Assembly (NCBI GenBank): GCA_021736135.1
Contig: JAIPGO010000016.1
Span: 1-52,182, forward strand
DNA length: 52,182 nt
DNA from: Candidatus Cloacimonadota bacterium
GTDB lineage: Bacteria > Cloacimonadota > Cloacimonadia > Cloacimonadales > TCS61
Direction of reading: 5' to 3'
Shown: piece by piece, positions 1-52,182 of the stretch
Position numbering within the stretch: position 1 is the first letter of the stretch
How the letters are laid out: each line of letters begins with the position of its first letter
The notes under the pieces: generated by a model
The model's input: only the letters and a program-made list of their open reading frames with translations
What the model was told of the DNA's origin: nothing
The model's database searches: none
Translations under genes and position numbers: made by a program

Positions 1-557
1 GTCTATAAAGATCAATTATTTTACTGAGAATTACCACTAACACATAAACAGGGACTAAATTCTTAACCTATTTCCCTGCTGATCCATCTAATTTAAATTT
101 TCACCTCTGATATTCTGCCAATTATGCAGAATTCATTTTAAAAATCTAAAACTTTTTCCCTTAAGAAAATTTCATTTCCAATTGCTTAAAAACTCCGATT
201 TTCATAAAGTGACAGCCATCTGTTTTTTGTTCAAAATTATGTCAATAAGAATGTAAATATTAATGTAGGATATGCATATAATCAATCATAATAGCATTTT
301 ACGAGTGATGAACAGTGCTGAAAATTGTAAATTTTAAAAGAATGATATTTTTGGAAAAATCGACAACTGACTTTCTGTTGGACTTTTCTGGTAAAAAAGA
401 AGCACCTGAAGCATAATGAGTGAAAGAAGTGAAGATGTGGATGGAAAATCGGCTATTCCAATAAGTCTGCTTTTCGCTGTTTATTTCTTATTTGACATTT
501 TGTTGATGATTTATCAGGCGTCAATCGTTCATAATAAGAAAAAGGCAGGAAGAACTG
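1..557. other. Gene-poor AT-rich stretch
   Basis: No convincing gene. It is AT-rich with many stops. A TATAAT box lies at 277-282 without a good -35 partner, and a TTGACA lies at 492-497, upstream of the heptosyltransferase start, without a clear -10. An 88-codon open frame (416-682) with one hydrophobic segment overlaps the following gene by 125 bases in another frame and is not supported as a gene. Confidence 0.5.
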
Positions 558-1508
558 ATGAAGATATTACTGATCAGATTATCTTCTCTGGGAGATATAG
601 TTTTAACCGAACCTGTAGTTCGCAACCTGACGGGATTTTATCCGCAGGCGGAAATCTTCTATCTGGTGAAACCGGCTTTTAAGGAAGTCGTTTTATCATT
701 TCCGCAAAAAGTGGAGATAATCGCATGGCATAATGACCTGGCGTCTCTCATTAAGTTGAACAGGATGAAATTTGATCTGGTGATTGACCTGCATAATAAG
801 CCAAATACGGCTTTGATCAGATTATTCTGCTCTAATTCGAAGAAGATCGTTTATGACAAGCAGCATCATTTGAGGAAATTGATTGTTAATAAAAAAACAC
901 GAGAAACTATCAACTCGACTCTTGATCTATATTTTTCAGTTTTCAATTTTCTGGATTTAATACCGGAATTCAGTTATCCCCAGATTGAAGCTGACAATTA
1001 TCCTGCGCCTGCAGAAAATTATATCCTGCTTTTCCCCGGAGCGACCAGTTTCACCAAGCGCTGGCAGATTTCAAATTTTGCTGCTTTGGCTGATTTGCTT
1101 TCCGCTGATTTTCAAGTAGTTATCAGCGGCAGCTCTGCAGAAACTGAGTTATGCCTTGAACTGGAAAGATCCTGTAATTCAAAGATGATCAATATCTGTG
1201 GGAAAACATCTCTTTCAGAACTAGCCAGCATAATATCCCAGGCAAAAGCCATAATAGCCAATGACAGCGGTCCTGCGCATTTAGCGGCAGCTCTGAATAT
1301 CCCACTGGCAGTGATATTTGGCGGCACATCACCGAAACTCGGTTTTGCTCCTTTGGGTGATCGGGTCAAGATCATCAGCAGAGATCTCGATTGCAGTCCC
1401 TGTTCCCTGCATGGCAGAGATAAATGTCCTCAAAAGCAATTCAATTGCATGGCTCAGATATCTGCCGCTGAGGTATATGCGGTGGTGCAGGATCTGATCA
1501 GAAAATAA
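558..1508 (+). CDS. Glycosyltransferase family 9 (ADP-heptose:LPS heptosyltransferase-like)
   Basis: A 316-residue GT-B fold enzyme of family GT9, which transfers heptose from ADP-heptose to the lipopolysaccharide inner core at the cytoplasmic face of the inner membrane. The N-terminus MKILLIRLSSLGDIVLTEP matches the family's start (LxxRxxxxGDxxxxxP). The C-terminal nucleotide-sugar site is visible as NDSGPAHLAAALNIP followed by IFGGTSP near residues 235-258. A cysteine-rich stretch (CSPC, DKC, FNC) follows, as is common in WaaF-like members. The start is set by AGGAAG six bases before the ATG; an overlapping upstream frame is ignored. It stands alone, convergent with the giant secreted protein gene. 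The exact acceptor cannot be told. It shows the cell has an outer membrane with LPS-like glycans. Confidence 0.88.
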   Translation: MKILLIRLSSLGDIVLTEPVVRNLTGFYPQAEIFYLVKPAFKEVVLSFPQKVEIIAWHNDLASLIKLNRMKFDLVIDLHNKPNTALIRLFCSNSKKIVYDKQHHLRKLIVNKKTRETINSTLDLYFSVFNFLDLIPEFSYPQIEADNYPAPAENYILLFPGATSFTKRWQISNFAALADLLSADFQVVISGSSAETELCLELERSCNSKMINICGKTSLSELASIISQAKAIIANDSGPAHLAAALNIPLAVIFGGTSPKLGFAPLGDRVKIISRDLDCSPCSLHGRDKCPQKQFNCMAQISAAEVYAVVQDLIRK

Positions 1509-1532
1509 GAGCCCTGCCTCAGACAGGGCTCT
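1508..1532. terminator. Bidirectional hairpin between convergent genes
   Basis: AGAGCCCTG (1508-1516) and CAGGGCTCT (1524-1532) form a perfect 9-bp stem with a 7-base loop, directly after the heptosyltransferase stop. On the minus strand the stem is followed by UUAUUUU, so it best ends the transcript of the 1559-9412 gene; on the plus strand there is no U tract. Confidence 0.75.
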
Positions 1533-1558
1533 ATCCATTCATTCATAACACCTGCATA

Positions 1559-4500
1559 CTATTTTAAAAGGATGATCCTTTTCATAGCCTGGTAAGAAGC
1601 TGTTTTCATCTGGATCAGGTAAATACCGGAGGCCACATCATTACCGGCATCATCAATTCCGCGCCATTCGATATTGTGTTTTCCTCTTCCCTGCCATTGA
1701 TCGACCAGGGTGGTGATTTTTTGTCCACGGATATTATAGACTTCAATTTTCACGTTTATACCGGTTTCCAGATCATACCAGATGACCCCGGAAGGATTAA
1801 AGGGATTGGGTATGCATCTGCCTAATGCAGTAACAGAGTTCAGGTTTTCCCCGCCATACAGCGCAGGTAAGGTCAGCAGCAGCGGTTGAGAAAAATCACC
1901 GATTACAGCATCAGGCAGGAAATGGATATTTCCTTTCAGTTCATATTCGGCATCAGCGCTTTGATCATAGAAACGGAAGGTGATATCTTCACCTGCTGTC
2001 TCATTGGTGAAAGCCATTAAAGCAAAAGTGTATTGACCGAATAGCTTTCTTGTATCCAGCAATTGACTTACTCCCCGGCATTCGTCACCGGTAAAAACCG
2101 CAAGTTCATCACCGGGTTCCATATCGAGAACAGAAGCGACTATTGAGCCGTTGAATTCATAATCAGCAGGATTGACCAGCCATCTTCTGCGAGCAGTGTC
2201 AGGAAAAATTTCCACCTTAGAATTACGAGCCAGTCCTGATGGATAAATCAGGTCTGCCGGGCTGTTCATATCAATCATATAACCTTCCAGGGGATTCATA
2301 ACACTCAGAGTACCAAACCAGCCGACTCCGGGATAATAGGTGCTGAAAGAAGCAACATTTTTGATATAATCTGCGGCAGATGCCAGAGTTGCCAGCGCCT
2401 GGTTAATATCCAGGCTTTCTTGAGGCAGATAGGAAATCCAGTTCCAGCCGGCAGTCAGGTTGTTCACATAATCAAGCGGATCTGCAGGAAATCCGGTAAT
2501 TACCCAGTCGGCTGCATTATCCATCTGAAGTTTATAAAGCGAAGTCAATTCAAAAGCCGTCATCGTACCGATCCAGCCTACACCTGAGTAATATGTGGCA
2601 AAAGTGCTCTGATTCTTTATGTATGCTCCATTTTCACCAATTGATGACAAAATTCCGCTGACAGTACCGTCGTCACACTCCAGGTTCAGCGAGATCCAGT
2701 TCCAGCCGGCAGTCAGCTCTTTCGTTAAAGTGACAGGTTCCTGAGAGGCAGTAACCACCAATGTGTAATCTTCAATTTCGCCATAATCCTCAACCGAAGT
2801 GGCTGTAAACACATCTTCATTCCAGACCGTGCGGGCACGCATTCGATATGATCCAGCGGTCACACTTTCCGGAATTGTTACGGGAACCTGATTCTGCGTT
2901 CCGGCATACCAGAGATTGAAGAGTCCAGCAATTAACTCGGTATCTTCGTCAAACTGGAAATCATTATTGAAATCTGCCCAGATTTTCAGCCGGTTTCCGC
3001 TGTATCCCGATGCTGCCGTGGCTTCCAGTAACTGACCTGCAGAAACCTCTGCCGTCATTTCCGTGAAATCGCCATAACCGACCTCGTCACTGGAGCAACC
3101 GGAATCCAGGTTACTGATCCCTGCCAGCTCAAAATCAACCAATCCGTCTCCATAAAGGCAGCCGAAATTATATAAGCCAACTGTGGGATAACCGGAAGGA
3201 CTATAGGTCATCAGGAAAGAGACTTCCAGGTTTTCACCTTCATCGACTGTTACCGGCGATTGCATATAGTTCTCATAATTATCCAGCTCCGCCAGTAAAG
3301 TGTATGCTCCAGGAGCCAATTCCACTTCATAATATCCGTTAATACCGGTAGTTGCATAATACTCTGTTCTGTCTGCCATTTCCTCGCGGCTCAGCCGGGC
3401 AGCCGGGATTTCTGTGAAAGTTATGGCAACTCCCGCTAACAGTTCAAGAGTAACATCATCCTGAACAGTACCATGGATAATCGTAGCTGGTGCAGCCAGA
3501 ATATTGATATTCATCACATCCGTGGCATTGGCGGCTTGAGGATCAGTTACGGTAACTGTTATCTGCGCCGTGGTTGTGATCATTTCAACAGGCTCGATAT
3601 ACAGGATCATGCCGTCAACACTGACTGTCACATCCCCTGAATTGACGAAACTAAGAGTTAAAATATCTTCATCCACATCATTGCAATAAGGTGAAACATC
3701 AAATTCAAAGGGCAAAATCTCCAGAGCAAGATCAATCGTTATTTCCTCCGGCAGATCGATCCAGGGCGGGTCATTTACCGCCAGAACCTGGATATCAATC
3801 TCTTCACTGACCACCGTGCGTCTGGCAGCATCACTAACCCAGATGGTCACGAGTTCTATTCCATTCCAGTTAACAGGAGCACTGAAAGTCAGTTCCATTC
3901 CTGAAACAGTGACATTGATCATCTCGTTACCGCTGACTCCGGTCATCAAATTATCACTTTCCGGATCACTGGCATAATCATTCATATCTATTGCCAGTAT
4001 CTCATCTTCGTTGAAGGAGAAAATGTCCGGTAAATTCAAAACCGGTGGTAGATTGATCTCACTTAAGGTAAAATCCACGATCACGGTTACATTTTCAGCG
4101 ATGTCAACCGTAACGAGATCAGGATATTCATATCCCTCCGCAGAACAGCTCACATTGTATTCCCCCACGGGCAGGGACATTTCATAATCTCCATCATACC
4201 CCGTAGTAGTGGTGAACACCTCTCTTGTTTCAGGGGATTCTGCAGTGATAACGGCGTCTAAAATGCCTTCTCCTGTTTCACTATCCGTCACCATACCTGA
4301 TAATATGCCGGGCTGAGTTATTAATCCTTCATTATAATCAGCCTCCGAGCGCATCCATATCTCGAATCCCGTTATTATCCCGCGCACTGTGTAATCATTG
4401 CCTTCTATAATTGCCCCGGCGGGAGCACTGTAATGCTGATCGCTGCTGCCGGCAACATAACCTGTCCATAATCCGTCCGATAAAGACCACATACCGCCAT

Positions 4501-7500
4501 TATCATTTCCCAGAGTGCAGTTACCGCTGGTTGTGATCAGCACGCCTTCCCAGTCTTCAGTCATCTCATCTGCCGCGATCAGATCTATATATACTGGTTC
4601 CGGTAACATATTACCACTTGATTCCAGAACAAAATCCCAGGGATCAATTACCGTATCGCTGTATCCCGCCCCATCTTCCGTGACCAGCCCGGTTACTGTA
4701 ATGATGTCACCCTGCTCAAAATCTTCCATGCCATTGGCATACACAAATACACCGGAATAATCATACATTTCCAGCAGAAATTCCGTAACCTGGATCACGT
4801 AACGCTGCACATTATCACCAAAGAATTTTGCCGTGATGATCCCGCTGCACTGCACCATTTCGTTTTCTTTTTCAGATTGATTATCCGTAGTGGACTGGAT
4901 GTCATAGATTGTGTAATAATGAAGATTGATCATACCGGGTGTGCCCCCGTAATGCTGAAGACTGTCATCATAAGAACTTCCTATAGAAGCACACCACGCT
5001 TCTTCTACGCTGTTATCCATATCTGGATTACGCAGCTCCAGAGAACTGTAGCCGTGTTCTGACATATAATACCAGTTGCCGTCATAATTCACCTGGTCAA
5101 GGAGCAGCCTCCGGTTGCTGAGTTGCAGAATGACAATACCCTGATCATTGGGCAGACTGCCGGTAAAAGGTCCCACCACGTTTTCCAGATCATAAACTTC
5201 ATACAAATAAACAGGATCAGCGGCGATTACCAGATAACCATCTGCTGCAATGGTTGTTCCCGGGTCAAAAGCATAACTCACGGAACCGGAAACAGAAACA
5301 TTGCTCAGATCAACGTCATCTTCTCCCGGATTATATATTTCAATAAACTCAAAATCAGCTTCTGCACCGATCGTATAGTGACAATTGAAATTGATCTCGT
5401 TGATGATCAGCTCCGGTATTACTGCTGGCAGCACGGTTACCAGACCGGTCGTTGCCCCGTATTGCCAAATCCCCTGATTGAACCTGAAGCGGTAGCCAAA
5501 ATTAAAGTCTCCGGTCTCCTCAGGAAATATTGTACCGGCAAATTCGTCATTATTGCCCGCATCCTGAAAATATGCAGCCTGCTGCCAGTTCCAGGTAGCC
5601 ATATCCCCGAGCCCATAACCAACCTGTGCTTCTACCTGCGGTGCTGCTCCGGGCATATTGGTCAATCCCTCAATATAGATTTGACCATAGATATTTTCCG
5701 ACTGCTCATATTGATTTAAAGTTAATTCCAGTGGCGAAACCAGGTCATACCAGGCAACTGCCGGCACCCAATCGTTATAAACATCCTCTAATAAAGTGCC
5801 ACCAGCCTGCACATTACCTTCTCTGTTTTCCAGGCCTGGCAGTTCTGCCAGATCCCAGTCGCCATTTATGCGGTATTTATATTGAAAGGAATAACCGATT
5901 TCCAGCTCAATAGTATATTCATAAATGCCGTCTCCGATTGCTGTCATTGCTCCGCTGCCGTTCCAGTCATTAAAGCTGCCGGCTACGTCCACCCAGTCTG
6001 CTAAAGAATCAAAATTACCTGCCAGTTCCTGCCAGCTCATATCCACGTGGAATGTTACATCGGCAAATTCCTGGATGGCAGTTACCGTTAAAAGCCCGCG
6101 CTCTGCAGCATAATACCAGTCCTGACCGATCAGCCTGTAACGGTAAGTATAATGGTAACTACCAGGTTCATTTACCGTGAACTGTCCCACATATTCGTCA
6201 TTATTACCCGCGTCACCGTTGAAAACGGCAGCAAACCATGTCCAGTCTTCTCCCGGTACGCTATCTACCGGGCCATAACCTGTTTCCGCTATCAAACCCG
6301 AAGCAGCGCCAGGTTCTGAGGTCACACCATCGATCCAGACCTGACCATAGATATTTTCCGTGGCAACACCCGTCAGAGTTATGGTTTGCAGAGGCCATTG
6401 CAGATTTCCCCAGCCAATTTGATATTCCGGGATAACGGGTTCCATCAGCAGGATCGGCAGATCATAAACGCCATAAACGTTCTGAATAACCGGATCGGCA
6501 GAATCACAGTTAAATTCCACGGTGCCCGTGCCATACGGATCAAATTCCGCTATCCAGAGAGGATCGCTATTAGCCGCATCTATCTGCGCAATCCCCGTGA
6601 ATATGCTGTAGCCGGTAACACCACCGTCTCCTATGGGACCCGGATAATGTATAACTGCATCCAGAACAATATCCGTAAATTCCATCACCACATCATCATT
6701 ATAAGAGAGCGAGGCAATACCGTAACTATAAAGACGGTGATCTCCTGCTTCACCCATAGTATCCCAGGGCTGCTCCGGATTTACTGTATTTACGTGTTCA
6801 AAGAAAGTGATCTCAAAACCTGTGAAAAAGAGATCAACCGCACTCTGTTCCTCAACGAGATCAGCATTTTCATAAATAGTGGATATTGTTGTCATTACAC
6901 CACTACCCGGACCTGTTCCGGGAGGATTGGGATTTCCATACATTGACCCGTCACCATGACCGTCAATATTCCAGTCAAATTGCAGAAATGCCCAGGTGCC
7001 CATATTCGGATCATGAAAAAATGGTGTTGCATCCAGATCAAATGCCCAATATGCAGAATAAAGTCCCGCTTCCATCCCCTGCACGTCAAAGCCCAGGGTT
7101 CCTTCAGTAAAAGGGGTATCGCGGACCAGAAAAGAATTGGGCTTTGTTTTTGTTACCGCTCCAGTTCCATTATCGATCGTTAAACTGACCGAATAAGTGC
7201 CGGCGATATTATATGTATATTGCGGATTCTGTTCATTACTATCCTCTATATCATCTCCATCAAAATCCCAGGACCAGCTGTTGATGTTCGCTCCAGTCGA
7301 TAAGTCGGTAAATACTACCGTAAAGGGTACCACGCCTAATCTTGCTGATTCAGTGAAGTCAGGAATCAATTCAGGATTTTCCACAGGCAGAACGGTCAAT
7401 TGGCCTACCGTCAGACCATAAAACCAGCTGCCATCTGCAAAACGGAAACGGTAGCCAAATTCATAATCACCAGCTTCGTCTGCAGAGATTATCCCGGTAT

Positions 7501-9412
7501 ATTCATCATTATTACCGCTATCCTGTAAATATTCTGCCGGCTGCCAGTTCCAGGTATCCATCTCCCCGCTCCCGTAACCAACCTGAGCTTCGACAAGTGG
7601 TGCAGCTCCCGGTAAAATTGTTAATCCTTCTATTAAAACCTGACCATAAATATTTTCAGATGTTTCATACTGAAATAAGGTCATATCCTGTGGTGAGATC
7701 AAGTCTACCCAGCTTATTTCAGGCACCCAGTCATCATATACTTCTTCCATAATGGTACCGCTTGCCGGAACGTTAGCTGACCTGTTTTCCAGACCTGTCA
7801 GTTCCGCCAGATCCCAGTCGCCGTTTATGCGGTATTTATATTCACAATAATAGCCGACTTCCAGCTCGATTGTGTATTCATAAATGCCGTCTCCGACAGC
7901 GGCCATTGCCCCACTGCCGTTCCAGCCATTAAAGTTTCCGGCTACATCCACCCAGTCGATTTCTGCATCAAAATTCCCGGCCAGCTCCTGCCAGTTCATA
8001 TCCACCCGAAAAGTTATATTGGCAAACTCCTGATCCGTATTTACGGTTAAGGCTCCCCGTTCCGCAGCATAATACCAGTCCTGATCACTCAGTCTGTAAC
8101 GGTAAGTATAATGGTAATTACCCGGTTCATTTGCCGTGAGCTGTCCCACATATTCGTCATTATTACCCACGTCACCATTGAAAACGGTATCAAACCAGGT
8201 CCAGTCTTCTCCCGGATCGCTGCCAGTGGCACCATATCCAACTTCTGCTGTTAAACCAGGTGCAGCACCCGGTTCTGAGGTCACACCGTCAATCCAGACC
8301 TGACCATAGATATTTTCCGTGGCAACACCTGCCAGAGTAATTGTCTGCAGGGGCCACTGCAGATTACCCCAGCCAATTTGATATTCCGGGATCACGGGTT
8401 CCATCAGCAGGATCGGCAGATCATAAACGCCATATACGTTCTGGATAACCGGATCGGCGGAAGCGCAGTTAAATTCCACTGTGCCCGTGTCATACGGGTC
8501 AAATTCCGCTATCCAGAGAGGATCGCTATTAGCCGCATCTATCTGCGCAATCCCGGTGAAGTTGCTATATCCGGAAGAACCACCGTCTCCTATGGGACCC
8601 GGATAATGTATAACTGCATCCAGAACAATATCGTTAAATTCCATCACCACATTATCATTATAAGAGAGCGTGGCAATTCCGTAACTATATATACGGTGAT
8701 CCCCCGCTTCGCCCCAGGTATCCCAGGGCTGTTCCGGATTTACTGTATTTACGTGTTCAAAGAAAGTGATCTCAAAGCCGGTGAAAAAGAGATCAACCGC
8801 ACTCTGTTCCTCAACGAGATCAGCATTTTCATAAATAGTGGATATTGTTGTCATTACACCACTACCGGGACCTGTTCCGGGAGGATTGGGATTTCCATTC
8901 AATGTCCCGTCACCATGACCGTCAATATTCCAGTCAAATTGCAGAAATGCCCAGGTGCCCATATTCGGATCATGAAAAAATGGTGTTGCATCCAGATCAA
9001 ATGCCCAATATGCAGAATAAAGTCCCGCTTCCATGGCCTGCACGTCAAAGCCCAGGGTTCCTTCAGTAAAAGGAGTTTCGCGCACCAGAAAGGAATTGGG
9101 CTTTGTTTTTGTTACCGCTCCAGTTCCATTATCGATCGTAAGACTGACCGAATAAGTACCGATCACGTTATAGGTATAAACAGGATTCTGCACATTGCTG
9201 TCCTCAATGCCGTCACCGTTAAAATCCCACGACCAGCTATTGATGTTATCTCCAGTCGATAAGTCAGTAAATTCTACCGTAAATGGTATTACGCCTAATC
9301 TTGCTGATTCGGCGAAGTCAGGAATCAATTCCCGCTCTGTTCTGGGATTTTGACTCCCTAAAAGCGTCACAAATAAAAACATCAAAAAAATAATAAATAC
9401 ATTTCTTCTCAT
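1559..9412 (-). CDS. Giant secreted multidomain PKD / lamin-tail / GEVED protein with C-terminal sorting domain
   Basis: A 2617-residue exported protein with a signal peptide (about residues 1-20, hydrophobic after MRRN). Residues about 28-680 and 681-1333 are two copies of one unit: a PKD domain (SWSWDFNGDGIEDSN), a unique beta-rich block, and two ENIYGQ...GYG modules with a DWVDVAGNFNGWNG segment between them. Then come a lamin-tail domain (IINEINFN...FEFIEIYNPG, about 1334-1460), an OB-like segment (about 1525-1695), a carboxypeptidase-regulatory-like domain (about 1700-1785), cadherin-like repeats (PPVLNLPDIFSFNEDE), a second regulatory-like domain, a GEVED domain (IWADFNNDFQFDEDTE), two TAGWNWIS repeats, and an NPFNPSG FlgD-like sorting domain ending in KRIILLK. 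No catalytic motif was seen; adhesion or carbohydrate binding is a guess. Start ATG follows GGGAGG. Confidence 0.85.
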   Translation of the reverse strand: MRRNVFIIFLMFLFVTLLGSQNPRTERELIPDFAESARLGVIPFTVEFTDLSTGDNINSWSWDFNGDGIEDSNVQNPVYTYNVIGTYSVSLTIDNGTGAVTKTKPNSFLVRETPFTEGTLGFDVQAMEAGLYSAYWAFDLDATPFFHDPNMGTWAFLQFDWNIDGHGDGTLNGNPNPPGTGPGSGVMTTISTIYENADLVEEQSAVDLFFTGFEITFFEHVNTVNPEQPWDTWGEAGDHRIYSYGIATLSYNDNVVMEFNDIVLDAVIHYPGPIGDGGSSGYSNFTGIAQIDAANSDPLWIAEFDPYDTGTVEFNCASADPVIQNVYGVYDLPILLMEPVIPEYQIGWGNLQWPLQTITLAGVATENIYGQVWIDGVTSEPGAAPGLTAEVGYGATGSDPGEDWTWFDTVFNGDVGNNDEYVGQLTANEPGNYHYTYRYRLSDQDWYYAAERGALTVNTDQEFANITFRVDMNWQELAGNFDAEIDWVDVAGNFNGWNGSGAMAAVGDGIYEYTIELEVGYYCEYKYRINGDWDLAELTGLENRSANVPASGTIMEEVYDDWVPEISWVDLISPQDMTLFQYETSENIYGQVLIEGLTILPGAAPLVEAQVGYGSGEMDTWNWQPAEYLQDSGNNDEYTGIISADEAGDYEFGYRFRFADGSWFYGLTVGQLTVLPVENPELIPDFTESARLGVVPFTVVFTDLSTGANINSWSWDFDGDDIEDSNEQNPQYTYNIAGTYSVSLTIDNGTGAVTKTKPNSFLVRDTPFTEGTLGFDVQGMEAGLYSAYWAFDLDATPFFHDPNMGTWAFLQFDWNIDGHGDGSMYGNPNPPGTGPGSGVMTTISTIYENADLVEEQSAVDLFFTGFEITFFEHVNTVNPEQPWDTMGEAGDHRLYSYGIASLSYNDDVVMEFTDIVLDAVIHYPGPIGDGGVTGYSIFTGIAQIDAANSDPLWIAEFDPYGTGTVEFNCDSADPVIQNVYGVYDLPILLMEPVIPEYQIGWGNLQWPLQTITLTGVATENIYGQVWIDGVTSEPGAASGLIAETGYGPVDSVPGEDWTWFAAVFNGDAGNNDEYVGQFTVNEPGSYHYTYRYRLIGQDWYYAAERGLLTVTAIQEFADVTFHVDMSWQELAGNFDSLADWVDVAGSFNDWNGSGAMTAIGDGIYEYTIELEIGYSFQYKYRINGDWDLAELPGLENREGNVQAGGTLLEDVYNDWVPAVAWYDLVSPLELTLNQYEQSENIYGQIYIEGLTNMPGAAPQVEAQVGYGLGDMATWNWQQAAYFQDAGNNDEFAGTIFPEETGDFNFGYRFRFNQGIWQYGATTGLVTVLPAVIPELIINEINFNCHYTIGAEADFEFIEIYNPGEDDVDLSNVSVSGSVSYAFDPGTTIAADGYLVIAADPVYLYEVYDLENVVGPFTGSLPNDQGIVILQLSNRRLLLDQVNYDGNWYYMSEHGYSSLELRNPDMDNSVEEAWCASIGSSYDDSLQHYGGTPGMINLHYYTIYDIQSTTDNQSEKENEMVQCSGIITAKFFGDNVQRYVIQVTEFLLEMYDYSGVFVYANGMEDFEQGDIITVTGLVTEDGAGYSDTVIDPWDFVLESSGNMLPEPVYIDLIAADEMTEDWEGVLITTSGNCTLGNDNGGMWSLSDGLWTGYVAGSSDQHYSAPAGAIIEGNDYTVRGIITGFEIWMRSEADYNEGLITQPGILSGMVTDSETGEGILDAVITAESPETREVFTTTTGYDGDYEMSLPVGEYNVSCSAEGYEYPDLVTVDIAENVTVIVDFTLSEINLPPVLNLPDIFSFNEDEILAIDMNDYASDPESDNLMTGVSGNEMINVTVSGMELTFSAPVNWNGIELVTIWVSDAARRTVVSEEIDIQVLAVNDPPWIDLPEEITIDLALEILPFEFDVSPYCNDVDEDILTLSFVNSGDVTVSVDGMILYIEPVEMITTTAQITVTVTDPQAANATDVMNINILAAPATIIHGTVQDDVTLELLAGVAITFTEIPAARLSREEMADRTEYYATTGINGYYEVELAPGAYTLLAELDNYENYMQSPVTVDEGENLEVSFLMTYSPSGYPTVGLYNFGCLYGDGLVDFELAGISNLDSGCSSDEVGYGDFTEMTAEVSAGQLLEATAASGYSGNRLKIWADFNNDFQFDEDTELIAGLFNLWYAGTQNQVPVTIPESVTAGSYRMRARTVWNEDVFTATSVEDYGEIEDYTLVVTASQEPVTLTKELTAGWNWISLNLECDDGTVSGILSSIGENGAYIKNQSTFATYYSGVGWIGTMTAFELTSLYKLQMDNAADWVITGFPADPLDYVNNLTAGWNWISYLPQESLDINQALATLASAADYIKNVASFSTYYPGVGWFGTLSVMNPLEGYMIDMNSPADLIYPSGLARNSKVEIFPDTARRRWLVNPADYEFNGSIVASVLDMEPGDELAVFTGDECRGVSQLLDTRKLFGQYTFALMAFTNETAGEDITFRFYDQSADAEYELKGNIHFLPDAVIGDFSQPLLLTLPALYGGENLNSVTALGRCIPNPFNPSGVIWYDLETGINVKIEVYNIRGQKITTLVDQWQGRGKHNIEWRGIDDAGNDVASGIYLIQMKTASYQAMKRIILLK
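5415..9332 (-). repeat. 1959-bp tandem duplication inside the giant secreted protein gene
   Basis: Two copies (about 5415-7373 and 7374-9332) align at a constant offset of 1959 bases, equal to 653 codons. Anchor points: 6441/8400, 6961/8920 and 7341/9300 all give exactly 1959. The stretch 6885-7075 is almost identical to 8844-9034, while other parts have diverged. Confidence 0.9.
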
Positions 9413-9757
9413 ATTACCCTCCCATTTCTTTGATACTTTTCTTATTTATCTTAATTTCACACTTTTCCAAACTATATATAGATATCTTAATATTATTATA
9501 GAATTCGCTTACTTCCAGAATATTGAATAAGATTCATTTTACTTTTTTTTATGTCAATACTTTCCTTATTTTTTACTGAAAATTTTCCAGGGGGCAATTA
9601 TTAAGCCATACATATCATAATCTCTAAATTCATTATATATCTCGCTAACTACTTATTCTATGGGCTTATATGGAATGATTTGCTATGGGGAGATTTGTCT
9701 TTATACTGCAGTTGTACTCATTTTGTGAAAGCCTATTGCCTAAAGTGGGTTTATATG
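9413..9757. other. AT-rich gap with possible promoter of the giant protein gene
   Basis: No gene seen. On the minus strand TTGACA (9557 to 9552) lies 140 bases upstream of the giant gene but lacks a good -10 at normal spacing. Bases about 9722-9752 (TTTTGTGAAAGCCTATTGCC...GGGTTTA) resemble 49231-49262, marking a dispersed intergenic repeat. Confidence 0.45.
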
Positions 9758-10648
9758 TTAAATAAACAGCAAAATCAGTGGTATTATTATCACTGCCAGA
9801 AGGGTTGCGGTAGTCACGATCTCGGCTGCCAGATCACGATCCAGGTCTTCCAGATCGGTTAAAACCAAGGTATTAAATCCCACCGGTGCTGCTGAAATGA
9901 GCAGCAGCATCTGCCGGTTTACGCCTTCCACTCCCAAAATCCAGGTTATTACAAAGCCCAGCAGCAAACCGCCCAGACTCCGTTGCAGAATGGCACCTGC
10001 CACCAGCCGGAAATGTTTCAGGCGGAATTCGAAGAACAGCCCCAAAGCTGTCATCATTAAGACGATGAGCGCTTTCAGGGCAATTGCAGATAATTCATAC
10101 ATAAATTCGGGAACCGGAATTGACATGATATTTACTAAAATACCGGTTATAATTCCCCAGAGCGGTGGTAAGCGTAATATTCTGCTAATGGGCGCTTTAC
10201 CTTTCCTGCCATTGCCATAATGCATAGCTGCCCAATAACTGAAGGTAAAAACCAACGCTACGTGTGCAATATCAAAAAGCAGCACCGTTGCCGTGCCTTC
10301 ATCACCCCAGCGCGCCTGGGCAAATGGCAATATCAGGCTGGTATTTAAGATCAAAGTTGATAGCAGGAAAACCGTATTACTGTGATTATTAATGCTTACT
10401 TTCCGAAAATAGATGCGAGTAAAAAGAAAATTGCCGAATATAACTAAGAGTGCCGTTATTATGGGATATAATCGCGTAATATGCAATTCCAGACGGCTGA
10501 AAGTGGCAAAGCTTATCGCAGGTAAACATAAATAGACTACTGCTCTTAAAAAAAGATTCCCATCATCTTTTCGAAATACATTACTTCTCTTCAGCAGATA
10601 GCCTGCCAGGAAATAGAGCAGGATTGGTAATAACTTATTGATCAGCAT
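9758..10648 (-). CDS. AEC-family (auxin efflux carrier-like) permease
   Basis: A 296-residue inner-membrane protein with about ten hydrophobic segments arranged in two halves, as in the AEC (membrane transport protein, YfdV/MleP) family. The N-terminus MLINKLLPILLYFLAGYLLKR and the C-terminal stretch AAPVGFNTLVLTDLEDLD with a final hydrophobic helix fit the family, whose bacterial members export or take up malate, malonate and related acids. Length is normal. The start lies 5 bases after the kinase stop with little Shine-Dalgarno sequence, which suggests translational coupling. It is the last gene of the five-gene minus-strand run. Substrate unknown. Confidence 0.82.
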   Translation of the reverse strand: MLINKLLPILLYFLAGYLLKRSNVFRKDDGNLFLRAVVYLCLPAISFATFSRLELHITRLYPIITALLVIFGNFLFTRIYFRKVSINNHSNTVFLLSTLILNTSLILPFAQARWGDEGTATVLLFDIAHVALVFTFSYWAAMHYGNGRKGKAPISRILRLPPLWGIITGILVNIMSIPVPEFMYELSAIALKALIVLMMTALGLFFEFRLKHFRLVAGAILQRSLGGLLLGFVITWILGVEGVNRQMLLLISAAPVGFNTLVLTDLEDLDRDLAAEIVTTATLLAVIIIPLILLFI

Positions 10649-10653
10649 TCGTG

Positions 10654-12546
10654 CTATATTTCATCTAAACTTACACAGGGGATTTTTATCACGAATTCTA
10701 CCCCTGCTTCCTGATTAAAGACTTCAATTGTCCCATTATATTTATGCTCAACGATCATCTTGCAGATATAAAGCCCGATCCCGGTGCCATCCTTGCCTTT
10801 GGTGGAAAAATAGGGTTCAAAGAGTTTATCCTTCAATTCAGATTTTATCTGATTGCCTTTATTAAATATTCTTATTTCATACTGAGTCTCGTTTCTGTTC
10901 AAGCTCAACTTAATTTCCGGTTCAGAGATATTATCGCTCAGCATAGCATCTCTGGCATTATTAACAATGTTCAAGATTACTTGCACTATCTCATTAGGGT
11001 TTCCGCTGAGGCGACAATCTTCCACCATCTCCAAAGTAAAGTGAATTCCGGCTTTTTGGAGTGAATAATCCAGCAGTTGCATTGATTTTGCAATAACTTC
11101 TTTCAGGTCAAATTCACCAGTCAGGTCAGATTTAAAGAAATTCCTGAAATCATTGATCGTTTCGGACATATAGAGTATTTGTGACATAATCAGCTTCACC
11201 TGCTTTTCAATATATTCTGCTGACATTTCATTAAATTCCCAGGCATCTTCAAAGGACTGCACCAGCACACCGATCACGTTCAAGGGCTGTCTCCACTGAT
11301 GTGCGATCAGGGAAACCATTTCTCCCATCAGTGCCATGCGGGATTGACTGGAAAGCAGATCATCCTGCTCATTAAGTCGCCGGGCTGATTCTTCAAATTC
11401 CTGCTTCAGTTGTTTATGCATCTGGTGCAACTTTTCTATCTGCTCGGACATTGCTTTATTTTTAGCGTTTAATTCCCGGGTTTGCAGCTTGTAGATTTCT
11501 GTTTTATATTTTGCTTCCATCTCGGAAATTTTCTCGCGGCTCATATTCGCGTTCATTTCTTTGCTTAGCGTCATCAGGGTTTTCTGATTTTTACTCAATT
11601 CCTCAAAATTATTCTTCTGTTCCCAATAGCGGCATATATCTTCATAAACCGTGATTTTATCACTACTCAGATTGTGTTCTTCTGCTATATTTTTTGCCTG
11701 TAGAAAATATCCATAAGCTTCGTCTGACTTTTCCAGATCCAAAAGAGAATTTCCGATGATATGAGAAACCTTGCACATTCCCTGCAAGTCATTGATTTCT
11801 TTTTTCATAGCGTAGGATTTTCGGTAATAATTCCTGCCTTCATCTTCATTGCCCAGATCAAAAAGAGTCATTCCAATATTCAGATAGGCATCTGACAGGT
11901 AGTTCAACATATTGTGCTTTTCAAAATAGGCAGCAGCAGTTTGAAAGGAATCCAGGGCAGCTTTAAAATCTTTTTCTTCATATTGAAGGCAGCCCATATT
12001 AAGGCGGATTATGTCTTTACCGGCAAAACCGATTTTTTCCGCTTCATCCAGAGCAAGCTGAAAATAGTTCAAAGCTTCAGGAAGATTTCTGGATTCAATA
12101 TAACACGTACCCAGATTGTTATAACAGCTCATCAGATTATCAGCCTTCGGTTCTTTCAGATAACAGTCTAATGCCTTTAAATAATATTCAAGAGCCAGAG
12201 ATATTTCTCCGCTAAGGTAAGATATTCTTCCTTTGATGTTATAGCCCGTGCCCATCTGGTTGGGTGATTCATTATTTACGCCGAACTTGAAAACCTCATC
12301 TGCCATAATCTTTGCCTGCTCAAAATCCGAGTGATATATATATGCATAAGCTTTACCGATTATTGCTTCAATTTCCAGATCATTGTCATTTATTTCCCTG
12401 GCTGAGGCAAGTGCCAGATCTGCATATTCAATACTTTTCTGGCAATCTGCCTGCCTCAAAAACTGGGAATATTCCAGATAAGCCACGATTTTATCTCGTC
12501 CGGCATTTGCCTCAATCCTGGCAAGTATTGCTTTTTCTCTATCCAT
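10654..12546 (-). CDS. TPR-containing sensor histidine kinase
   Basis: A 630-residue cytoplasmic kinase without membrane segments or a signal peptide. Residues about 10-310 are tetratricopeptide repeats (for example NLGTCYIESRNLPEALNYF). A coiled coil (about 325-400) leads to the dimerisation/phosphoacceptor box LIAHQWRQPLN with His416, then an HATPase domain: N box VILNIVNNARDAM, F box LFEPYFSTKGK, G box DGTGIGLYICK. All ATP-binding boxes are present, so it should be active. TPR-coupled kinases of this type sense protein partners rather than external ligands. No response regulator is adjacent. AGGAGGG precedes the ATG. It lies 29 bases after the acetyltransferase and 5 before the permease, hence probably one transcript. 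Confidence 0.88.
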   Translation of the reverse strand: MDREKAILARIEANAGRDKIVAYLEYSQFLRQADCQKSIEYADLALASAREINDNDLEIEAIIGKAYAYIYHSDFEQAKIMADEVFKFGVNNESPNQMGTGYNIKGRISYLSGEISLALEYYLKALDCYLKEPKADNLMSCYNNLGTCYIESRNLPEALNYFQLALDEAEKIGFAGKDIIRLNMGCLQYEEKDFKAALDSFQTAAAYFEKHNMLNYLSDAYLNIGMTLFDLGNEDEGRNYYRKSYAMKKEINDLQGMCKVSHIIGNSLLDLEKSDEAYGYFLQAKNIAEEHNLSSDKITVYEDICRYWEQKNNFEELSKNQKTLMTLSKEMNANMSREKISEMEAKYKTEIYKLQTRELNAKNKAMSEQIEKLHQMHKQLKQEFEESARRLNEQDDLLSSQSRMALMGEMVSLIAHQWRQPLNVIGVLVQSFEDAWEFNEMSAEYIEKQVKLIMSQILYMSETINDFRNFFKSDLTGEFDLKEVIAKSMQLLDYSLQKAGIHFTLEMVEDCRLSGNPNEIVQVILNIVNNARDAMLSDNISEPEIKLSLNRNETQYEIRIFNKGNQIKSELKDKLFEPYFSTKGKDGTGIGLYICKMIVEHKYNGTIEVFNQEAGVEFVIKIPCVSLDEI

Positions 12547-12575
12547 AATGCCCTCCTCTGAAAATACGATAAATG

Positions 12576-13046
12576 TTATATCTTTCTCGAAAGGAAAACA
12601 TTACCCAGGGCGCTTACATTGCCTGAAACGCTGAAACCCAGGTTTTGCAGAAGCTGTTCTCCTCGTTCGTTATTCTGATTTATCCTGACTTGAATTTCTA
12701 CTGCCATCGGGTATATTCGCCGGACTTTTTCTATAACTTTCCCGGCAGCGGCTTTGCCTATTCCTTTATCCTGAAATGCGGCATCAATAAAGAAGTGCTG
12801 GATAGTGCATACTTCTCTGTTATTTTCGGTGGAATAGCGGCTGCTCAGAAAACCCGCCATTTCATTCTGGTAATAGATGGCAAAATTATCCCAGCCGGGA
12901 TACATTGCTGCATACGCCAGTACGTATAAACCGCTGTGCGGAGCTATAAATTCATACTGATCCGGCTTAATATCAAGCTTGATAAGTTGCTGCCAGTTCT
13001 CCCGCGTTACGGGCTTAAACATTATCTCTCTCAATTCGCTGGTCAT
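12576..13046 (-). CDS. GNAT-family N-acetyltransferase
   Basis: A 156-residue protein with the GNAT core: a strand with NFAIYYQNEMAGFLSSR, the beta-4 strand TIQHFFIDAAFQDKGIGKAAAGKVI, in which QDKGIGKA is the acetyl-CoA pyrophosphate loop (Q/RxxGxG/A), and the C-terminal NERGEQLLQNLGF segment. The family acetylates amines of small molecules, peptides or ribosomal proteins; the substrate here is unknown. Start is fixed by GGAGG six bases upstream of ATG. It follows the S4 gene by 22 bases. Confidence 0.85.
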   Translation of the reverse strand: MTSELREIMFKPVTRENWQQLIKLDIKPDQYEFIAPHSGLYVLAYAAMYPGWDNFAIYYQNEMAGFLSSRYSTENNREVCTIQHFFIDAAFQDKGIGKAAAGKVIEKVRRIYPMAVEIQVRINQNNERGEQLLQNLGFSVSGNVSALGNVFLSRKI

Positions 13047-13068
13047 TGGAACCTCCAGGTTTACTCAT

Positions 13069-13332
13069 TTAATCTGGTTTCTGTTTCTTCTTCAGCAGTT
13101 CATAATATTCGCCTGCCGTTGCTTTGGAAACATTACCCTCAGGTACTTTTACAATGCGCACGGTATATTGCCAGTTATAAACTGTATAACGTATCTCATC
13201 TGCATCCCGCACTTCCGCCGAAGCTTTGGAGACTTTCCCGTTGATGGATACCAGATCCAGGTCACAGGCTTTCTTGGCCATTGACCTGGTTTTAAACAGG
13301 CACAGCTTATTTAATAACTGATCTACTCTCAT
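13069..13332 (-). CDS. S4-domain RNA-binding protein (Hsp15/RqcP-like)
   Basis: An 87-residue protein made mostly of one S4 domain: MRVDQLLNKLCLFKTRSMAKKACDLDLVSINGKV matches the alpha-L RNA-binding motif. Relatives Hsp15 and RqcP bind 50S subunits carrying stalled nascent peptidyl-tRNA. The size and single domain fit this group better than pseudouridine synthases or TyrRS, which have catalytic domains. Its ATG overlaps the stop of the upstream gene (ATGA), so it is translationally coupled to it. Confidence 0.82.
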   Translation of the reverse strand: MRVDQLLNKLCLFKTRSMAKKACDLDLVSINGKVSKASAEVRDADEIRYTVYNWQYTVRIVKVPEGNVSKATAGEYYELLKKKQKPD

Positions 13333-14402
13333 CTTGATTTCCTTATTAACAGATTCTTCCAGTAATCATTCTCATTCAGTCCGGTAGAACTGAACAAGGC
13401 GTAATTCCAGATCCCTCTTTTCCAGGTAATATCTATTTTTTTATTTATATCTTCTGCCTTATAACCATTTGAGTTATTCCAGGCACGAATTCCCATCACC
13501 GTCTGATTTTTATAGCCATGCAGCGCTATCTTATTTAATACATTTTTAAAATCATCATCATTCGCACTATAATTCATCGGAAATACCCGCTGCACGTAAC
13601 CCTTGCGCAGCCAGAGCAGCCAGTCCTGATTATATTCTTTATATGCATGATCCGGATCTGCAATTACTGCTGCCGTTAATTCCACATCCGGAGCATGATT
13701 CCGTAATCCTTTCCGGATACGCTTAACCAGTTCTGTAACCTGATCACATCGCCATTTGTGCCACCGCTCCCGCGAAGGATTATGCACATCCTGCTGATAA
13801 AGCTCCACGGCCAGCGGATGATAACCCCATCCGGTGCCCGGATATCGTATGTAATCAAGCTGAATGCCATCTATCCGGTAATTCGTCGCAATATCCAGTA
13901 CTACGTTATAAAGGTAATTCTGCACTGCCGGTATCCCCGGATCAAGAAAAGCACCCTCCAGTTCATTATGCGGCATTTTCCGCCAGTTCACATCGGTAGT
14001 TAAAAGTTCCGGCGCTCGAAACCAGGGATTATTGTTATTATTTTTTTCCATGTCACCGGCAGTTGCCACATACATCGTAACCCAGGCATAAACTTTCAAG
14101 TCATAGACGAAGGCACGATCTATCACGTATTGCAGCGCGTCAAATTTCTCCTGCAATAGCCGCGAACTCGAATCCGGATTCGGAAACGCGGTGCTGTAGC
14201 GATTTGGGATATAAAATGTATCACTGCGGTAGCGTACTTCCACCAGCAGTGTATTGATATCCGCTTTCGCTGCCTTTTTGATGATGTCCTCGATCGTATC
14301 ACGGTTCACCAGATCCCAAGAAGGTATCCATAATGCCCGCATCTCTTCCGCTGCCAGTCCAAAACTGACCAGTAATATCACTATTAATATTTTTATCTTC
14401 AT
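13329..14402 (-). CDS. Glycosyl hydrolase-like 10 (DUF187/YngK-type) secreted protein
   Basis: A 357-residue exported protein. The chosen start is the ATG at 14402, preceded by AGGAAAG, which gives a clean signal peptide (MKIKILIVILLVSFGLA, cleavage near AEE); a longer frame to 14555 adds 51 residues without signal-like features. The mature part begins MRALWIPSWDLVNRDTIEDI and has NTLLVEVRYRSDTFY, VYAWVTMY, FLDPGIPAVQNYL, RIDGIQLDYIRYPG and VFPMNYS: the (beta/alpha)8 barrel of the GHL10 family. Aspartates in DGIQLDYIRYP are candidate catalytic or sugar-binding residues. The family is linked to cell-wall or exopolysaccharide breakdown. It is the first gene of the five-gene run. Confidence 0.85.
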   Translation of the reverse strand: MKIKILIVILLVSFGLAAEEMRALWIPSWDLVNRDTIEDIIKKAAKADINTLLVEVRYRSDTFYIPNRYSTAFPNPDSSSRLLQEKFDALQYVIDRAFVYDLKVYAWVTMYVATAGDMEKNNNNNPWFRAPELLTTDVNWRKMPHNELEGAFLDPGIPAVQNYLYNVVLDIATNYRIDGIQLDYIRYPGTGWGYHPLAVELYQQDVHNPSRERWHKWRCDQVTELVKRIRKGLRNHAPDVELTAAVIADPDHAYKEYNQDWLLWLRKGYVQRVFPMNYSANDDDFKNVLNKIALHGYKNQTVMGIRAWNNSNGYKAEDINKKIDITWKRGIWNYALFSSTGLNENDYWKNLLIRKSR

Positions 14403-14659
14403 TATCTTTCCTGATTTATCACTCTCTAACCACCTGCCCGTGTCAAGAAAATTAGCAGAATCGTGACTCGTGACTCGTAATTTGTGATTCGAAATATAAC
14501 TTATTCCTACGTTCTGTGCCAGCAAGTGGACGTGCACCGTTGGCGTATTTAGCAAGTGGGGCGCGAAAACGACCGCTTTTCTATACTTGCAATATCAATT
14601 CCGTTCGTTCGTATCGGGCATCCAAATTATCAGGAATAGCCGTTTTCAACCACAACTAC

Positions 14660-14705
14660 TTATCAAAATGATAATCCTACAAGGAGTCTTTATCATTATG
14701 ATAAA
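14660..14705 (+). promoter_or_regulatory. Pair of upstream activator dyads for the sigma-54 promoter
   Basis: Two near-identical palindromes: TTATCAAAATGATAA (14660-14674) and TTTATCATTATGATAAA (14689-14705, perfect 8-1-8). Consensus TTATCAWWATGATAA. Centres at 14667 and 14697 are 30 bp apart, three helical turns, so both lie on one face of the DNA. They sit near -177 and -147 from the predicted start, where sigma-54 enhancers for AAA+ activators normally lie. Role inferred. Confidence 0.7.
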
Positions 14706-14781
14706 GATCCCTATTCCTGAATTAGCTGATGAAAATCATTGCTTAAACTTTATAATCATTTACTATATAAACTTATATGCC

Positions 14782-14807
14782 TGGTGTATTACCATAATAA
14801 TACACCA
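14782..14807 (+). promoter_or_regulatory. Inverted repeat just upstream of the sigma-54 promoter
   Basis: TGGTGTATT (14782-14790) and AATACACCA (14799-14807) form a perfect 9-bp inverted repeat with an 8-base spacer, centred about 50 bases before the predicted start. It could bind a second regulator; it differs in sequence from the two upstream dyads. Confidence 0.5.
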
Positions 14808-14817
14808 TTCAGGAGTT

Positions 14818-14836
14818 TGGCACACTGATTGCTTTT
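14818..14836 (+). promoter_or_regulatory. Sigma-54 (RpoN) promoter of the micropeptide operon
   Basis: TTGGCACACTGATTGCTTTT contains the invariant GG (14819-14820) and GC (14831-14832) separated by exactly 10 bases, within TGGCAC-N5-TTGCT, an almost ideal -24/-12 element. Predicted transcription start about 14844, 33 bases before the first micropeptide ATG. It is the only element of this kind I found in the gene-free parts of the window. Confidence 0.85.
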
Positions 14837-14876
14837 CTATATTTCGTATTTAATAAAAAATTACGGAGGCATTAAG

Positions 14877-14948
14877 ATGAAGAAAAGAGCATTAGTAAGT
14901 AAGTGGAATGAAAGAAGAGCAAGATACTCAAGGAGCTTAGTAAAATGA
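14877..14948 (+). CDS. Micropeptide 1 of KWNERR operon (23 aa)
   Basis: A 23-codon gene starting MKKRALVSKWNERR and ending RSLVK, preceded by GGAGG eight bases before ATG. Nine basic and one acidic residues; one Trp. No signal peptide or membrane segment. The core K9-W10-N11-E12-R13-R14, then R16, Y17, S18 aligns without gaps to the next two genes. The four last residues lie where the Shine-Dalgarno sequence of the next gene (AAGGAGC) is encoded, so the tail may be free to vary. Its stop overlaps the next start (ATGA). Function unknown; a basic, RNA- or membrane-binding or signalling peptide is a guess. Confidence 0.8.
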   Translation: MKKRALVSKWNERRARYSRSLVK

Positions 14949-15013
14949 AGACATTAAATTTTACCGGCAAGTGGAATGAACGCAGAATAAAATTTACAGG
15001 AGGCAGAAAATGA
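14945..15013 (+). CDS. Micropeptide 2 of KWNERR operon (22 aa)
   Basis: A 22-codon gene, MKTLNFTGKWNERRIKFTGG then RK. It starts in the ATGA overlap with micropeptide 1 and has its ribosome site AGGAG nine bases upstream inside that gene. The core KWNERR falls at residues 9-14, followed by K16, F17, T18, conservative replacements of R, Y, S. Arginine 13 is CGC here but AGA in peptide 1 and CGT in peptide 3, so the residue is kept while the codon changes, a sign of selection on the peptide. Net charge about +6. Its end encodes AGGAGG, the ribosome site for peptide 3. Confidence 0.8.
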   Translation: MKTLNFTGKWNERRIKFTGGRK

Positions 15014-15072
15014 AGAAGACAGCATTCGTCAACAAATGGAATGAACGTCGCAATCGTTACTCCCGGAGGTGA
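15010..15072 (+). CDS. Micropeptide 3 of KWNERR operon (20 aa)
   Basis: A 20-codon gene, MKKTAFVNKWNERRNRYSRR. It starts in an ATGA overlap with micropeptide 2, with AGGAGG seven bases before the ATG. Residues 9-14 are again KWNERR and 16-18 are RYS, as in peptide 1; codons differ (AAA for Lys9, CGT CGC for the arginine pair). It ends directly after the motif, its last codons CGG AGG TGA forming another Shine-Dalgarno sequence. Net charge about +7. Three genes with gapless identity at the core and at least six variable sites suggest old tandem duplication with selection on the core. Confidence 0.8.
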   Translation: MKKTAFVNKWNERRNRYSRR

Positions 15073-15074
15073 AA

Positions 15075-15110
15075 ATGATCACCAGGAACAAAATCAAACC
15101 GGCAGGCTGA
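15075..15110 (+). CDS. Possible fourth mini-ORF (11 aa) running into the terminator
   Basis: ATG five bases after GGAGG opens 11 codons (MITRNKIKPAG) whose last codons form the left arm of the terminator and whose stop lies in its loop. It lacks the KWNERR core. A ribosome here would cover the terminator stem, so it could tune read-through; it may equally be the remains of a lost fourth copy or chance. Confidence 0.3.
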   Translation: MITRNKIKPAG

Positions 15111-15130
15111 ATAACCTGCCGGTTTTTTTT
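15097..15130 (+). terminator. Strong intrinsic terminator of micropeptide operon
   Basis: AACCGGCAGG (15097-15106) and CCTGCCGGTT (15115-15124) form a perfect 10-bp stem with an 8-base loop, followed by eight T (15123-15130). It may also slow the convergent transcript of the 15191-18874 gene. Confidence 0.92.
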
Positions 15131-15190
15131 AAGATTTAATATCTACTTTTTAGAAATTGGCATTTTCTCTAAGTTGATTAGTTCCCATAT

Positions 15191-18100
15191 TTATTTAAGC
15201 AGTATACACTTTTTCATTGCCTGGGTTTTCCCATCAACTTCAAATCTATAGAAATATACACCCGTTCCCACCTGATTGCCACTTTCATCAACTCCAGTCC
15301 ATGTAATAGAATGCTTTCCTTTATTGAACTCACTATTAGCAATTGACTTAACTTTTTGACCTTTGATATTATAGATAGTCAATTCCACAAAACTGGTTAC
15401 TGGTAAGGAAAAAGAAATTGATGTCTCGGGATTAAAAGGATTAGGATAATTACCATTGAGAATAGGAATTTGCGCTGTTTGTTCTTCAGAAACGTTATTA
15501 AATTGCTGATCTAACTCTTGTTGCAATATTTGCATTTCTAAATTATCTGATATAGAAACAAATTCTCTGAACGTCTTTGGTCTGAATGTACAATTCTTCA
15601 ACACTCCTCTATCCTGCTCTGCAAATTTCAGGTAACAATAACCTTCATCTATTATTGCATATAAGGAATCAATGGATGATGTTGAATTATTGATTATATC
15701 TTCCAGTCTGGCAATAGCTGTTTCATAATCTTCTTCTCCCATATATGTTGCTGTTAATGCCCTGTATACAGGCATATTAAGATGAGGATACAATTCTACA
15801 TCTATTGATTCTAAATAAGTTCGAAGTGCTTCATAATCCTTATCTGCGTATTTTTCAATGTAAAATAGAACATTGATGGCTTCTTTAGCATATTTAGTTC
15901 CCGGATAATCGGCAATAATTGAATACATAATTATTTTTGCCTCTGTATATTCTTTCGCATATACATGACTCAAACCCTCAATAAACAATAATTGCTCAGT
16001 AGATTGTTGTCCGTCAAAGGTAAAGGCAGTAAATGATGGGAAAAACCTGTCTTCATCTGATGTATCAATATCATTAGTTAAACATAAAATAGGTGGATTA
16101 TCATATCCAATACACATTAACAGAAATTGATCCCAACTCCCATTCACATAATTATCATCAGAAATGGTATTATAACCGTAATATACTGTTCCATTGGTTT
16201 CAGAATATAGTAATGGGAAAGATGAATAATGACCTAGAACTTCTGTATCTCCATTATTACTTATTGTTGACTCATCAAGATAAGTTAAAGCTCCCCCCAT
16301 CGCAACTAAACCAAAAGTTCCATTATTAATAATTTCCGAGTTGTTCATAATTCTGACATGTTGATTATAACAGTTAATTCCACGGAACTCATTATCTTCT
16401 ATTGTACAGTTGCTCACTACACTCCAGGTATTAATTGAGGGGTAATTAAAAGATAATCCATTACCGTCCCCATTTGAGATCTCACAATCGCTCAATTGTA
16501 ATGAAGATTCATAACTGGTAATGGACCGAGAACTACATTCAAGGAAATAACCAAGTGATTCATAAAAAACCAGATTTGTTTCAAAATCTGTGGAAGATAT
16601 ATCTATTGTAGAATTATCAATAATCATTCCTTCTATCCCAGAAAAATCACAATCATTAATCGATAAATTGTAAGGATAAGAATCTAATGGATATGAATCA
16701 ACTATCTCAAAACCATCCCAATTTTCACCTGAAGCACTGCTTATTATCGTATTTGAGAGGTTAAGTTTACTGTCATTAATGATAATTCTGTCACCTGAAA
16801 CATAACCCCTCTCACCAGAATGGGGTAGAATAACTCCCCCGCTAATACTGGGATCACTAAAATATCCGGATGTATTACCTATAATCTGACTCGAATAATT
16901 GGAAATAAATTCGCTGTCATTTGTGAATTCTACCAGACTTGCGTCTGCCAGTTCAAGAATTCCATTATTTACAGACATCGTTGAATTGTTTACTGTCAAT
17001 CTTGCGCCTTCCGATAGTTCAATTGAACTATCGGTTAAATTGAAACTACTTCCTGATTCGATTAGGATCTCACTGGTTTCTCCAACTGCCATACAACTCG
17101 TATCAAGAACATTGAGCTCACAATTTGAAAAAATCAATTGCCCATCTAGAACACGGAATCCATATCCTTCCTGATCAATATTGATTGTACAATTATCGTA
17201 TTCTATGATTGCACCCAATTCTACATTGATCAAATTAGTTAGTTCTATAGTCTGATTTTGAATCGTTGCATCTTCATAATAAGAAATAACTTGTTGTTCC
17301 GGAAGGAATGGATATAAATCATTGACATTACCTACATCATTTATATCTGAAGCAAAGTCAACCATAAATAGAACATCATCATCGGTTCCGTCAGTTCTTT
17401 CCCAAACACTTCTTATTTTTAACGCCGGATGATATACAGCGAATGGTAATGAAAATGTTAAGCCCTGCATTTCATTCGCAGGCACAAATGCTGTTCTGTA
17501 TTTCTTTCGATATCCAGTATCAATATATGTCTCTGAAATATCAGTAAAACAACCCAATTCTACCAAATCATCAAATGGATAACCCATTGTTTCTTCAAAC
17601 CAGTTCCAGTGCCCTGTTACATAAGTGACTTCAAATTCGAGGGCTATTTCCAGATCATTTGATCTCAAAGTTAATCCACTCGATGGATTGGATACAAAGT
17701 CCAGTGTATTCGTTGTTAATGCATAAGTATGAGCACATTCATGTCCTCCATACATTATCACACCATGATCCAATTCCGGAGTCACATTAAGGTTGAATAC
17801 TCCTAATGGATCTTCGTAAATTGGAGGTAATGTTCGATTTCCTAAGCTCTCATAAATAGTTATATTATTAAGAGCTTGTATCTGTTCTATTGATCCGGTT
17901 ATATTGCCCATAATATTCATAGAAGTGGAAATCGAACTACCGTTACTACTACCTGCGATAAAATCAAAAAACCCGTAAACTGCATATCCGGCTGCGATAT
18001 ATGAACCAAAGCCTTCAATACCTGCCAGAAAGGTTATTATAGGATTTAAATTTGTATATACTTCATCTTCCTTGATTTCATCATATTGAGAATTGATCCA

Positions 18101-18874
18101 GCCCTCTATCTGGTCACCTACTTTATCTCCATCTTGATAAAATGAGAATATGTTCTTGCCTAAATCTATGATGCTTGATGATGAGCTGACATTGGGCGAG
18201 GCAGTATAAGCATACAAATCAACATCCGCAGAAAATGAACTTTCATCAGTGCCATAGAATTGAATTGATATCGCCGGATCGCTTACTACAATTTCCGGAT
18301 CATACATCACATTAAAATCAATATATGTCCATTGATTGTTACTCGTCCCCAACTCGTTTATTACAGAAAATGAACATTCTCCTACTTCATCCCTTTTATC
18401 AAGTGCTTTTATTGATCCGAAATTATCTTTCTCTCCAATTACAAATAAATTGTTTTGTCCGTTATGAGTTACTTCTAAAGAAAGATAAGTATAACTAGGA
18501 GCTGCATTAGCAGACTTAAATACTAAAATTCTCATTAATCCTGAATACTTGTTATAGAGTGCCACAAATGGGAAACCTCCTCCTAAACCAGGAGCTTGAC
18601 CAAAATCTGCAGCATACAAACACCAGCCGTCTTCCGGTTGAAAATCAGATTCTGAACTAAGAGCGATATTATCAAGTTGACCACATTGTGGTGAATAAAA
18701 CGGTGAAGATATCGTTTCTAAATTAGGTGCATAAACATCATAATCATAAAAATAATACTCCTCAGCTCGCCAGTCTCCCTGATTAAGTTCAGGATCCGGA
18801 TCAAAATACCAGACATCAGAAAATGCTGTTGCAATTAATAACAGCATCGCAATCGTGAATAACTTTTTCATCAT
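15191..18874 (-). CDS. Secreted right-handed beta-helix / TPR protein with C-terminal sorting domain
   Basis: A 1227-residue exported protein with signal peptide ([19 protein letters not shown]). Residues about 30-330 form a beta-rich region of unknown kind. [10 protein letters not shown] stretch places an HExxH motif at residues 378-382. Residues about 535-910 are rich in short Asn/Ser/Ile strands (for example LSISDCDFSG-like turns), typical of a right-handed parallel beta-helix. Residues about 960-1090 look like TPR helices ([15 protein letters not shown]). The C-terminus is the [14 protein letters not shown] sorting domain ending MKKCILLK. So it is probably carried through the outer membrane by a type IX-like system. 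Function unknown. It follows the lipoprotein array on the same strand. Confidence 0.82.
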
Positions 18875-18895
18875 TCTTCTCCTTTGTTTTTTTTC

Positions 18896-19022
18896 GGAGA
18901 AAATGAGAGTAATTTTTTTTTCTTGCCTAATATACCGAAGCTTTTTTCATAAGCCTGAGGATTTGGGCAGTTGACTTAACCTGGTCCCGCCAAGGATGGT
19001 TTATTTCACTCTCATTTCCTCC
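18896..19022. repeat. Long-spaced inverted repeat between minus-strand genes
   Basis: AAATGAGAGT (18901-18910) and ACTCTCATTT (19008-19017) are a perfect 10-bp inverted repeat about 97 bases apart; flanks extend it (GGAGA... and ...CCTCC). It spans nearly the whole gap between a lipoprotein stop and the beta-helix gene. It may fold in the leader, or be a small element's ends. Confidence 0.4.
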
Positions 19023-19026
19023 TTTT

Positions 19027-20181
19027 TTATTTTATATCTATTTCCAGTTCCAGAGATTCATCACACCTTTCTGATCTAATTACCCATGGAACAAATACAT
19101 CTTCCAGGTCACAGTAATATAAGCCGTCTAAAGTTCCGGCAAATACTTTACCGTCAAATTCTGCTAACCCGGTTATGGCATGACCATGTAATTCTCCTAC
19201 ATCATAATCTTCAAATTCAATAGTCTCAAAATCAATGGAAGCAATATTACAGGAGAAAAAAAGTATATCCTTACCAGCAATTTTAACTCTATCCCAGGCG
19301 GCATTGAGTTGTAACCAGTCTTCCCAGGTAAATCCACCGTCAAACGATTTTTTAACTTTTCCATAAAACATCCCTGTAAGAAAGCCATTACCCTCAAATA
19401 CATATTTAATAACAGGAATTAAATCCAGATACTGAGCAGTAAAAGACAATTCATCCACGGCAGTAAACGGAGGATATTGATAACCACCTCTACAATATTG
19501 CCAGAAATAACCACCATAATAATAATTACTTGCTATTACTGTTAATGGGTTTGCAAGCTCTTCATAAGCATTAACAATATGATCAACTTCAAATTCAGGC
19601 GTGGTATCCATAGAAGAAAAAGTTCCGAAATATAATTTATCATCTTGATAATTGTCTGCTATGTTATCAAACTGTCTCACGGGGATCATATACAGTCCAT
19701 TACCGTTTGTCACAATATGATTATGATTTAAGATTCTCCAGTCATCTGAATGGATGAATTTAGCAGGCATATTAATGCTATCCACCAGTGAGGTTACCGG
19801 AATTGAACCTATGTATTCTCCGCTTGATGCGTCTCCCATATACATGTTTTGTCCGGTAGGGTCACAGTAAAAATAGTAATCCTCATTAATGTAGGGATTA
19901 TATTGAAAAGAACCGGATACTATATTTGTTTTCAATATTACTGTCTTTTCAGGTTCGGAATTCCCCTGAGTAAATATCGAAAAATAAATATCATTAGTAA
20001 CTGATAGCTGAGTTCCGCTTTCATTTGCATACATGCCGGTGATCATGCCGGTTCCCAGGGATGATACAAAGTGCCATCTCACATTATCTTCAGGTTCGGA
20101 AGGTTTCTTATCACATCCGGTGATAATTAAAATAACTGCTATTATAACAGAAATTAGAATAGTACTGGTTTTTAAAAGCAA
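19027..20181 (-). CDS. Lipoprotein, tandem paralogue 3 of 3
   Basis: A 384-residue lipoprotein of unknown function. TTG start after AGGAGGAG; signal MLLKTSTILISVIIAVILII and lipobox ITGC. The mature part has the shared RWHFVSSLGTGMITGMYANE start, YYFYCDPTGQNMYMGDASSG, a FTWEDWLQLNAAWDRVKIAG segment and CNIASIDFETIEFEDYDVGEL. The repeating strand pattern and short aromatic motifs hint at a beta-propeller-like fold, unproven. Against paralogue 2 the sequence is close throughout, with differences mainly in the centre and at the C-terminus, where this copy ends in a different tail (PWVIRSERCDESLELEIDIK). Confidence 0.82.
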   Translation of the reverse strand: MLLKTSTILISVIIAVILIITGCDKKPSEPEDNVRWHFVSSLGTGMITGMYANESGTQLSVTNDIYFSIFTQGNSEPEKTVILKTNIVSGSFQYNPYINEDYYFYCDPTGQNMYMGDASSGEYIGSIPVTSLVDSINMPAKFIHSDDWRILNHNHIVTNGNGLYMIPVRQFDNIADNYQDDKLYFGTFSSMDTTPEFEVDHIVNAYEELANPLTVIASNYYYGGYFWQYCRGGYQYPPFTAVDELSFTAQYLDLIPVIKYVFEGNGFLTGMFYGKVKKSFDGGFTWEDWLQLNAAWDRVKIAGKDILFFSCNIASIDFETIEFEDYDVGELHGHAITGLAEFDGKVFAGTLDGLYYCDLEDVFVPWVIRSERCDESLELEIDIK

Positions 20182-20193
20182 TTCTCCTCCTTT

Positions 20194-21351
20194 TTATTCC
20201 TCAACTATTTCCAGATTAAGAGATTCCTCTTTTCTTGATGAATTATTTTCCTTTAACTTAAAGGCATCTTCCAGATCACAGTAATATAAGCCGTCTAAAA
20301 TTCCGGCAAATACTTTACCGTCAAATTCTGCTAATCCGGTTATGGCATGACCGTGTAATTCTCCTACATCATAATCTTCAAATTCAATAGTATCAAAATC
20401 AATGGAAGCAATATTACAGGAGAAAAAAAGTATATCCTTACCAGCAATTTTAACTCTATCCCAGGCGGCATTGAGTTGTAACCAGTCTTCCCAGGTAAAT
20501 CCACCGTCATAAGACTTCTTGATTTTCCCATAAGACAAACCTGCCAGGAATCCATTACCTTCAAAAACATATTTTATAATAGAATCAGAAAAAAGATGCT
20601 GGGTAGAATAAGATGATTCGTCAACGACTGTTAATGGCGGTTCATATATACTTCCTGATCTACGATACTGCCAGAAGTATCCACTATAATAGTAATTACT
20701 TGCTATTTCTGTCCCTAAGGTTGCAAGTTCTTCATAAGCATTAGAAATATGCTCAACAACGAATACAGGTTCCGGATCCATAGAAGAAAAAGTGCCGAAA
20801 TATAATTTATCATCTTGATGACTGTCTGCTATGTTATCATACTGCCTTATCGGGATCATATACATACCGTTACCATTTGTAACAATATGATGATGATTTA
20901 AGGTTTCCCAGTCATCTGTGCGGATGAATTTTGCCGGCATATTTATGCTGTCCACCAGCGAGGTTACGGGAATTGCGCCAATGTATTCTCCGTCTGATGC
21001 ATTTCCGATATACATGTTTTGTCCGGTAGGGTCACAGTAAAAATAGTAATCCTCATTAATGTAGGGATTATATTGGTAATAACCGGGAACAATTGTTGTT
21101 TTCAATATTACCCTCTTTTCCGGTTCCGTATTACCCGGAGTAAATATCGAAAAATAAACATCATTAGTAACTGATAGCTGAGTTCCGTTTTCATTTGCAT
21201 ACATGCCGGTGATCATGCCGGTTCCCAGGGATGATACAAAGTGCCATCTCACATTATCTTCAGGTTCGGAAGGTTTCTTTTCACACCCGGTTATAATTAA
21301 ACTTACTGTTATAATAACAGAGATTAGAATAGTACTGGTTTTTAAAAGCAA
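20194..21351 (-). CDS. Lipoprotein, tandem paralogue 2 of 3
   Basis: A 385-residue lipoprotein with TTG start, AGGAGGAG ribosome site and lipobox ITGC, nearly identical at both ends to paralogue 3 and sharing with paralogue 1 the tail AFKLKENNSSRKEESL. It lies 12 bases from each neighbour, so the three are one transcript. The tail similarity with paralogue 1 and the head similarity with paralogue 3 suggest duplication followed by gene conversion. Function unknown; outer-membrane or periplasmic surface location is inferred from the lipobox. Confidence 0.82.
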   Translation of the reverse strand: MLLKTSTILISVIITVSLIITGCEKKPSEPEDNVRWHFVSSLGTGMITGMYANENGTQLSVTNDVYFSIFTPGNTEPEKRVILKTTIVPGYYQYNPYINEDYYFYCDPTGQNMYIGNASDGEYIGAIPVTSLVDSINMPAKFIRTDDWETLNHHHIVTNGNGMYMIPIRQYDNIADSHQDDKLYFGTFSSMDPEPVFVVEHISNAYEELATLGTEIASNYYYSGYFWQYRRSGSIYEPPLTVVDESSYSTQHLFSDSIIKYVFEGNGFLAGLSYGKIKKSYDGGFTWEDWLQLNAAWDRVKIAGKDILFFSCNIASIDFDTIEFEDYDVGELHGHAITGLAEFDGKVFAGILDGLYYCDLEDAFKLKENNSSRKEESLNLEIVEE

Positions 21352-21363
21352 TTCTCCTCCTTT

Positions 21364-22515
21364 TTATTCCTCAACTATTTCCAGATCAAGAGATTCCTCT
21401 TTTCTTGATGAATTATTTTCCTTTAATTTGAATGCATCTTCCAGATCACAGTAATATAAACCGTCCTGAGTACCGGCAAATATTTTACCGTCAAATTCTG
21501 CTAATCCTGTTATGGCAAGACCATATAGTTCTCCTACATCATAATTCTCAATTTCTAATGTTTCAAAATCGATGGAAGCAAGGTTACAGGAGAAAAACAG
21601 CATATCCTTATCGGCGATTTTTACTCTGTCCCATACGGCATTAAAATTTAACCACTCTTCCCAGGTAAACCCTCCATCATAAGACTTTTTAACTTTTCCA
21701 TAGAACATTCCCATCAGAAAACCGTTATCTTCAAAAACATACTTAATTATGTCATTCAAATACAGATATTGAGTAGAATATGTTAATTTATTTACTGAAG
21801 TAAGTGGAGGGTGCAGACCATCACCTCTGTTACAATTCCAGAAATATCCTCCATAATAATAATTACTCGCTATAATTGTTATGGCTGTTGACTCTTCTTC
21901 ATAAGCATTAACGATATGATTTATTTCAAAAACAGGTTGAGTATCATTAAAAGAAATTTTCCCGAAATACAAGCTGTCTCCCTGATAGAAACCACCAGGA
22001 AAAAAATGCATGACCGGGATCATATAGAAACCATTACCGTCAGAGGTAATATGCGGATGATTTAATGTTCTCCAGTCATCCGACTTGATAAATTTGGCAA
22101 GTCTGTCTTCACCATTCACAAAATCCGTTACCGGAATTGAGCCGATATATTCTCCGTCTGAGGTATCTCCGATATACATGAATTGTCCGATCTCGTCACA
22201 GTAAAAATAATAATCCTCATCGATGCTGGGATTATACTGGAAATATCCTGTATTGATCTTTGTTTCTAATTCTACTGTCTTTTCAGGTTCAGTATTATCC
22301 GGTGTAAATATGGCAAAATGAGTATCATTAGTAACCGATAACTGTGTTCCGCTTTCATTTGTGTACATGCCGGTAATCATACCTGTTCCCAGGGATGAGA
22401 CAAAGTGCCATCTCTCTTTCGACTCGGGTTCAGTTGTTTTCTCAGTACATCCGGAAATAAAAAAAATACCTGTTATTATCACAACGAGTAAAGTAACTTT
22501 ATTGTTATAAAACAA
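21364..22515 (-). CDS. Lipoprotein, tandem paralogue 1 of 3 (first in transcript)
   Basis: A lipoprotein of 383 residues if it starts at the TTG at 22515, which has AGGAGG four bases upstream and aligns with the TTG starts of both paralogues; an open frame to 22614 adds 33 residues that lack a ribosome site and would spoil the signal peptide. Lipobox ISGC. Most divergent of the three (for example FFPGGFYQGDSLYFG where the others have QDDKLYFG). Function unknown. A canonical promoter lies 143-171 bases upstream of the start. Confidence 0.8.
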   Translation of the reverse strand: MFYNNKVTLLVVIITGIFFISGCTEKTTEPESKERWHFVSSLGTGMITGMYTNESGTQLSVTNDTHFAIFTPDNTEPEKTVELETKINTGYFQYNPSIDEDYYFYCDEIGQFMYIGDTSDGEYIGSIPVTDFVNGEDRLAKFIKSDDWRTLNHPHITSDGNGFYMIPVMHFFPGGFYQGDSLYFGKISFNDTQPVFEINHIVNAYEEESTAITIIASNYYYGGYFWNCNRGDGLHPPLTSVNKLTYSTQYLYLNDIIKYVFEDNGFLMGMFYGKVKKSYDGGFTWEEWLNFNAVWDRVKIADKDMLFFSCNLASIDFETLEIENYDVGELYGLAITGLAEFDGKIFAGTQDGLYYCDLEDAFKLKENNSSRKEESLDLEIVEE

Positions 22516-22657
22516 TCTTCCTCCTTGATATGAGAGAATTAAAAAATCAATTATTCTTTCTGATCTCACAAAACAAAACTTTATAACCCTTTCTCTAAGC
22601 ATCAGATACATCAATAATTAATCATCATAAAACATCATTACCATATATTACTGTTTA

Positions 22658-22686
22658 AATATAGCCACAATGTATTCTTTTGTCAA
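22658..22686 (-). promoter_or_regulatory. Sigma-70 type promoter of the lipoprotein array
   Basis: On the minus strand TTGACA (22686 to 22681), 17 bases, then TATATT (22663 to 22658). Predicted start near 22651, giving a leader of about 136 bases to the TTG at 22515. Confidence 0.75.
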
Positions 22687-22767
22687 GAAATAAAATATAA
22701 TTAGAATAATCTTGATAAACTCTACAACTTTATTTCAATAATTCCGTTTATTACATAATGAGTTAAG

Positions 22768-22780
22768 TTGAACAGTCTCT
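22768..22780 (+). repeat. Dispersed motif TTGAACAGTCTCT, copy 1
   Basis: Same 12-13 base motif recurs at 26193-26205 (one base different), 51413-51425 (inverted) and 51832-51844, always between genes. Confidence 0.6.
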
Positions 22781-22869
22781 GATAAAAGTTTATTTATCTT
22801 CAATCACTCATTTCAGGAATTCTACCCAAGGATTAACTTGGACAGATTTTTCCTCAGTTCTTTATAATT

Positions 22870-22915
22870 CAGACCAGGGATGCCCTGAAAACGTTTCCAG
22901 ACCATCCCTGGTCTG
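22870..22915. repeat. 13-bp-stem hairpin, copy A of CAGACC repeat
   Basis: CAGACCAGGGATG (22870-22882) pairs perfectly with CATCCCTGGTCTG (22903-22915) across a 20-base loop. The right half, 22892-22915, recurs at 32445-32468 with one mismatch in 24. There is no U tract, so it is not a classic terminator. Confidence 0.75.
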
Positions 22916-22948
22916 ATTCTCTTTAATCTTTAATTTTTCATCTTTAAT

Positions 22949-23689
22949 CTATAATCTTCCCGCCAGCTTCCTCAAAACGTATCCCGCAGCCCACATGCCC
23001 ATAATTGCCGGCAGATAAACAACAGAACCCAATGTTCCCCGCATTCTGCCTTTTTCGCCTTCCCAGTCCTGCAGAGTTCCTGCTTCCGGTGGAAATTGCT
23101 CGATCGGTTCTTCATTGCTGTAAATGACCGTTATCCCTTTATGAATGTCACGCCTTCTCAAAAATTTTCGTACTCTTCTTGCCAGGGGACAGACGCTGGT
23201 TTGCGAAATATCGGCAATGGCAATTCTGGAAGGATCAAAACGGCTGGCAGCACCCATTACAGAGATCACCGGAATTTCGGCTCGATAGCAGTCTTCCAGA
23301 AGCCCGACCTTGGGAACCAGGCTGTCAATGGCATCCACCACGAAATCCACGTTTTTTAAAATATCACCGCGGCTGTGTTCATTACAGAAACCAGTAAAAA
23401 TATCGATTTCCATTTCCGGATTAATATCCAGCAAACGGTCTCGCAGGACTTCGGTTTTGTATTTTCCTAAAGTACTGAGCAATGCCGGCAACTGTCGATT
23501 AAGATTACTGAGATTAATTCTATCGGCATCCACCAGCAGCATTTTCAAAATTCCGCTGCGTGCCAGAGCTTCTGCGGCAAAAGATCCCACACCGCCCAGT
23601 CCGATAACGGCGATCCTGGTTTTAGTAAAACTATCCAGGGCTTCTTCACCAAAAAGCAGGCGTGTGCGGCTGAACTGGTCTATTTCCAT
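22949..23689 (-). CDS. tcdA: tRNA threonylcarbamoyladenosine dehydratase-like ThiF/HesA family protein
   Basis: A 246-residue E1-like enzyme. It has the ATP-binding glycine loop AVIGLGGVGSFAAEALARSG (about residues 29-48), DADRINLSNLNRQ with the conserved Arg and Asn, KTEVLRDRL, and DAIDSLVPKVGLL. This pattern and length fit TcdA/CsdL, which uses ATP to cyclise t6A at tRNA position 37 to ct6A, rather than ThiF or MoeB, which are tied to thiamin or molybdopterin genes absent here. No CXXC zinc pairs are seen, as expected for TcdA. Its start overlaps the end of the tatD gene by 10 bases. Confidence 0.85.
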   Translation of the reverse strand: MEIDQFSRTRLLFGEEALDSFTKTRIAVIGLGGVGSFAAEALARSGILKMLLVDADRINLSNLNRQLPALLSTLGKYKTEVLRDRLLDINPEMEIDIFTGFCNEHSRGDILKNVDFVVDAIDSLVPKVGLLEDCYRAEIPVISVMGAASRFDPSRIAIADISQTSVCPLARRVRKFLRRRDIHKGITVIYSNEEPIEQFPPEAGTLQDWEGEKGRMRGTLGSVVYLPAIMGMWAAGYVLRKLAGRL

Positions 23690-24369
23690 AAATTTCCACC
23701 TGTGATATTTTCAATTTCACTTTTAACGAAAACGAGGTTTTTCAGGCTGTTATGATCAGCCTTCAGATTTTTGGGCAGGGCATACGGGGCATCAGTCTCG
23801 ATCTGCCAATTGCCGCGACTAATGATCCTTTTTACAACTTCCGGTTCAGGCAGCCTTGCATTTAAAGAAAATCCCAGTTCCAGATTACTGAATGCTTCCA
23901 TTATTGCCAGAGATCCATTAAAACCATGCAGCCAGCCCCTGATCTTCGGAAAATTATCCTTCAGCAGCTTATAAAGATCATAATAGCGTTTCACCACATG
24001 AAAAATAACCGGCAGTTCAAAATCCCGGGCAAGTTCCAGTTGTTTTAGAAGTATGGATTTCTGACCATCATCATCAGGATTCCGGCTGTCCAGCCCGATC
24101 TCGCCAATCCCGGAAAGCACTCCTGCTTCGCAAAGATTCACTAAAAATCCAAAATCTTCCTCACTGCTTTTTTCATAATTGGGATGAATACCTGCACACC
24201 AGATCATACCCTCAATATTCTGTTTCAGATGCCAGGCATATTCATCACTGCACAGCGCTGAAGAAAACCAGCCGTTTATCCCTGCTGCTCTGGCTTCTGC
24301 CAGTTCTTTTTCCAATACACCCTTGCGGAAAAGTTCTTCCAGGTGACAGTGATTATCAAAAAGTTTCAT
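23680..24369 (-). CDS. TatD-family metal-dependent hydrolase
   Basis: A 229-residue amidohydrolase-fold protein. Metal ligands are visible: HCH near the N-terminus (DNHCHLEE), Glu in SGIGEIGLD, His in LPVIFHVVKR, His in RGWLHGFNG, Asp in ETDAPY. The family has 3'-5' exonuclease and D-aminoacyl-tRNA deacylase members. It is shorter than the usual 255-265 residues but has every ligand. The ATG follows a terminator-like hairpin by 8 bases and has no evident Shine-Dalgarno sequence. It is coupled to tcdA. Confidence 0.83.
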   Translation of the reverse strand: MKLFDNHCHLEELFRKGVLEKELAEARAAGINGWFSSALCSDEYAWHLKQNIEGMIWCAGIHPNYEKSSEEDFGFLVNLCEAGVLSGIGEIGLDSRNPDDDGQKSILLKQLELARDFELPVIFHVVKRYYDLYKLLKDNFPKIRGWLHGFNGSLAIMEAFSNLELGFSLNARLPEPEVVKRIISRGNWQIETDAPYALPKNLKADHNSLKNLVFVKSEIENITGGNLWK

Positions 24370-24377
24370 AAAATTAA

Positions 24378-24410
24378 ACCGACCCTGATAATATCATCAT
24401 CAAGGCCGGT
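24378..24410 (-). terminator. Hairpin at end of barrel gene, abutting tatD start
   Basis: On the minus strand ACCGGCCUUGAU and AUCAGGGUCGGU pair over 12 positions (two G-U wobbles), with a 9-base loop, then UUUAAUUUUAU. It lies 18 bases after the barrel stop and 8 bases before the TatD ATG, so it could also act as an attenuator of tatD-tcdA. Confidence 0.65.
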
Positions 24411-24427
24411 ATGTTTTTTATTCAATA

Positions 24428-25900
24428 CTAAAACTGGAATTCCACGCCAGCGGAAACGCTGCGCGTTGTTTCTTCCGAACCCTTGATCTTGCCGTCACCA
24501 TTCACATCAATATATCTTTCCTGATAATCCCACACCAGATTCGTACCCGGGCTCAATTCATATCGAATAGTACCCTGAACGATCACATGGGGTGCGACAA
24601 AATCTTTGATTTTGGGAACATCTAACTGGTAATATTTGAATTCCATATTTTTCAGTTTGGGAATGATCTTCGTATTAATGCCTGCCACGCCGGTCAAAGA
24701 TTTAACGCCGTCTTCGTTATCTTTGCCATACATATCGGTATATCCCGCTTCCAGATAGAGAAAATCAAAGATGTCTGCCCGCAGTTTTCCGAACCAGCCG
24801 GTACTCGCCATGGCATTTGCCAGTCTTTCTTCTTTTAATACGACTTCATAATTTCCGATAGAGGGAACGAAAACCGCACTGGCTCTGTCCTGATCATAAT
24901 AATGATCAAAATATCCGGCGAGATAGTCATCTTCATACTGACGGAATTCCAGATTCAGATGAAAAATGAAGAATTTGGCATAAAATCCCGGAAAGATGAT
25001 ACCATAATTATGATTTACGATCTGAGAAAATTCTGCATAATGACTCAAAATCAGCATATCGGTTTTGATCAAAGGAACTTCGTAATCCACTCCCCAGATG
25101 ACCATTTCGCTCTTATTAAAAGAAAGTTCATCAACATCTTCAAATGGATCAAATTCCTGCACTTGAATCCATTCTTCCGGCAATCCTTCCTCAAGTAACT
25201 GATTATATGCCTCTTCCGTTATTTTGCCATCGCCATCCGGATCATAATCATCCCTGTCCCAGATGCCATCGCCATCAGTATCAATGCGAATTTCTTTGCG
25301 CTCATCTTTCGTTAAACCTTCATACTGGTTAACATCATAACCTAGTGTTGTGCCTAATTGAATATTATTCACGATCGGAATGCTACTGTTGTCAAATGGT
25401 TCCAGTGTCAATCTGCCTGCAAAGATGGTCGGATCCGTAATATTTGAGGTAAATGCCTCGATTTGCATATTCATCATCGGCAGTCCAATTCCCAGCATCA
25501 ATCCCAACTGGCGTTCCATCGGGTAATTAAGTGTGTTACAATAATCATTCATGATCAGTCCATGAGCCAGACTATAGCTGTTGAAACTGCCCAGTTTGCC
25601 ATAAAAATTATCACCACGGCTGCCATAGCGGATGTAATAAATTTTATTGACGTAATCACTAAAATCGTCCCAGTCTTCCTTACGCACATTGCCGTCTGCA
25701 TCGATCAAAAGATCAATATCCAGTCCTAAACCAAATTTGCCCAGCGTTAGCTCAGGATTCAGCCGCAAACGCATATAAGCATGATCGCCGATGATCACGG
25801 AACCCACGCCGCCACCCATATTTACGGGACCTGCATCATCCTGCGCCCAGAGCGATATGGCAAATATTAAAAACAGTACCCAGATCAAGATTTTCTTCAT
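24428..25900 (-). CDS. Outer-membrane beta-barrel protein with calcium-loop insert
   Basis: A 490-residue protein when started at the ATG at 25900, which has GGAGG six bases upstream and opens a good signal peptide (MKKILIWVLFLIFAISLWAQ); the longer frame to 25972 adds 24 residues without support. The mature part alternates hydrophobic and polar residues (RLRLNPELTLGKFGLGLDIDLLID) and ends in aromatic SAGVEFQF, a barrel-assembly signal. Around residues 205-225 an insert reads DTDGDGIWDRDDYDPDGDGK, thrombospondin-3/EF-hand-like calcium loops, and DVNGDGKIKG is near the C-terminus. Porin-like or surface role inferred; no substrate known. Single gene with its own terminator. Confidence 0.8.
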   Translation of the reverse strand: MKKILIWVLFLIFAISLWAQDDAGPVNMGGGVGSVIIGDHAYMRLRLNPELTLGKFGLGLDIDLLIDADGNVRKEDWDDFSDYVNKIYYIRYGSRGDNFYGKLGSFNSYSLAHGLIMNDYCNTLNYPMERQLGLMLGIGLPMMNMQIEAFTSNITDPTIFAGRLTLEPFDNSSIPIVNNIQLGTTLGYDVNQYEGLTKDERKEIRIDTDGDGIWDRDDYDPDGDGKITEEAYNQLLEEGLPEEWIQVQEFDPFEDVDELSFNKSEMVIWGVDYEVPLIKTDMLILSHYAEFSQIVNHNYGIIFPGFYAKFFIFHLNLEFRQYEDDYLAGYFDHYYDQDRASAVFVPSIGNYEVVLKEERLANAMASTGWFGKLRADIFDFLYLEAGYTDMYGKDNEDGVKSLTGVAGINTKIIPKLKNMEFKYYQLDVPKIKDFVAPHVIVQGTIRYELSPGTNLVWDYQERYIDVNGDGKIKGSEETTRSVSAGVEFQF

Positions 25901-26192
25901 ATATTCCTCCATGTTTGTTTTCTTTTTCCTATCTGCGGAAATACCAGCCTTTATTAGCTGAATGTCAAGCAAAATCGTTAAATCAGTCCTGTCGGCTGCG
26001 CCCGCAGCGTCCTCGAAATCAGACGTTTCCCGAGCGAGTCTATGAGCCTGGGGAATGAAACAAAAAAGGCAATATCAGCTTAAAATGCAGATTTATGCTA
26101 TTCACCTTCGTCATATTCGTTTGGGAATAGTTAATATGTGCAGTATTATAGATATTATTAAGTATATATTTTTTAAATGAGTAGCAAAAAAA

Positions 26193-26205
26193 GTGAACAG
26201 TCTCT
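26193..26205 (+). repeat. Dispersed motif GTGAACAGTCTCT, copy 2
   Basis: Differs by one base from the copy at 22768 and lies 33 bases upstream of a promoter. Confidence 0.5.
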
Positions 26206-26237
26206 TTCAGGGGGATGCCAGATATCAAAGAAAACAA

Positions 26238-26266
26238 TTGACGACATTAAAGTGGGAAAATATTTT
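26238..26266 (+). promoter_or_regulatory. Sigma-70 type promoter of barrel/macroglobulin operon
   Basis: TTGACG (26238-26243), 17 bases, TATTTT (26261-26266). Start expected near 26273, giving a short leader to the ATG at 26297. Confidence 0.65.
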
Positions 26267-26296
26267 TTGTATTGTTAATAATTATGAGGAGTAGTA

Positions 26297-26929
26297 ATGA
26301 AAAGGAATGTTGTTTTAATCGCTATGTTGTTGTTATACTCTGTAGTTTTTAGTCAAATACCGGGGTACAAGTATGAAAAGTCCAAAGATTTTTTTGGAAT
26401 AAAAGGCGGAGTCATTTTTTCAAATAGACAATTTGAATATAATAGTAACGCAGAATTTAAAACCGGTTTCATGGGTGGATTCTATAATGACCGGAAAATC
26501 AGTGAGGAATTATCCATCCAGCAGGAATTTTTATTTACTATGAAAGGAGAAACCTACAATGATGATTCCTACAGTGACAAAGTGTATCTGGATTATATTG
26601 AAATACCTTTCTTAGTAAAACTCAGATTCAATAATAGCGATACCGGGGGATTTTATTTATATTTTGGTCCTTGTATAGGATTAAATGTATATGCGTCAGT
26701 CAGCAGCGCTTATGGTGACAGAGAAAAGGATGACAGAAGTATAGATATTCGATCTTCAGTAAATTTCCTGGAATTTAGCCTGGCAGGGGGTATAATGCTT
26801 GATTTTGGCAATTCTATGACCCTTGATTTGCGGTATTCAGACGGATTGACGAACACTTACGATGTTGGAGAACTTTTTGACAAACCACAGAATTATTATT
26901 TTGCCATATTACTTGGCTCTAGGTTATAG
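26297..26929 (+). CDS. Small outer-membrane beta-barrel (PorT/OmpW-like)
   Basis: A 210-residue protein with signal peptide (MKRNVVLIAMLLLYSVVFS) and the pattern of an eight-stranded barrel: FFGIKGGVIFSNRQF, KTGFMGGFYNDRKI, LSIQQEFLFTMKG, IEIPFLVKLRF, YLYFGPCIGLNVYA, FSLAGGIMLDFG, TLDLRYSDGL and the final YYFAILLGSRL. It fits the PorT-like 'outer membrane protein beta-barrel' family common in Bacteroidetes relatives. Start by GAGGAG. Nine bases before the macroglobulin gene, so one operon; it may anchor or assist the lipoprotein. Confidence 0.8.
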   Translation: MKRNVVLIAMLLLYSVVFSQIPGYKYEKSKDFFGIKGGVIFSNRQFEYNSNAEFKTGFMGGFYNDRKISEELSIQQEFLFTMKGETYNDDSYSDKVYLDYIEIPFLVKLRFNNSDTGGFYLYFGPCIGLNVYASVSSAYGDREKDDRSIDIRSSVNFLEFSLAGGIMLDFGNSMTLDLRYSDGLTNTYDVGELFDKPQNYYFAILLGSRL

Positions 26930-26938
26930 GAGGAGATT

Positions 26939-29900
26939 TTGAAGAGGAACCTTGTTTTATTCATCCTTGTGTTAATGACATTGACGATATTTAGTGGTTG
27001 CGGCAAAAAACAGGTACAACAGAAGCTAACCGAACCGGTGGACATGGAAATGCAGGTCAGAAAGGTTAGTGAAGGTTATTTAAGTAATCAGTCTCCGCTG
27101 GTGATCATGCTTTATGATAACGAATATGCGGTTGGGAAAAAAGGTGAAGAAGTAACAAATTTAATAATTGATCTGCAGCCGAAAGCAAAGGGAAAAGCAG
27201 TCTGGCAGGATAAGCAGACGCTTCATTTCATTCCGGAAAAAGAATTTAAGAAAGATCAGCTATATAAAGTAACCGTGTATCCGAGTAATATATCTCTTGA
27301 TGATGCCTTTCTAACACCGCTGCTCTTCAGTTTCAGGGCAATCGGCAGAGAGGTAACGGAACTTAAACTTGATGTTTACGTAGATGAAAACGATAATAAG
27401 CTTTTCTGGGTACAGGGAAGCGTGGAATTCAGCCAGCCGGTGGAACTGGCAATACTAACTTCAGCAGCTAAACTGGAATTTACTGGCAAAGTTATTCCGG
27501 TAAACTGGAAAATGGAAACGAATCAGAAATACACTTTTACATCGGAAAAACTGACAAAAGAAGAAGATGCGGAAGGCAAGATAAATTTCCGGCTTGATGC
27601 CGGAAAACTGGAACTCAGCAAAGACATTGTGCGCGAAATAGAAGTGAAAGATATAGATAAATTTAATATTCGCAGCGTGAAAACCGATATTGAAGATGAT
27701 TTCCCGTCCGTGGAAGTAACTTTCAGTGAACTGGCTTCCACTGATCAGGATTTTAAAGGGCTTATCACGTCAATTCCAGCGGTGGTAATGGAGATCGATC
27801 TGCGCCAGGAACTGCTCATCATCAGCGGCGATTTTCAGCCGGGACTGGAATACAGGCTTACTTTCAGTAAGGAAATTAAGAGCGTAACCGGGAAAAAACT
27901 GTTTACCGATTCTGTGCAAAGCGTGAATTTCACGGATAAAAAACCGGAACTGAAATTCTCTGATGATGCCGTTTTTATTACCGGAAATGAGAACGATAAG
28001 ATATATTTTCGAACCATGAACCTTTCAAAAGTGAAATATAAAGTAACCCGCATTTTTGAAAATAACCTCTGCCAGTTCCTGCAGCACAATGAACTGAGTA
28101 TGAGGGAAAATAACTGGGGCTTTGGTAATCTGAATTACGTGGGAAAAGAAGTAGCCAAAGGCGAGTTGGAAATAGGAGAAACCCGAAATCAGTGGCTGCA
28201 GCATGAACTGGATATTTCGCTATTGCTTCCGGAAAACGAATTCGGCATTTTTATCGTTGAATTAACTATGAATAAAACAAATTCACTTTACCGTGCTAAT
28301 CCGCTGATTGCCGCAAATTATGGATGGGGTCAAAATCCCCTGGAGGATAATTATTATTATTACAATGGCAGCATCGTTAAGCCGGTTATACTCACAAATC
28401 TGGGAGTAACCTACAAGCTGGCAGGCCAGAAATCGTGGTGCTACGTTACCGATCTGGATACAGCAAAACCGGTATGGGGTGCGGAAGTTAAATTATATAC
28501 ACTGCAAAATCAGTTGCTGACCTCATCGGAAACCGGGTTAGACGGCAGTTGCGTTCTGGAGCATGCCGAAGATCCGTTTTTTGTTACTGCCAGTTTTAAG
28601 GGCAGACAGAGCATAGTAAAGCTGCAGAATGACAGGTGGGAAACCAGCCGTTTTGACACACAGGGCATTAATGCCGGCAGCGATGAATTGAAAGCATTTT
28701 TCTATACCGAAAGAGGTGTTTACCGTCCTGGTGACGATATCAATGTGATGATAGTTCTGCGAAATAAAAGCGGGAGTTTCCCGGACCGGCATCCGGTTAA
28801 TGTGCGTTTAATGGACCCTCGGGGTAATACCACACTTTTAACGACTCTAAAAGAAGGTGTTGGCGGAGTTTATCATCTGCCTTTGCAAATGGCACCTGAT
28901 GATCCCACCGGAACCTGGAAACTAAAAATATATGCCGGAAAAGCATTCTATCATGATCTGAAAGTAGAAACCGTGGCACCGGAAAGATTGAAACTTTCTT
29001 TTGAGCCGCAGGCGGACTCCATAGCCTGGGATGTGGAAAGTTTTAACATTGTGCTGGAAGCGAAATATCTCTTTGGCAGAGCTGCCGCCGGTTTGAAAGC
29101 AAATATGAAATACCGCATGGACGCTTATAACAAGCGTTTTACGCAGCCACGCTGGCGGGATTTCAGTTTCACCGATGTAACTTTCAGCGGTAGAAAAGCT
29201 CCCGAAAAAAAAGTGTCTGCAACTCTGGACGAAAATGGTAAAACAACCGTAACCTGGCAGCGGGAAAAGGATAGAGTCCCTTCGGCAGGAATTCTGCATC
29301 TTACTGCCGACGTAATAGATAAAGGCGGGCGTGCCAGTACGAAAGAAATTAATGTTCTCTGGGAACCGTGGCAGGCGTATGTGGGTATAAACAGCAGTTC
29401 CTCATATCTGCAGCGCAACAAGGAAAACGAGTTGGAAATCGTGCTGCTGGATAACAATGGTAATCTGCTTTCCGGTGAAGAACTTAACTTGAAGATTTAT
29501 GAAAACAGCCATTACTGGTGGTGGGAATATAACAACCGGTCAGATTTTATGCAGCATTTTAAAACAATGCCGGCAACCAGACTGTTGCAGGAACATAAAC
29601 TCATTTCCACCAGCGAACCGATACTTCATGTGCTGCCGCACATAACTGGTCATAACGTGCTGATCGAAGTTACACATTTAACGCCGGATGGCGAAAAGCA
29701 TACCAGCAGCCGTTATCTTTACACACGCTACTGGGGTGATCGTGATAGCCGTACCAGCGCCAGCATTATGGAACTGGCTTCTGACAAAAAAGAATATTAT
29801 GCCAATGATACGGCACATATATATTTTCCGACAACCCCGGCGGCACGTAACTTGATCACGCTGGAAAAAAATGATCAGATTCTGGACTGGTGGTGGTTTG

Positions 29901-32410
29901 AAGCTGGCAAAGATGCCGAAAAAGCAGATTTTGAGATCAAACTTAATGCTGATATGACTCCCGGTGTTTATGCCACGGTTTCTGTGATCCAGCCACATCA
30001 GGAAACGGATAATGACTGTCCTTTGCGCATGTATGGCATCATTCCGCTTATCGTGGTGGATGCATCAACTAAAGAAAACCTGGTGTTGACCGTACCGGAA
30101 ATCCTGAGACCGTCGGAAAAATTCACCTGTACGCTGCAGGCAAAACCGGATGCTAAAACGCAATTCACTATCGCCGTTGTGGATGAAGGACTGCTTTCGC
30201 TGACTAATTTTGCCAGTCCCGATCCCTGGAAATATTTCTATGGCAAGGAACGATTGAATGTGAGCACTTATGACTGTTTTGATAAGGTTTCGAGCTTAAA
30301 TAACGGCTTGATAAATAAGAGATTTTCTGTGGGTGGCGATATTATGATGGAACTGGGTGCTTCAGTTAATGATCGCCAGTTGGAAAAAACAGACGTGAAG
30401 CGCTTTATACCGGTCTGTCTGTTTTCAGGCATACAGCGTGCTGATGCCAAAGGAAAAGTGAAAGTGGAATTTGATATGCCGGACTATCTGGGTGCTGTGC
30501 GTATAATGGCAGTGAGTGTGAATGGCAGCCGATATGGTCATACTGATAAAACCGTGACCGTGCGTAAGGAACTGATGCTGCTGCCTACGCTACCGCGGGC
30601 TCTGGCTCCGGCAGATACTTTTATCGTGCCCGTGGAGGTTTTTAGTTTTGTTCCGGATATCAAAGAAGCTACTGTTACATTAAAGGCGGAAGGTCCGCTG
30701 GTTTTCAGTAGCGGTAACCGCCAGAATGTGACACTGAATGAACGTGGTGAAGGTACGCTCTATTTCCAGGCTGCCGTGCAGGACGAACTTAAAGCCGTGA
30801 GCGTTAAGGCCGAAGTGAATTCCGGAAATTATAATCATCATTCGCTCATTAATATTCCCGTGCGACCCCTGCAGCCTTATCAGATGGTTACGCAAAAAGT
30901 AAATATTGAACCGGGAGCAACGGTGCCGATGAATATTCCGCGGGATGGTCTGAAAGGAACAGAAAAATTTACTCTGCAGCTTATCCGCAGCGGATATTTT
31001 GACTATAACAAGCACCTCAGCTATTTGATCCGCTATCCCTACGGCTGCCTGGAACAGAAAGTTTCGGCGGCGTTTCCGCAACTTTTTATAGGCAGTATTA
31101 TTAAACCGGAAATCAGTATTCAGATAATGGGTGATATTGACCGGAATATTGATGCCGCTATTGCCGAGATCGGCAGACATCAGTTGGGCGATGGCAGTTT
31201 CAGCTACTGGCGCGGTGAACCTGGAATCAATCTTTGGGCTTGTGTTTATGCGGCACATTTCCTGCTGGAAGCTGCCCAGAAAGGATATTATGTGCCGGAA
31301 GATACTAATAACCTGATGTTCCGCTATTTGCGCGACTACCGTTTCGGAACAGATGACTATAAGGTGGGTGGTAATTATAAAACTGCCATTTACCGGCTTT
31401 ACGTGCTGGCAAAAGCAGGCACTCCCGAAAATAATACTATGAACTACCTGGCGGAAAATCACCTGGAAAAACTCGATAATGCCGACCGCTGGCTGTTGGC
31501 TGGCGCTTATAAAGCAGCCGGTCAGCCGGACCTGGCTGCCAGTGTGCTGAAATTTGCAGGTTGGGATGTTCCTCTCACTAATAATAATTACTGGCATAAT
31601 TTCAGCAGCGTAAACCGTGACCGCGCCATTATTCTGGCAATGGCTACCGAAGGTGGGCTTGACCAGCAGGTGGATAAACTTTATAATCTGCTGGCAGATG
31701 AACTTAATGAAAATACCTGGTATTCCACGCAAACGCGTGCCTTTATGCTCTGGGCGTTGAGCAGCTACATTAATAAACATCCCGAAATGGTTACCAGGGA
31801 TAAAGTTATGGGCTCGCTGAAAACTGCTGCCGGTGATAATATCGTGCTCAATATTTCAGAGGATGACTGGTTTACTTCGCTTTCCGATTGCGAAAATATC
31901 AGCGTTTATCTGGCGGATAATTCGGCTCCGGCGCGGTTTCAGTTGTGTTATGACCGCGTTCCAGCAAAACCGGTTACCCGGAAAGATAATGATTTTTTCA
32001 ACGTCAGCCGGACGTTAAAAACCTCTACCGGCAGCGTGATAGACTCCGAAAAACTGCAGCAAGGTGAAACTTATACTCTTGAAATAAAAGTTAAACGCTT
32101 GAAACAGACTAATATCGAGCATCTGGCACTAACTCAGATATTGCCCTCCGGTTGGGAAATAGTAAATGACCGGCTTTCCGGTACTTATGATAACGTCCGA
32201 AATGACGCTACTTACACCGATATCCGTGACGACAGAATTCTCTGGTTTTTTTCTGGTAATAAATACGATAAGAATGACCGCACTTTCAGCACCAGGATCC
32301 GTGCCGTAACTGCCGGCACTTTTGAGATCCCGCCCACTATTATGGAAGCGATGTATTCACCTGATTACACCGTAATTCTACCGGGAGGAAGAACGAAAAT
32401 TTCCCGCTGA
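26939..32410 (+). CDS. Alpha-2-macroglobulin lipoprotein with thioester
   Basis: An 1823-residue lipoprotein. TTG start after GGAGGAG; signal peptide and lipobox FSGC. N-terminal MG domains (about 40-680) include LLFSFRAIG and YRPGDDINVMIVLRN; then the bait-region area; the A2M domain near KRFIPVCLFSGIQRADAKGK and FDMPDYLGAVRIMAVSVNG; the thioester CLEQ at residues 1370-1373 in YPYGCLEQKVSAAFPQ; the alpha-helical TED domain with DGSFSYWRG and LWACVYAAHFLLEAA; and a receptor-binding-like C-terminus. The bacterial family traps foreign proteases in the periplasm by covalent thioester attack. The usual partner PbpC is absent; the partner here is a small barrel. Thioester is intact. Confidence 0.92.
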   Translation: MKRNLVLFILVLMTLTIFSGCGKKQVQQKLTEPVDMEMQVRKVSEGYLSNQSPLVIMLYDNEYAVGKKGEEVTNLIIDLQPKAKGKAVWQDKQTLHFIPEKEFKKDQLYKVTVYPSNISLDDAFLTPLLFSFRAIGREVTELKLDVYVDENDNKLFWVQGSVEFSQPVELAILTSAAKLEFTGKVIPVNWKMETNQKYTFTSEKLTKEEDAEGKINFRLDAGKLELSKDIVREIEVKDIDKFNIRSVKTDIEDDFPSVEVTFSELASTDQDFKGLITSIPAVVMEIDLRQELLIISGDFQPGLEYRLTFSKEIKSVTGKKLFTDSVQSVNFTDKKPELKFSDDAVFITGNENDKIYFRTMNLSKVKYKVTRIFENNLCQFLQHNELSMRENNWGFGNLNYVGKEVAKGELEIGETRNQWLQHELDISLLLPENEFGIFIVELTMNKTNSLYRANPLIAANYGWGQNPLEDNYYYYNGSIVKPVILTNLGVTYKLAGQKSWCYVTDLDTAKPVWGAEVKLYTLQNQLLTSSETGLDGSCVLEHAEDPFFVTASFKGRQSIVKLQNDRWETSRFDTQGINAGSDELKAFFYTERGVYRPGDDINVMIVLRNKSGSFPDRHPVNVRLMDPRGNTTLLTTLKEGVGGVYHLPLQMAPDDPTGTWKLKIYAGKAFYHDLKVETVAPERLKLSFEPQADSIAWDVESFNIVLEAKYLFGRAAAGLKANMKYRMDAYNKRFTQPRWRDFSFTDVTFSGRKAPEKKVSATLDENGKTTVTWQREKDRVPSAGILHLTADVIDKGGRASTKEINVLWEPWQAYVGINSSSSYLQRNKENELEIVLLDNNGNLLSGEELNLKIYENSHYWWWEYNNRSDFMQHFKTMPATRLLQEHKLISTSEPILHVLPHITGHNVLIEVTHLTPDGEKHTSSRYLYTRYWGDRDSRTSASIMELASDKKEYYANDTAHIYFPTTPAARNLITLEKNDQILDWWWFEAGKDAEKADFEIKLNADMTPGVYATVSVIQPHQETDNDCPLRMYGIIPLIVVDASTKENLVLTVPEILRPSEKFTCTLQAKPDAKTQFTIAVVDEGLLSLTNFASPDPWKYFYGKERLNVSTYDCFDKVSSLNNGLINKRFSVGGDIMMELGASVNDRQLEKTDVKRFIPVCLFSGIQRADAKGKVKVEFDMPDYLGAVRIMAVSVNGSRYGHTDKTVTVRKELMLLPTLPRALAPADTFIVPVEVFSFVPDIKEATVTLKAEGPLVFSSGNRQNVTLNERGEGTLYFQAAVQDELKAVSVKAEVNSGNYNHHSLINIPVRPLQPYQMVTQKVNIEPGATVPMNIPRDGLKGTEKFTLQLIRSGYFDYNKHLSYLIRYPYGCLEQKVSAAFPQLFIGSIIKPEISIQIMGDIDRNIDAAIAEIGRHQLGDGSFSYWRGEPGINLWACVYAAHFLLEAAQKGYYVPEDTNNLMFRYLRDYRFGTDDYKVGGNYKTAIYRLYVLAKAGTPENNTMNYLAENHLEKLDNADRWLLAGAYKAAGQPDLAASVLKFAGWDVPLTNNNYWHNFSSVNRDRAIILAMATEGGLDQQVDKLYNLLADELNENTWYSTQTRAFMLWALSSYINKHPEMVTRDKVMGSLKTAAGDNIVLNISEDDWFTSLSDCENISVYLADNSAPARFQLCYDRVPAKPVTRKDNDFFNVSRTLKTSTGSVIDSEKLQQGETYTLEIKVKRLKQTNIEHLALTQILPSGWEIVNDRLSGTYDNVRNDATYTDIRDDRILWFFSGNKYDKNDRTFSTRIRAVTAGTFEIPPTIMEAMYSPDYTVILPGGRTKISR

Positions 32411-32444
32411 TTTCATAAGGAACCGGAAACCATCTGGCAGTCAA

Positions 32445-32468
32445 CGTTCCCAGACCATCCCTGGTCTG
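32445..32468. repeat. CAGACC repeat, copy B
   Basis: 23 of 24 bases match 22892-22915. Inner dyad CAGACCA TCCC TGGTCTG. Confidence 0.75.
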
Positions 32469-32541
32469 GATTTGATATCAGAGCTACACCGATTTATCGG
32501 GATGAAGCGCGATCTTTCTGGCAATCATTAATCAATCTTGC

Positions 32542-32590
32542 ACTCGACTTCGTCTCGTTGCATTAGCGGGAGCTAATGCACTCCCAAAAA
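32542..32590 (-). repeat. GCATTAGC dyad repeat, inverted copy
   Basis: About 49 bases that match 42328-42377 in the opposite orientation with two substitutions and one single-base indel. Inner dyad GCATTAGC TCCC GCTAATGC. Confidence 0.8.
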
Positions 32591-32605
32591 ACTTACTGAA
32601 TAAGA

Positions 32606-35600
32606 TTAATCTCTTCCTAATAATCTATAGAGTTGGGTACGGCTGAGTCTGCCCAGTTCTGCTGCTTTGGAGGCATTTCCCCGTGCGCTTTTCATTAGTC
32701 TACGGGCATATACCAGGTCAATATCACCTGTTATCCTTTTCCGGTATTCTTTATATTCATCCCAGAGAAAGGGCATATTTTCATCCAGAGAAAATTCCGA
32801 ACGGGCAGTTCCTTTTTCAAATAATTCCAGCGTCAGTTCCTGTCCCGGGCACAGTACCATCGCTCTTTCGATTTCATTTTCCAGTTCCCGCACGTTGCCG
32901 GGGAACTGCCGGTTCTGCAGAAATGCCATTGCCTGCAGCGTGATACCTTGCACGTTTTTATGGAAACGTTCATTAAATTTACTGATAAAATGTTGTATCA
33001 GATGAGGTATATCATCGCTGCGTTCCCGCAGTGGTGGAATATTTATCTTGATAACTTTTAATCTGTAATACAGATCCTGGCGGAATGTGCCCTGCTCAAT
33101 AGCGTTTTCCAGTTCCTGATTAGTAGCTGCCACGATGCGTACGTCCACTTTTTCAGGTTGATAGCTGCCCAGCGGTGTTACCTGGCGTTCCTGGATCATT
33201 CGCAGCAGCTTTGCCTGCAAGGCAACCGGCATATCGCCGATCTCATCCAGAAATAACGTTCCACCGCGTGCTGCGGAAATTAACCCCTGCTTATTCTGGT
33301 CAGCTCCCGTAAAAGCGCCTTTCACGTAACCGAAAAGCTCACTTTCCAGCAGCGTTTCCGGGATAGCAGCACAATTTACCGGTATGAACGGTTTTTCCGG
33401 TGCATAGATGCGATGAATGGCGCGCGCTATGAGTTCCTTGCCTGTTCCCGTTTCACCGGTGATAAGGATGTTCACATTATGCCGGGCTACTGTGCCGATC
33501 ATCTGGTATATCTTCTGCATCTGCGGACTGTTGCCCACAAGTTCGCCTCCCGTTGCCGGGTCCAGCATCACCAGTTGTGCCACCTGCTGTTCCTGCAGTT
33601 TCTGCCAGTGCAGTACTTTCTCATAAGCGGAACGTCCCTGCACCATGATTGATTCGATCAGTTTTTTCTCTTCACTGGAAAAGACCCGCTCTGCCCGGGC
33701 ATCAGAATAGATTACTCCTTGTATAGCACTCTCAAAGCGCAACGGGTAGCAGACTGCCGTCCGCAAACCCAGCCCGAAAATACTGGAATGTATATCAAAA
33801 TTGGTGGCTTCCTGCAGATCCGTGAGGAAGCGTATTTCATTTTCTTCCAGGGTTGCCAGCAGAATTGTTTCACTTACGCGTACTGATTCCAGGTCTATAG
33901 CCTGTAATTCGCTGTTTATGCCCTGCACTGCCTTCAACTTGCCTTCCTGTAATTCGTAAAACAGTGCCCGGTCGAGTCCTGCAATTTTGATTATACCTCG
34001 AAGAACTTCTGCTATGATTGATTCGAATTCCACTTTGTTATGGATCATACTTACTATGTCCCAAAGCAGACTCAGGTGTTCCGGCGTTTCCTGTTTTTGT
34101 GCTTTTAATATCTGTTCCAGCGGATAAAAAGAATAGAGTTCCAGTATCTTTTCCAGTTCTTTATGCACTTCTGCATCCTGCTGCCAGCCTGCCAGTGCCA
34201 GTTGATAACCGTAATTTATATATAGCCAGCAGTCATCCAGCCTGCTTAACTCGCCCAGATTCCTGATTACCAGTTTCCGGTCTGCCAGGAATAATCCTTC
34301 TGCCAGTTTGTGCAGCAAAGGCTCTTTTAGTAGAGGATATAGCGTCTGCAATGCTTTACCGTCTCGATTCTGCCAGGCAGTAAAGAATAAGGCCAGCAAT
34401 ACATTCTCACTTAGAGTCTCTGCAATTTTCAGATTAGGCTCCAGTTCTTCCAGTGCCTTATTCACCGCAATTCCCTGCCATAACGGCAGAATGTAAGTTA
34501 ATAGTTCTTTCGCCAGCGCTGGATTTTCCACCAGCGCTTCATCCTGCTGCAGTTCCGTTATTATTCTGTCCAGGTCTGCTGTTTCTTTCTGCGCAAAAAG
34601 AGCAAAAACGGCAATCAATTCCGCCTGCAGTCTGTAAGCCGGCACTTGCATTTTACGGGCAGCCTGCACGGCATTGCGCGCATAGATATGTGCCCGTTTC
34701 CATTGCGCTTTATGCAGAAAAACATCTGCCAGATTAATCTGGGCTACCACGTTGTAATTACGTGCAAAAGCCTGCTTAGCCTTTGTCTCCGTCAGTCCGA
34801 TTATTTCCTGATAAATTGCGCTGCAGCGATTAAAATCCCTTTGCTCATAATATACTGCGGCCAGATTATTCAGGCAGCGCATTTCCGCTTTTTCCTTTCC
34901 CGACTGCCGAAAATAGACCAGCGCTTCCTGATTTGCTTTTACTGCTGCTGCAAAATTGCCCAGTTCCTGCTGCGCTATTGCCATATCGACTTTAATAACT
35001 GCTTCTTCTTCACTGCCTGCGGCTGTTCCTATTTTACCGTAAAGCTCCAGCGATAATGTTGCATCTCCTAACTGTCGCGCCAGATAAGCCTTCGCTTTCT
35101 GCAGAGAATAACCATGCCCTTCCCAGTCCAGAAAAGTATCCAGTATAGACAGTGCCTGCCAGGCACTCACCAGAAAGCCCTGCTGCACCAGGAAGCGGTA
35201 ATGTTTTTCCATAAACTCTATTCCGGCAGCCTTATTTCCCTGCCGTAAATAGATCAAGGAGGCTGTTAAGTAATACTCCTGTTCCAGTGCTAATGCCAGA
35301 TATTGTTCTGCTGCTGCCGGCTCTTCTGCCTGATAAAAGCTTTCCACTGCCTTAAAAGCGCTGCCTGAAAGAATAATCATGCCACTATGCAAACCTGCTG
35401 CCAGATTGTCTGCCCAGTTCTTTTCCCAGATCGCTGCCAGTTGCACCGGCAGCCAGTAACCCAGCCAGGCTGCCATCTGTAACAGGGGAGCGCTTGCCTG
35501 TTCCGGAGCGGTAGGTTTATCTGCTCGGGCCAGCAACCTTACGGCGGCGATGGATAATGGCTCTTTTACGCCTGTTGAAGGTTTTTGACCCAAAAGCTGA

Positions 35601-36769
35601 AAATATTCCTCATATTCTGCCGGCTTGACGAAATGCGCCTGGCTTTCCTGAGATATTTCCAGAAATAAAATCCCCGGACGGCTGCTTAACCGGTCAAAAA
35701 AGGGAGACCCCCCCGCCTGCCTGGGGAAAATTACCAGTAGCTGTGTTCCCTCCCAGTCATTTTTCCAAAGATCATTTATGTTTTCCAGTTTCACGCCTAA
35801 AATGCGGCGTAACCGTTCCAGAATTAACTCCCGCTCTTCCAGCAGTTCTTCTTCTCTGATAATTACTACTGCCTTACCGGCTGCTTCACTGCGCAGCATT
35901 GCCTGTTCCGCTATCCGTTCCGGTTCATCATCAGGATGACAGCGTAATCTGCCCTGACGCAGTAACTGTTCTGCCAGTTCGTCCTGTATCTGAAAATGAT
36001 AACTCTGGGCCAGCTCAAGTCCTGATTCTATCTCTTCACCCGCCAGCGTAGCAAACCAGTGTAGTACTGAAACTGCACTCATCCGCTCGCTGACGCTCCA
36101 GTTCAGCATTGATTTTAAAAAATCCGGCAGAGATGCTGATTCCAGCCAGGCTTCCCAGCGCTCCCGGGTTCTTAATATCTCCTGCCAGAAGTCATCTCCC
36201 CGTTTTTCCGACGGATGTTCACCCTTGATCAAAAAATAATAAAGCAGCCCCAGCGCAAAGATGTCTGAGGCAAAATGACAGCTTTTAAATAATAACTTCT
36301 CGGGACTCGCATAAGCAATATTGCCCCGGAATATACCGTCGTTATAATGATTCGGCGTCGCCAGTCCAAAATCCAGCAGGTATGGTTCATCAGACCGGAT
36401 GAGTATATTATCCGGCTTCAAATCGTTCAGACAGATGCCCAGCCCCTGCAGATGCAGCACCTGCCGCACCAGACGGTAAAACCACTTGTTCAATTCCTGC
36501 TCACTGCTGAAAGCTCCTGCCGTAAGGCTCTCACCTTCAATATACTCCATCGCCAGCCAAACACCTTCCATATCTGTATAAAATGACCGGGCAACCGGTA
36601 CATTTACTCCTGCTGCTGCCACTAAATATAAATATTCTCGTCGGGCCTCCGATAGATTCTGCGAAGCATAATGCTTCAAAACAAGACGCTGACCTTTTTC
36701 GTCCTCTGCCAGCCAGATAACAGCAAAGCTGCCTCTGCCGATTTCTTTAATTTTCTTGTATTTTTCCAT
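32606..36769 (-). CDS. Ser/Thr protein kinase fused to TPR, GAF and sigma-54 activator domains
   Basis: A 1387-residue cytoplasmic regulator. Kinase domain, residues 1-250: GRGSFA loop, Lys32, catalytic Asp116 in LNDLKPDN (His-Arg of HRD are replaced by Leu-Asn), DFG at 133-135, and SPE. Residues about 280-480 resemble a worn ATPase region without Walker A. Residues about 480-780 are TPR-like helices. GAF domain about 905-1045. AAA+ sigma-54 interaction domain: Walker A GETGTGKE (1105-1112), GAFTGA (1151-1156), GGTLFLDEIGD, then VRELENEIERA. Fis-type helix-turn-helix at the C-terminus (NASKAAELGRLSRTQLYRLL). With GAFTGA intact it should open sigma-54 promoters, under control by kinase and GAF ligand. 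The transcript seems leaderless. Confidence 0.93.
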   Translation of the reverse strand: MEKYKKIKEIGRGSFAVIWLAEDEKGQRLVLKHYASQNLSEARREYLYLVAAAGVNVPVARSFYTDMEGVWLAMEYIEGESLTAGAFSSEQELNKWFYRLVRQVLHLQGLGICLNDLKPDNILIRSDEPYLLDFGLATPNHYNDGIFRGNIAYASPEKLLFKSCHFASDIFALGLLYYFLIKGEHPSEKRGDDFWQEILRTRERWEAWLESASLPDFLKSMLNWSVSERMSAVSVLHWFATLAGEEIESGLELAQSYHFQIQDELAEQLLRQGRLRCHPDDEPERIAEQAMLRSEAAGKAVVIIREEELLEERELILERLRRILGVKLENINDLWKNDWEGTQLLVIFPRQAGGSPFFDRLSSRPGILFLEISQESQAHFVKPAEYEEYFQLLGQKPSTGVKEPLSIAAVRLLARADKPTAPEQASAPLLQMAAWLGYWLPVQLAAIWEKNWADNLAAGLHSGMIILSGSAFKAVESFYQAEEPAAAEQYLALALEQEYYLTASLIYLRQGNKAAGIEFMEKHYRFLVQQGFLVSAWQALSILDTFLDWEGHGYSLQKAKAYLARQLGDATLSLELYGKIGTAAGSEEEAVIKVDMAIAQQELGNFAAAVKANQEALVYFRQSGKEKAEMRCLNNLAAVYYEQRDFNRCSAIYQEIIGLTETKAKQAFARNYNVVAQINLADVFLHKAQWKRAHIYARNAVQAARKMQVPAYRLQAELIAVFALFAQKETADLDRIITELQQDEALVENPALAKELLTYILPLWQGIAVNKALEELEPNLKIAETLSENVLLALFFTAWQNRDGKALQTLYPLLKEPLLHKLAEGLFLADRKLVIRNLGELSRLDDCWLYINYGYQLALAGWQQDAEVHKELEKILELYSFYPLEQILKAQKQETPEHLSLLWDIVSMIHNKVEFESIIAEVLRGIIKIAGLDRALFYELQEGKLKAVQGINSELQAIDLESVRVSETILLATLEENEIRFLTDLQEATNFDIHSSIFGLGLRTAVCYPLRFESAIQGVIYSDARAERVFSSEEKKLIESIMVQGRSAYEKVLHWQKLQEQQVAQLVMLDPATGGELVGNSPQMQKIYQMIGTVARHNVNILITGETGTGKELIARAIHRIYAPEKPFIPVNCAAIPETLLESELFGYVKGAFTGADQNKQGLISAARGGTLFLDEIGDMPVALQAKLLRMIQERQVTPLGSYQPEKVDVRIVAATNQELENAIEQGTFRQDLYYRLKVIKINIPPLRERSDDIPHLIQHFISKFNERFHKNVQGITLQAMAFLQNRQFPGNVRELENEIERAMVLCPGQELTLELFEKGTARSEFSLDENMPFLWDEYKEYRKRITGDIDLVYARRLMKSARGNASKAAELGRLSRTQLYRLLGRD

Positions 36770-36775
36770 ACACCA

Positions 36776-36804
36776 ATATTAACCTGAGAGTTCCAGCCCG
36801 TCAA
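36776..36804 (-). promoter_or_regulatory. Sigma-70 type promoter giving a leaderless kinase/activator mRNA
   Basis: On the minus strand TTGACG (36804 to 36799), 17 bases, TAATAT (36781 to 36776), then six bases TGGTGT and the ATG at 36769. The expected start is the A of the ATG itself, and no Shine-Dalgarno sequence is present. Confidence 0.7.
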
Positions 36805-36810
36805 GCGGTT

Positions 36811-36869
36811 TGTCACATTTTTGTTTATTAATCTTAAATATGTCACAATCCCGGTAAAACAGTGTCACA
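36811..36869 (-). promoter_or_regulatory. Three TGTGACA sites upstream of the kinase promoter
   Basis: TGTGACA on the minus strand at 36811-36817, 36841-36847 and 36863-36869. The nearest adjoins the -35 box (centre near -45 from the predicted start); the others lie 30 and 52 bases farther. They look like half-sites of an activator of CRP/FNR type, an inference only. Confidence 0.45.
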
Positions 36870-37149
36870 TAAGAGCAGGCTAAGGGCAAATCCACCTTAG
36901 CTGATCATTAATCTAAGATTTTTGTTATAAAGGTTTTATCCCATAAAGCATTCCACAAAAAAAACTTGCGGAAGAATAAGTCTTCATTTCATAATGCTTT
37001 TTCAAGCCATCCCTAAGATTGAAGCGAGTTCCGGAATGAACGGTTTCATAAAATTAATTTTGCCTAAAAGAGGTTTCTGCTTGACAAAGTTTTGCGGATT
37101 GGAAAACTATACAGTTAAATAAGTAACTTACATGTTAGAAAGAGGATTT

Positions 37150-38040
37150 ATGTATTATTCAGAACTTCTCAGTAATTTAGCGAAGCAGGAGAAGAGTCCT
37201 GTTAATAAAATGTATTTAGGTGAATTGCATCTGCGCTGGAAGAATTTTCAGGAGTTGATCGAGGTGCCGGATTCAAGCAATGCCAGCCTGGCAGATGCGC
37301 TTTCCCAGTTTCTACTCACCCTGCACAACAAAAAATTTATTTTTAATAAAGCCAGGAATACGGGATTTCATCATACTTCACCTCTATTTGCCGCCTATTA
37401 CCTGCATGATCTCATATCAGCTTTAATGATACGAAAAGAGATCATAAAAGAGCCGGGAATGAACTGGGGTTTTAATTCCTTCAGTTACGATTTTACCCTA
37501 ACCGGGTCCAATCCGCTGGAGAATTCCATAAATCCCGAGATATCAAAGCTGCAGACACCCCCAGTGCTTTCTTTAACGCAGAAAATTGAGTTTCAATACC
37601 GCATTGCGGGTAAGCGAAATTTTATAAAAACCGATGTTATTCTACCTTATCTGTTATTTTTTGCCTATAAGAATCCCCGGGCTGAACACATGTTCATGAT
37701 CGAACATTATGCGGCTTTGGCAGCAAGGATGTCACGGGTGGCAAGAGTATTTGTAATCTGCGAAAGCATATCGGACTGCTACTGCAATTTTTCTGAAGAT
37801 CTTCCCATCTCGATATTTGTGCTGCAGGATAATAAGCGGAATATATCCAAGAATGCAATTTCGGTAGATGTTCTTGATAAGCTGGAAGCTGCTGTTACCG
37901 AAGCACTGAATCCGAAAGTGGCTGATAACACTTTCTTGCAGAAGCGAATTATGACTGCAGCGCCGAAGCCTGAAAAAAAACCGGCGCAAAAACCAGTTCG
38001 CAAGACTATGAAACGCATTCCCCGCTCAATGCAGAAATAG
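37150..38040 (+). CDS. Unknown protein upstream of urocanate hydratase
   Basis: A 296-residue cytoplasmic protein that I do not recognise. The ATG at 37150 is preferred over 37132 because AGAGGA stands just before it. No signal peptide. Features: KFIFNKARNTGFHHTSPLF, a middle MNWGFNSFSYDFTL, then KTDVILPYLLFFAYKNP and AEHMFMIEHYAALAARMSRVARVFVICES, which looks like a core strand-helix-strand. The last 30 residues are a basic Lys/Pro tail (PEKKPAQKPVRKT), perhaps nucleic-acid binding. It precedes hutU by 36 bases, so they may be co-transcribed. The frame is intact and the codon use resembles the neighbours. Confidence 0.65.
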   Translation: MYYSELLSNLAKQEKSPVNKMYLGELHLRWKNFQELIEVPDSSNASLADALSQFLLTLHNKKFIFNKARNTGFHHTSPLFAAYYLHDLISALMIRKEIIKEPGMNWGFNSFSYDFTLTGSNPLENSINPEISKLQTPPVLSLTQKIEFQYRIAGKRNFIKTDVILPYLLFFAYKNPRAEHMFMIEHYAALAARMSRVARVFVICESISDCYCNFSEDLPISIFVLQDNKRNISKNAISVDVLDKLEAAVTEALNPKVADNTFLQKRIMTAAPKPEKKPAQKPVRKTMKRIPRSMQK

Positions 38041-38076
38041 ATTTTTTTAATTAAATACAATCCCTGGAGTTAACAT

Positions 38077-40092
38077 ATGCAAACAAAAAATTATAATGAA
38101 GCTATGGTGATACATCTGGAAGCAGAGCTTCCTCCGGAACCTGAGTTTGAAGCAGGCAAAAGAAGGGCTCCCGATAGAGGTTTGAACCTGAGTGAAAATG
38201 AAATCCGTATAGCATTGAAAAATGCACTCCGTTATATCCCGACAGAGCTGCATACAGCAGTAGCACCGGAATTCTTAGAAGAACTGAAAACCAGGGGCAG
38301 GATCTATGGTTACCGCTGGCGTCCCCAGGGCAGACTCGTCGGGAAACCCGTTGATGAATATAAGGGCATCCTGGCAGCACGCGCTTTGCAGGTCAATATT
38401 GATAATAATCTGGATTTTGATATCGCTCTTTACCCCTATGAACTGGTAACTTATGGCGAGACGGGGCAGGTGTGTCAGAACTGGATGCAATATAGATTGA
38501 TCAAGAAATACCTGGAAGTGATCCGGGAAGACCAGACTCTGGTGGTATCATCTGGGCATCCGGTGGGCATATTCCCATCTTCGAAGGAGGCACCGCTGGT
38601 GATATCCACGAACGGACTTATCGTGGGAAAATGGGATAATCCCGAGGAATTTAAACGCTTAACAGCAATGGGAGTTACCAATTACGGACAGATGACTGCC
38701 GGTGGCTGGATGTATATCGGTCCCCAGGGCATCGTGCATGGAACATATATCACACTTTTAAATGCGGGACGAAAATACCTGGGCATTCCGGAAAATAAAG
38801 ACCTGAAAGGGATTTATTTTGTGTCTTCGGGACTGGGCGGTATGAGCGGTGCGCAAGCGAAAGCCGTGGAAATTGCCGGAGGCATCGGTGTTATTGCCGA
38901 AGTTGACAGCAGCCGCATAGAAACGCGATATTCACAAGGCTGGGTAAAACTGGTAAGCCCTGAACTGGGAAAGATCGCTGAATGGATGAAGGAATACCGG
39001 CAGAATGGGAAAGCAGTATCTATTGCTTACCAGGGTAATATCGTGGACTTACTGGAATATTTTGACCGGGAAAATATATCTGTTGAACTTATTTCTGATC
39101 AAACAAGCTGCCATGCCGTTTATGAAGGTGGCTACACTCCCGCGGGATTAAGCTTTGCAGATGGACGCCTGCTGCTGGCACAAGACCCGGAACAATTCAA
39201 GGTCAAAGTGGATGAATCTCTGCTGCGGCATTACCTGGTGATTAAAAATCTGACGCAAAAGGGCTCTTATTTCTGGGATTACGGCAATAGTTTTATGGCA
39301 TCGATATTTGATGCCGGGGCAAAGGATATCGCTTCCAACGGGTATGATACTTCAGAAGGTTTCATCTGGCCCTCTTATGTGGAAGATATTATGGGCCCAG
39401 TGTGCTTTGACCGTGGCTTTGGTCCATTCCGCTGGGTATGCCTTTCGCGCCAGGATCAAGACCTGCATCTGACTGACCAGGCTGCTATGAACTGCATAGA
39501 CCCGACGCTCAGTTCCCTGCATCGGGATAATTATCACTGGATAGCTACAGCAGAAGAAAATGAACTGGTTGTTGGTACTAAATGCCGCATACTCTATGCT
39601 GATGAGGAAGGACGGATTGCAATCGCGCTGAAATTCAACCAGATGGTGAGGGACGGAAAGATCGGTCCTGTGCTTCTGGGACGAGATCATCATGACGTTT
39701 CGGGTACGGATTCTCCCTTCCGCGAAACATCTAATATCTATGACGGCAGTCGCGTAACTGCAGACATGAGCGTGCAGTGCTGGGGCGGAAACATCGCACG
39801 GGGTATGACGCTGGTGGCTCTGCATAATGGTGGTGGCACAGGAATAGGACGAGCATCAAATGGTGGCTTCGGTTTGCTTTTAGACGGTTCTGTGCATGCT
39901 GATAAAGTGATCAAAAGTGCTTTATGCTGGGACGTGATGGGTGGTGTTGCCAGAAGATCATGGGCAAGAAATACTCCCGCTCTCGAAACTGTGGCTCAAT
40001 GGAACACTAAACATAAAGATGAAGGCCATATTACCATGCCTTATATTGCTGACGAGGAATTGATTGAGAAGATAGTGAACGGTAATCAGTGA
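38077..40092 (+). CDS. hutU: Urocanate hydratase
   Basis: A 671-residue NAD-dependent enzyme converting urocanate to 4-imidazolone-5-propionate, step two of histidine breakdown, in the cytoplasm. Recognised by RWRPQGRLVGKP, ALYPYELVTYGETG, SSGHPVGIFPSS, NYGQMTAGGWMYIGPQGIVHGT, SSGLGGMSGAQ (NAD-binding glycine loop), the DQTSCHAVYEGGYTPAG segment and ALHNGGGTGIGRASNGG. The length is that of the longer (about 670) form. Shine-Dalgarno CTGGAG precedes ATG. The other hut genes (hutH, hutI, ftcD) are not in the window, so it is separated from its pathway here. Confidence 0.95.
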   Translation: MQTKNYNEAMVIHLEAELPPEPEFEAGKRRAPDRGLNLSENEIRIALKNALRYIPTELHTAVAPEFLEELKTRGRIYGYRWRPQGRLVGKPVDEYKGILAARALQVNIDNNLDFDIALYPYELVTYGETGQVCQNWMQYRLIKKYLEVIREDQTLVVSSGHPVGIFPSSKEAPLVISTNGLIVGKWDNPEEFKRLTAMGVTNYGQMTAGGWMYIGPQGIVHGTYITLLNAGRKYLGIPENKDLKGIYFVSSGLGGMSGAQAKAVEIAGGIGVIAEVDSSRIETRYSQGWVKLVSPELGKIAEWMKEYRQNGKAVSIAYQGNIVDLLEYFDRENISVELISDQTSCHAVYEGGYTPAGLSFADGRLLLAQDPEQFKVKVDESLLRHYLVIKNLTQKGSYFWDYGNSFMASIFDAGAKDIASNGYDTSEGFIWPSYVEDIMGPVCFDRGFGPFRWVCLSRQDQDLHLTDQAAMNCIDPTLSSLHRDNYHWIATAEENELVVGTKCRILYADEEGRIAIALKFNQMVRDGKIGPVLLGRDHHDVSGTDSPFRETSNIYDGSRVTADMSVQCWGGNIARGMTLVALHNGGGTGIGRASNGGFGLLLDGSVHADKVIKSALCWDVMGGVARRSWARNTPALETVAQWNTKHKDEGHITMPYIADEELIEKIVNGNQ

Positions 40093-40111
40093 TCGGTGAC
40101 GCGAATTCGTA

Positions 40112-40134
40112 GGGGTAAACCTTGTGTTTACCCC
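40112..40134. repeat. Perfect 9-bp hairpin after hutU, repeat family copy 1
   Basis: GGGGTAAAC (40112-40120), CTTGT, GTTTACCCC (40126-40134). The flanks CGTA...CCCCG and the loop resemble 49791-49816, where two stem pairs are changed in a compensating way. No U tract. Confidence 0.7.
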
Positions 40135-40529
40135 CGGCCATTCTCTCTTCCGACATCACTCCCTCTCATAATACGAACGCATAACACAATAAAAAATATC
40201 TCCCGTCAATCTTCTAATTTTCACTCACTCATCACCGTATTTTATTAAAAATCCATCATATTATATTATTTATCATAAAGTTACAACTATTTACTGCCAC
40301 TAAAGAGTGGATGCTATAGGGATGCTATGGCTTCCAAATCACCCCAAAAATCCTTATTATTTTACCAGCCTGAAATAGAACATTTGTTTTAGTAATTATT
40401 TATCTTTTTCCCGGCTTTCCAGCGTCAGTTATGTCAGCTGCGTCTGCTAAGTCCGCTGCGTCAACTCCGTTTACTAAGCTCACAGAGTTCACCCGGTTGC
40501 TCAGAAAGTTCACAGAGAGAAAAAAAAAT

Positions 40530-40578
40530 ATATGAAATAAGTGACATTTATATACAGTTTATATGAAATAAGTGACAT
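40530..40578 (+). promoter_or_regulatory. Two 18-base direct repeats, 31 bp apart
   Basis: ATATGAAATAAGTGACAT at 40530-40547 and again, without change, at 40561-40578. The 31-bp period equals three helical turns, as expected of tandem regulator sites. They are 163-211 bases before the 159-residue gene. Confidence 0.55.
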
Positions 40579-40662
40579 CACTAACTAATTGAAATTTTAT
40601 GTAATTGACAATATTTTAGCTGATGACACTTTTTGAGCTGTAAGCTCACAAAAAAAGTTTGT

Positions 40663-40725
40663 TGAATGTGAGCTGCCCTGATCAGGCAGGCGTGTTTGGG
40701 CAAACATTAACGCTTCTCACATTCA
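40663..40725 (+). ncRNA. Candidate structured mRNA leader (three-way junction)
   Basis: A perfect 10-bp closing stem, TGAATGTGAG (40663-40672) with CTCACATTCA (40716-40725), encloses two hairpins: CTGCC/GGCAG (40673-40689, 7-base loop) and GCG-TGTTT/AAACA-CGC (40690-40713, GGGC loop, 4-base bulge). The stem ends three bases before AAGGAG, the ribosome site of the 159-residue gene. The shape is like a riboswitch or RNA-stability leader; no known class was recognised. Confidence 0.5.
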
Positions 40726-40740
40726 GAAAGGAGTTCTATT

Positions 40741-41220
40741 ATGAAAACTGCCTTAAAATCACCTTACCTTGTGGTAACCGGTCGTGATGGTGAGAAAGTG
40801 GCTTATGGCTGGAAAGACCTGGAAGTTACTTTTCTGCGCGACTACTTTATTCCCTATAATCCCGTAGGTCAGGCGGCATTCGCTGCCAAAACAACCGCTG
40901 TCACAGAAACCTGGAAAGATGCAGATATCGGATTCCTGGCTGATATGCAGACTTATGCAGGTGCCTGGAATGAAACCCAGCTTGACGGATGCACCCAGAT
41001 CCCTCGCACCAGTATGAATATATTCGTCAAAGCTTGCTTTGCTGCTGCAAAGGCAGCTTCGTTCGATATTACAACTCTTACTGTTGCTGACTTCGGTGGT
41101 GAACCGGGTGCTTTGCTGGGAACTTCTGCACCTAACGTTGGCAATCTGGTAACTGCTGCTGGACTTCCCTCCTGCGGAATTGACCTGGAAACTTTGCATA
41201 ATTCGATTGTTGAAGCTTAA
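40741..41220 (+). CDS. Unknown 159-residue protein, probably highly expressed
   Basis: A 159-residue protein of unknown family. It opens MKTALKSPYLVVTGRDGEKV with no signal peptide, and has an Ala-rich middle (FVKACFAAAKAASFDITTLT) and GGEPGALLGTSAPNVGNLV. Three cysteines. A strong AAGGAG ribosome site, a structured leader with a 10-bp closing stem and its own GC-rich terminator make it a monocistronic unit; strong expression is inferred from these. Direct repeats upstream suggest regulation. Could be a structural or storage protein; nothing in the sequence decides it. Confidence 0.75.
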   Translation: MKTALKSPYLVVTGRDGEKVAYGWKDLEVTFLRDYFIPYNPVGQAAFAAKTTAVTETWKDADIGFLADMQTYAGAWNETQLDGCTQIPRTSMNIFVKACFAAAKAASFDITTLTVADFGGEPGALLGTSAPNVGNLVTAAGLPSCGIDLETLHNSIVEA

Positions 41221-41223
41221 AAC

Positions 41224-41252
41224 AAGAGGGGGCATAAGCCCCCTTGTTTCTT
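41224..41252 (+). terminator. Intrinsic terminator of the 159-residue gene
   Basis: GGGGGC ATAA GCCCCC, six GC pairs with a tetraloop, flanked by ACAAGA and TTGTTTCTT, starting a few bases after the TAA. Confidence 0.85.
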
Positions 41253-41363
41253 GAAATGAAAGGCATAAAACGGGAACATGAAGAAAAAATTCCAGTATTT
41301 CTTGACAGGATAGAAGTAATAGGCGTAATTATATTTATGAATGAGATATTTAAGGAGAGGTAG

Positions 41364-42035
41364 ATGGTGCGTGAATTATTGACATTGAAACAGGCGGCAG
41401 CGCATTTGAAAGTAACTATATCCGTGATCAGGGAAATGATCAATTCGGATCTGCTGCAGACAGTTAAAAATGGGAACACGATTAAGATTGATCAGGCAGA
41501 ACTTGATGAATGGCTGGCAAGTTTGAACGAAGAGGAAGTAAGAAAATTATCCTTACAGCGGTCAATCTGCAAATTCAGTGATTATTATAAACCGGAATAT
41601 ATTAATCTTGATTTTGAGGCAGATAATAAATATGAAGCTATTGCAGAAATGAGTAAGAAAGCGAAGGAACTGGGTGTAGTGCGTGATCACCGGTGGCTTT
41701 ATCAAGTAGTGGTGGCTCGGGAAGAGCTGGTCTCCACAGCAGTTGGTAATGGAGTTACCCTGTTGCATGCGCGTCATTTTCATCCTTCGAAAATCAAAAA
41801 GCCGGCAGTTCTTTTTGGCAGAAGCAAAGAACCTATCGAGTTTGATGCACTTGATAACAAGCCGGTAGAACTTTATTTTCTGCTGCTGCTGCACAATGAT
41901 TACCAGCATCTATTCAGTATTTCCTATATTTCCAAAAATATCCTGATGTCTGACAGCAATCTGGAGAAATTACGGAAGGCACAGACGGGCGAAGAGATAG
42001 CGGAAGTATTAGTAGGGAGTGTAATTAATAACTAA
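41364..42035 (+). CDS. HTH (excisionase/MerR-type) fused to PTS IIA-2 domain
   Basis: A 223-residue protein. Residues 5-50 form a winged helix of the excisionase family (LLTLKQAAAHLKVTISVIREMIN, then IDQAELDEWLAS). Residues about 80-220 are a PTS EIIA type 2 (PtsN/fructose-type) domain: VVAREELVSTAVGNGVTLLHARHFHP with the phosphoacceptor His135, then PVELYFLLLLHNDYQHLFSIS. The family receives phosphate from HPr; with a DNA-binding head it would act as a transcription regulator sensing PTS state rather than moving sugar. No EIIB or EIIC gene is nearby. AGGAGAGG precedes ATG. TTGACA at 41302 is upstream with a poor -10. Confidence 0.82.
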   Translation: MVRELLTLKQAAAHLKVTISVIREMINSDLLQTVKNGNTIKIDQAELDEWLASLNEEEVRKLSLQRSICKFSDYYKPEYINLDFEADNKYEAIAEMSKKAKELGVVRDHRWLYQVVVAREELVSTAVGNGVTLLHARHFHPSKIKKPAVLFGRSKEPIEFDALDNKPVELYFLLLLHNDYQHLFSISYISKNILMSDSNLEKLRKAQTGEEIAEVLVGSVINN

Positions 42036-42235
42036 TCCAGGACCGTGATGACTCCGGTTTGCGGACGGGAAAGACGATTACTTTTTAAGATGAAGAGCCC
42101 GTATTATTTGCCGGCTCCCATGCGCAACAGGCAAAAGTCAGTATCATGAATACTTAGTGTGGTTATGATTAATTGCCTGCTTAATCTGCAAAAAAAACAA
42201 GTTGAACCATTTAAGCCGATTTAATCCTAATTATT

Positions 42236-42265
42236 TTGCTGACTCAAGATGGAGAAATTTATACT
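42236..42265 (+). promoter_or_regulatory. Possible promoter of the reductase operon
   Basis: TTGCTG (42236-42241), 18 bases, TATACT (42260-42265). It would leave a leader of about 200 bases containing the dyad repeat. Confidence 0.4.
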
Positions 42266-42327
42266 ATATAAGTAAAAATGATTAAATTCTTTACAGAGAG
42301 AAGTGATGCTGTCTGGATGGTTATGTA

Positions 42328-42377
42328 TTTTTTTGGAGTGCATTAGCTCCCGCTAATGCAACGACACGCAGTCGAGT
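42328..42377 (+). repeat. GCATTAGC dyad repeat, direct copy
   Basis: Matches 32542-32590 in inverted orientation. GCATTAGC (8) TCCC GCTAATGC (8) hairpin followed by CGAC-ACGCA-GTCG. Confidence 0.8.
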
Positions 42378-42474
42378 AGAAGGCGGGCAATGGACGATGG
42401 GCAATGGACGATGAAAGATGGGGGGAGATTAAGGATTAAGGATTAAGAATTAAAGATGAAATAAAGGAGCCATA

Positions 42475-43608
42475 GTGAATTACAGAAAATTAGGAAATCC
42501 CGGGGAGCAGGTCTCAATACTGGGATTTGGTTTAATGCGTCTGCCGGTAGTGGAAGGTGAGCATGGCAAAATTGATTTTGAGAAAGCAAAAGAGATGTTT
42601 GACTTTGCTCTGGCAAACGGGATAAATTATTTTGATACCGCATATCCCTATCATAAAGGTATGAGTGAAGGCTTTTTACGTGAAGCGCTGGGAGACCGAA
42701 GGAAACAGGTTTTCATCGCCGATAAGCTGCCCTGCTGGGCGGTGAAGGAAAATGCTGATTTTGACCGGCTGCTGCAGGAACAACTGCTGCGGCTGGGTAC
42801 GGATTATATAGATTTTTATCTGCTGCATGCCTTAAATGCTAAAAGCTGGCCGATTATGAAGGAACTGGGTGTGCTGGAGTGGCTGGAAAAACAGAAGGAA
42901 AAAGGCCTGATCAGGCATATCGGATTCAGCTTCCATGATAAACTGAAAGTGTTTAAGGAAATAATCAGAAGCTATAACTGGGAATTTTGCCAGATTCAAT
43001 ATAACTATATGGATACGGAATTTCAAGCCGGTGAGGCGGGACTAAAATATGCAGCAAAACGTGGAATAGATGTTATCGTGATGGAACCGCTCAAAGGGGG
43101 GCTTTTAGCGAAAGAACCACCGGATGATGTGAAAAAGGCTGTTAAGGAACTAGGCATTGTAAACGGAAATGTTAATCTGGGTCTGCGCTGGGTATGGGAA
43201 CAACCGGAAGTGAAAATATTGCTTAGCGGTATGAATAATATGGAACAAATGAAAGAAAATATTGCCATTGCCGGAAAGAATGAAATTCCCCTTACTAAAG
43301 AAGAACATCATTATTTGCAGGTATTGAAGAATACTTTTCAAGAACGACTGATGATTGGTTGCACCGAATGCAATTATTGCCGGGCATGCCCGCAGAAAGT
43401 CGCTATTCCGATAATATTCAGGTTTTATAATACAGCCTGCATTTATGAAGCACCAAAATGGGGACAGAGCATGTATAGTCTTTTTCTGAGAGAGGAAAAC
43501 CGGGCAGATAAGTGCATTCAATGCGGTCATTGTGAAACTCGGTGTCCACAGGATCTGCCGATCATGGAAACTCTGGTAAAAGCAGATAAATATTTGAGGG
43601 GCATTTGA
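42475..43608 (+). CDS. Aldo/keto reductase with C-terminal 4Fe-4S domain
   Basis: A 377-residue oxidoreductase. GTG start with AAAGGAG upstream. The AKR barrel begins NYRKLGNPGEQVSILGFGLMRLP; FDTAYPYHKGMSE holds the catalytic Asp and Tyr, ADKLP the Lys, and LLHALN the His. The C-terminus adds cysteine motifs CTECNYCRACP (near residue 295) and CIQCGHCETRCPQ (near 346), for iron-sulfur clusters, as in the ferredoxin-like AKR subgroup of anaerobes. The substrate is unknown. First gene of a plus-strand run; its stop overlaps the next ATG by one base (TGATG). Confidence 0.87.
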   Translation: MNYRKLGNPGEQVSILGFGLMRLPVVEGEHGKIDFEKAKEMFDFALANGINYFDTAYPYHKGMSEGFLREALGDRRKQVFIADKLPCWAVKENADFDRLLQEQLLRLGTDYIDFYLLHALNAKSWPIMKELGVLEWLEKQKEKGLIRHIGFSFHDKLKVFKEIIRSYNWEFCQIQYNYMDTEFQAGEAGLKYAAKRGIDVIVMEPLKGGLLAKEPPDDVKKAVKELGIVNGNVNLGLRWVWEQPEVKILLSGMNNMEQMKENIAIAGKNEIPLTKEEHHYLQVLKNTFQERLMIGCTECNYCRACPQKVAIPIIFRFYNTACIYEAPKWGQSMYSLFLREENRADKCIQCGHCETRCPQDLPIMETLVKADKYLRGI

Positions 43609-44264
43609 TGGTTGAAGCCGTAATCTTCGATATGGATGGTGTGATGATAGATTCTGAGCGTGAGCATTACCAGGTGGAGCAGAAATTTTTCCAAGAACTG
43701 GGAATTGATACGGAAGCGCTGGAATATAACAAATTTGTGGGTTTGAGCAGTAAGCTGATGTGGACGGAACTGCAGGAAACCTTTGCCCTGCCATTTACTG
43801 TTGCAGAACTGATGGCAAAGGCGGCAGCGAAACTGCAGGCGCATTTTGAACAACTGGAGTTAAATCCAATGCCGGGACTGATAGAGCTGCTGGACTACAT
43901 TAATGAGCGCAGCATGCTGATTGCTGTGGCATCTTCATCACCTATGGGTCTTATCGGGCTGGTGGTGGACAGGCTGGGTATCCGCAATTATTTTGATGTG
44001 CTGGTTTCAGGAGATGAAGTTGCGCAGGGTAAGCCATTCCCCGATGTATATCTGCATACGGCGGCTTTACTGGGTGCAAGCCCGGAGCATTGTGTGGTTA
44101 TTGAAGATTCCGCAAATGGTTCACGAGCAGCGAAAAAGGCGAATATGACTTGTATTGGGTTCCGTAACCCATCTTCGGGTGAACAGGATCTGAGCGGATG
44201 TGACCTGGTTGTGGAGAGTTTTACTGGAAAAGATCTGGAGATAATAGAAGAAAATCTATGGTAG
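43608..44264 (+). CDS. HAD-family phosphatase/phosphoglucomutase-like hydrolase
   Basis: A 218-residue HAD subfamily IA protein. Motif I DMDGVMIDSE near the N-terminus with nucleophile Asp; motif II VASSS; conserved Lys in GKPFPDVYL; motif III VIEDSANG. The cap is helical as in beta-phosphoglucomutase and 2-deoxyglucose-6-phosphate phosphatase relatives. ATG at 43608 overlaps the reductase stop (TTGATG); a TTG three bases earlier is in frame. Substrate not determinable. Confidence 0.88.
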   Translation: MVEAVIFDMDGVMIDSEREHYQVEQKFFQELGIDTEALEYNKFVGLSSKLMWTELQETFALPFTVAELMAKAAAKLQAHFEQLELNPMPGLIELLDYINERSMLIAVASSSPMGLIGLVVDRLGIRNYFDVLVSGDEVAQGKPFPDVYLHTAALLGASPEHCVVIEDSANGSRAAKKANMTCIGFRNPSSGEQDLSGCDLVVESFTGKDLEIIEENLW

Positions 44265-44271
44265 GTATATT

Positions 44272-47200
44272 ATGAAGAAATTAATGGTTTTAATGGCTTT
44301 AATGGTGACATTGATGCTGTGTCCGGAGCAGATTACTGTTGCCAATCCTGATTATCAAATAACTGAGCTGAATGGATATACTCTGATCAGCCATGGTGAA
44401 GATACCATCTATGAGCAGGAAGCGGGTGCACCGGGTATTCCACTGGTTAGTGTATTTATTGACCTGGCAGGTGCAGCAGAATTCACTTCTCTGGAAGTGA
44501 AAGCGCAAGGGATTAAAACCATTCGGATCAATAAACCTATGTTTCCGGTTCAGCAGGCAGAAGCGCTGTCTCAGGCAAAAAACGGATTCACTGAAATGAA
44601 GCTGGAATTTTATAATGAGCAGTACCCTAAAAACTGGTTAAAAAGTTATAATACCGGTATATGCGGCAGCACCAGTCTGGCAGGAATAACCCTGAATGGA
44701 TTGCAGTATAACGCACTTACCGGTGAGGTGCAGATACCGCAATATTTCGAGTTGACTTATGAGACAACGGGCTTTGCACCGGTTCAGTTCAGCGATAATT
44801 ATGCCGTAAATCAGGCTCTGACAAAGCTGGGTCTTACCTCTGGTGACCGCGATCCGTCATCTTATCTTCTGATCGCACCGCTGCAGTTCCAGAATGCTCT
44901 GCAGCCTCTGATCGACTGGCGCTACCAGCAGGGATATGATGTATATTTCCGGAGTATTGGCGAGATCAGCACCCAGTATGAGGGAGAAGATCTGGCAGCT
45001 CAGGTTCGCGCCTGCATTGCGGATATGCAACTGAACCAGGGGATAGATTTTGTTACCCTGGCTGGAGATACGGGACACATCCCGGCGCGTTATGCCTATG
45101 CTTTTGATTGCGCTTACGGCGTGCATGCCGGTGAAAATGACCTGGCCTGCGATATGTATTACAGTTGCCTGGATGGTAACTGGAATGCCGATGCCGATAC
45201 GCTATACGGAGAAGATGAAGACGAAGTTGACCTGTATCCGGAAGTTTTTGTGGGTCGCATACCCGCCAATTCCACAGCTGACCTGATGGAGTATATCAAT
45301 AAACTGGTTTCTTATGAAAAAGGCTTGATAGATGATTATGAAGTTGCGGGAGGGTTATCTATGGAATTATGGGCTGGTAGTGCCAGTGAACAGTGCCAGC
45401 AATATATCTATGATAATTATTTTCCGGATACTTATGATATAGAGTTTCTTTATAATGATGAAAACACGGAAGAAAATGCCTTCGCCATGCTCTCAGCCGG
45501 AAAGAATATTGTTCAGCATACCGGGCACGCCTTTCTCAACGTATTATCCCTGCCTAATTATGGGCATATCTATATCGCCGATGTGGAAAACCTCACTAAT
45601 GACTGGGGCGGGATGTTTTATTCTATCGGCTGCTGGTCGCTGGCTTTTGATTATGATACCGTCGGTGAGGCTTTTGTACGCACCCCGGAGCGTAATTTCC
45701 TGGGATATATAGGCAATTCTTCTTATGGCTGGGGAGCACCAAGTGCGCCGTCTTTCGGTTTCTCGGAATTTTACCAGCGCGAGTTTTTCCACACCCTTTT
45801 TGACGGCAGCGGCTCTATGGAACTGGGTACCGCCCAGGCTCTGCAAAAGCTGCCTTTTACAGCATTTTACCAGGGAGCATCTGTTTTTAAATGGGTAGGC
45901 TATGAACTGAACCTTAGCGGGGATGCAGCAGCTTTATTAAACACGCTTAATCCCCGGGAAATGGAGGTTCTGGCAACACACGTCGATGATCAGCTTTACG
46001 TTCAGGTTACCTGCAACGGCGTCCCTGTTACCGGTGCCGTGATCAGCGATCTGGATGAAAGATGGCTCACTGGTAATGACGGCTTTGCCTTTATTCCCTG
46101 GCAGGCTGGAACAGAATTTTACTATTCCGTCTATGCCCGAAATTACAGGTGGCAGGATCTGAGTAATGAGGACGTGGTGTTGATGCCGCTGATTAATTTT
46201 GACTATGCACCGGAATTTGTAGAGTTGAACACTTATCAGGGAATTCACATCAGCGTTATAAATCCTTTAACGGAGAGTATTTCTTTTACTATGACTGCAG
46301 GATCTGAACCGGAAGTGCTGACCTTTGATAACGATCCGGAAGAAATTTTTACTGCCGCAGCGGGAGAGACAATTTCCTTGCCGGGATTTTTCATGAATTA
46401 CTACAACAGTAACTACCTGAATAATGGTACAGAAATTACGGCTCTAATAGAATTACATACTGCTGAGAGTGGAGAACTGCTGGCTACCGGGGGGTTGAAC
46501 ATGGTTTTACGCAGTGCAGATATAAAGCTGGTAAATGTCAACTGGGAAGAAGATGAATTTATTGCCGGTGATAATTTACCGATAACATATAATTTCCGAA
46601 ATGATGCTGAATTGAATAATATAGAATACGTTGAAATTTACTGGAACCATGAAAATGATGAATATATAGATTATTCCTATCATTTAACGTATATTTATCC
46701 CACAAATCTGAGCATTGGCGATGAATTTGAATTGAATAACCTCTTGTATTTATCTTCAGATCTGCCTGAAGATTATTTCACAACTTCATATATCAGTGTC
46801 ACTGTCCACTGGGGTTTCAACAAAGTATGGTACAAAACCTTTCCTTACTGCGTAGGCAATGCCAATCTGCAACTGGACGAAGATTTCGAAGAATTTCCGG
46901 ACTGGGAAGGAGATGAAGCCTGGCAGCAGGTGGATACTTATTCTGTTTCCGGTAGTTATTCGCTTTCCTGCCGTCCTGCCGAAATTGGGCACTATCTGCT
47001 TACCACACCCCTCATAAGCTGGAGTCCCGGCACAGAGCTTTCTTTCCAGTATAAATTTCAGATGCCCATGTATGGCGAGGACGGTTTCATGCTGAAATTT
47101 GTTTCTGAGGCTGGTGAACAGAACATCGTATTTCTGGGTTCCGGTGGTGCTCTTAGCATAGACAACGGACGTCCGCCTCCTGATATATATATTGAAGCAG

Positions 47201-47685
47201 ACTGGGCATATTATCAGTTTTATCTGGATGAGATCCTGTCAGAAACTCCGGAAACAGGTTCTTCCTATCAGCTCGTTTTTGATTTCTATTATGCCGAGAT
47301 CATCGAGGATTTTTCAGAATATGCCACTATGCCCGAAATAGGGATCTTTATTGATGACTTGACACTGGAGCAGACCGAATTCATTACCGGTGAAAATGAT
47401 AACCTGCTCTCTGCCGGTAGTATGACCATTTATCCCAATCCTTTCTATCTGAATAGCTCCCGTCAGGATATTAAGATCCTGCTTGATCTGACCAAAGCGG
47501 AAGAAGTGAAAATTAATCTTTATGACCTCAAGGGCAGACTATGTGGTAATATTGCCTCTGCTTTATATCCTGCCGGAACACATGAGGTTAGCTGGAATCC
47601 CGAAGATCTGGCGAGCGGAATTTATTTTGTGAGAATGAACCAGGGTGAAATAACAAAAACAGGCAAAATTCTCATTTTACGTTAA
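44272..47685 (+). CDS. Secreted C25-type (gingipain-like) cysteine protease with sorting domain
   Basis: A 1137-residue exported protease. Signal peptide (MKKLMVLMALMVTLMLCPEQ region), N-terminal propeptide (about 25-190), then the clan CD catalytic domain: YLLIAPLQFQNALQPLIDWR, FVTLAGDTGHIPARYA, VFVGRIPANSTADL, His416/His419 in QHTGHAFLN and Cys454 in YSIGCWSLAFD, the His-Cys dyad region. LGYIGNSSYGWG follows. Then Ig-like and beta domains, and a C-terminal sorting domain with IYPNPF, LYDLKGRL, GIYFVRMNQGE and ILILR. Surface or secreted protein digestion is inferred. Seven bases after the HAD gene, 19 before cdd. Confidence 0.88.
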   Translation: MKKLMVLMALMVTLMLCPEQITVANPDYQITELNGYTLISHGEDTIYEQEAGAPGIPLVSVFIDLAGAAEFTSLEVKAQGIKTIRINKPMFPVQQAEALSQAKNGFTEMKLEFYNEQYPKNWLKSYNTGICGSTSLAGITLNGLQYNALTGEVQIPQYFELTYETTGFAPVQFSDNYAVNQALTKLGLTSGDRDPSSYLLIAPLQFQNALQPLIDWRYQQGYDVYFRSIGEISTQYEGEDLAAQVRACIADMQLNQGIDFVTLAGDTGHIPARYAYAFDCAYGVHAGENDLACDMYYSCLDGNWNADADTLYGEDEDEVDLYPEVFVGRIPANSTADLMEYINKLVSYEKGLIDDYEVAGGLSMELWAGSASEQCQQYIYDNYFPDTYDIEFLYNDENTEENAFAMLSAGKNIVQHTGHAFLNVLSLPNYGHIYIADVENLTNDWGGMFYSIGCWSLAFDYDTVGEAFVRTPERNFLGYIGNSSYGWGAPSAPSFGFSEFYQREFFHTLFDGSGSMELGTAQALQKLPFTAFYQGASVFKWVGYELNLSGDAAALLNTLNPREMEVLATHVDDQLYVQVTCNGVPVTGAVISDLDERWLTGNDGFAFIPWQAGTEFYYSVYARNYRWQDLSNEDVVLMPLINFDYAPEFVELNTYQGIHISVINPLTESISFTMTAGSEPEVLTFDNDPEEIFTAAAGETISLPGFFMNYYNSNYLNNGTEITALIELHTAESGELLATGGLNMVLRSADIKLVNVNWEEDEFIAGDNLPITYNFRNDAELNNIEYVEIYWNHENDEYIDYSYHLTYIYPTNLSIGDEFELNNLLYLSSDLPEDYFTTSYISVTVHWGFNKVWYKTFPYCVGNANLQLDEDFEEFPDWEGDEAWQQVDTYSVSGSYSLSCRPAEIGHYLLTTPLISWSPGTELSFQYKFQMPMYGEDGFMLKFVSEAGEQNIVFLGSGGALSIDNGRPPPDIYIEADWAYYQFYLDEILSETPETGSSYQLVFDFYYAEIIEDFSEYATMPEIGIFIDDLTLEQTEFITGENDNLLSAGSMTIYPNPFYLNSSRQDIKILLDLTKAEEVKINLYDLKGRLCGNIASALYPAGTHEVSWNPEDLASGIYFVRMNQGEITKTGKILILR

Positions 47686-47704
47686 TATATGAGAGGAGGA
47701 TTTT

Positions 47705-48085
47705 GTGGATATTAAAGATAAATTACTGGCAGCAGCACGAGAATCTGCAGCTAATGCGTATGCACCATATTCCGGTTTTAAAGTCGGAGCAGCACTGTTA
47801 AGCAGTTCCGGTAATATTTACGGTGGCTGTAACGTGGAAAACGCCTCTTACGGGCTTACCGTTTGCGCCGAAAGAATTGCCGCTTTTAAGGCTGTAAGTG
47901 CCGGCGAGCGGGAATTTCCCGAAATGTGTATCTATACTGATACCGATACCCCTTTCTATCCCTGCGGGGCCTGCCGTCAAGTGCTCAGCGAATTCAACCC
48001 GGAAATGAAGCTCACTGTCGTATGGAAAAACGGAAAGGAAGAATTAAATCTCAACCTGTTACTGCCTAAACAATTTAAATTATAG
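47705..48085 (+). CDS. cdd: Cytidine deaminase
   Basis: A 126-residue zinc enzyme that deaminates cytidine and deoxycytidine to uridine forms. GTG start with GAGGAGG upstream. Motifs: AYAPYSGFKVGAAL, GCNVENASYGLTVCAERIA (catalytic CAE with Zn Cys and Glu), and PCGACRQVLSEF (two Zn cysteines). Length matches the homotetrameric class. It sits between the C25 protease and trxB; the grouping seems to be one transcript of mixed roles. Confidence 0.93.
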   Translation: MDIKDKLLAAARESAANAYAPYSGFKVGAALLSSSGNIYGGCNVENASYGLTVCAERIAAFKAVSAGEREFPEMCIYTDTDTPFYPCGACRQVLSEFNPEMKLTVVWKNGKEELNLNLLLPKQFKL

Positions 48086-48100
48086 AATGTGGAGTTTAAT

Positions 48101-49081
48101 ATGAATGATGTGATCAAGTATGATATTGCCATCATTGGTTCCGGTCCTGCCGGATTGAGCGCTGCCATTTATGCCGCACGCGGAGGTCTGAAAACCGTCG
48201 TTTTTGAAAAAGGCATTATGGGCGGTCAAATAACCGTTACCCAGGAAGTGGAAAACTATCCCGGATTTCATAAAACACTGAGCGGTTTTGAATTGATGGA
48301 CGAAATGAAAAAACATGCCGACAAATTCAACACCGATTACCGTGAGGAAGAAGTAAAAGGTATTGGTTTACAGGGCTTATGTAAAGTGATCGAAACCAAC
48401 AAAGGGATGTATCATGCCAAAACCCTGATCTTTGCCACGGGAGCGCATCCCCGCAAATTGAATGTTCCCGGAGAAGATAAATTTTATGGCAAGGGTGTTT
48501 CCTATTGCGCAACCTGTGATGGTGTGTTTTACCGTGATAAAGCAGTTGCCGTGGTTGGTGGTGGTGATTCTGCAGTGGAAGAAGCAATCTTTTTAACGCG
48601 CTTCGTGAAAAAGGTATACCTTATCCATCGCCGGGATAAGCTGCGTGCCGTGCAGATCATTCAGGAGCGCGCTTTTAATAATCCCAAGATCGAGATAATC
48701 TGGGATTCTGAAGTGCAGGAAGTGAATGGTGATGATTTCGTGACCTCCATTACTATTTATAACAAGAAACTGGAAAAACGAAGCAAAGTACCGGTGGACG
48801 GAATTTTTATATATGCCGGGATATTACCGAATAATGAAATCATTGAATCACGGATAGAACTTGATGAGGCAGGCTTTGTGAAAGTGAACGAAGATATGCA
48901 TACTAATGTCCCGGGGATTTATGCTGCCGGCGATATCGTCAGCAAAAAACTGCGCCAGGTGATCACGGCTGCTGCCGATGGCGCTATAGCCGCCTGGTCT
49001 GCGGAAAAATGGATTACTTACCACGAAGATGATGATGATACTACGGAATTTGCCACCTGTGAAATTCCACAAAAGAAATAA
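48101..49081 (+). CDS. trxB: Thioredoxin reductase
   Basis: A 326-residue FAD/NADPH flavoenzyme. The ATG at 48101 with GTGGAG upstream is taken as start; a GTG four codons earlier is possible. FAD loop [35 protein letters not shown], redox CATC in [18 protein letters not shown] loop [20 protein letters not shown] and the C-terminal [27 protein letters not shown]. The acidic tail ([10 protein letters not shown]) is unusual. Last gene of the run. No thioredoxin gene nearby. Confidence 0.94.
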
Positions 49082-49110
49082 ATTCTAACCCATTTTGTGC
49101 AGTAAGCTTA

Positions 49111-49215
49111 TACAAAGAGTGCTAATCCCGATACATCGGGATGAGTGCAGAGAAGTTAGAAAATGATCAGTGAATATTTTTGATATTTATGATCATTTTG
49201 TAACTTTCTCTGTGC
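49111..49215. repeat. Dispersed repeat with long hairpin, copy 1
   Basis: Bases 49111-49169 match 52124-52181 at most positions. They include the small dyad TCCCGATACATCGGGA. GCAGAGAAGTTAGAAAATGA-type left arm 49147-49169 pairs with right arm 49190-49215 as a near-perfect stem of about 22 bp with a 20-base loop. The downstream piece CCTATTGC...GGGTTTA (49243-49262) resembles 9735-9752. Confidence 0.75.
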
Positions 49216-49301
49216 CATAAACTTGGTTCTATTTGTGAAATCCTATTGCATTAAGAGGGTTTAACTAATCTGAGTGATTCTGTTTTATGAAAAATAAAAA
49301 A

Positions 49302-49328
49302 ACCCCGCCTAAAGCGGGGTATTTTTTT
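49302..49328. terminator. Bidirectional intrinsic terminator
   Basis: ACCCCGC (49302-49308), CTAAA, GCGGGGT (49314-49320), with an A run before and a T run after (49322-49328). It ends transcripts from trxB on the plus strand and from the small unknown gene on the minus strand. Confidence 0.92.
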
Positions 49329-49343
49329 AATGCAGAAAAGCAG

Positions 49344-49610
49344 TTATTTGAGGGATTGATATTCCTCGATTTTTTTCCCGTCAACGTAAAGGTATGCTGG
49401 TTTTTCTGGAGAACCGGATTTCTTGATCTTATCACTGTCTTCTTCTTCCACTTCTCGCCAGATCTCCCAGTTCTCGCCTTCGCCATCGATGCAGAAGGTG
49501 ATACCCTTCTTGATGAAATCATCGATTATGAACTGGATTGATTCCAGTGGTTCCGCCTTAGTTACCGGAACACAGAATTTTTTTCTATCATAAATATAAG
49601 CATCTGCCAT
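49344..49610 (-). CDS. Unknown 88-residue acidic protein
   Basis: The ATG at 49610 is chosen because GGAGG stands five bases upstream; a frame to 49634 adds eight residues. The 88-residue product is acidic (EVEEEDSDK) and starts MADAYIYDRKKFCVP; the rest reads like a small alpha/beta domain (ESIQFIIDDFIKKGITFCID). No signal peptide. Followed by the strong terminator. Not recognised. Confidence 0.65.
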   Translation of the reverse strand: MADAYIYDRKKFCVPVTKAEPLESIQFIIDDFIKKGITFCIDGEGENWEIWREVEEEDSDKIKKSGSPEKPAYLYVDGKKIEEYQSLK

Positions 49611-49720
49611 ATTTACCTCCAAAGTTAATTTCATTTAAAATAAAACTGAACGCCTCTCATATCAGTCAATAAAAAGTTTTGACTTTTTTTCAGATACCAT
49701 CATTACCATATACCATCTAA

Positions 49721-49758
49721 GACCTTACGAATGGTCGCAGACCTCCGCAATGGTCGAC
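49721..49758. repeat. Tandem 19-bp repeat
   Basis: GACCTTACGAATGGTCGCA (49721-49739) and GACCTCCGCAATGGTCGAC (49740-49758) are two adjacent units with a GACC...GGTC dyad each, 111-148 bases upstream of the small unknown gene. Possible operator pair. Confidence 0.4.
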
Positions 49759-49793
49759 TTGTGGCTCCATAAACTCTTAACAACCACCCGTAC

Positions 49794-49815
49794 GGGCAGA
49801 CCTGCGTATCTGCCC
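49794..49815. repeat. Hairpin, repeat family copy 2 (covarying with 40112)
   Basis: GGGCAGA (49794-49800), CCTGCGTA, TCTGCCC (49809-49815), a perfect 7-bp stem that lies 15 bases after the stop of the dockerin protein gene. It is the counterpart of 40112-40134. Confidence 0.65.
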
Positions 49816-49829
49816 TGTATCTGCCAATA

Positions 49830-51323
49830 TTATTCAACCGGAAATGCCGGTATCAAGCCCACAAAGTATTGCAGTATAAGAGATGCATCATAAGCTTCGA
49901 TGCTGCCGTTGCCGTCACAATCTGCAAAATGAAGAAGTGATGGACTCCAGGGCAACGGAGTGCCACTGGGATTTAATCCCACGCTATACTGCAGTACCAG
50001 CGAACCGTCAAAAGCCTCGATATTACCATTATAGTCAATGTCTCCGATAACAGATACCGGCTGATATTCGGTCTTCAGGCTGGGATCACCAATCAATACA
50101 ATGCCATAAAACCAGGTGCGGTAACCTTGAATATATTCCTGATCTACGTCAACCGTCGTATTCCACCACTGCCGCAAAGATTCTCCCAGTGTCTCATTTT
50201 CACCCAGAGGAGTATAAAAATTTTCAAAAGTCAGCATACTGCCTGTTTTTGTGGAACCAATGCTGCCCAGGCCATGATTATTACCCAGCACATAAAGGCT
50301 GCCCATGGCATTAGCTTCCGTGAAACGGGCATTGGAGCAGCAGAAAAGATTATAGAATAATGCCTGAGGGTCGTATGATGGAATCTGATTATTATGAACC
50401 AGATAATAATTACTGCCATTGTTTTGATAGAAATAATGTGCATCGGGACCGGAGTGCACATGCACCTGTATCCATTCGTAATCCGTGTTCCAGCGGTTTT
50501 CCCGGTAATCATCAGCATAAGTGCTGTTCACCTCATAAACCATCTCCACGTTTTCATAAGCCTGCAGCAGGGCATTATGATATTCATCTTGCCAGGATTC
50601 CCAGTCATCATCAATATAACCCAGCGCCAGATCGCTGTCTGCAATAACTCCATTACGGTAAAGATTGTTGCGCCGAAACCAGTTCTGAATTATTTCCAGT
50701 TCAGTGCCGGCTAAAGATAGATTGTCACCGCGCAGTCTGCCAATTGCAATTTCGGCAGCTACTTCACCTTCATGAGAATCATAAGCCCCGTCATTATCAA
50801 AGTCGCTCCAGATCCCGTCCATATCAGCAAAATACTCGTCCATGGGAAAATCCACCCAGGTCTCATTGCCATTATAGGTATTATCAAAGTCCCAGTCTTC
50901 CCACATTTCAAACCAGAAAACGGGCAGTTCGCCTAAAAGAAATACACCGATGATATTGTCACTGATATAATAATCCAGAATAACAGCTTTCAAATCAGCA
51001 TGTGAAGTTCCCGTCCAGCTTAACATAACCACATTCTGCTCTTCCTGAGCCAGGTCTGAGCTCCACCAGCTTAATTCATCACTAAGCTGGTTATAAAGAT
51101 TCTCTTCGACTACGCAAAGCCAGGTTCCCCGTAAACGGCTGTGTGTCCGGTTTGCTTCCTGACAGGATGTCTCCCGGGGTATCAGATTTTCTAAAAAATC
51201 CTGATATGTACCTTCCGGATGTTCACTTTCCAGCAGGTTACGTGTAACCGGAATATCTCCGGGAGCTGCCTGCAGAAGATTTATCAGCAGCAATATGATT
51301 ATAAGCAATAAATTTCGTCTCAT
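49830..51323 (-). CDS. Secreted C25-like clan CD protein with C-terminal dockerin
   Basis: A 497-residue exported protein. Start at the ATG at 51323, after GGGGGA, gives signal peptide MRRNLLLIIILLLINLLQA; the longer frame is not used. The catalytic-like domain has FLLGELPVFWF, AIGRLRGDN, His residues in VHVHSGPDAHYF (near 290), Cys in LFYNLFCCSNARF (near 327), and FYGIVLIGDPSLKTEY, all typical of C25-like peptidases. Residues about 425-497 hold two dockerin-type calcium repeats (GDIDYNGNIEAFDGSLVLQY and DCDGNGSIEAYDASLILQY). It lacks the NPFNP domain of the other protease. Activity probable but not proven. Confidence 0.82.
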   Translation of the reverse strand: MRRNLLLIIILLLINLLQAAPGDIPVTRNLLESEHPEGTYQDFLENLIPRETSCQEANRTHSRLRGTWLCVVEENLYNQLSDELSWWSSDLAQEEQNVVMLSWTGTSHADLKAVILDYYISDNIIGVFLLGELPVFWFEMWEDWDFDNTYNGNETWVDFPMDEYFADMDGIWSDFDNDGAYDSHEGEVAAEIAIGRLRGDNLSLAGTELEIIQNWFRRNNLYRNGVIADSDLALGYIDDDWESWQDEYHNALLQAYENVEMVYEVNSTYADDYRENRWNTDYEWIQVHVHSGPDAHYFYQNNGSNYYLVHNNQIPSYDPQALFYNLFCCSNARFTEANAMGSLYVLGNNHGLGSIGSTKTGSMLTFENFYTPLGENETLGESLRQWWNTTVDVDQEYIQGYRTWFYGIVLIGDPSLKTEYQPVSVIGDIDYNGNIEAFDGSLVLQYSVGLNPSGTPLPWSPSLLHFADCDGNGSIEAYDASLILQYFVGLIPAFPVE

Positions 51324-51412
51324 CAAATCCCCCTGAAATAAGCTGAGTAGCAAAGAAGCAAACACTGAGTTAATGTCAAACTTTTATCTGATATTTAGGA
51401 TTTATCCCATTT

Positions 51413-51425
51413 GAGACTGTTCAAC
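51413..51425 (-). repeat. Dispersed motif GTTGAACAGTCTC, copy 3 (inverted)
   Basis: Reverse complement of the motif at 22768, differing only at the last base. Confidence 0.55.
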
Positions 51426-51607
51426 ATCAGATACTCCCTTTCAATAACTTATATGTGATATAAACAATAATAGTGCACATGTTAACATTTTTTAACAAAT
51501 ATGGTATAAGTCAATGCCATAAATAGGCATTATGAAGCGGATATTGCCTTTGATTATTTTTTCCCCTTTAGGGGATATCCAATTGTAGAAATGAGATTAT
51601 CACGCAG

Positions 51608-51649
51608 CCCCCACCCCGGCGGGCGGCGGAGCCGGTCGCCGGGTGGGGG
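51608..51649. repeat. GC-rich hairpin in AT-rich DNA
   Basis: CCCCCACCC-C-CGGC (51608-51620) pairs with GCCGGGTGGGGG (51638-51649), a 12-bp stem with one bulged C, around a GC-only loop. The base composition is unlike the surroundings, as in an acquired or mobile repeat. Confidence 0.65.
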
Positions 51650-51831
51650 TGGAGAGCTGGCAACATTATATTCTACAAATATATAAGTCCTACGGACTAA
51701 AATAATATCCTTTGCTTGTAATAGTATTAGATCGTTTTGTCAATTTCGATAATTTGCATTCAAAATGATAAATGTGCACTTTTCGATATATTTTGAGAGC
51801 GTAACAGTTACCTGATAAATATTTACATTGA

Positions 51832-51856
51832 ACAGTCTCTCCCATTTTGTGCAGTA
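51832..51856 (+). repeat. Dispersed motif copy 4 joined to CCCATTTTGTGCAGTA
   Basis: TTGAACAGTCTCT followed directly by CCCATTTTGTGCAGTA, the latter also present at 49089-49104. Confidence 0.55.
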
Positions 51857-52123
51857 GTACCTTGCCAGTAATATTCCGTCACTTTTTGGCAGAATATTTT
51901 ATTCACTCTTTCAAACTCATTTCAAAGCTTTGCCTGGAATGTGTCTTTTTGTCAACTCTGCTGACTTTTGTCATTTACCGGTAAATTTGCAAAATGTATC
52001 AGTATTTACAGCTCATATAGATCTTCTTTTTTCTAATCCTCTTATCTTTTATCCGTGCTATCTGTAAAATCCGCGGTTCAAATTCTTCTTTTTCGGTTCT
52101 GGCTTGTCCAGGTTAGGCTTTTG

Positions 52124-52182
52124 CAAAGAGTCGTATTCCCGACACATCGGGATGAGTGCAGAGAAGTTAGAAAATGATCACT
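52124..52182. repeat. Dispersed repeat, copy 2, cut by window end
   Basis: Matches 49111-49170 (CAAAGAG, TCCCGACACATCGGGA, then GAGTGCAGAGAAGTTAGAAA and ATGATCA) with a few changes. The right arm of the hairpin would lie beyond the window. Confidence 0.75.

Follow-up and report, generated by a model that had tools for sequence, protein, structure and literature searches.

Tandem arginine-rich micropeptides under predicted sigma54 control in Cloacimonadota, a probable output of stress regulons

Genes of about 20 codons fall under the usual annotation cut-offs, and a short run of them on a contig of a Candidatus Cloacimonadota bacterium (JAIPGO010000016.1, assembly GCA_021736135.1) raises the question of whether such reading frames encode peptides at all and, if so, what those peptides are made for. 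The window, by which we mean the whole stretch of 52,182 nucleotides that was analysed, contains three of these on its forward strand: micropeptide A (MKKRALVSKWNERRARYSRSLVK, 14877..14948, 23 aa), micropeptide B (MKTLNFTGKWNERRIKFTGGRK, 14945..15013, 22 aa) and micropeptide C (MKKTAFVNKWNERRNRYSRR, 15010..15072, 20 aa). Each is preceded by a Shine-Dalgarno sequence of the GGAG/GGAGG type, and two ATGA overlaps, within which B and C start, couple A to B and B to C. The initial annotation, made from the letters of the DNA, had described this arrangement, and its coordinates proved exact. It had also pointed to a gap-free alignment with a KWNERR core, which is seen as M1, K2, K9-W10-N-E-R-R14, R/K16 and Y/F17, with the tryptophan at residue 10 of all three peptides. 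One refinement is needed here. The C-terminal pairs RS, GG and RR are encoded by codons (AGGAGC, GGAGGC and CGGAGG) that double as the Shine-Dalgarno sequence for the next reading frame, which accounts for the likeness of the peptide ends with no need for selection on the peptide, so the peptide-level core stops at about residue 17. The peptides are very basic, with computed net charges of +8, +6 and +7, in line with the +6 to +8 estimated beforehand.

Within the 304 bp unit there are three instances of KWNERR. Shuffling the bases of the unit 20,000 times never produced the motif, and the rest of the window has no further instance in any of the six frames, also under the looser pattern [KRIQ]W[NKQ]E[RK][RK]. 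Across the 4.14 Mb genome the KWNERR DNA pattern is present three times, all at this unit, and the reversed pattern not at all. The synonymous switches beneath the core that had been taken as a sign of selection on the peptide are real (AGA AGA, CGC AGA and CGT CGC), and a comparison of 32 pairs of related or paralogous ORFs points the same way. As pairs within a group are not independent, the following figures give a direction and not an exact significance: core differences number 49, 28 and 95 at codon positions 1, 2 and 3; of 127 core codons that changed, 59 did so synonymously in frame, against 8 of 132 and 13 of 134 in the other two frames; random placement gives 15% synonymous changes on average, and the observed 46% was never reached in 2,000 trials. 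The ratio pN/pS, which answers the proposal of a dN/dS-type check across related copies, is 0.39 for whole ORFs and 0.26 for the core. The checkable parts of the initial annotation's reading are supported.

When 125 genomes of the phylum were searched with the pattern, two of them, both from genus g16 (Candidatus Stygibacter), proved to have short ORFs with KWNERR. These are the nearest named relatives and belong to the Cloacimonadota, in agreement with the phylum suggested at the outset; the organism has been described (PMC8542988). Profiles were then built stepwise (A1-A3) and searched against this phylum. With A3 about 54 places lie below E = 0.005, while the reversed profile gave no match below that value, its best being 0.0068, and the search of Cloacimonadota short ORFs that had been suggested thus yielded translated-frame copies in other genomes with a clean control. 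In the profile series A, B and C all match, A with E = 2.6e-10, though A is itself a row of the profile used; as A3 includes many of the members found, its E-values for these are not independent evidence. Independent support comes from the earlier, smaller profiles and from a common promoter layout. Each unit was examined individually. Three to six separate transcription units with one to three peptides are present in the window's genome and in the g16 genomes: the further units of the former lie on C95 (three ORFs), C134 (one ORF) and C69 (one ORF, before a TetR gene), and those of g16 comprise three tandem two-ORF units, one three-ORF unit, one two-ORF unit followed by a TldD/PmbA pair and one lone ORF ahead of TetR. 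Other members belong to genera g3, g4, g17 and g18 and to another family, f13 (for example MKHNSIILLWKERKKLYNLPKK). Members are 18-26 aa long, rich in arginine and lysine and carry a net charge of +3 to +8, and the family consensus is two hydrophobic residues followed by W-N-E-R-R/K-x-R/K-Y/F. Two units depart from the common form. At L084 1998-2063 (G089:C98) the middle one of three ORFs, MKKSKLVLGQKKKEKNQGGSR, has lost the tryptophan core and has kept its start, Shine-Dalgarno sequence and ATGA coupling; in genus g4 (L119 ~1740-1865, G069:C122) a sigma54-like site is followed by a different micro-ORF with a GTG start (MEKERYKKWIFTILNTILIYSLS) and then by three family micropeptides.

A strict double-core pattern run against 84,980 species genomes and viral contigs gave, outside Stygibacter, just WNER repeats and chance matches; no sign of a viral origin was seen in the viral contigs and plasmids gave no match. 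That the core belongs to no described family, as the initial annotation had it, is borne out by Pfam, NCBIfam, PHROGs and PDB, where no matching family was found; the weak matches in these scans, to mL51, a docking domain and Spc110, seem fortuitous. No paper mentioning KWNERR was found in the open-licence literature, and searches there for sigma54 or RpoN together with micropeptides or tandem small ORFs returned nothing relevant, which is weak evidence of novelty because open-licence papers only were covered. On the whole we have very little doubt that these belong to a coding family of micropeptides, which we read as a new one.

What controls them can be read in part from the flanking DNA, where the initial annotation had noted none of the elements described here. 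A sigma54 -24/-12 promoter (TGGCACACTGATTGCT, 14818..14833, + strand), with GG and GC at the correct spacing, is the sole exact match in the window, and none of 500 shuffles was as good. Upstream lie two class I activator palindromes on the + strand, TTATCAAAATGATAA (14660..14674) and TTATCATTATGATAA (14690..14704), 30 bp apart from centre to centre; these are putative EBP sites 1 and 2, and such paired upstream sites are conserved in orthologous units, at the same distance. A third palindrome, TGGTGTATTA-N6-TAATACACCA (14782..14807), is placed just upstream of the -24 element. As a similar GTGT...ACAC element is found in the g16 orthologous units L079 and L084, it may possibly be a further operator, the site of a second regulator. 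Downstream, an intrinsic terminator (AAACCGGCAGG...CCTGCCGGTTTTTTTT, 15096..15125, +) was identified by the terminator and RNA fold analysis, with a convergent gene beyond it. It is overlapped by a possible fourth mini-ORF read from the sequence, MITRNKIKPAG (15075..15110, +), of 11 codons and with a GGAGG. Relatives have ORFs of 7-11 codons in its place with little sequence in common, and a function for it is doubtful. Judged from promoter and terminator, the unit looks like a stand-alone transcript of ~290 nt; its neighbours encode GHL10 and a T9SS-type exported protein.

The same layout recurs through the family. Of 28 units, 21 have a strong sigma54 site near the first ATG, of a quality reached by 0-3 of 500 shuffles, and in most of these the palindromic activator sites lie at constant positions. 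For g1 and g16 the positions are roughly -215 and -185 in class I (TTATCANNNTGATAA) and -140 and -118 in class II (TGTNCGCNNGCGNACA). In f13 the sites read ATATCANNNTGATAT, with the same inner core as class I. A search of 40 family genomes for the exact class I pair, its two sites spaced by 15 bp, located it at micropeptide units and nowhere else. For some members (in G066, in G092 and those linked to TetR) no sigma54 site was found nearby.

Single class I sites, in most cases with a sigma54 promoter and a second, degenerate site, precede the gene for an rseP-like M50 protease and other genes for exported proteins. They also precede an operon for a PDZ protein, a DUF4390 protein, a HAMP sensor kinase, an EBP response regulator and SppA, from which we infer that this operon is autoregulated and that its EBP, which lies at L170:3440-4777, is the putative activator at the class I sites. 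Of the regulon links, that through class I is found most widely. At L246 in g18 the order is sigma54 promoter, micropeptide, PDZ, DUF4390-like, kinase, EBP and SppA, and at L247 in f13 it is sigma54 promoter, micropeptide, hairpin, PDZ, lipoprotein-like, DUF4390, kinase and EBP; the two EBPs are 58% and 53% identical, respectively, to that of the window's genome. Class II sites precede HlyD-ABC-MacB/FtsX export operons, one of which also has an EBP and a kinase, and a class II site lies near another EBP gene, while class III units adjoin TetR and TldD/E genes. The gene content (SppA, RseP, PDZ and MacB) suggests the label of envelope stress for the regulon, and it is very likely, judging from these shared sites and neighbours, that the micropeptides are an output of stress regulons.

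Some sites of the same kinds stand at other loci. At L197 2796-2900 (G087:C146) a gene for an exported protein is preceded by a sigma54 promoter and a class II site, with no recognisable micropeptide ORF; the gene is related to one that follows the micropeptide on G000:C134, so that a micropeptide may have been lost. At L242 (G000:C35 ~10055-10200) and L243 (G087:C159 ~11750-11930) a class I sigma54 promoter is separated from rseP by a short RNA; this apparently lacks a start codon, contains TCAANCCTTGGAAAGAAAGA and a terminator, and reads LLQSLERKKEA-like in frame. A copy of this element with an ATG (MRKSLLQSLERNKEANYLG...) is found at G087:C36:21031 (L245). The apparent WKERK motif in the short RNA before rseP is not counted as a family member, as the sequence is read in another frame, as LLQSLERKKEA-like, and has no ATG.

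How might such peptides act? In the mechanism that we propose, the kinase would sense envelope or secretion stress and the phosphorylated EBP would bind the palindromes and drive the sigma54 RNA polymerase; the short transcript would be translated through its ATGA-coupled ORFs to give a burst of peptide, and the peptides would have a single acidic target in common within the cytoplasm, either RNA or the ribosome or the surface of a membrane protein. An arginine-rich peptide with one invariant tryptophan is compatible with binding to RNA, the ribosome or an acidic protein, and work on DUF1127 proteins shows that such sequences can do either (PMC12501420). No member sequence contains a hydrophobic stretch that could form a transmembrane segment, the mean hydrophobicity is -0.25 to -0.82, and the hydrophobic moment is no higher than that of shuffled sequences (mean z 0.0). 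These values do not support a simple amphipathic membrane helix. Units under several different regulators have this core in common, which makes a shared target likelier than a single regulator or kinase. The genomes compared are fragmented and incomplete. On sequence grounds we consider it rather probable that a true family, serving as stress-regulon output, has a cytoplasmic peptide effector role with its target left unspecified; that the target is one and the same in all cases is a tentative proposal, somewhat against the odds.

Other readings of the locus would place the function in the RNA or outside the cell. Multi-copy short transcripts driven by sigma54 and an EBP through upstream sites and closed by a terminator resemble the paralogous Qrr sRNAs of Vibrio (LuxO, sigma54), and the transcript might likewise be an sRNA in which the ORFs are secondary. 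This would be very surprising: Qrr are regulatory RNAs, whereas here selection is seen at the level of codons, what the paralogues have in common is peptides and not RNA, and no special RNA structure was found besides the terminator, the fold having a z of -1.2 against chance and no Rfam family. Still less probable is that these are leader or attenuator ORFs which couple translation to downstream genes and yield no peptide product. The terminator-like hairpin between micropeptide and PDZ gene in f13 and the ATGA coupling of the ORFs would fit such a role; however, in the window the terminator closes the transcript ahead of a convergent gene, most units of g1 and g16 stand alone, and the core is not a run of a single amino acid as in classical attenuators. 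Export, as a leaderless multi-peptide bacteriocin or a peptide signal that leaves through the co-regulated MacB-type exporters, is again quite improbable. Tandem genes for homologous small cationic peptides with no leader are indeed typical of leaderless bacteriocins (PMC6131525) such as garvicin KS and aureocin A70, and class II units share their sites with MacB/FtsX operons, but the micropeptides are shorter and much more hydrophilic, their units are chromosomal and under stress control, and no exporter or immunity gene adjoins the window unit.

Two further possibilities concern partners encoded nearby. The peptides could bind the kinase or the EBP of their own operon and damp or sharpen the response, much as MgrB acts on PhoQ and DUF1127 proteins on PhoR. 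The micropeptide is first in the kinase-EBP operon in g18 and f13, and there is precedent for kinase binding by small basic proteins (PMC12501420); MgrB and SafA are also small peptides encoded within the regulon of a two-component system (PMC12501420). These, however, act on the periplasmic domain of PhoQ, whereas the micropeptides are hydrophilic and cationic, have no transmembrane segment such as that of MgrB and belong to several regulons. One kinase cannot be the sole target, because the same core is found under the class II EBP and beside TetR genes, and we give feedback of this kind a small chance. DUF1127 (PF06568; YjiS, CcaF1 and the Agrobacterium SDPs), of which known members bind RNA or sensor kinases (PMC12501420), is also among the closest known systems: its proteins too are small, arginine-rich, paralogous and tied to stress and two-component signalling, and the micropeptides, at 18-26 aa, are likewise rich in arginine and well short of 50 aa. 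The micropeptides are nevertheless at most half as long, neither sigma54/EBP control nor tandem ATGA coupling appears in the descriptions of DUF1127 that we found, and a Pfam search gave no match to DUF1127 for A, B or C at E up to 10 or for 29 A3 members at E up to 1. The other partner is TldD/E. Three genera, g1, g16 and g17, have micropeptide units beside TldD/PmbA pairs, among them the pair on G087:C262, and the arrangement is of two kinds; the association was noticed after the fact but is unlikely by chance because the genomes searched hold only ~2-4 such pairs. The narrow pore of TldD/E admits only peptides that are unfolded, and these enter by the N-terminus (PMC5810440), so that peptides of 20 residues would fit as substrates. 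The micropeptides might then be dedicated substrates, precursors or inhibitors of TldD/E, trimmed for example to a signal or a modified product, in the manner of the microcin B17 precursor and the CcdA tail. This seems doubtful, as most units, that of the window included, have no TldD/E neighbour, several TldD/E pairs stand without a micropeptide and showed no cryptic one, and no modification enzymes were seen beside the units; cleavage of the micropeptides is a candidate activity. We return to the cytoplasmic effector as the preferred reading, to which turnover by TldD/E, through removal or trimming, might be added as a possibility on the unlikely side. The most complete version, in which ~20-residue W-N-E-R-R peptides from tandem coupled units are intracellular stress effectors, the common output of at least three envelope or export regulators and controlled by TldD/E, would seem unlikely in every detail at once.

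These results suggest that 20-codon genes have been multiplied, selected and wired into several sigma54 stress circuits in two families of an uncultured phylum. The micropeptide is tied to one defined regulon (PDZ, DUF4390, kinase, EBP, SppA and RseP) and repeatedly to TldD/E, which turns the function of the peptide and the normal digest of TldD/E into directly testable questions; if the link is true, TldD/E would gain a physiological substrate outside microcin and toxin-antitoxin biology. The window contains other features of note. Three consecutive ORFs of 384, 385 and 416 aa at 19027-22614 (-) have no Pfam match, and a protein of 1387 aa at 32606-36769 (-) combines a Ser/Thr kinase, a GAF and a sigma54-activator domain in one chain. 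Finally, a dispersed palindromic repeat, CCATTGCGAAGG...CCATTCGCAAGG, is found between genes in two Cloacimonadota families (L011, L130, L132, L243 and L245).
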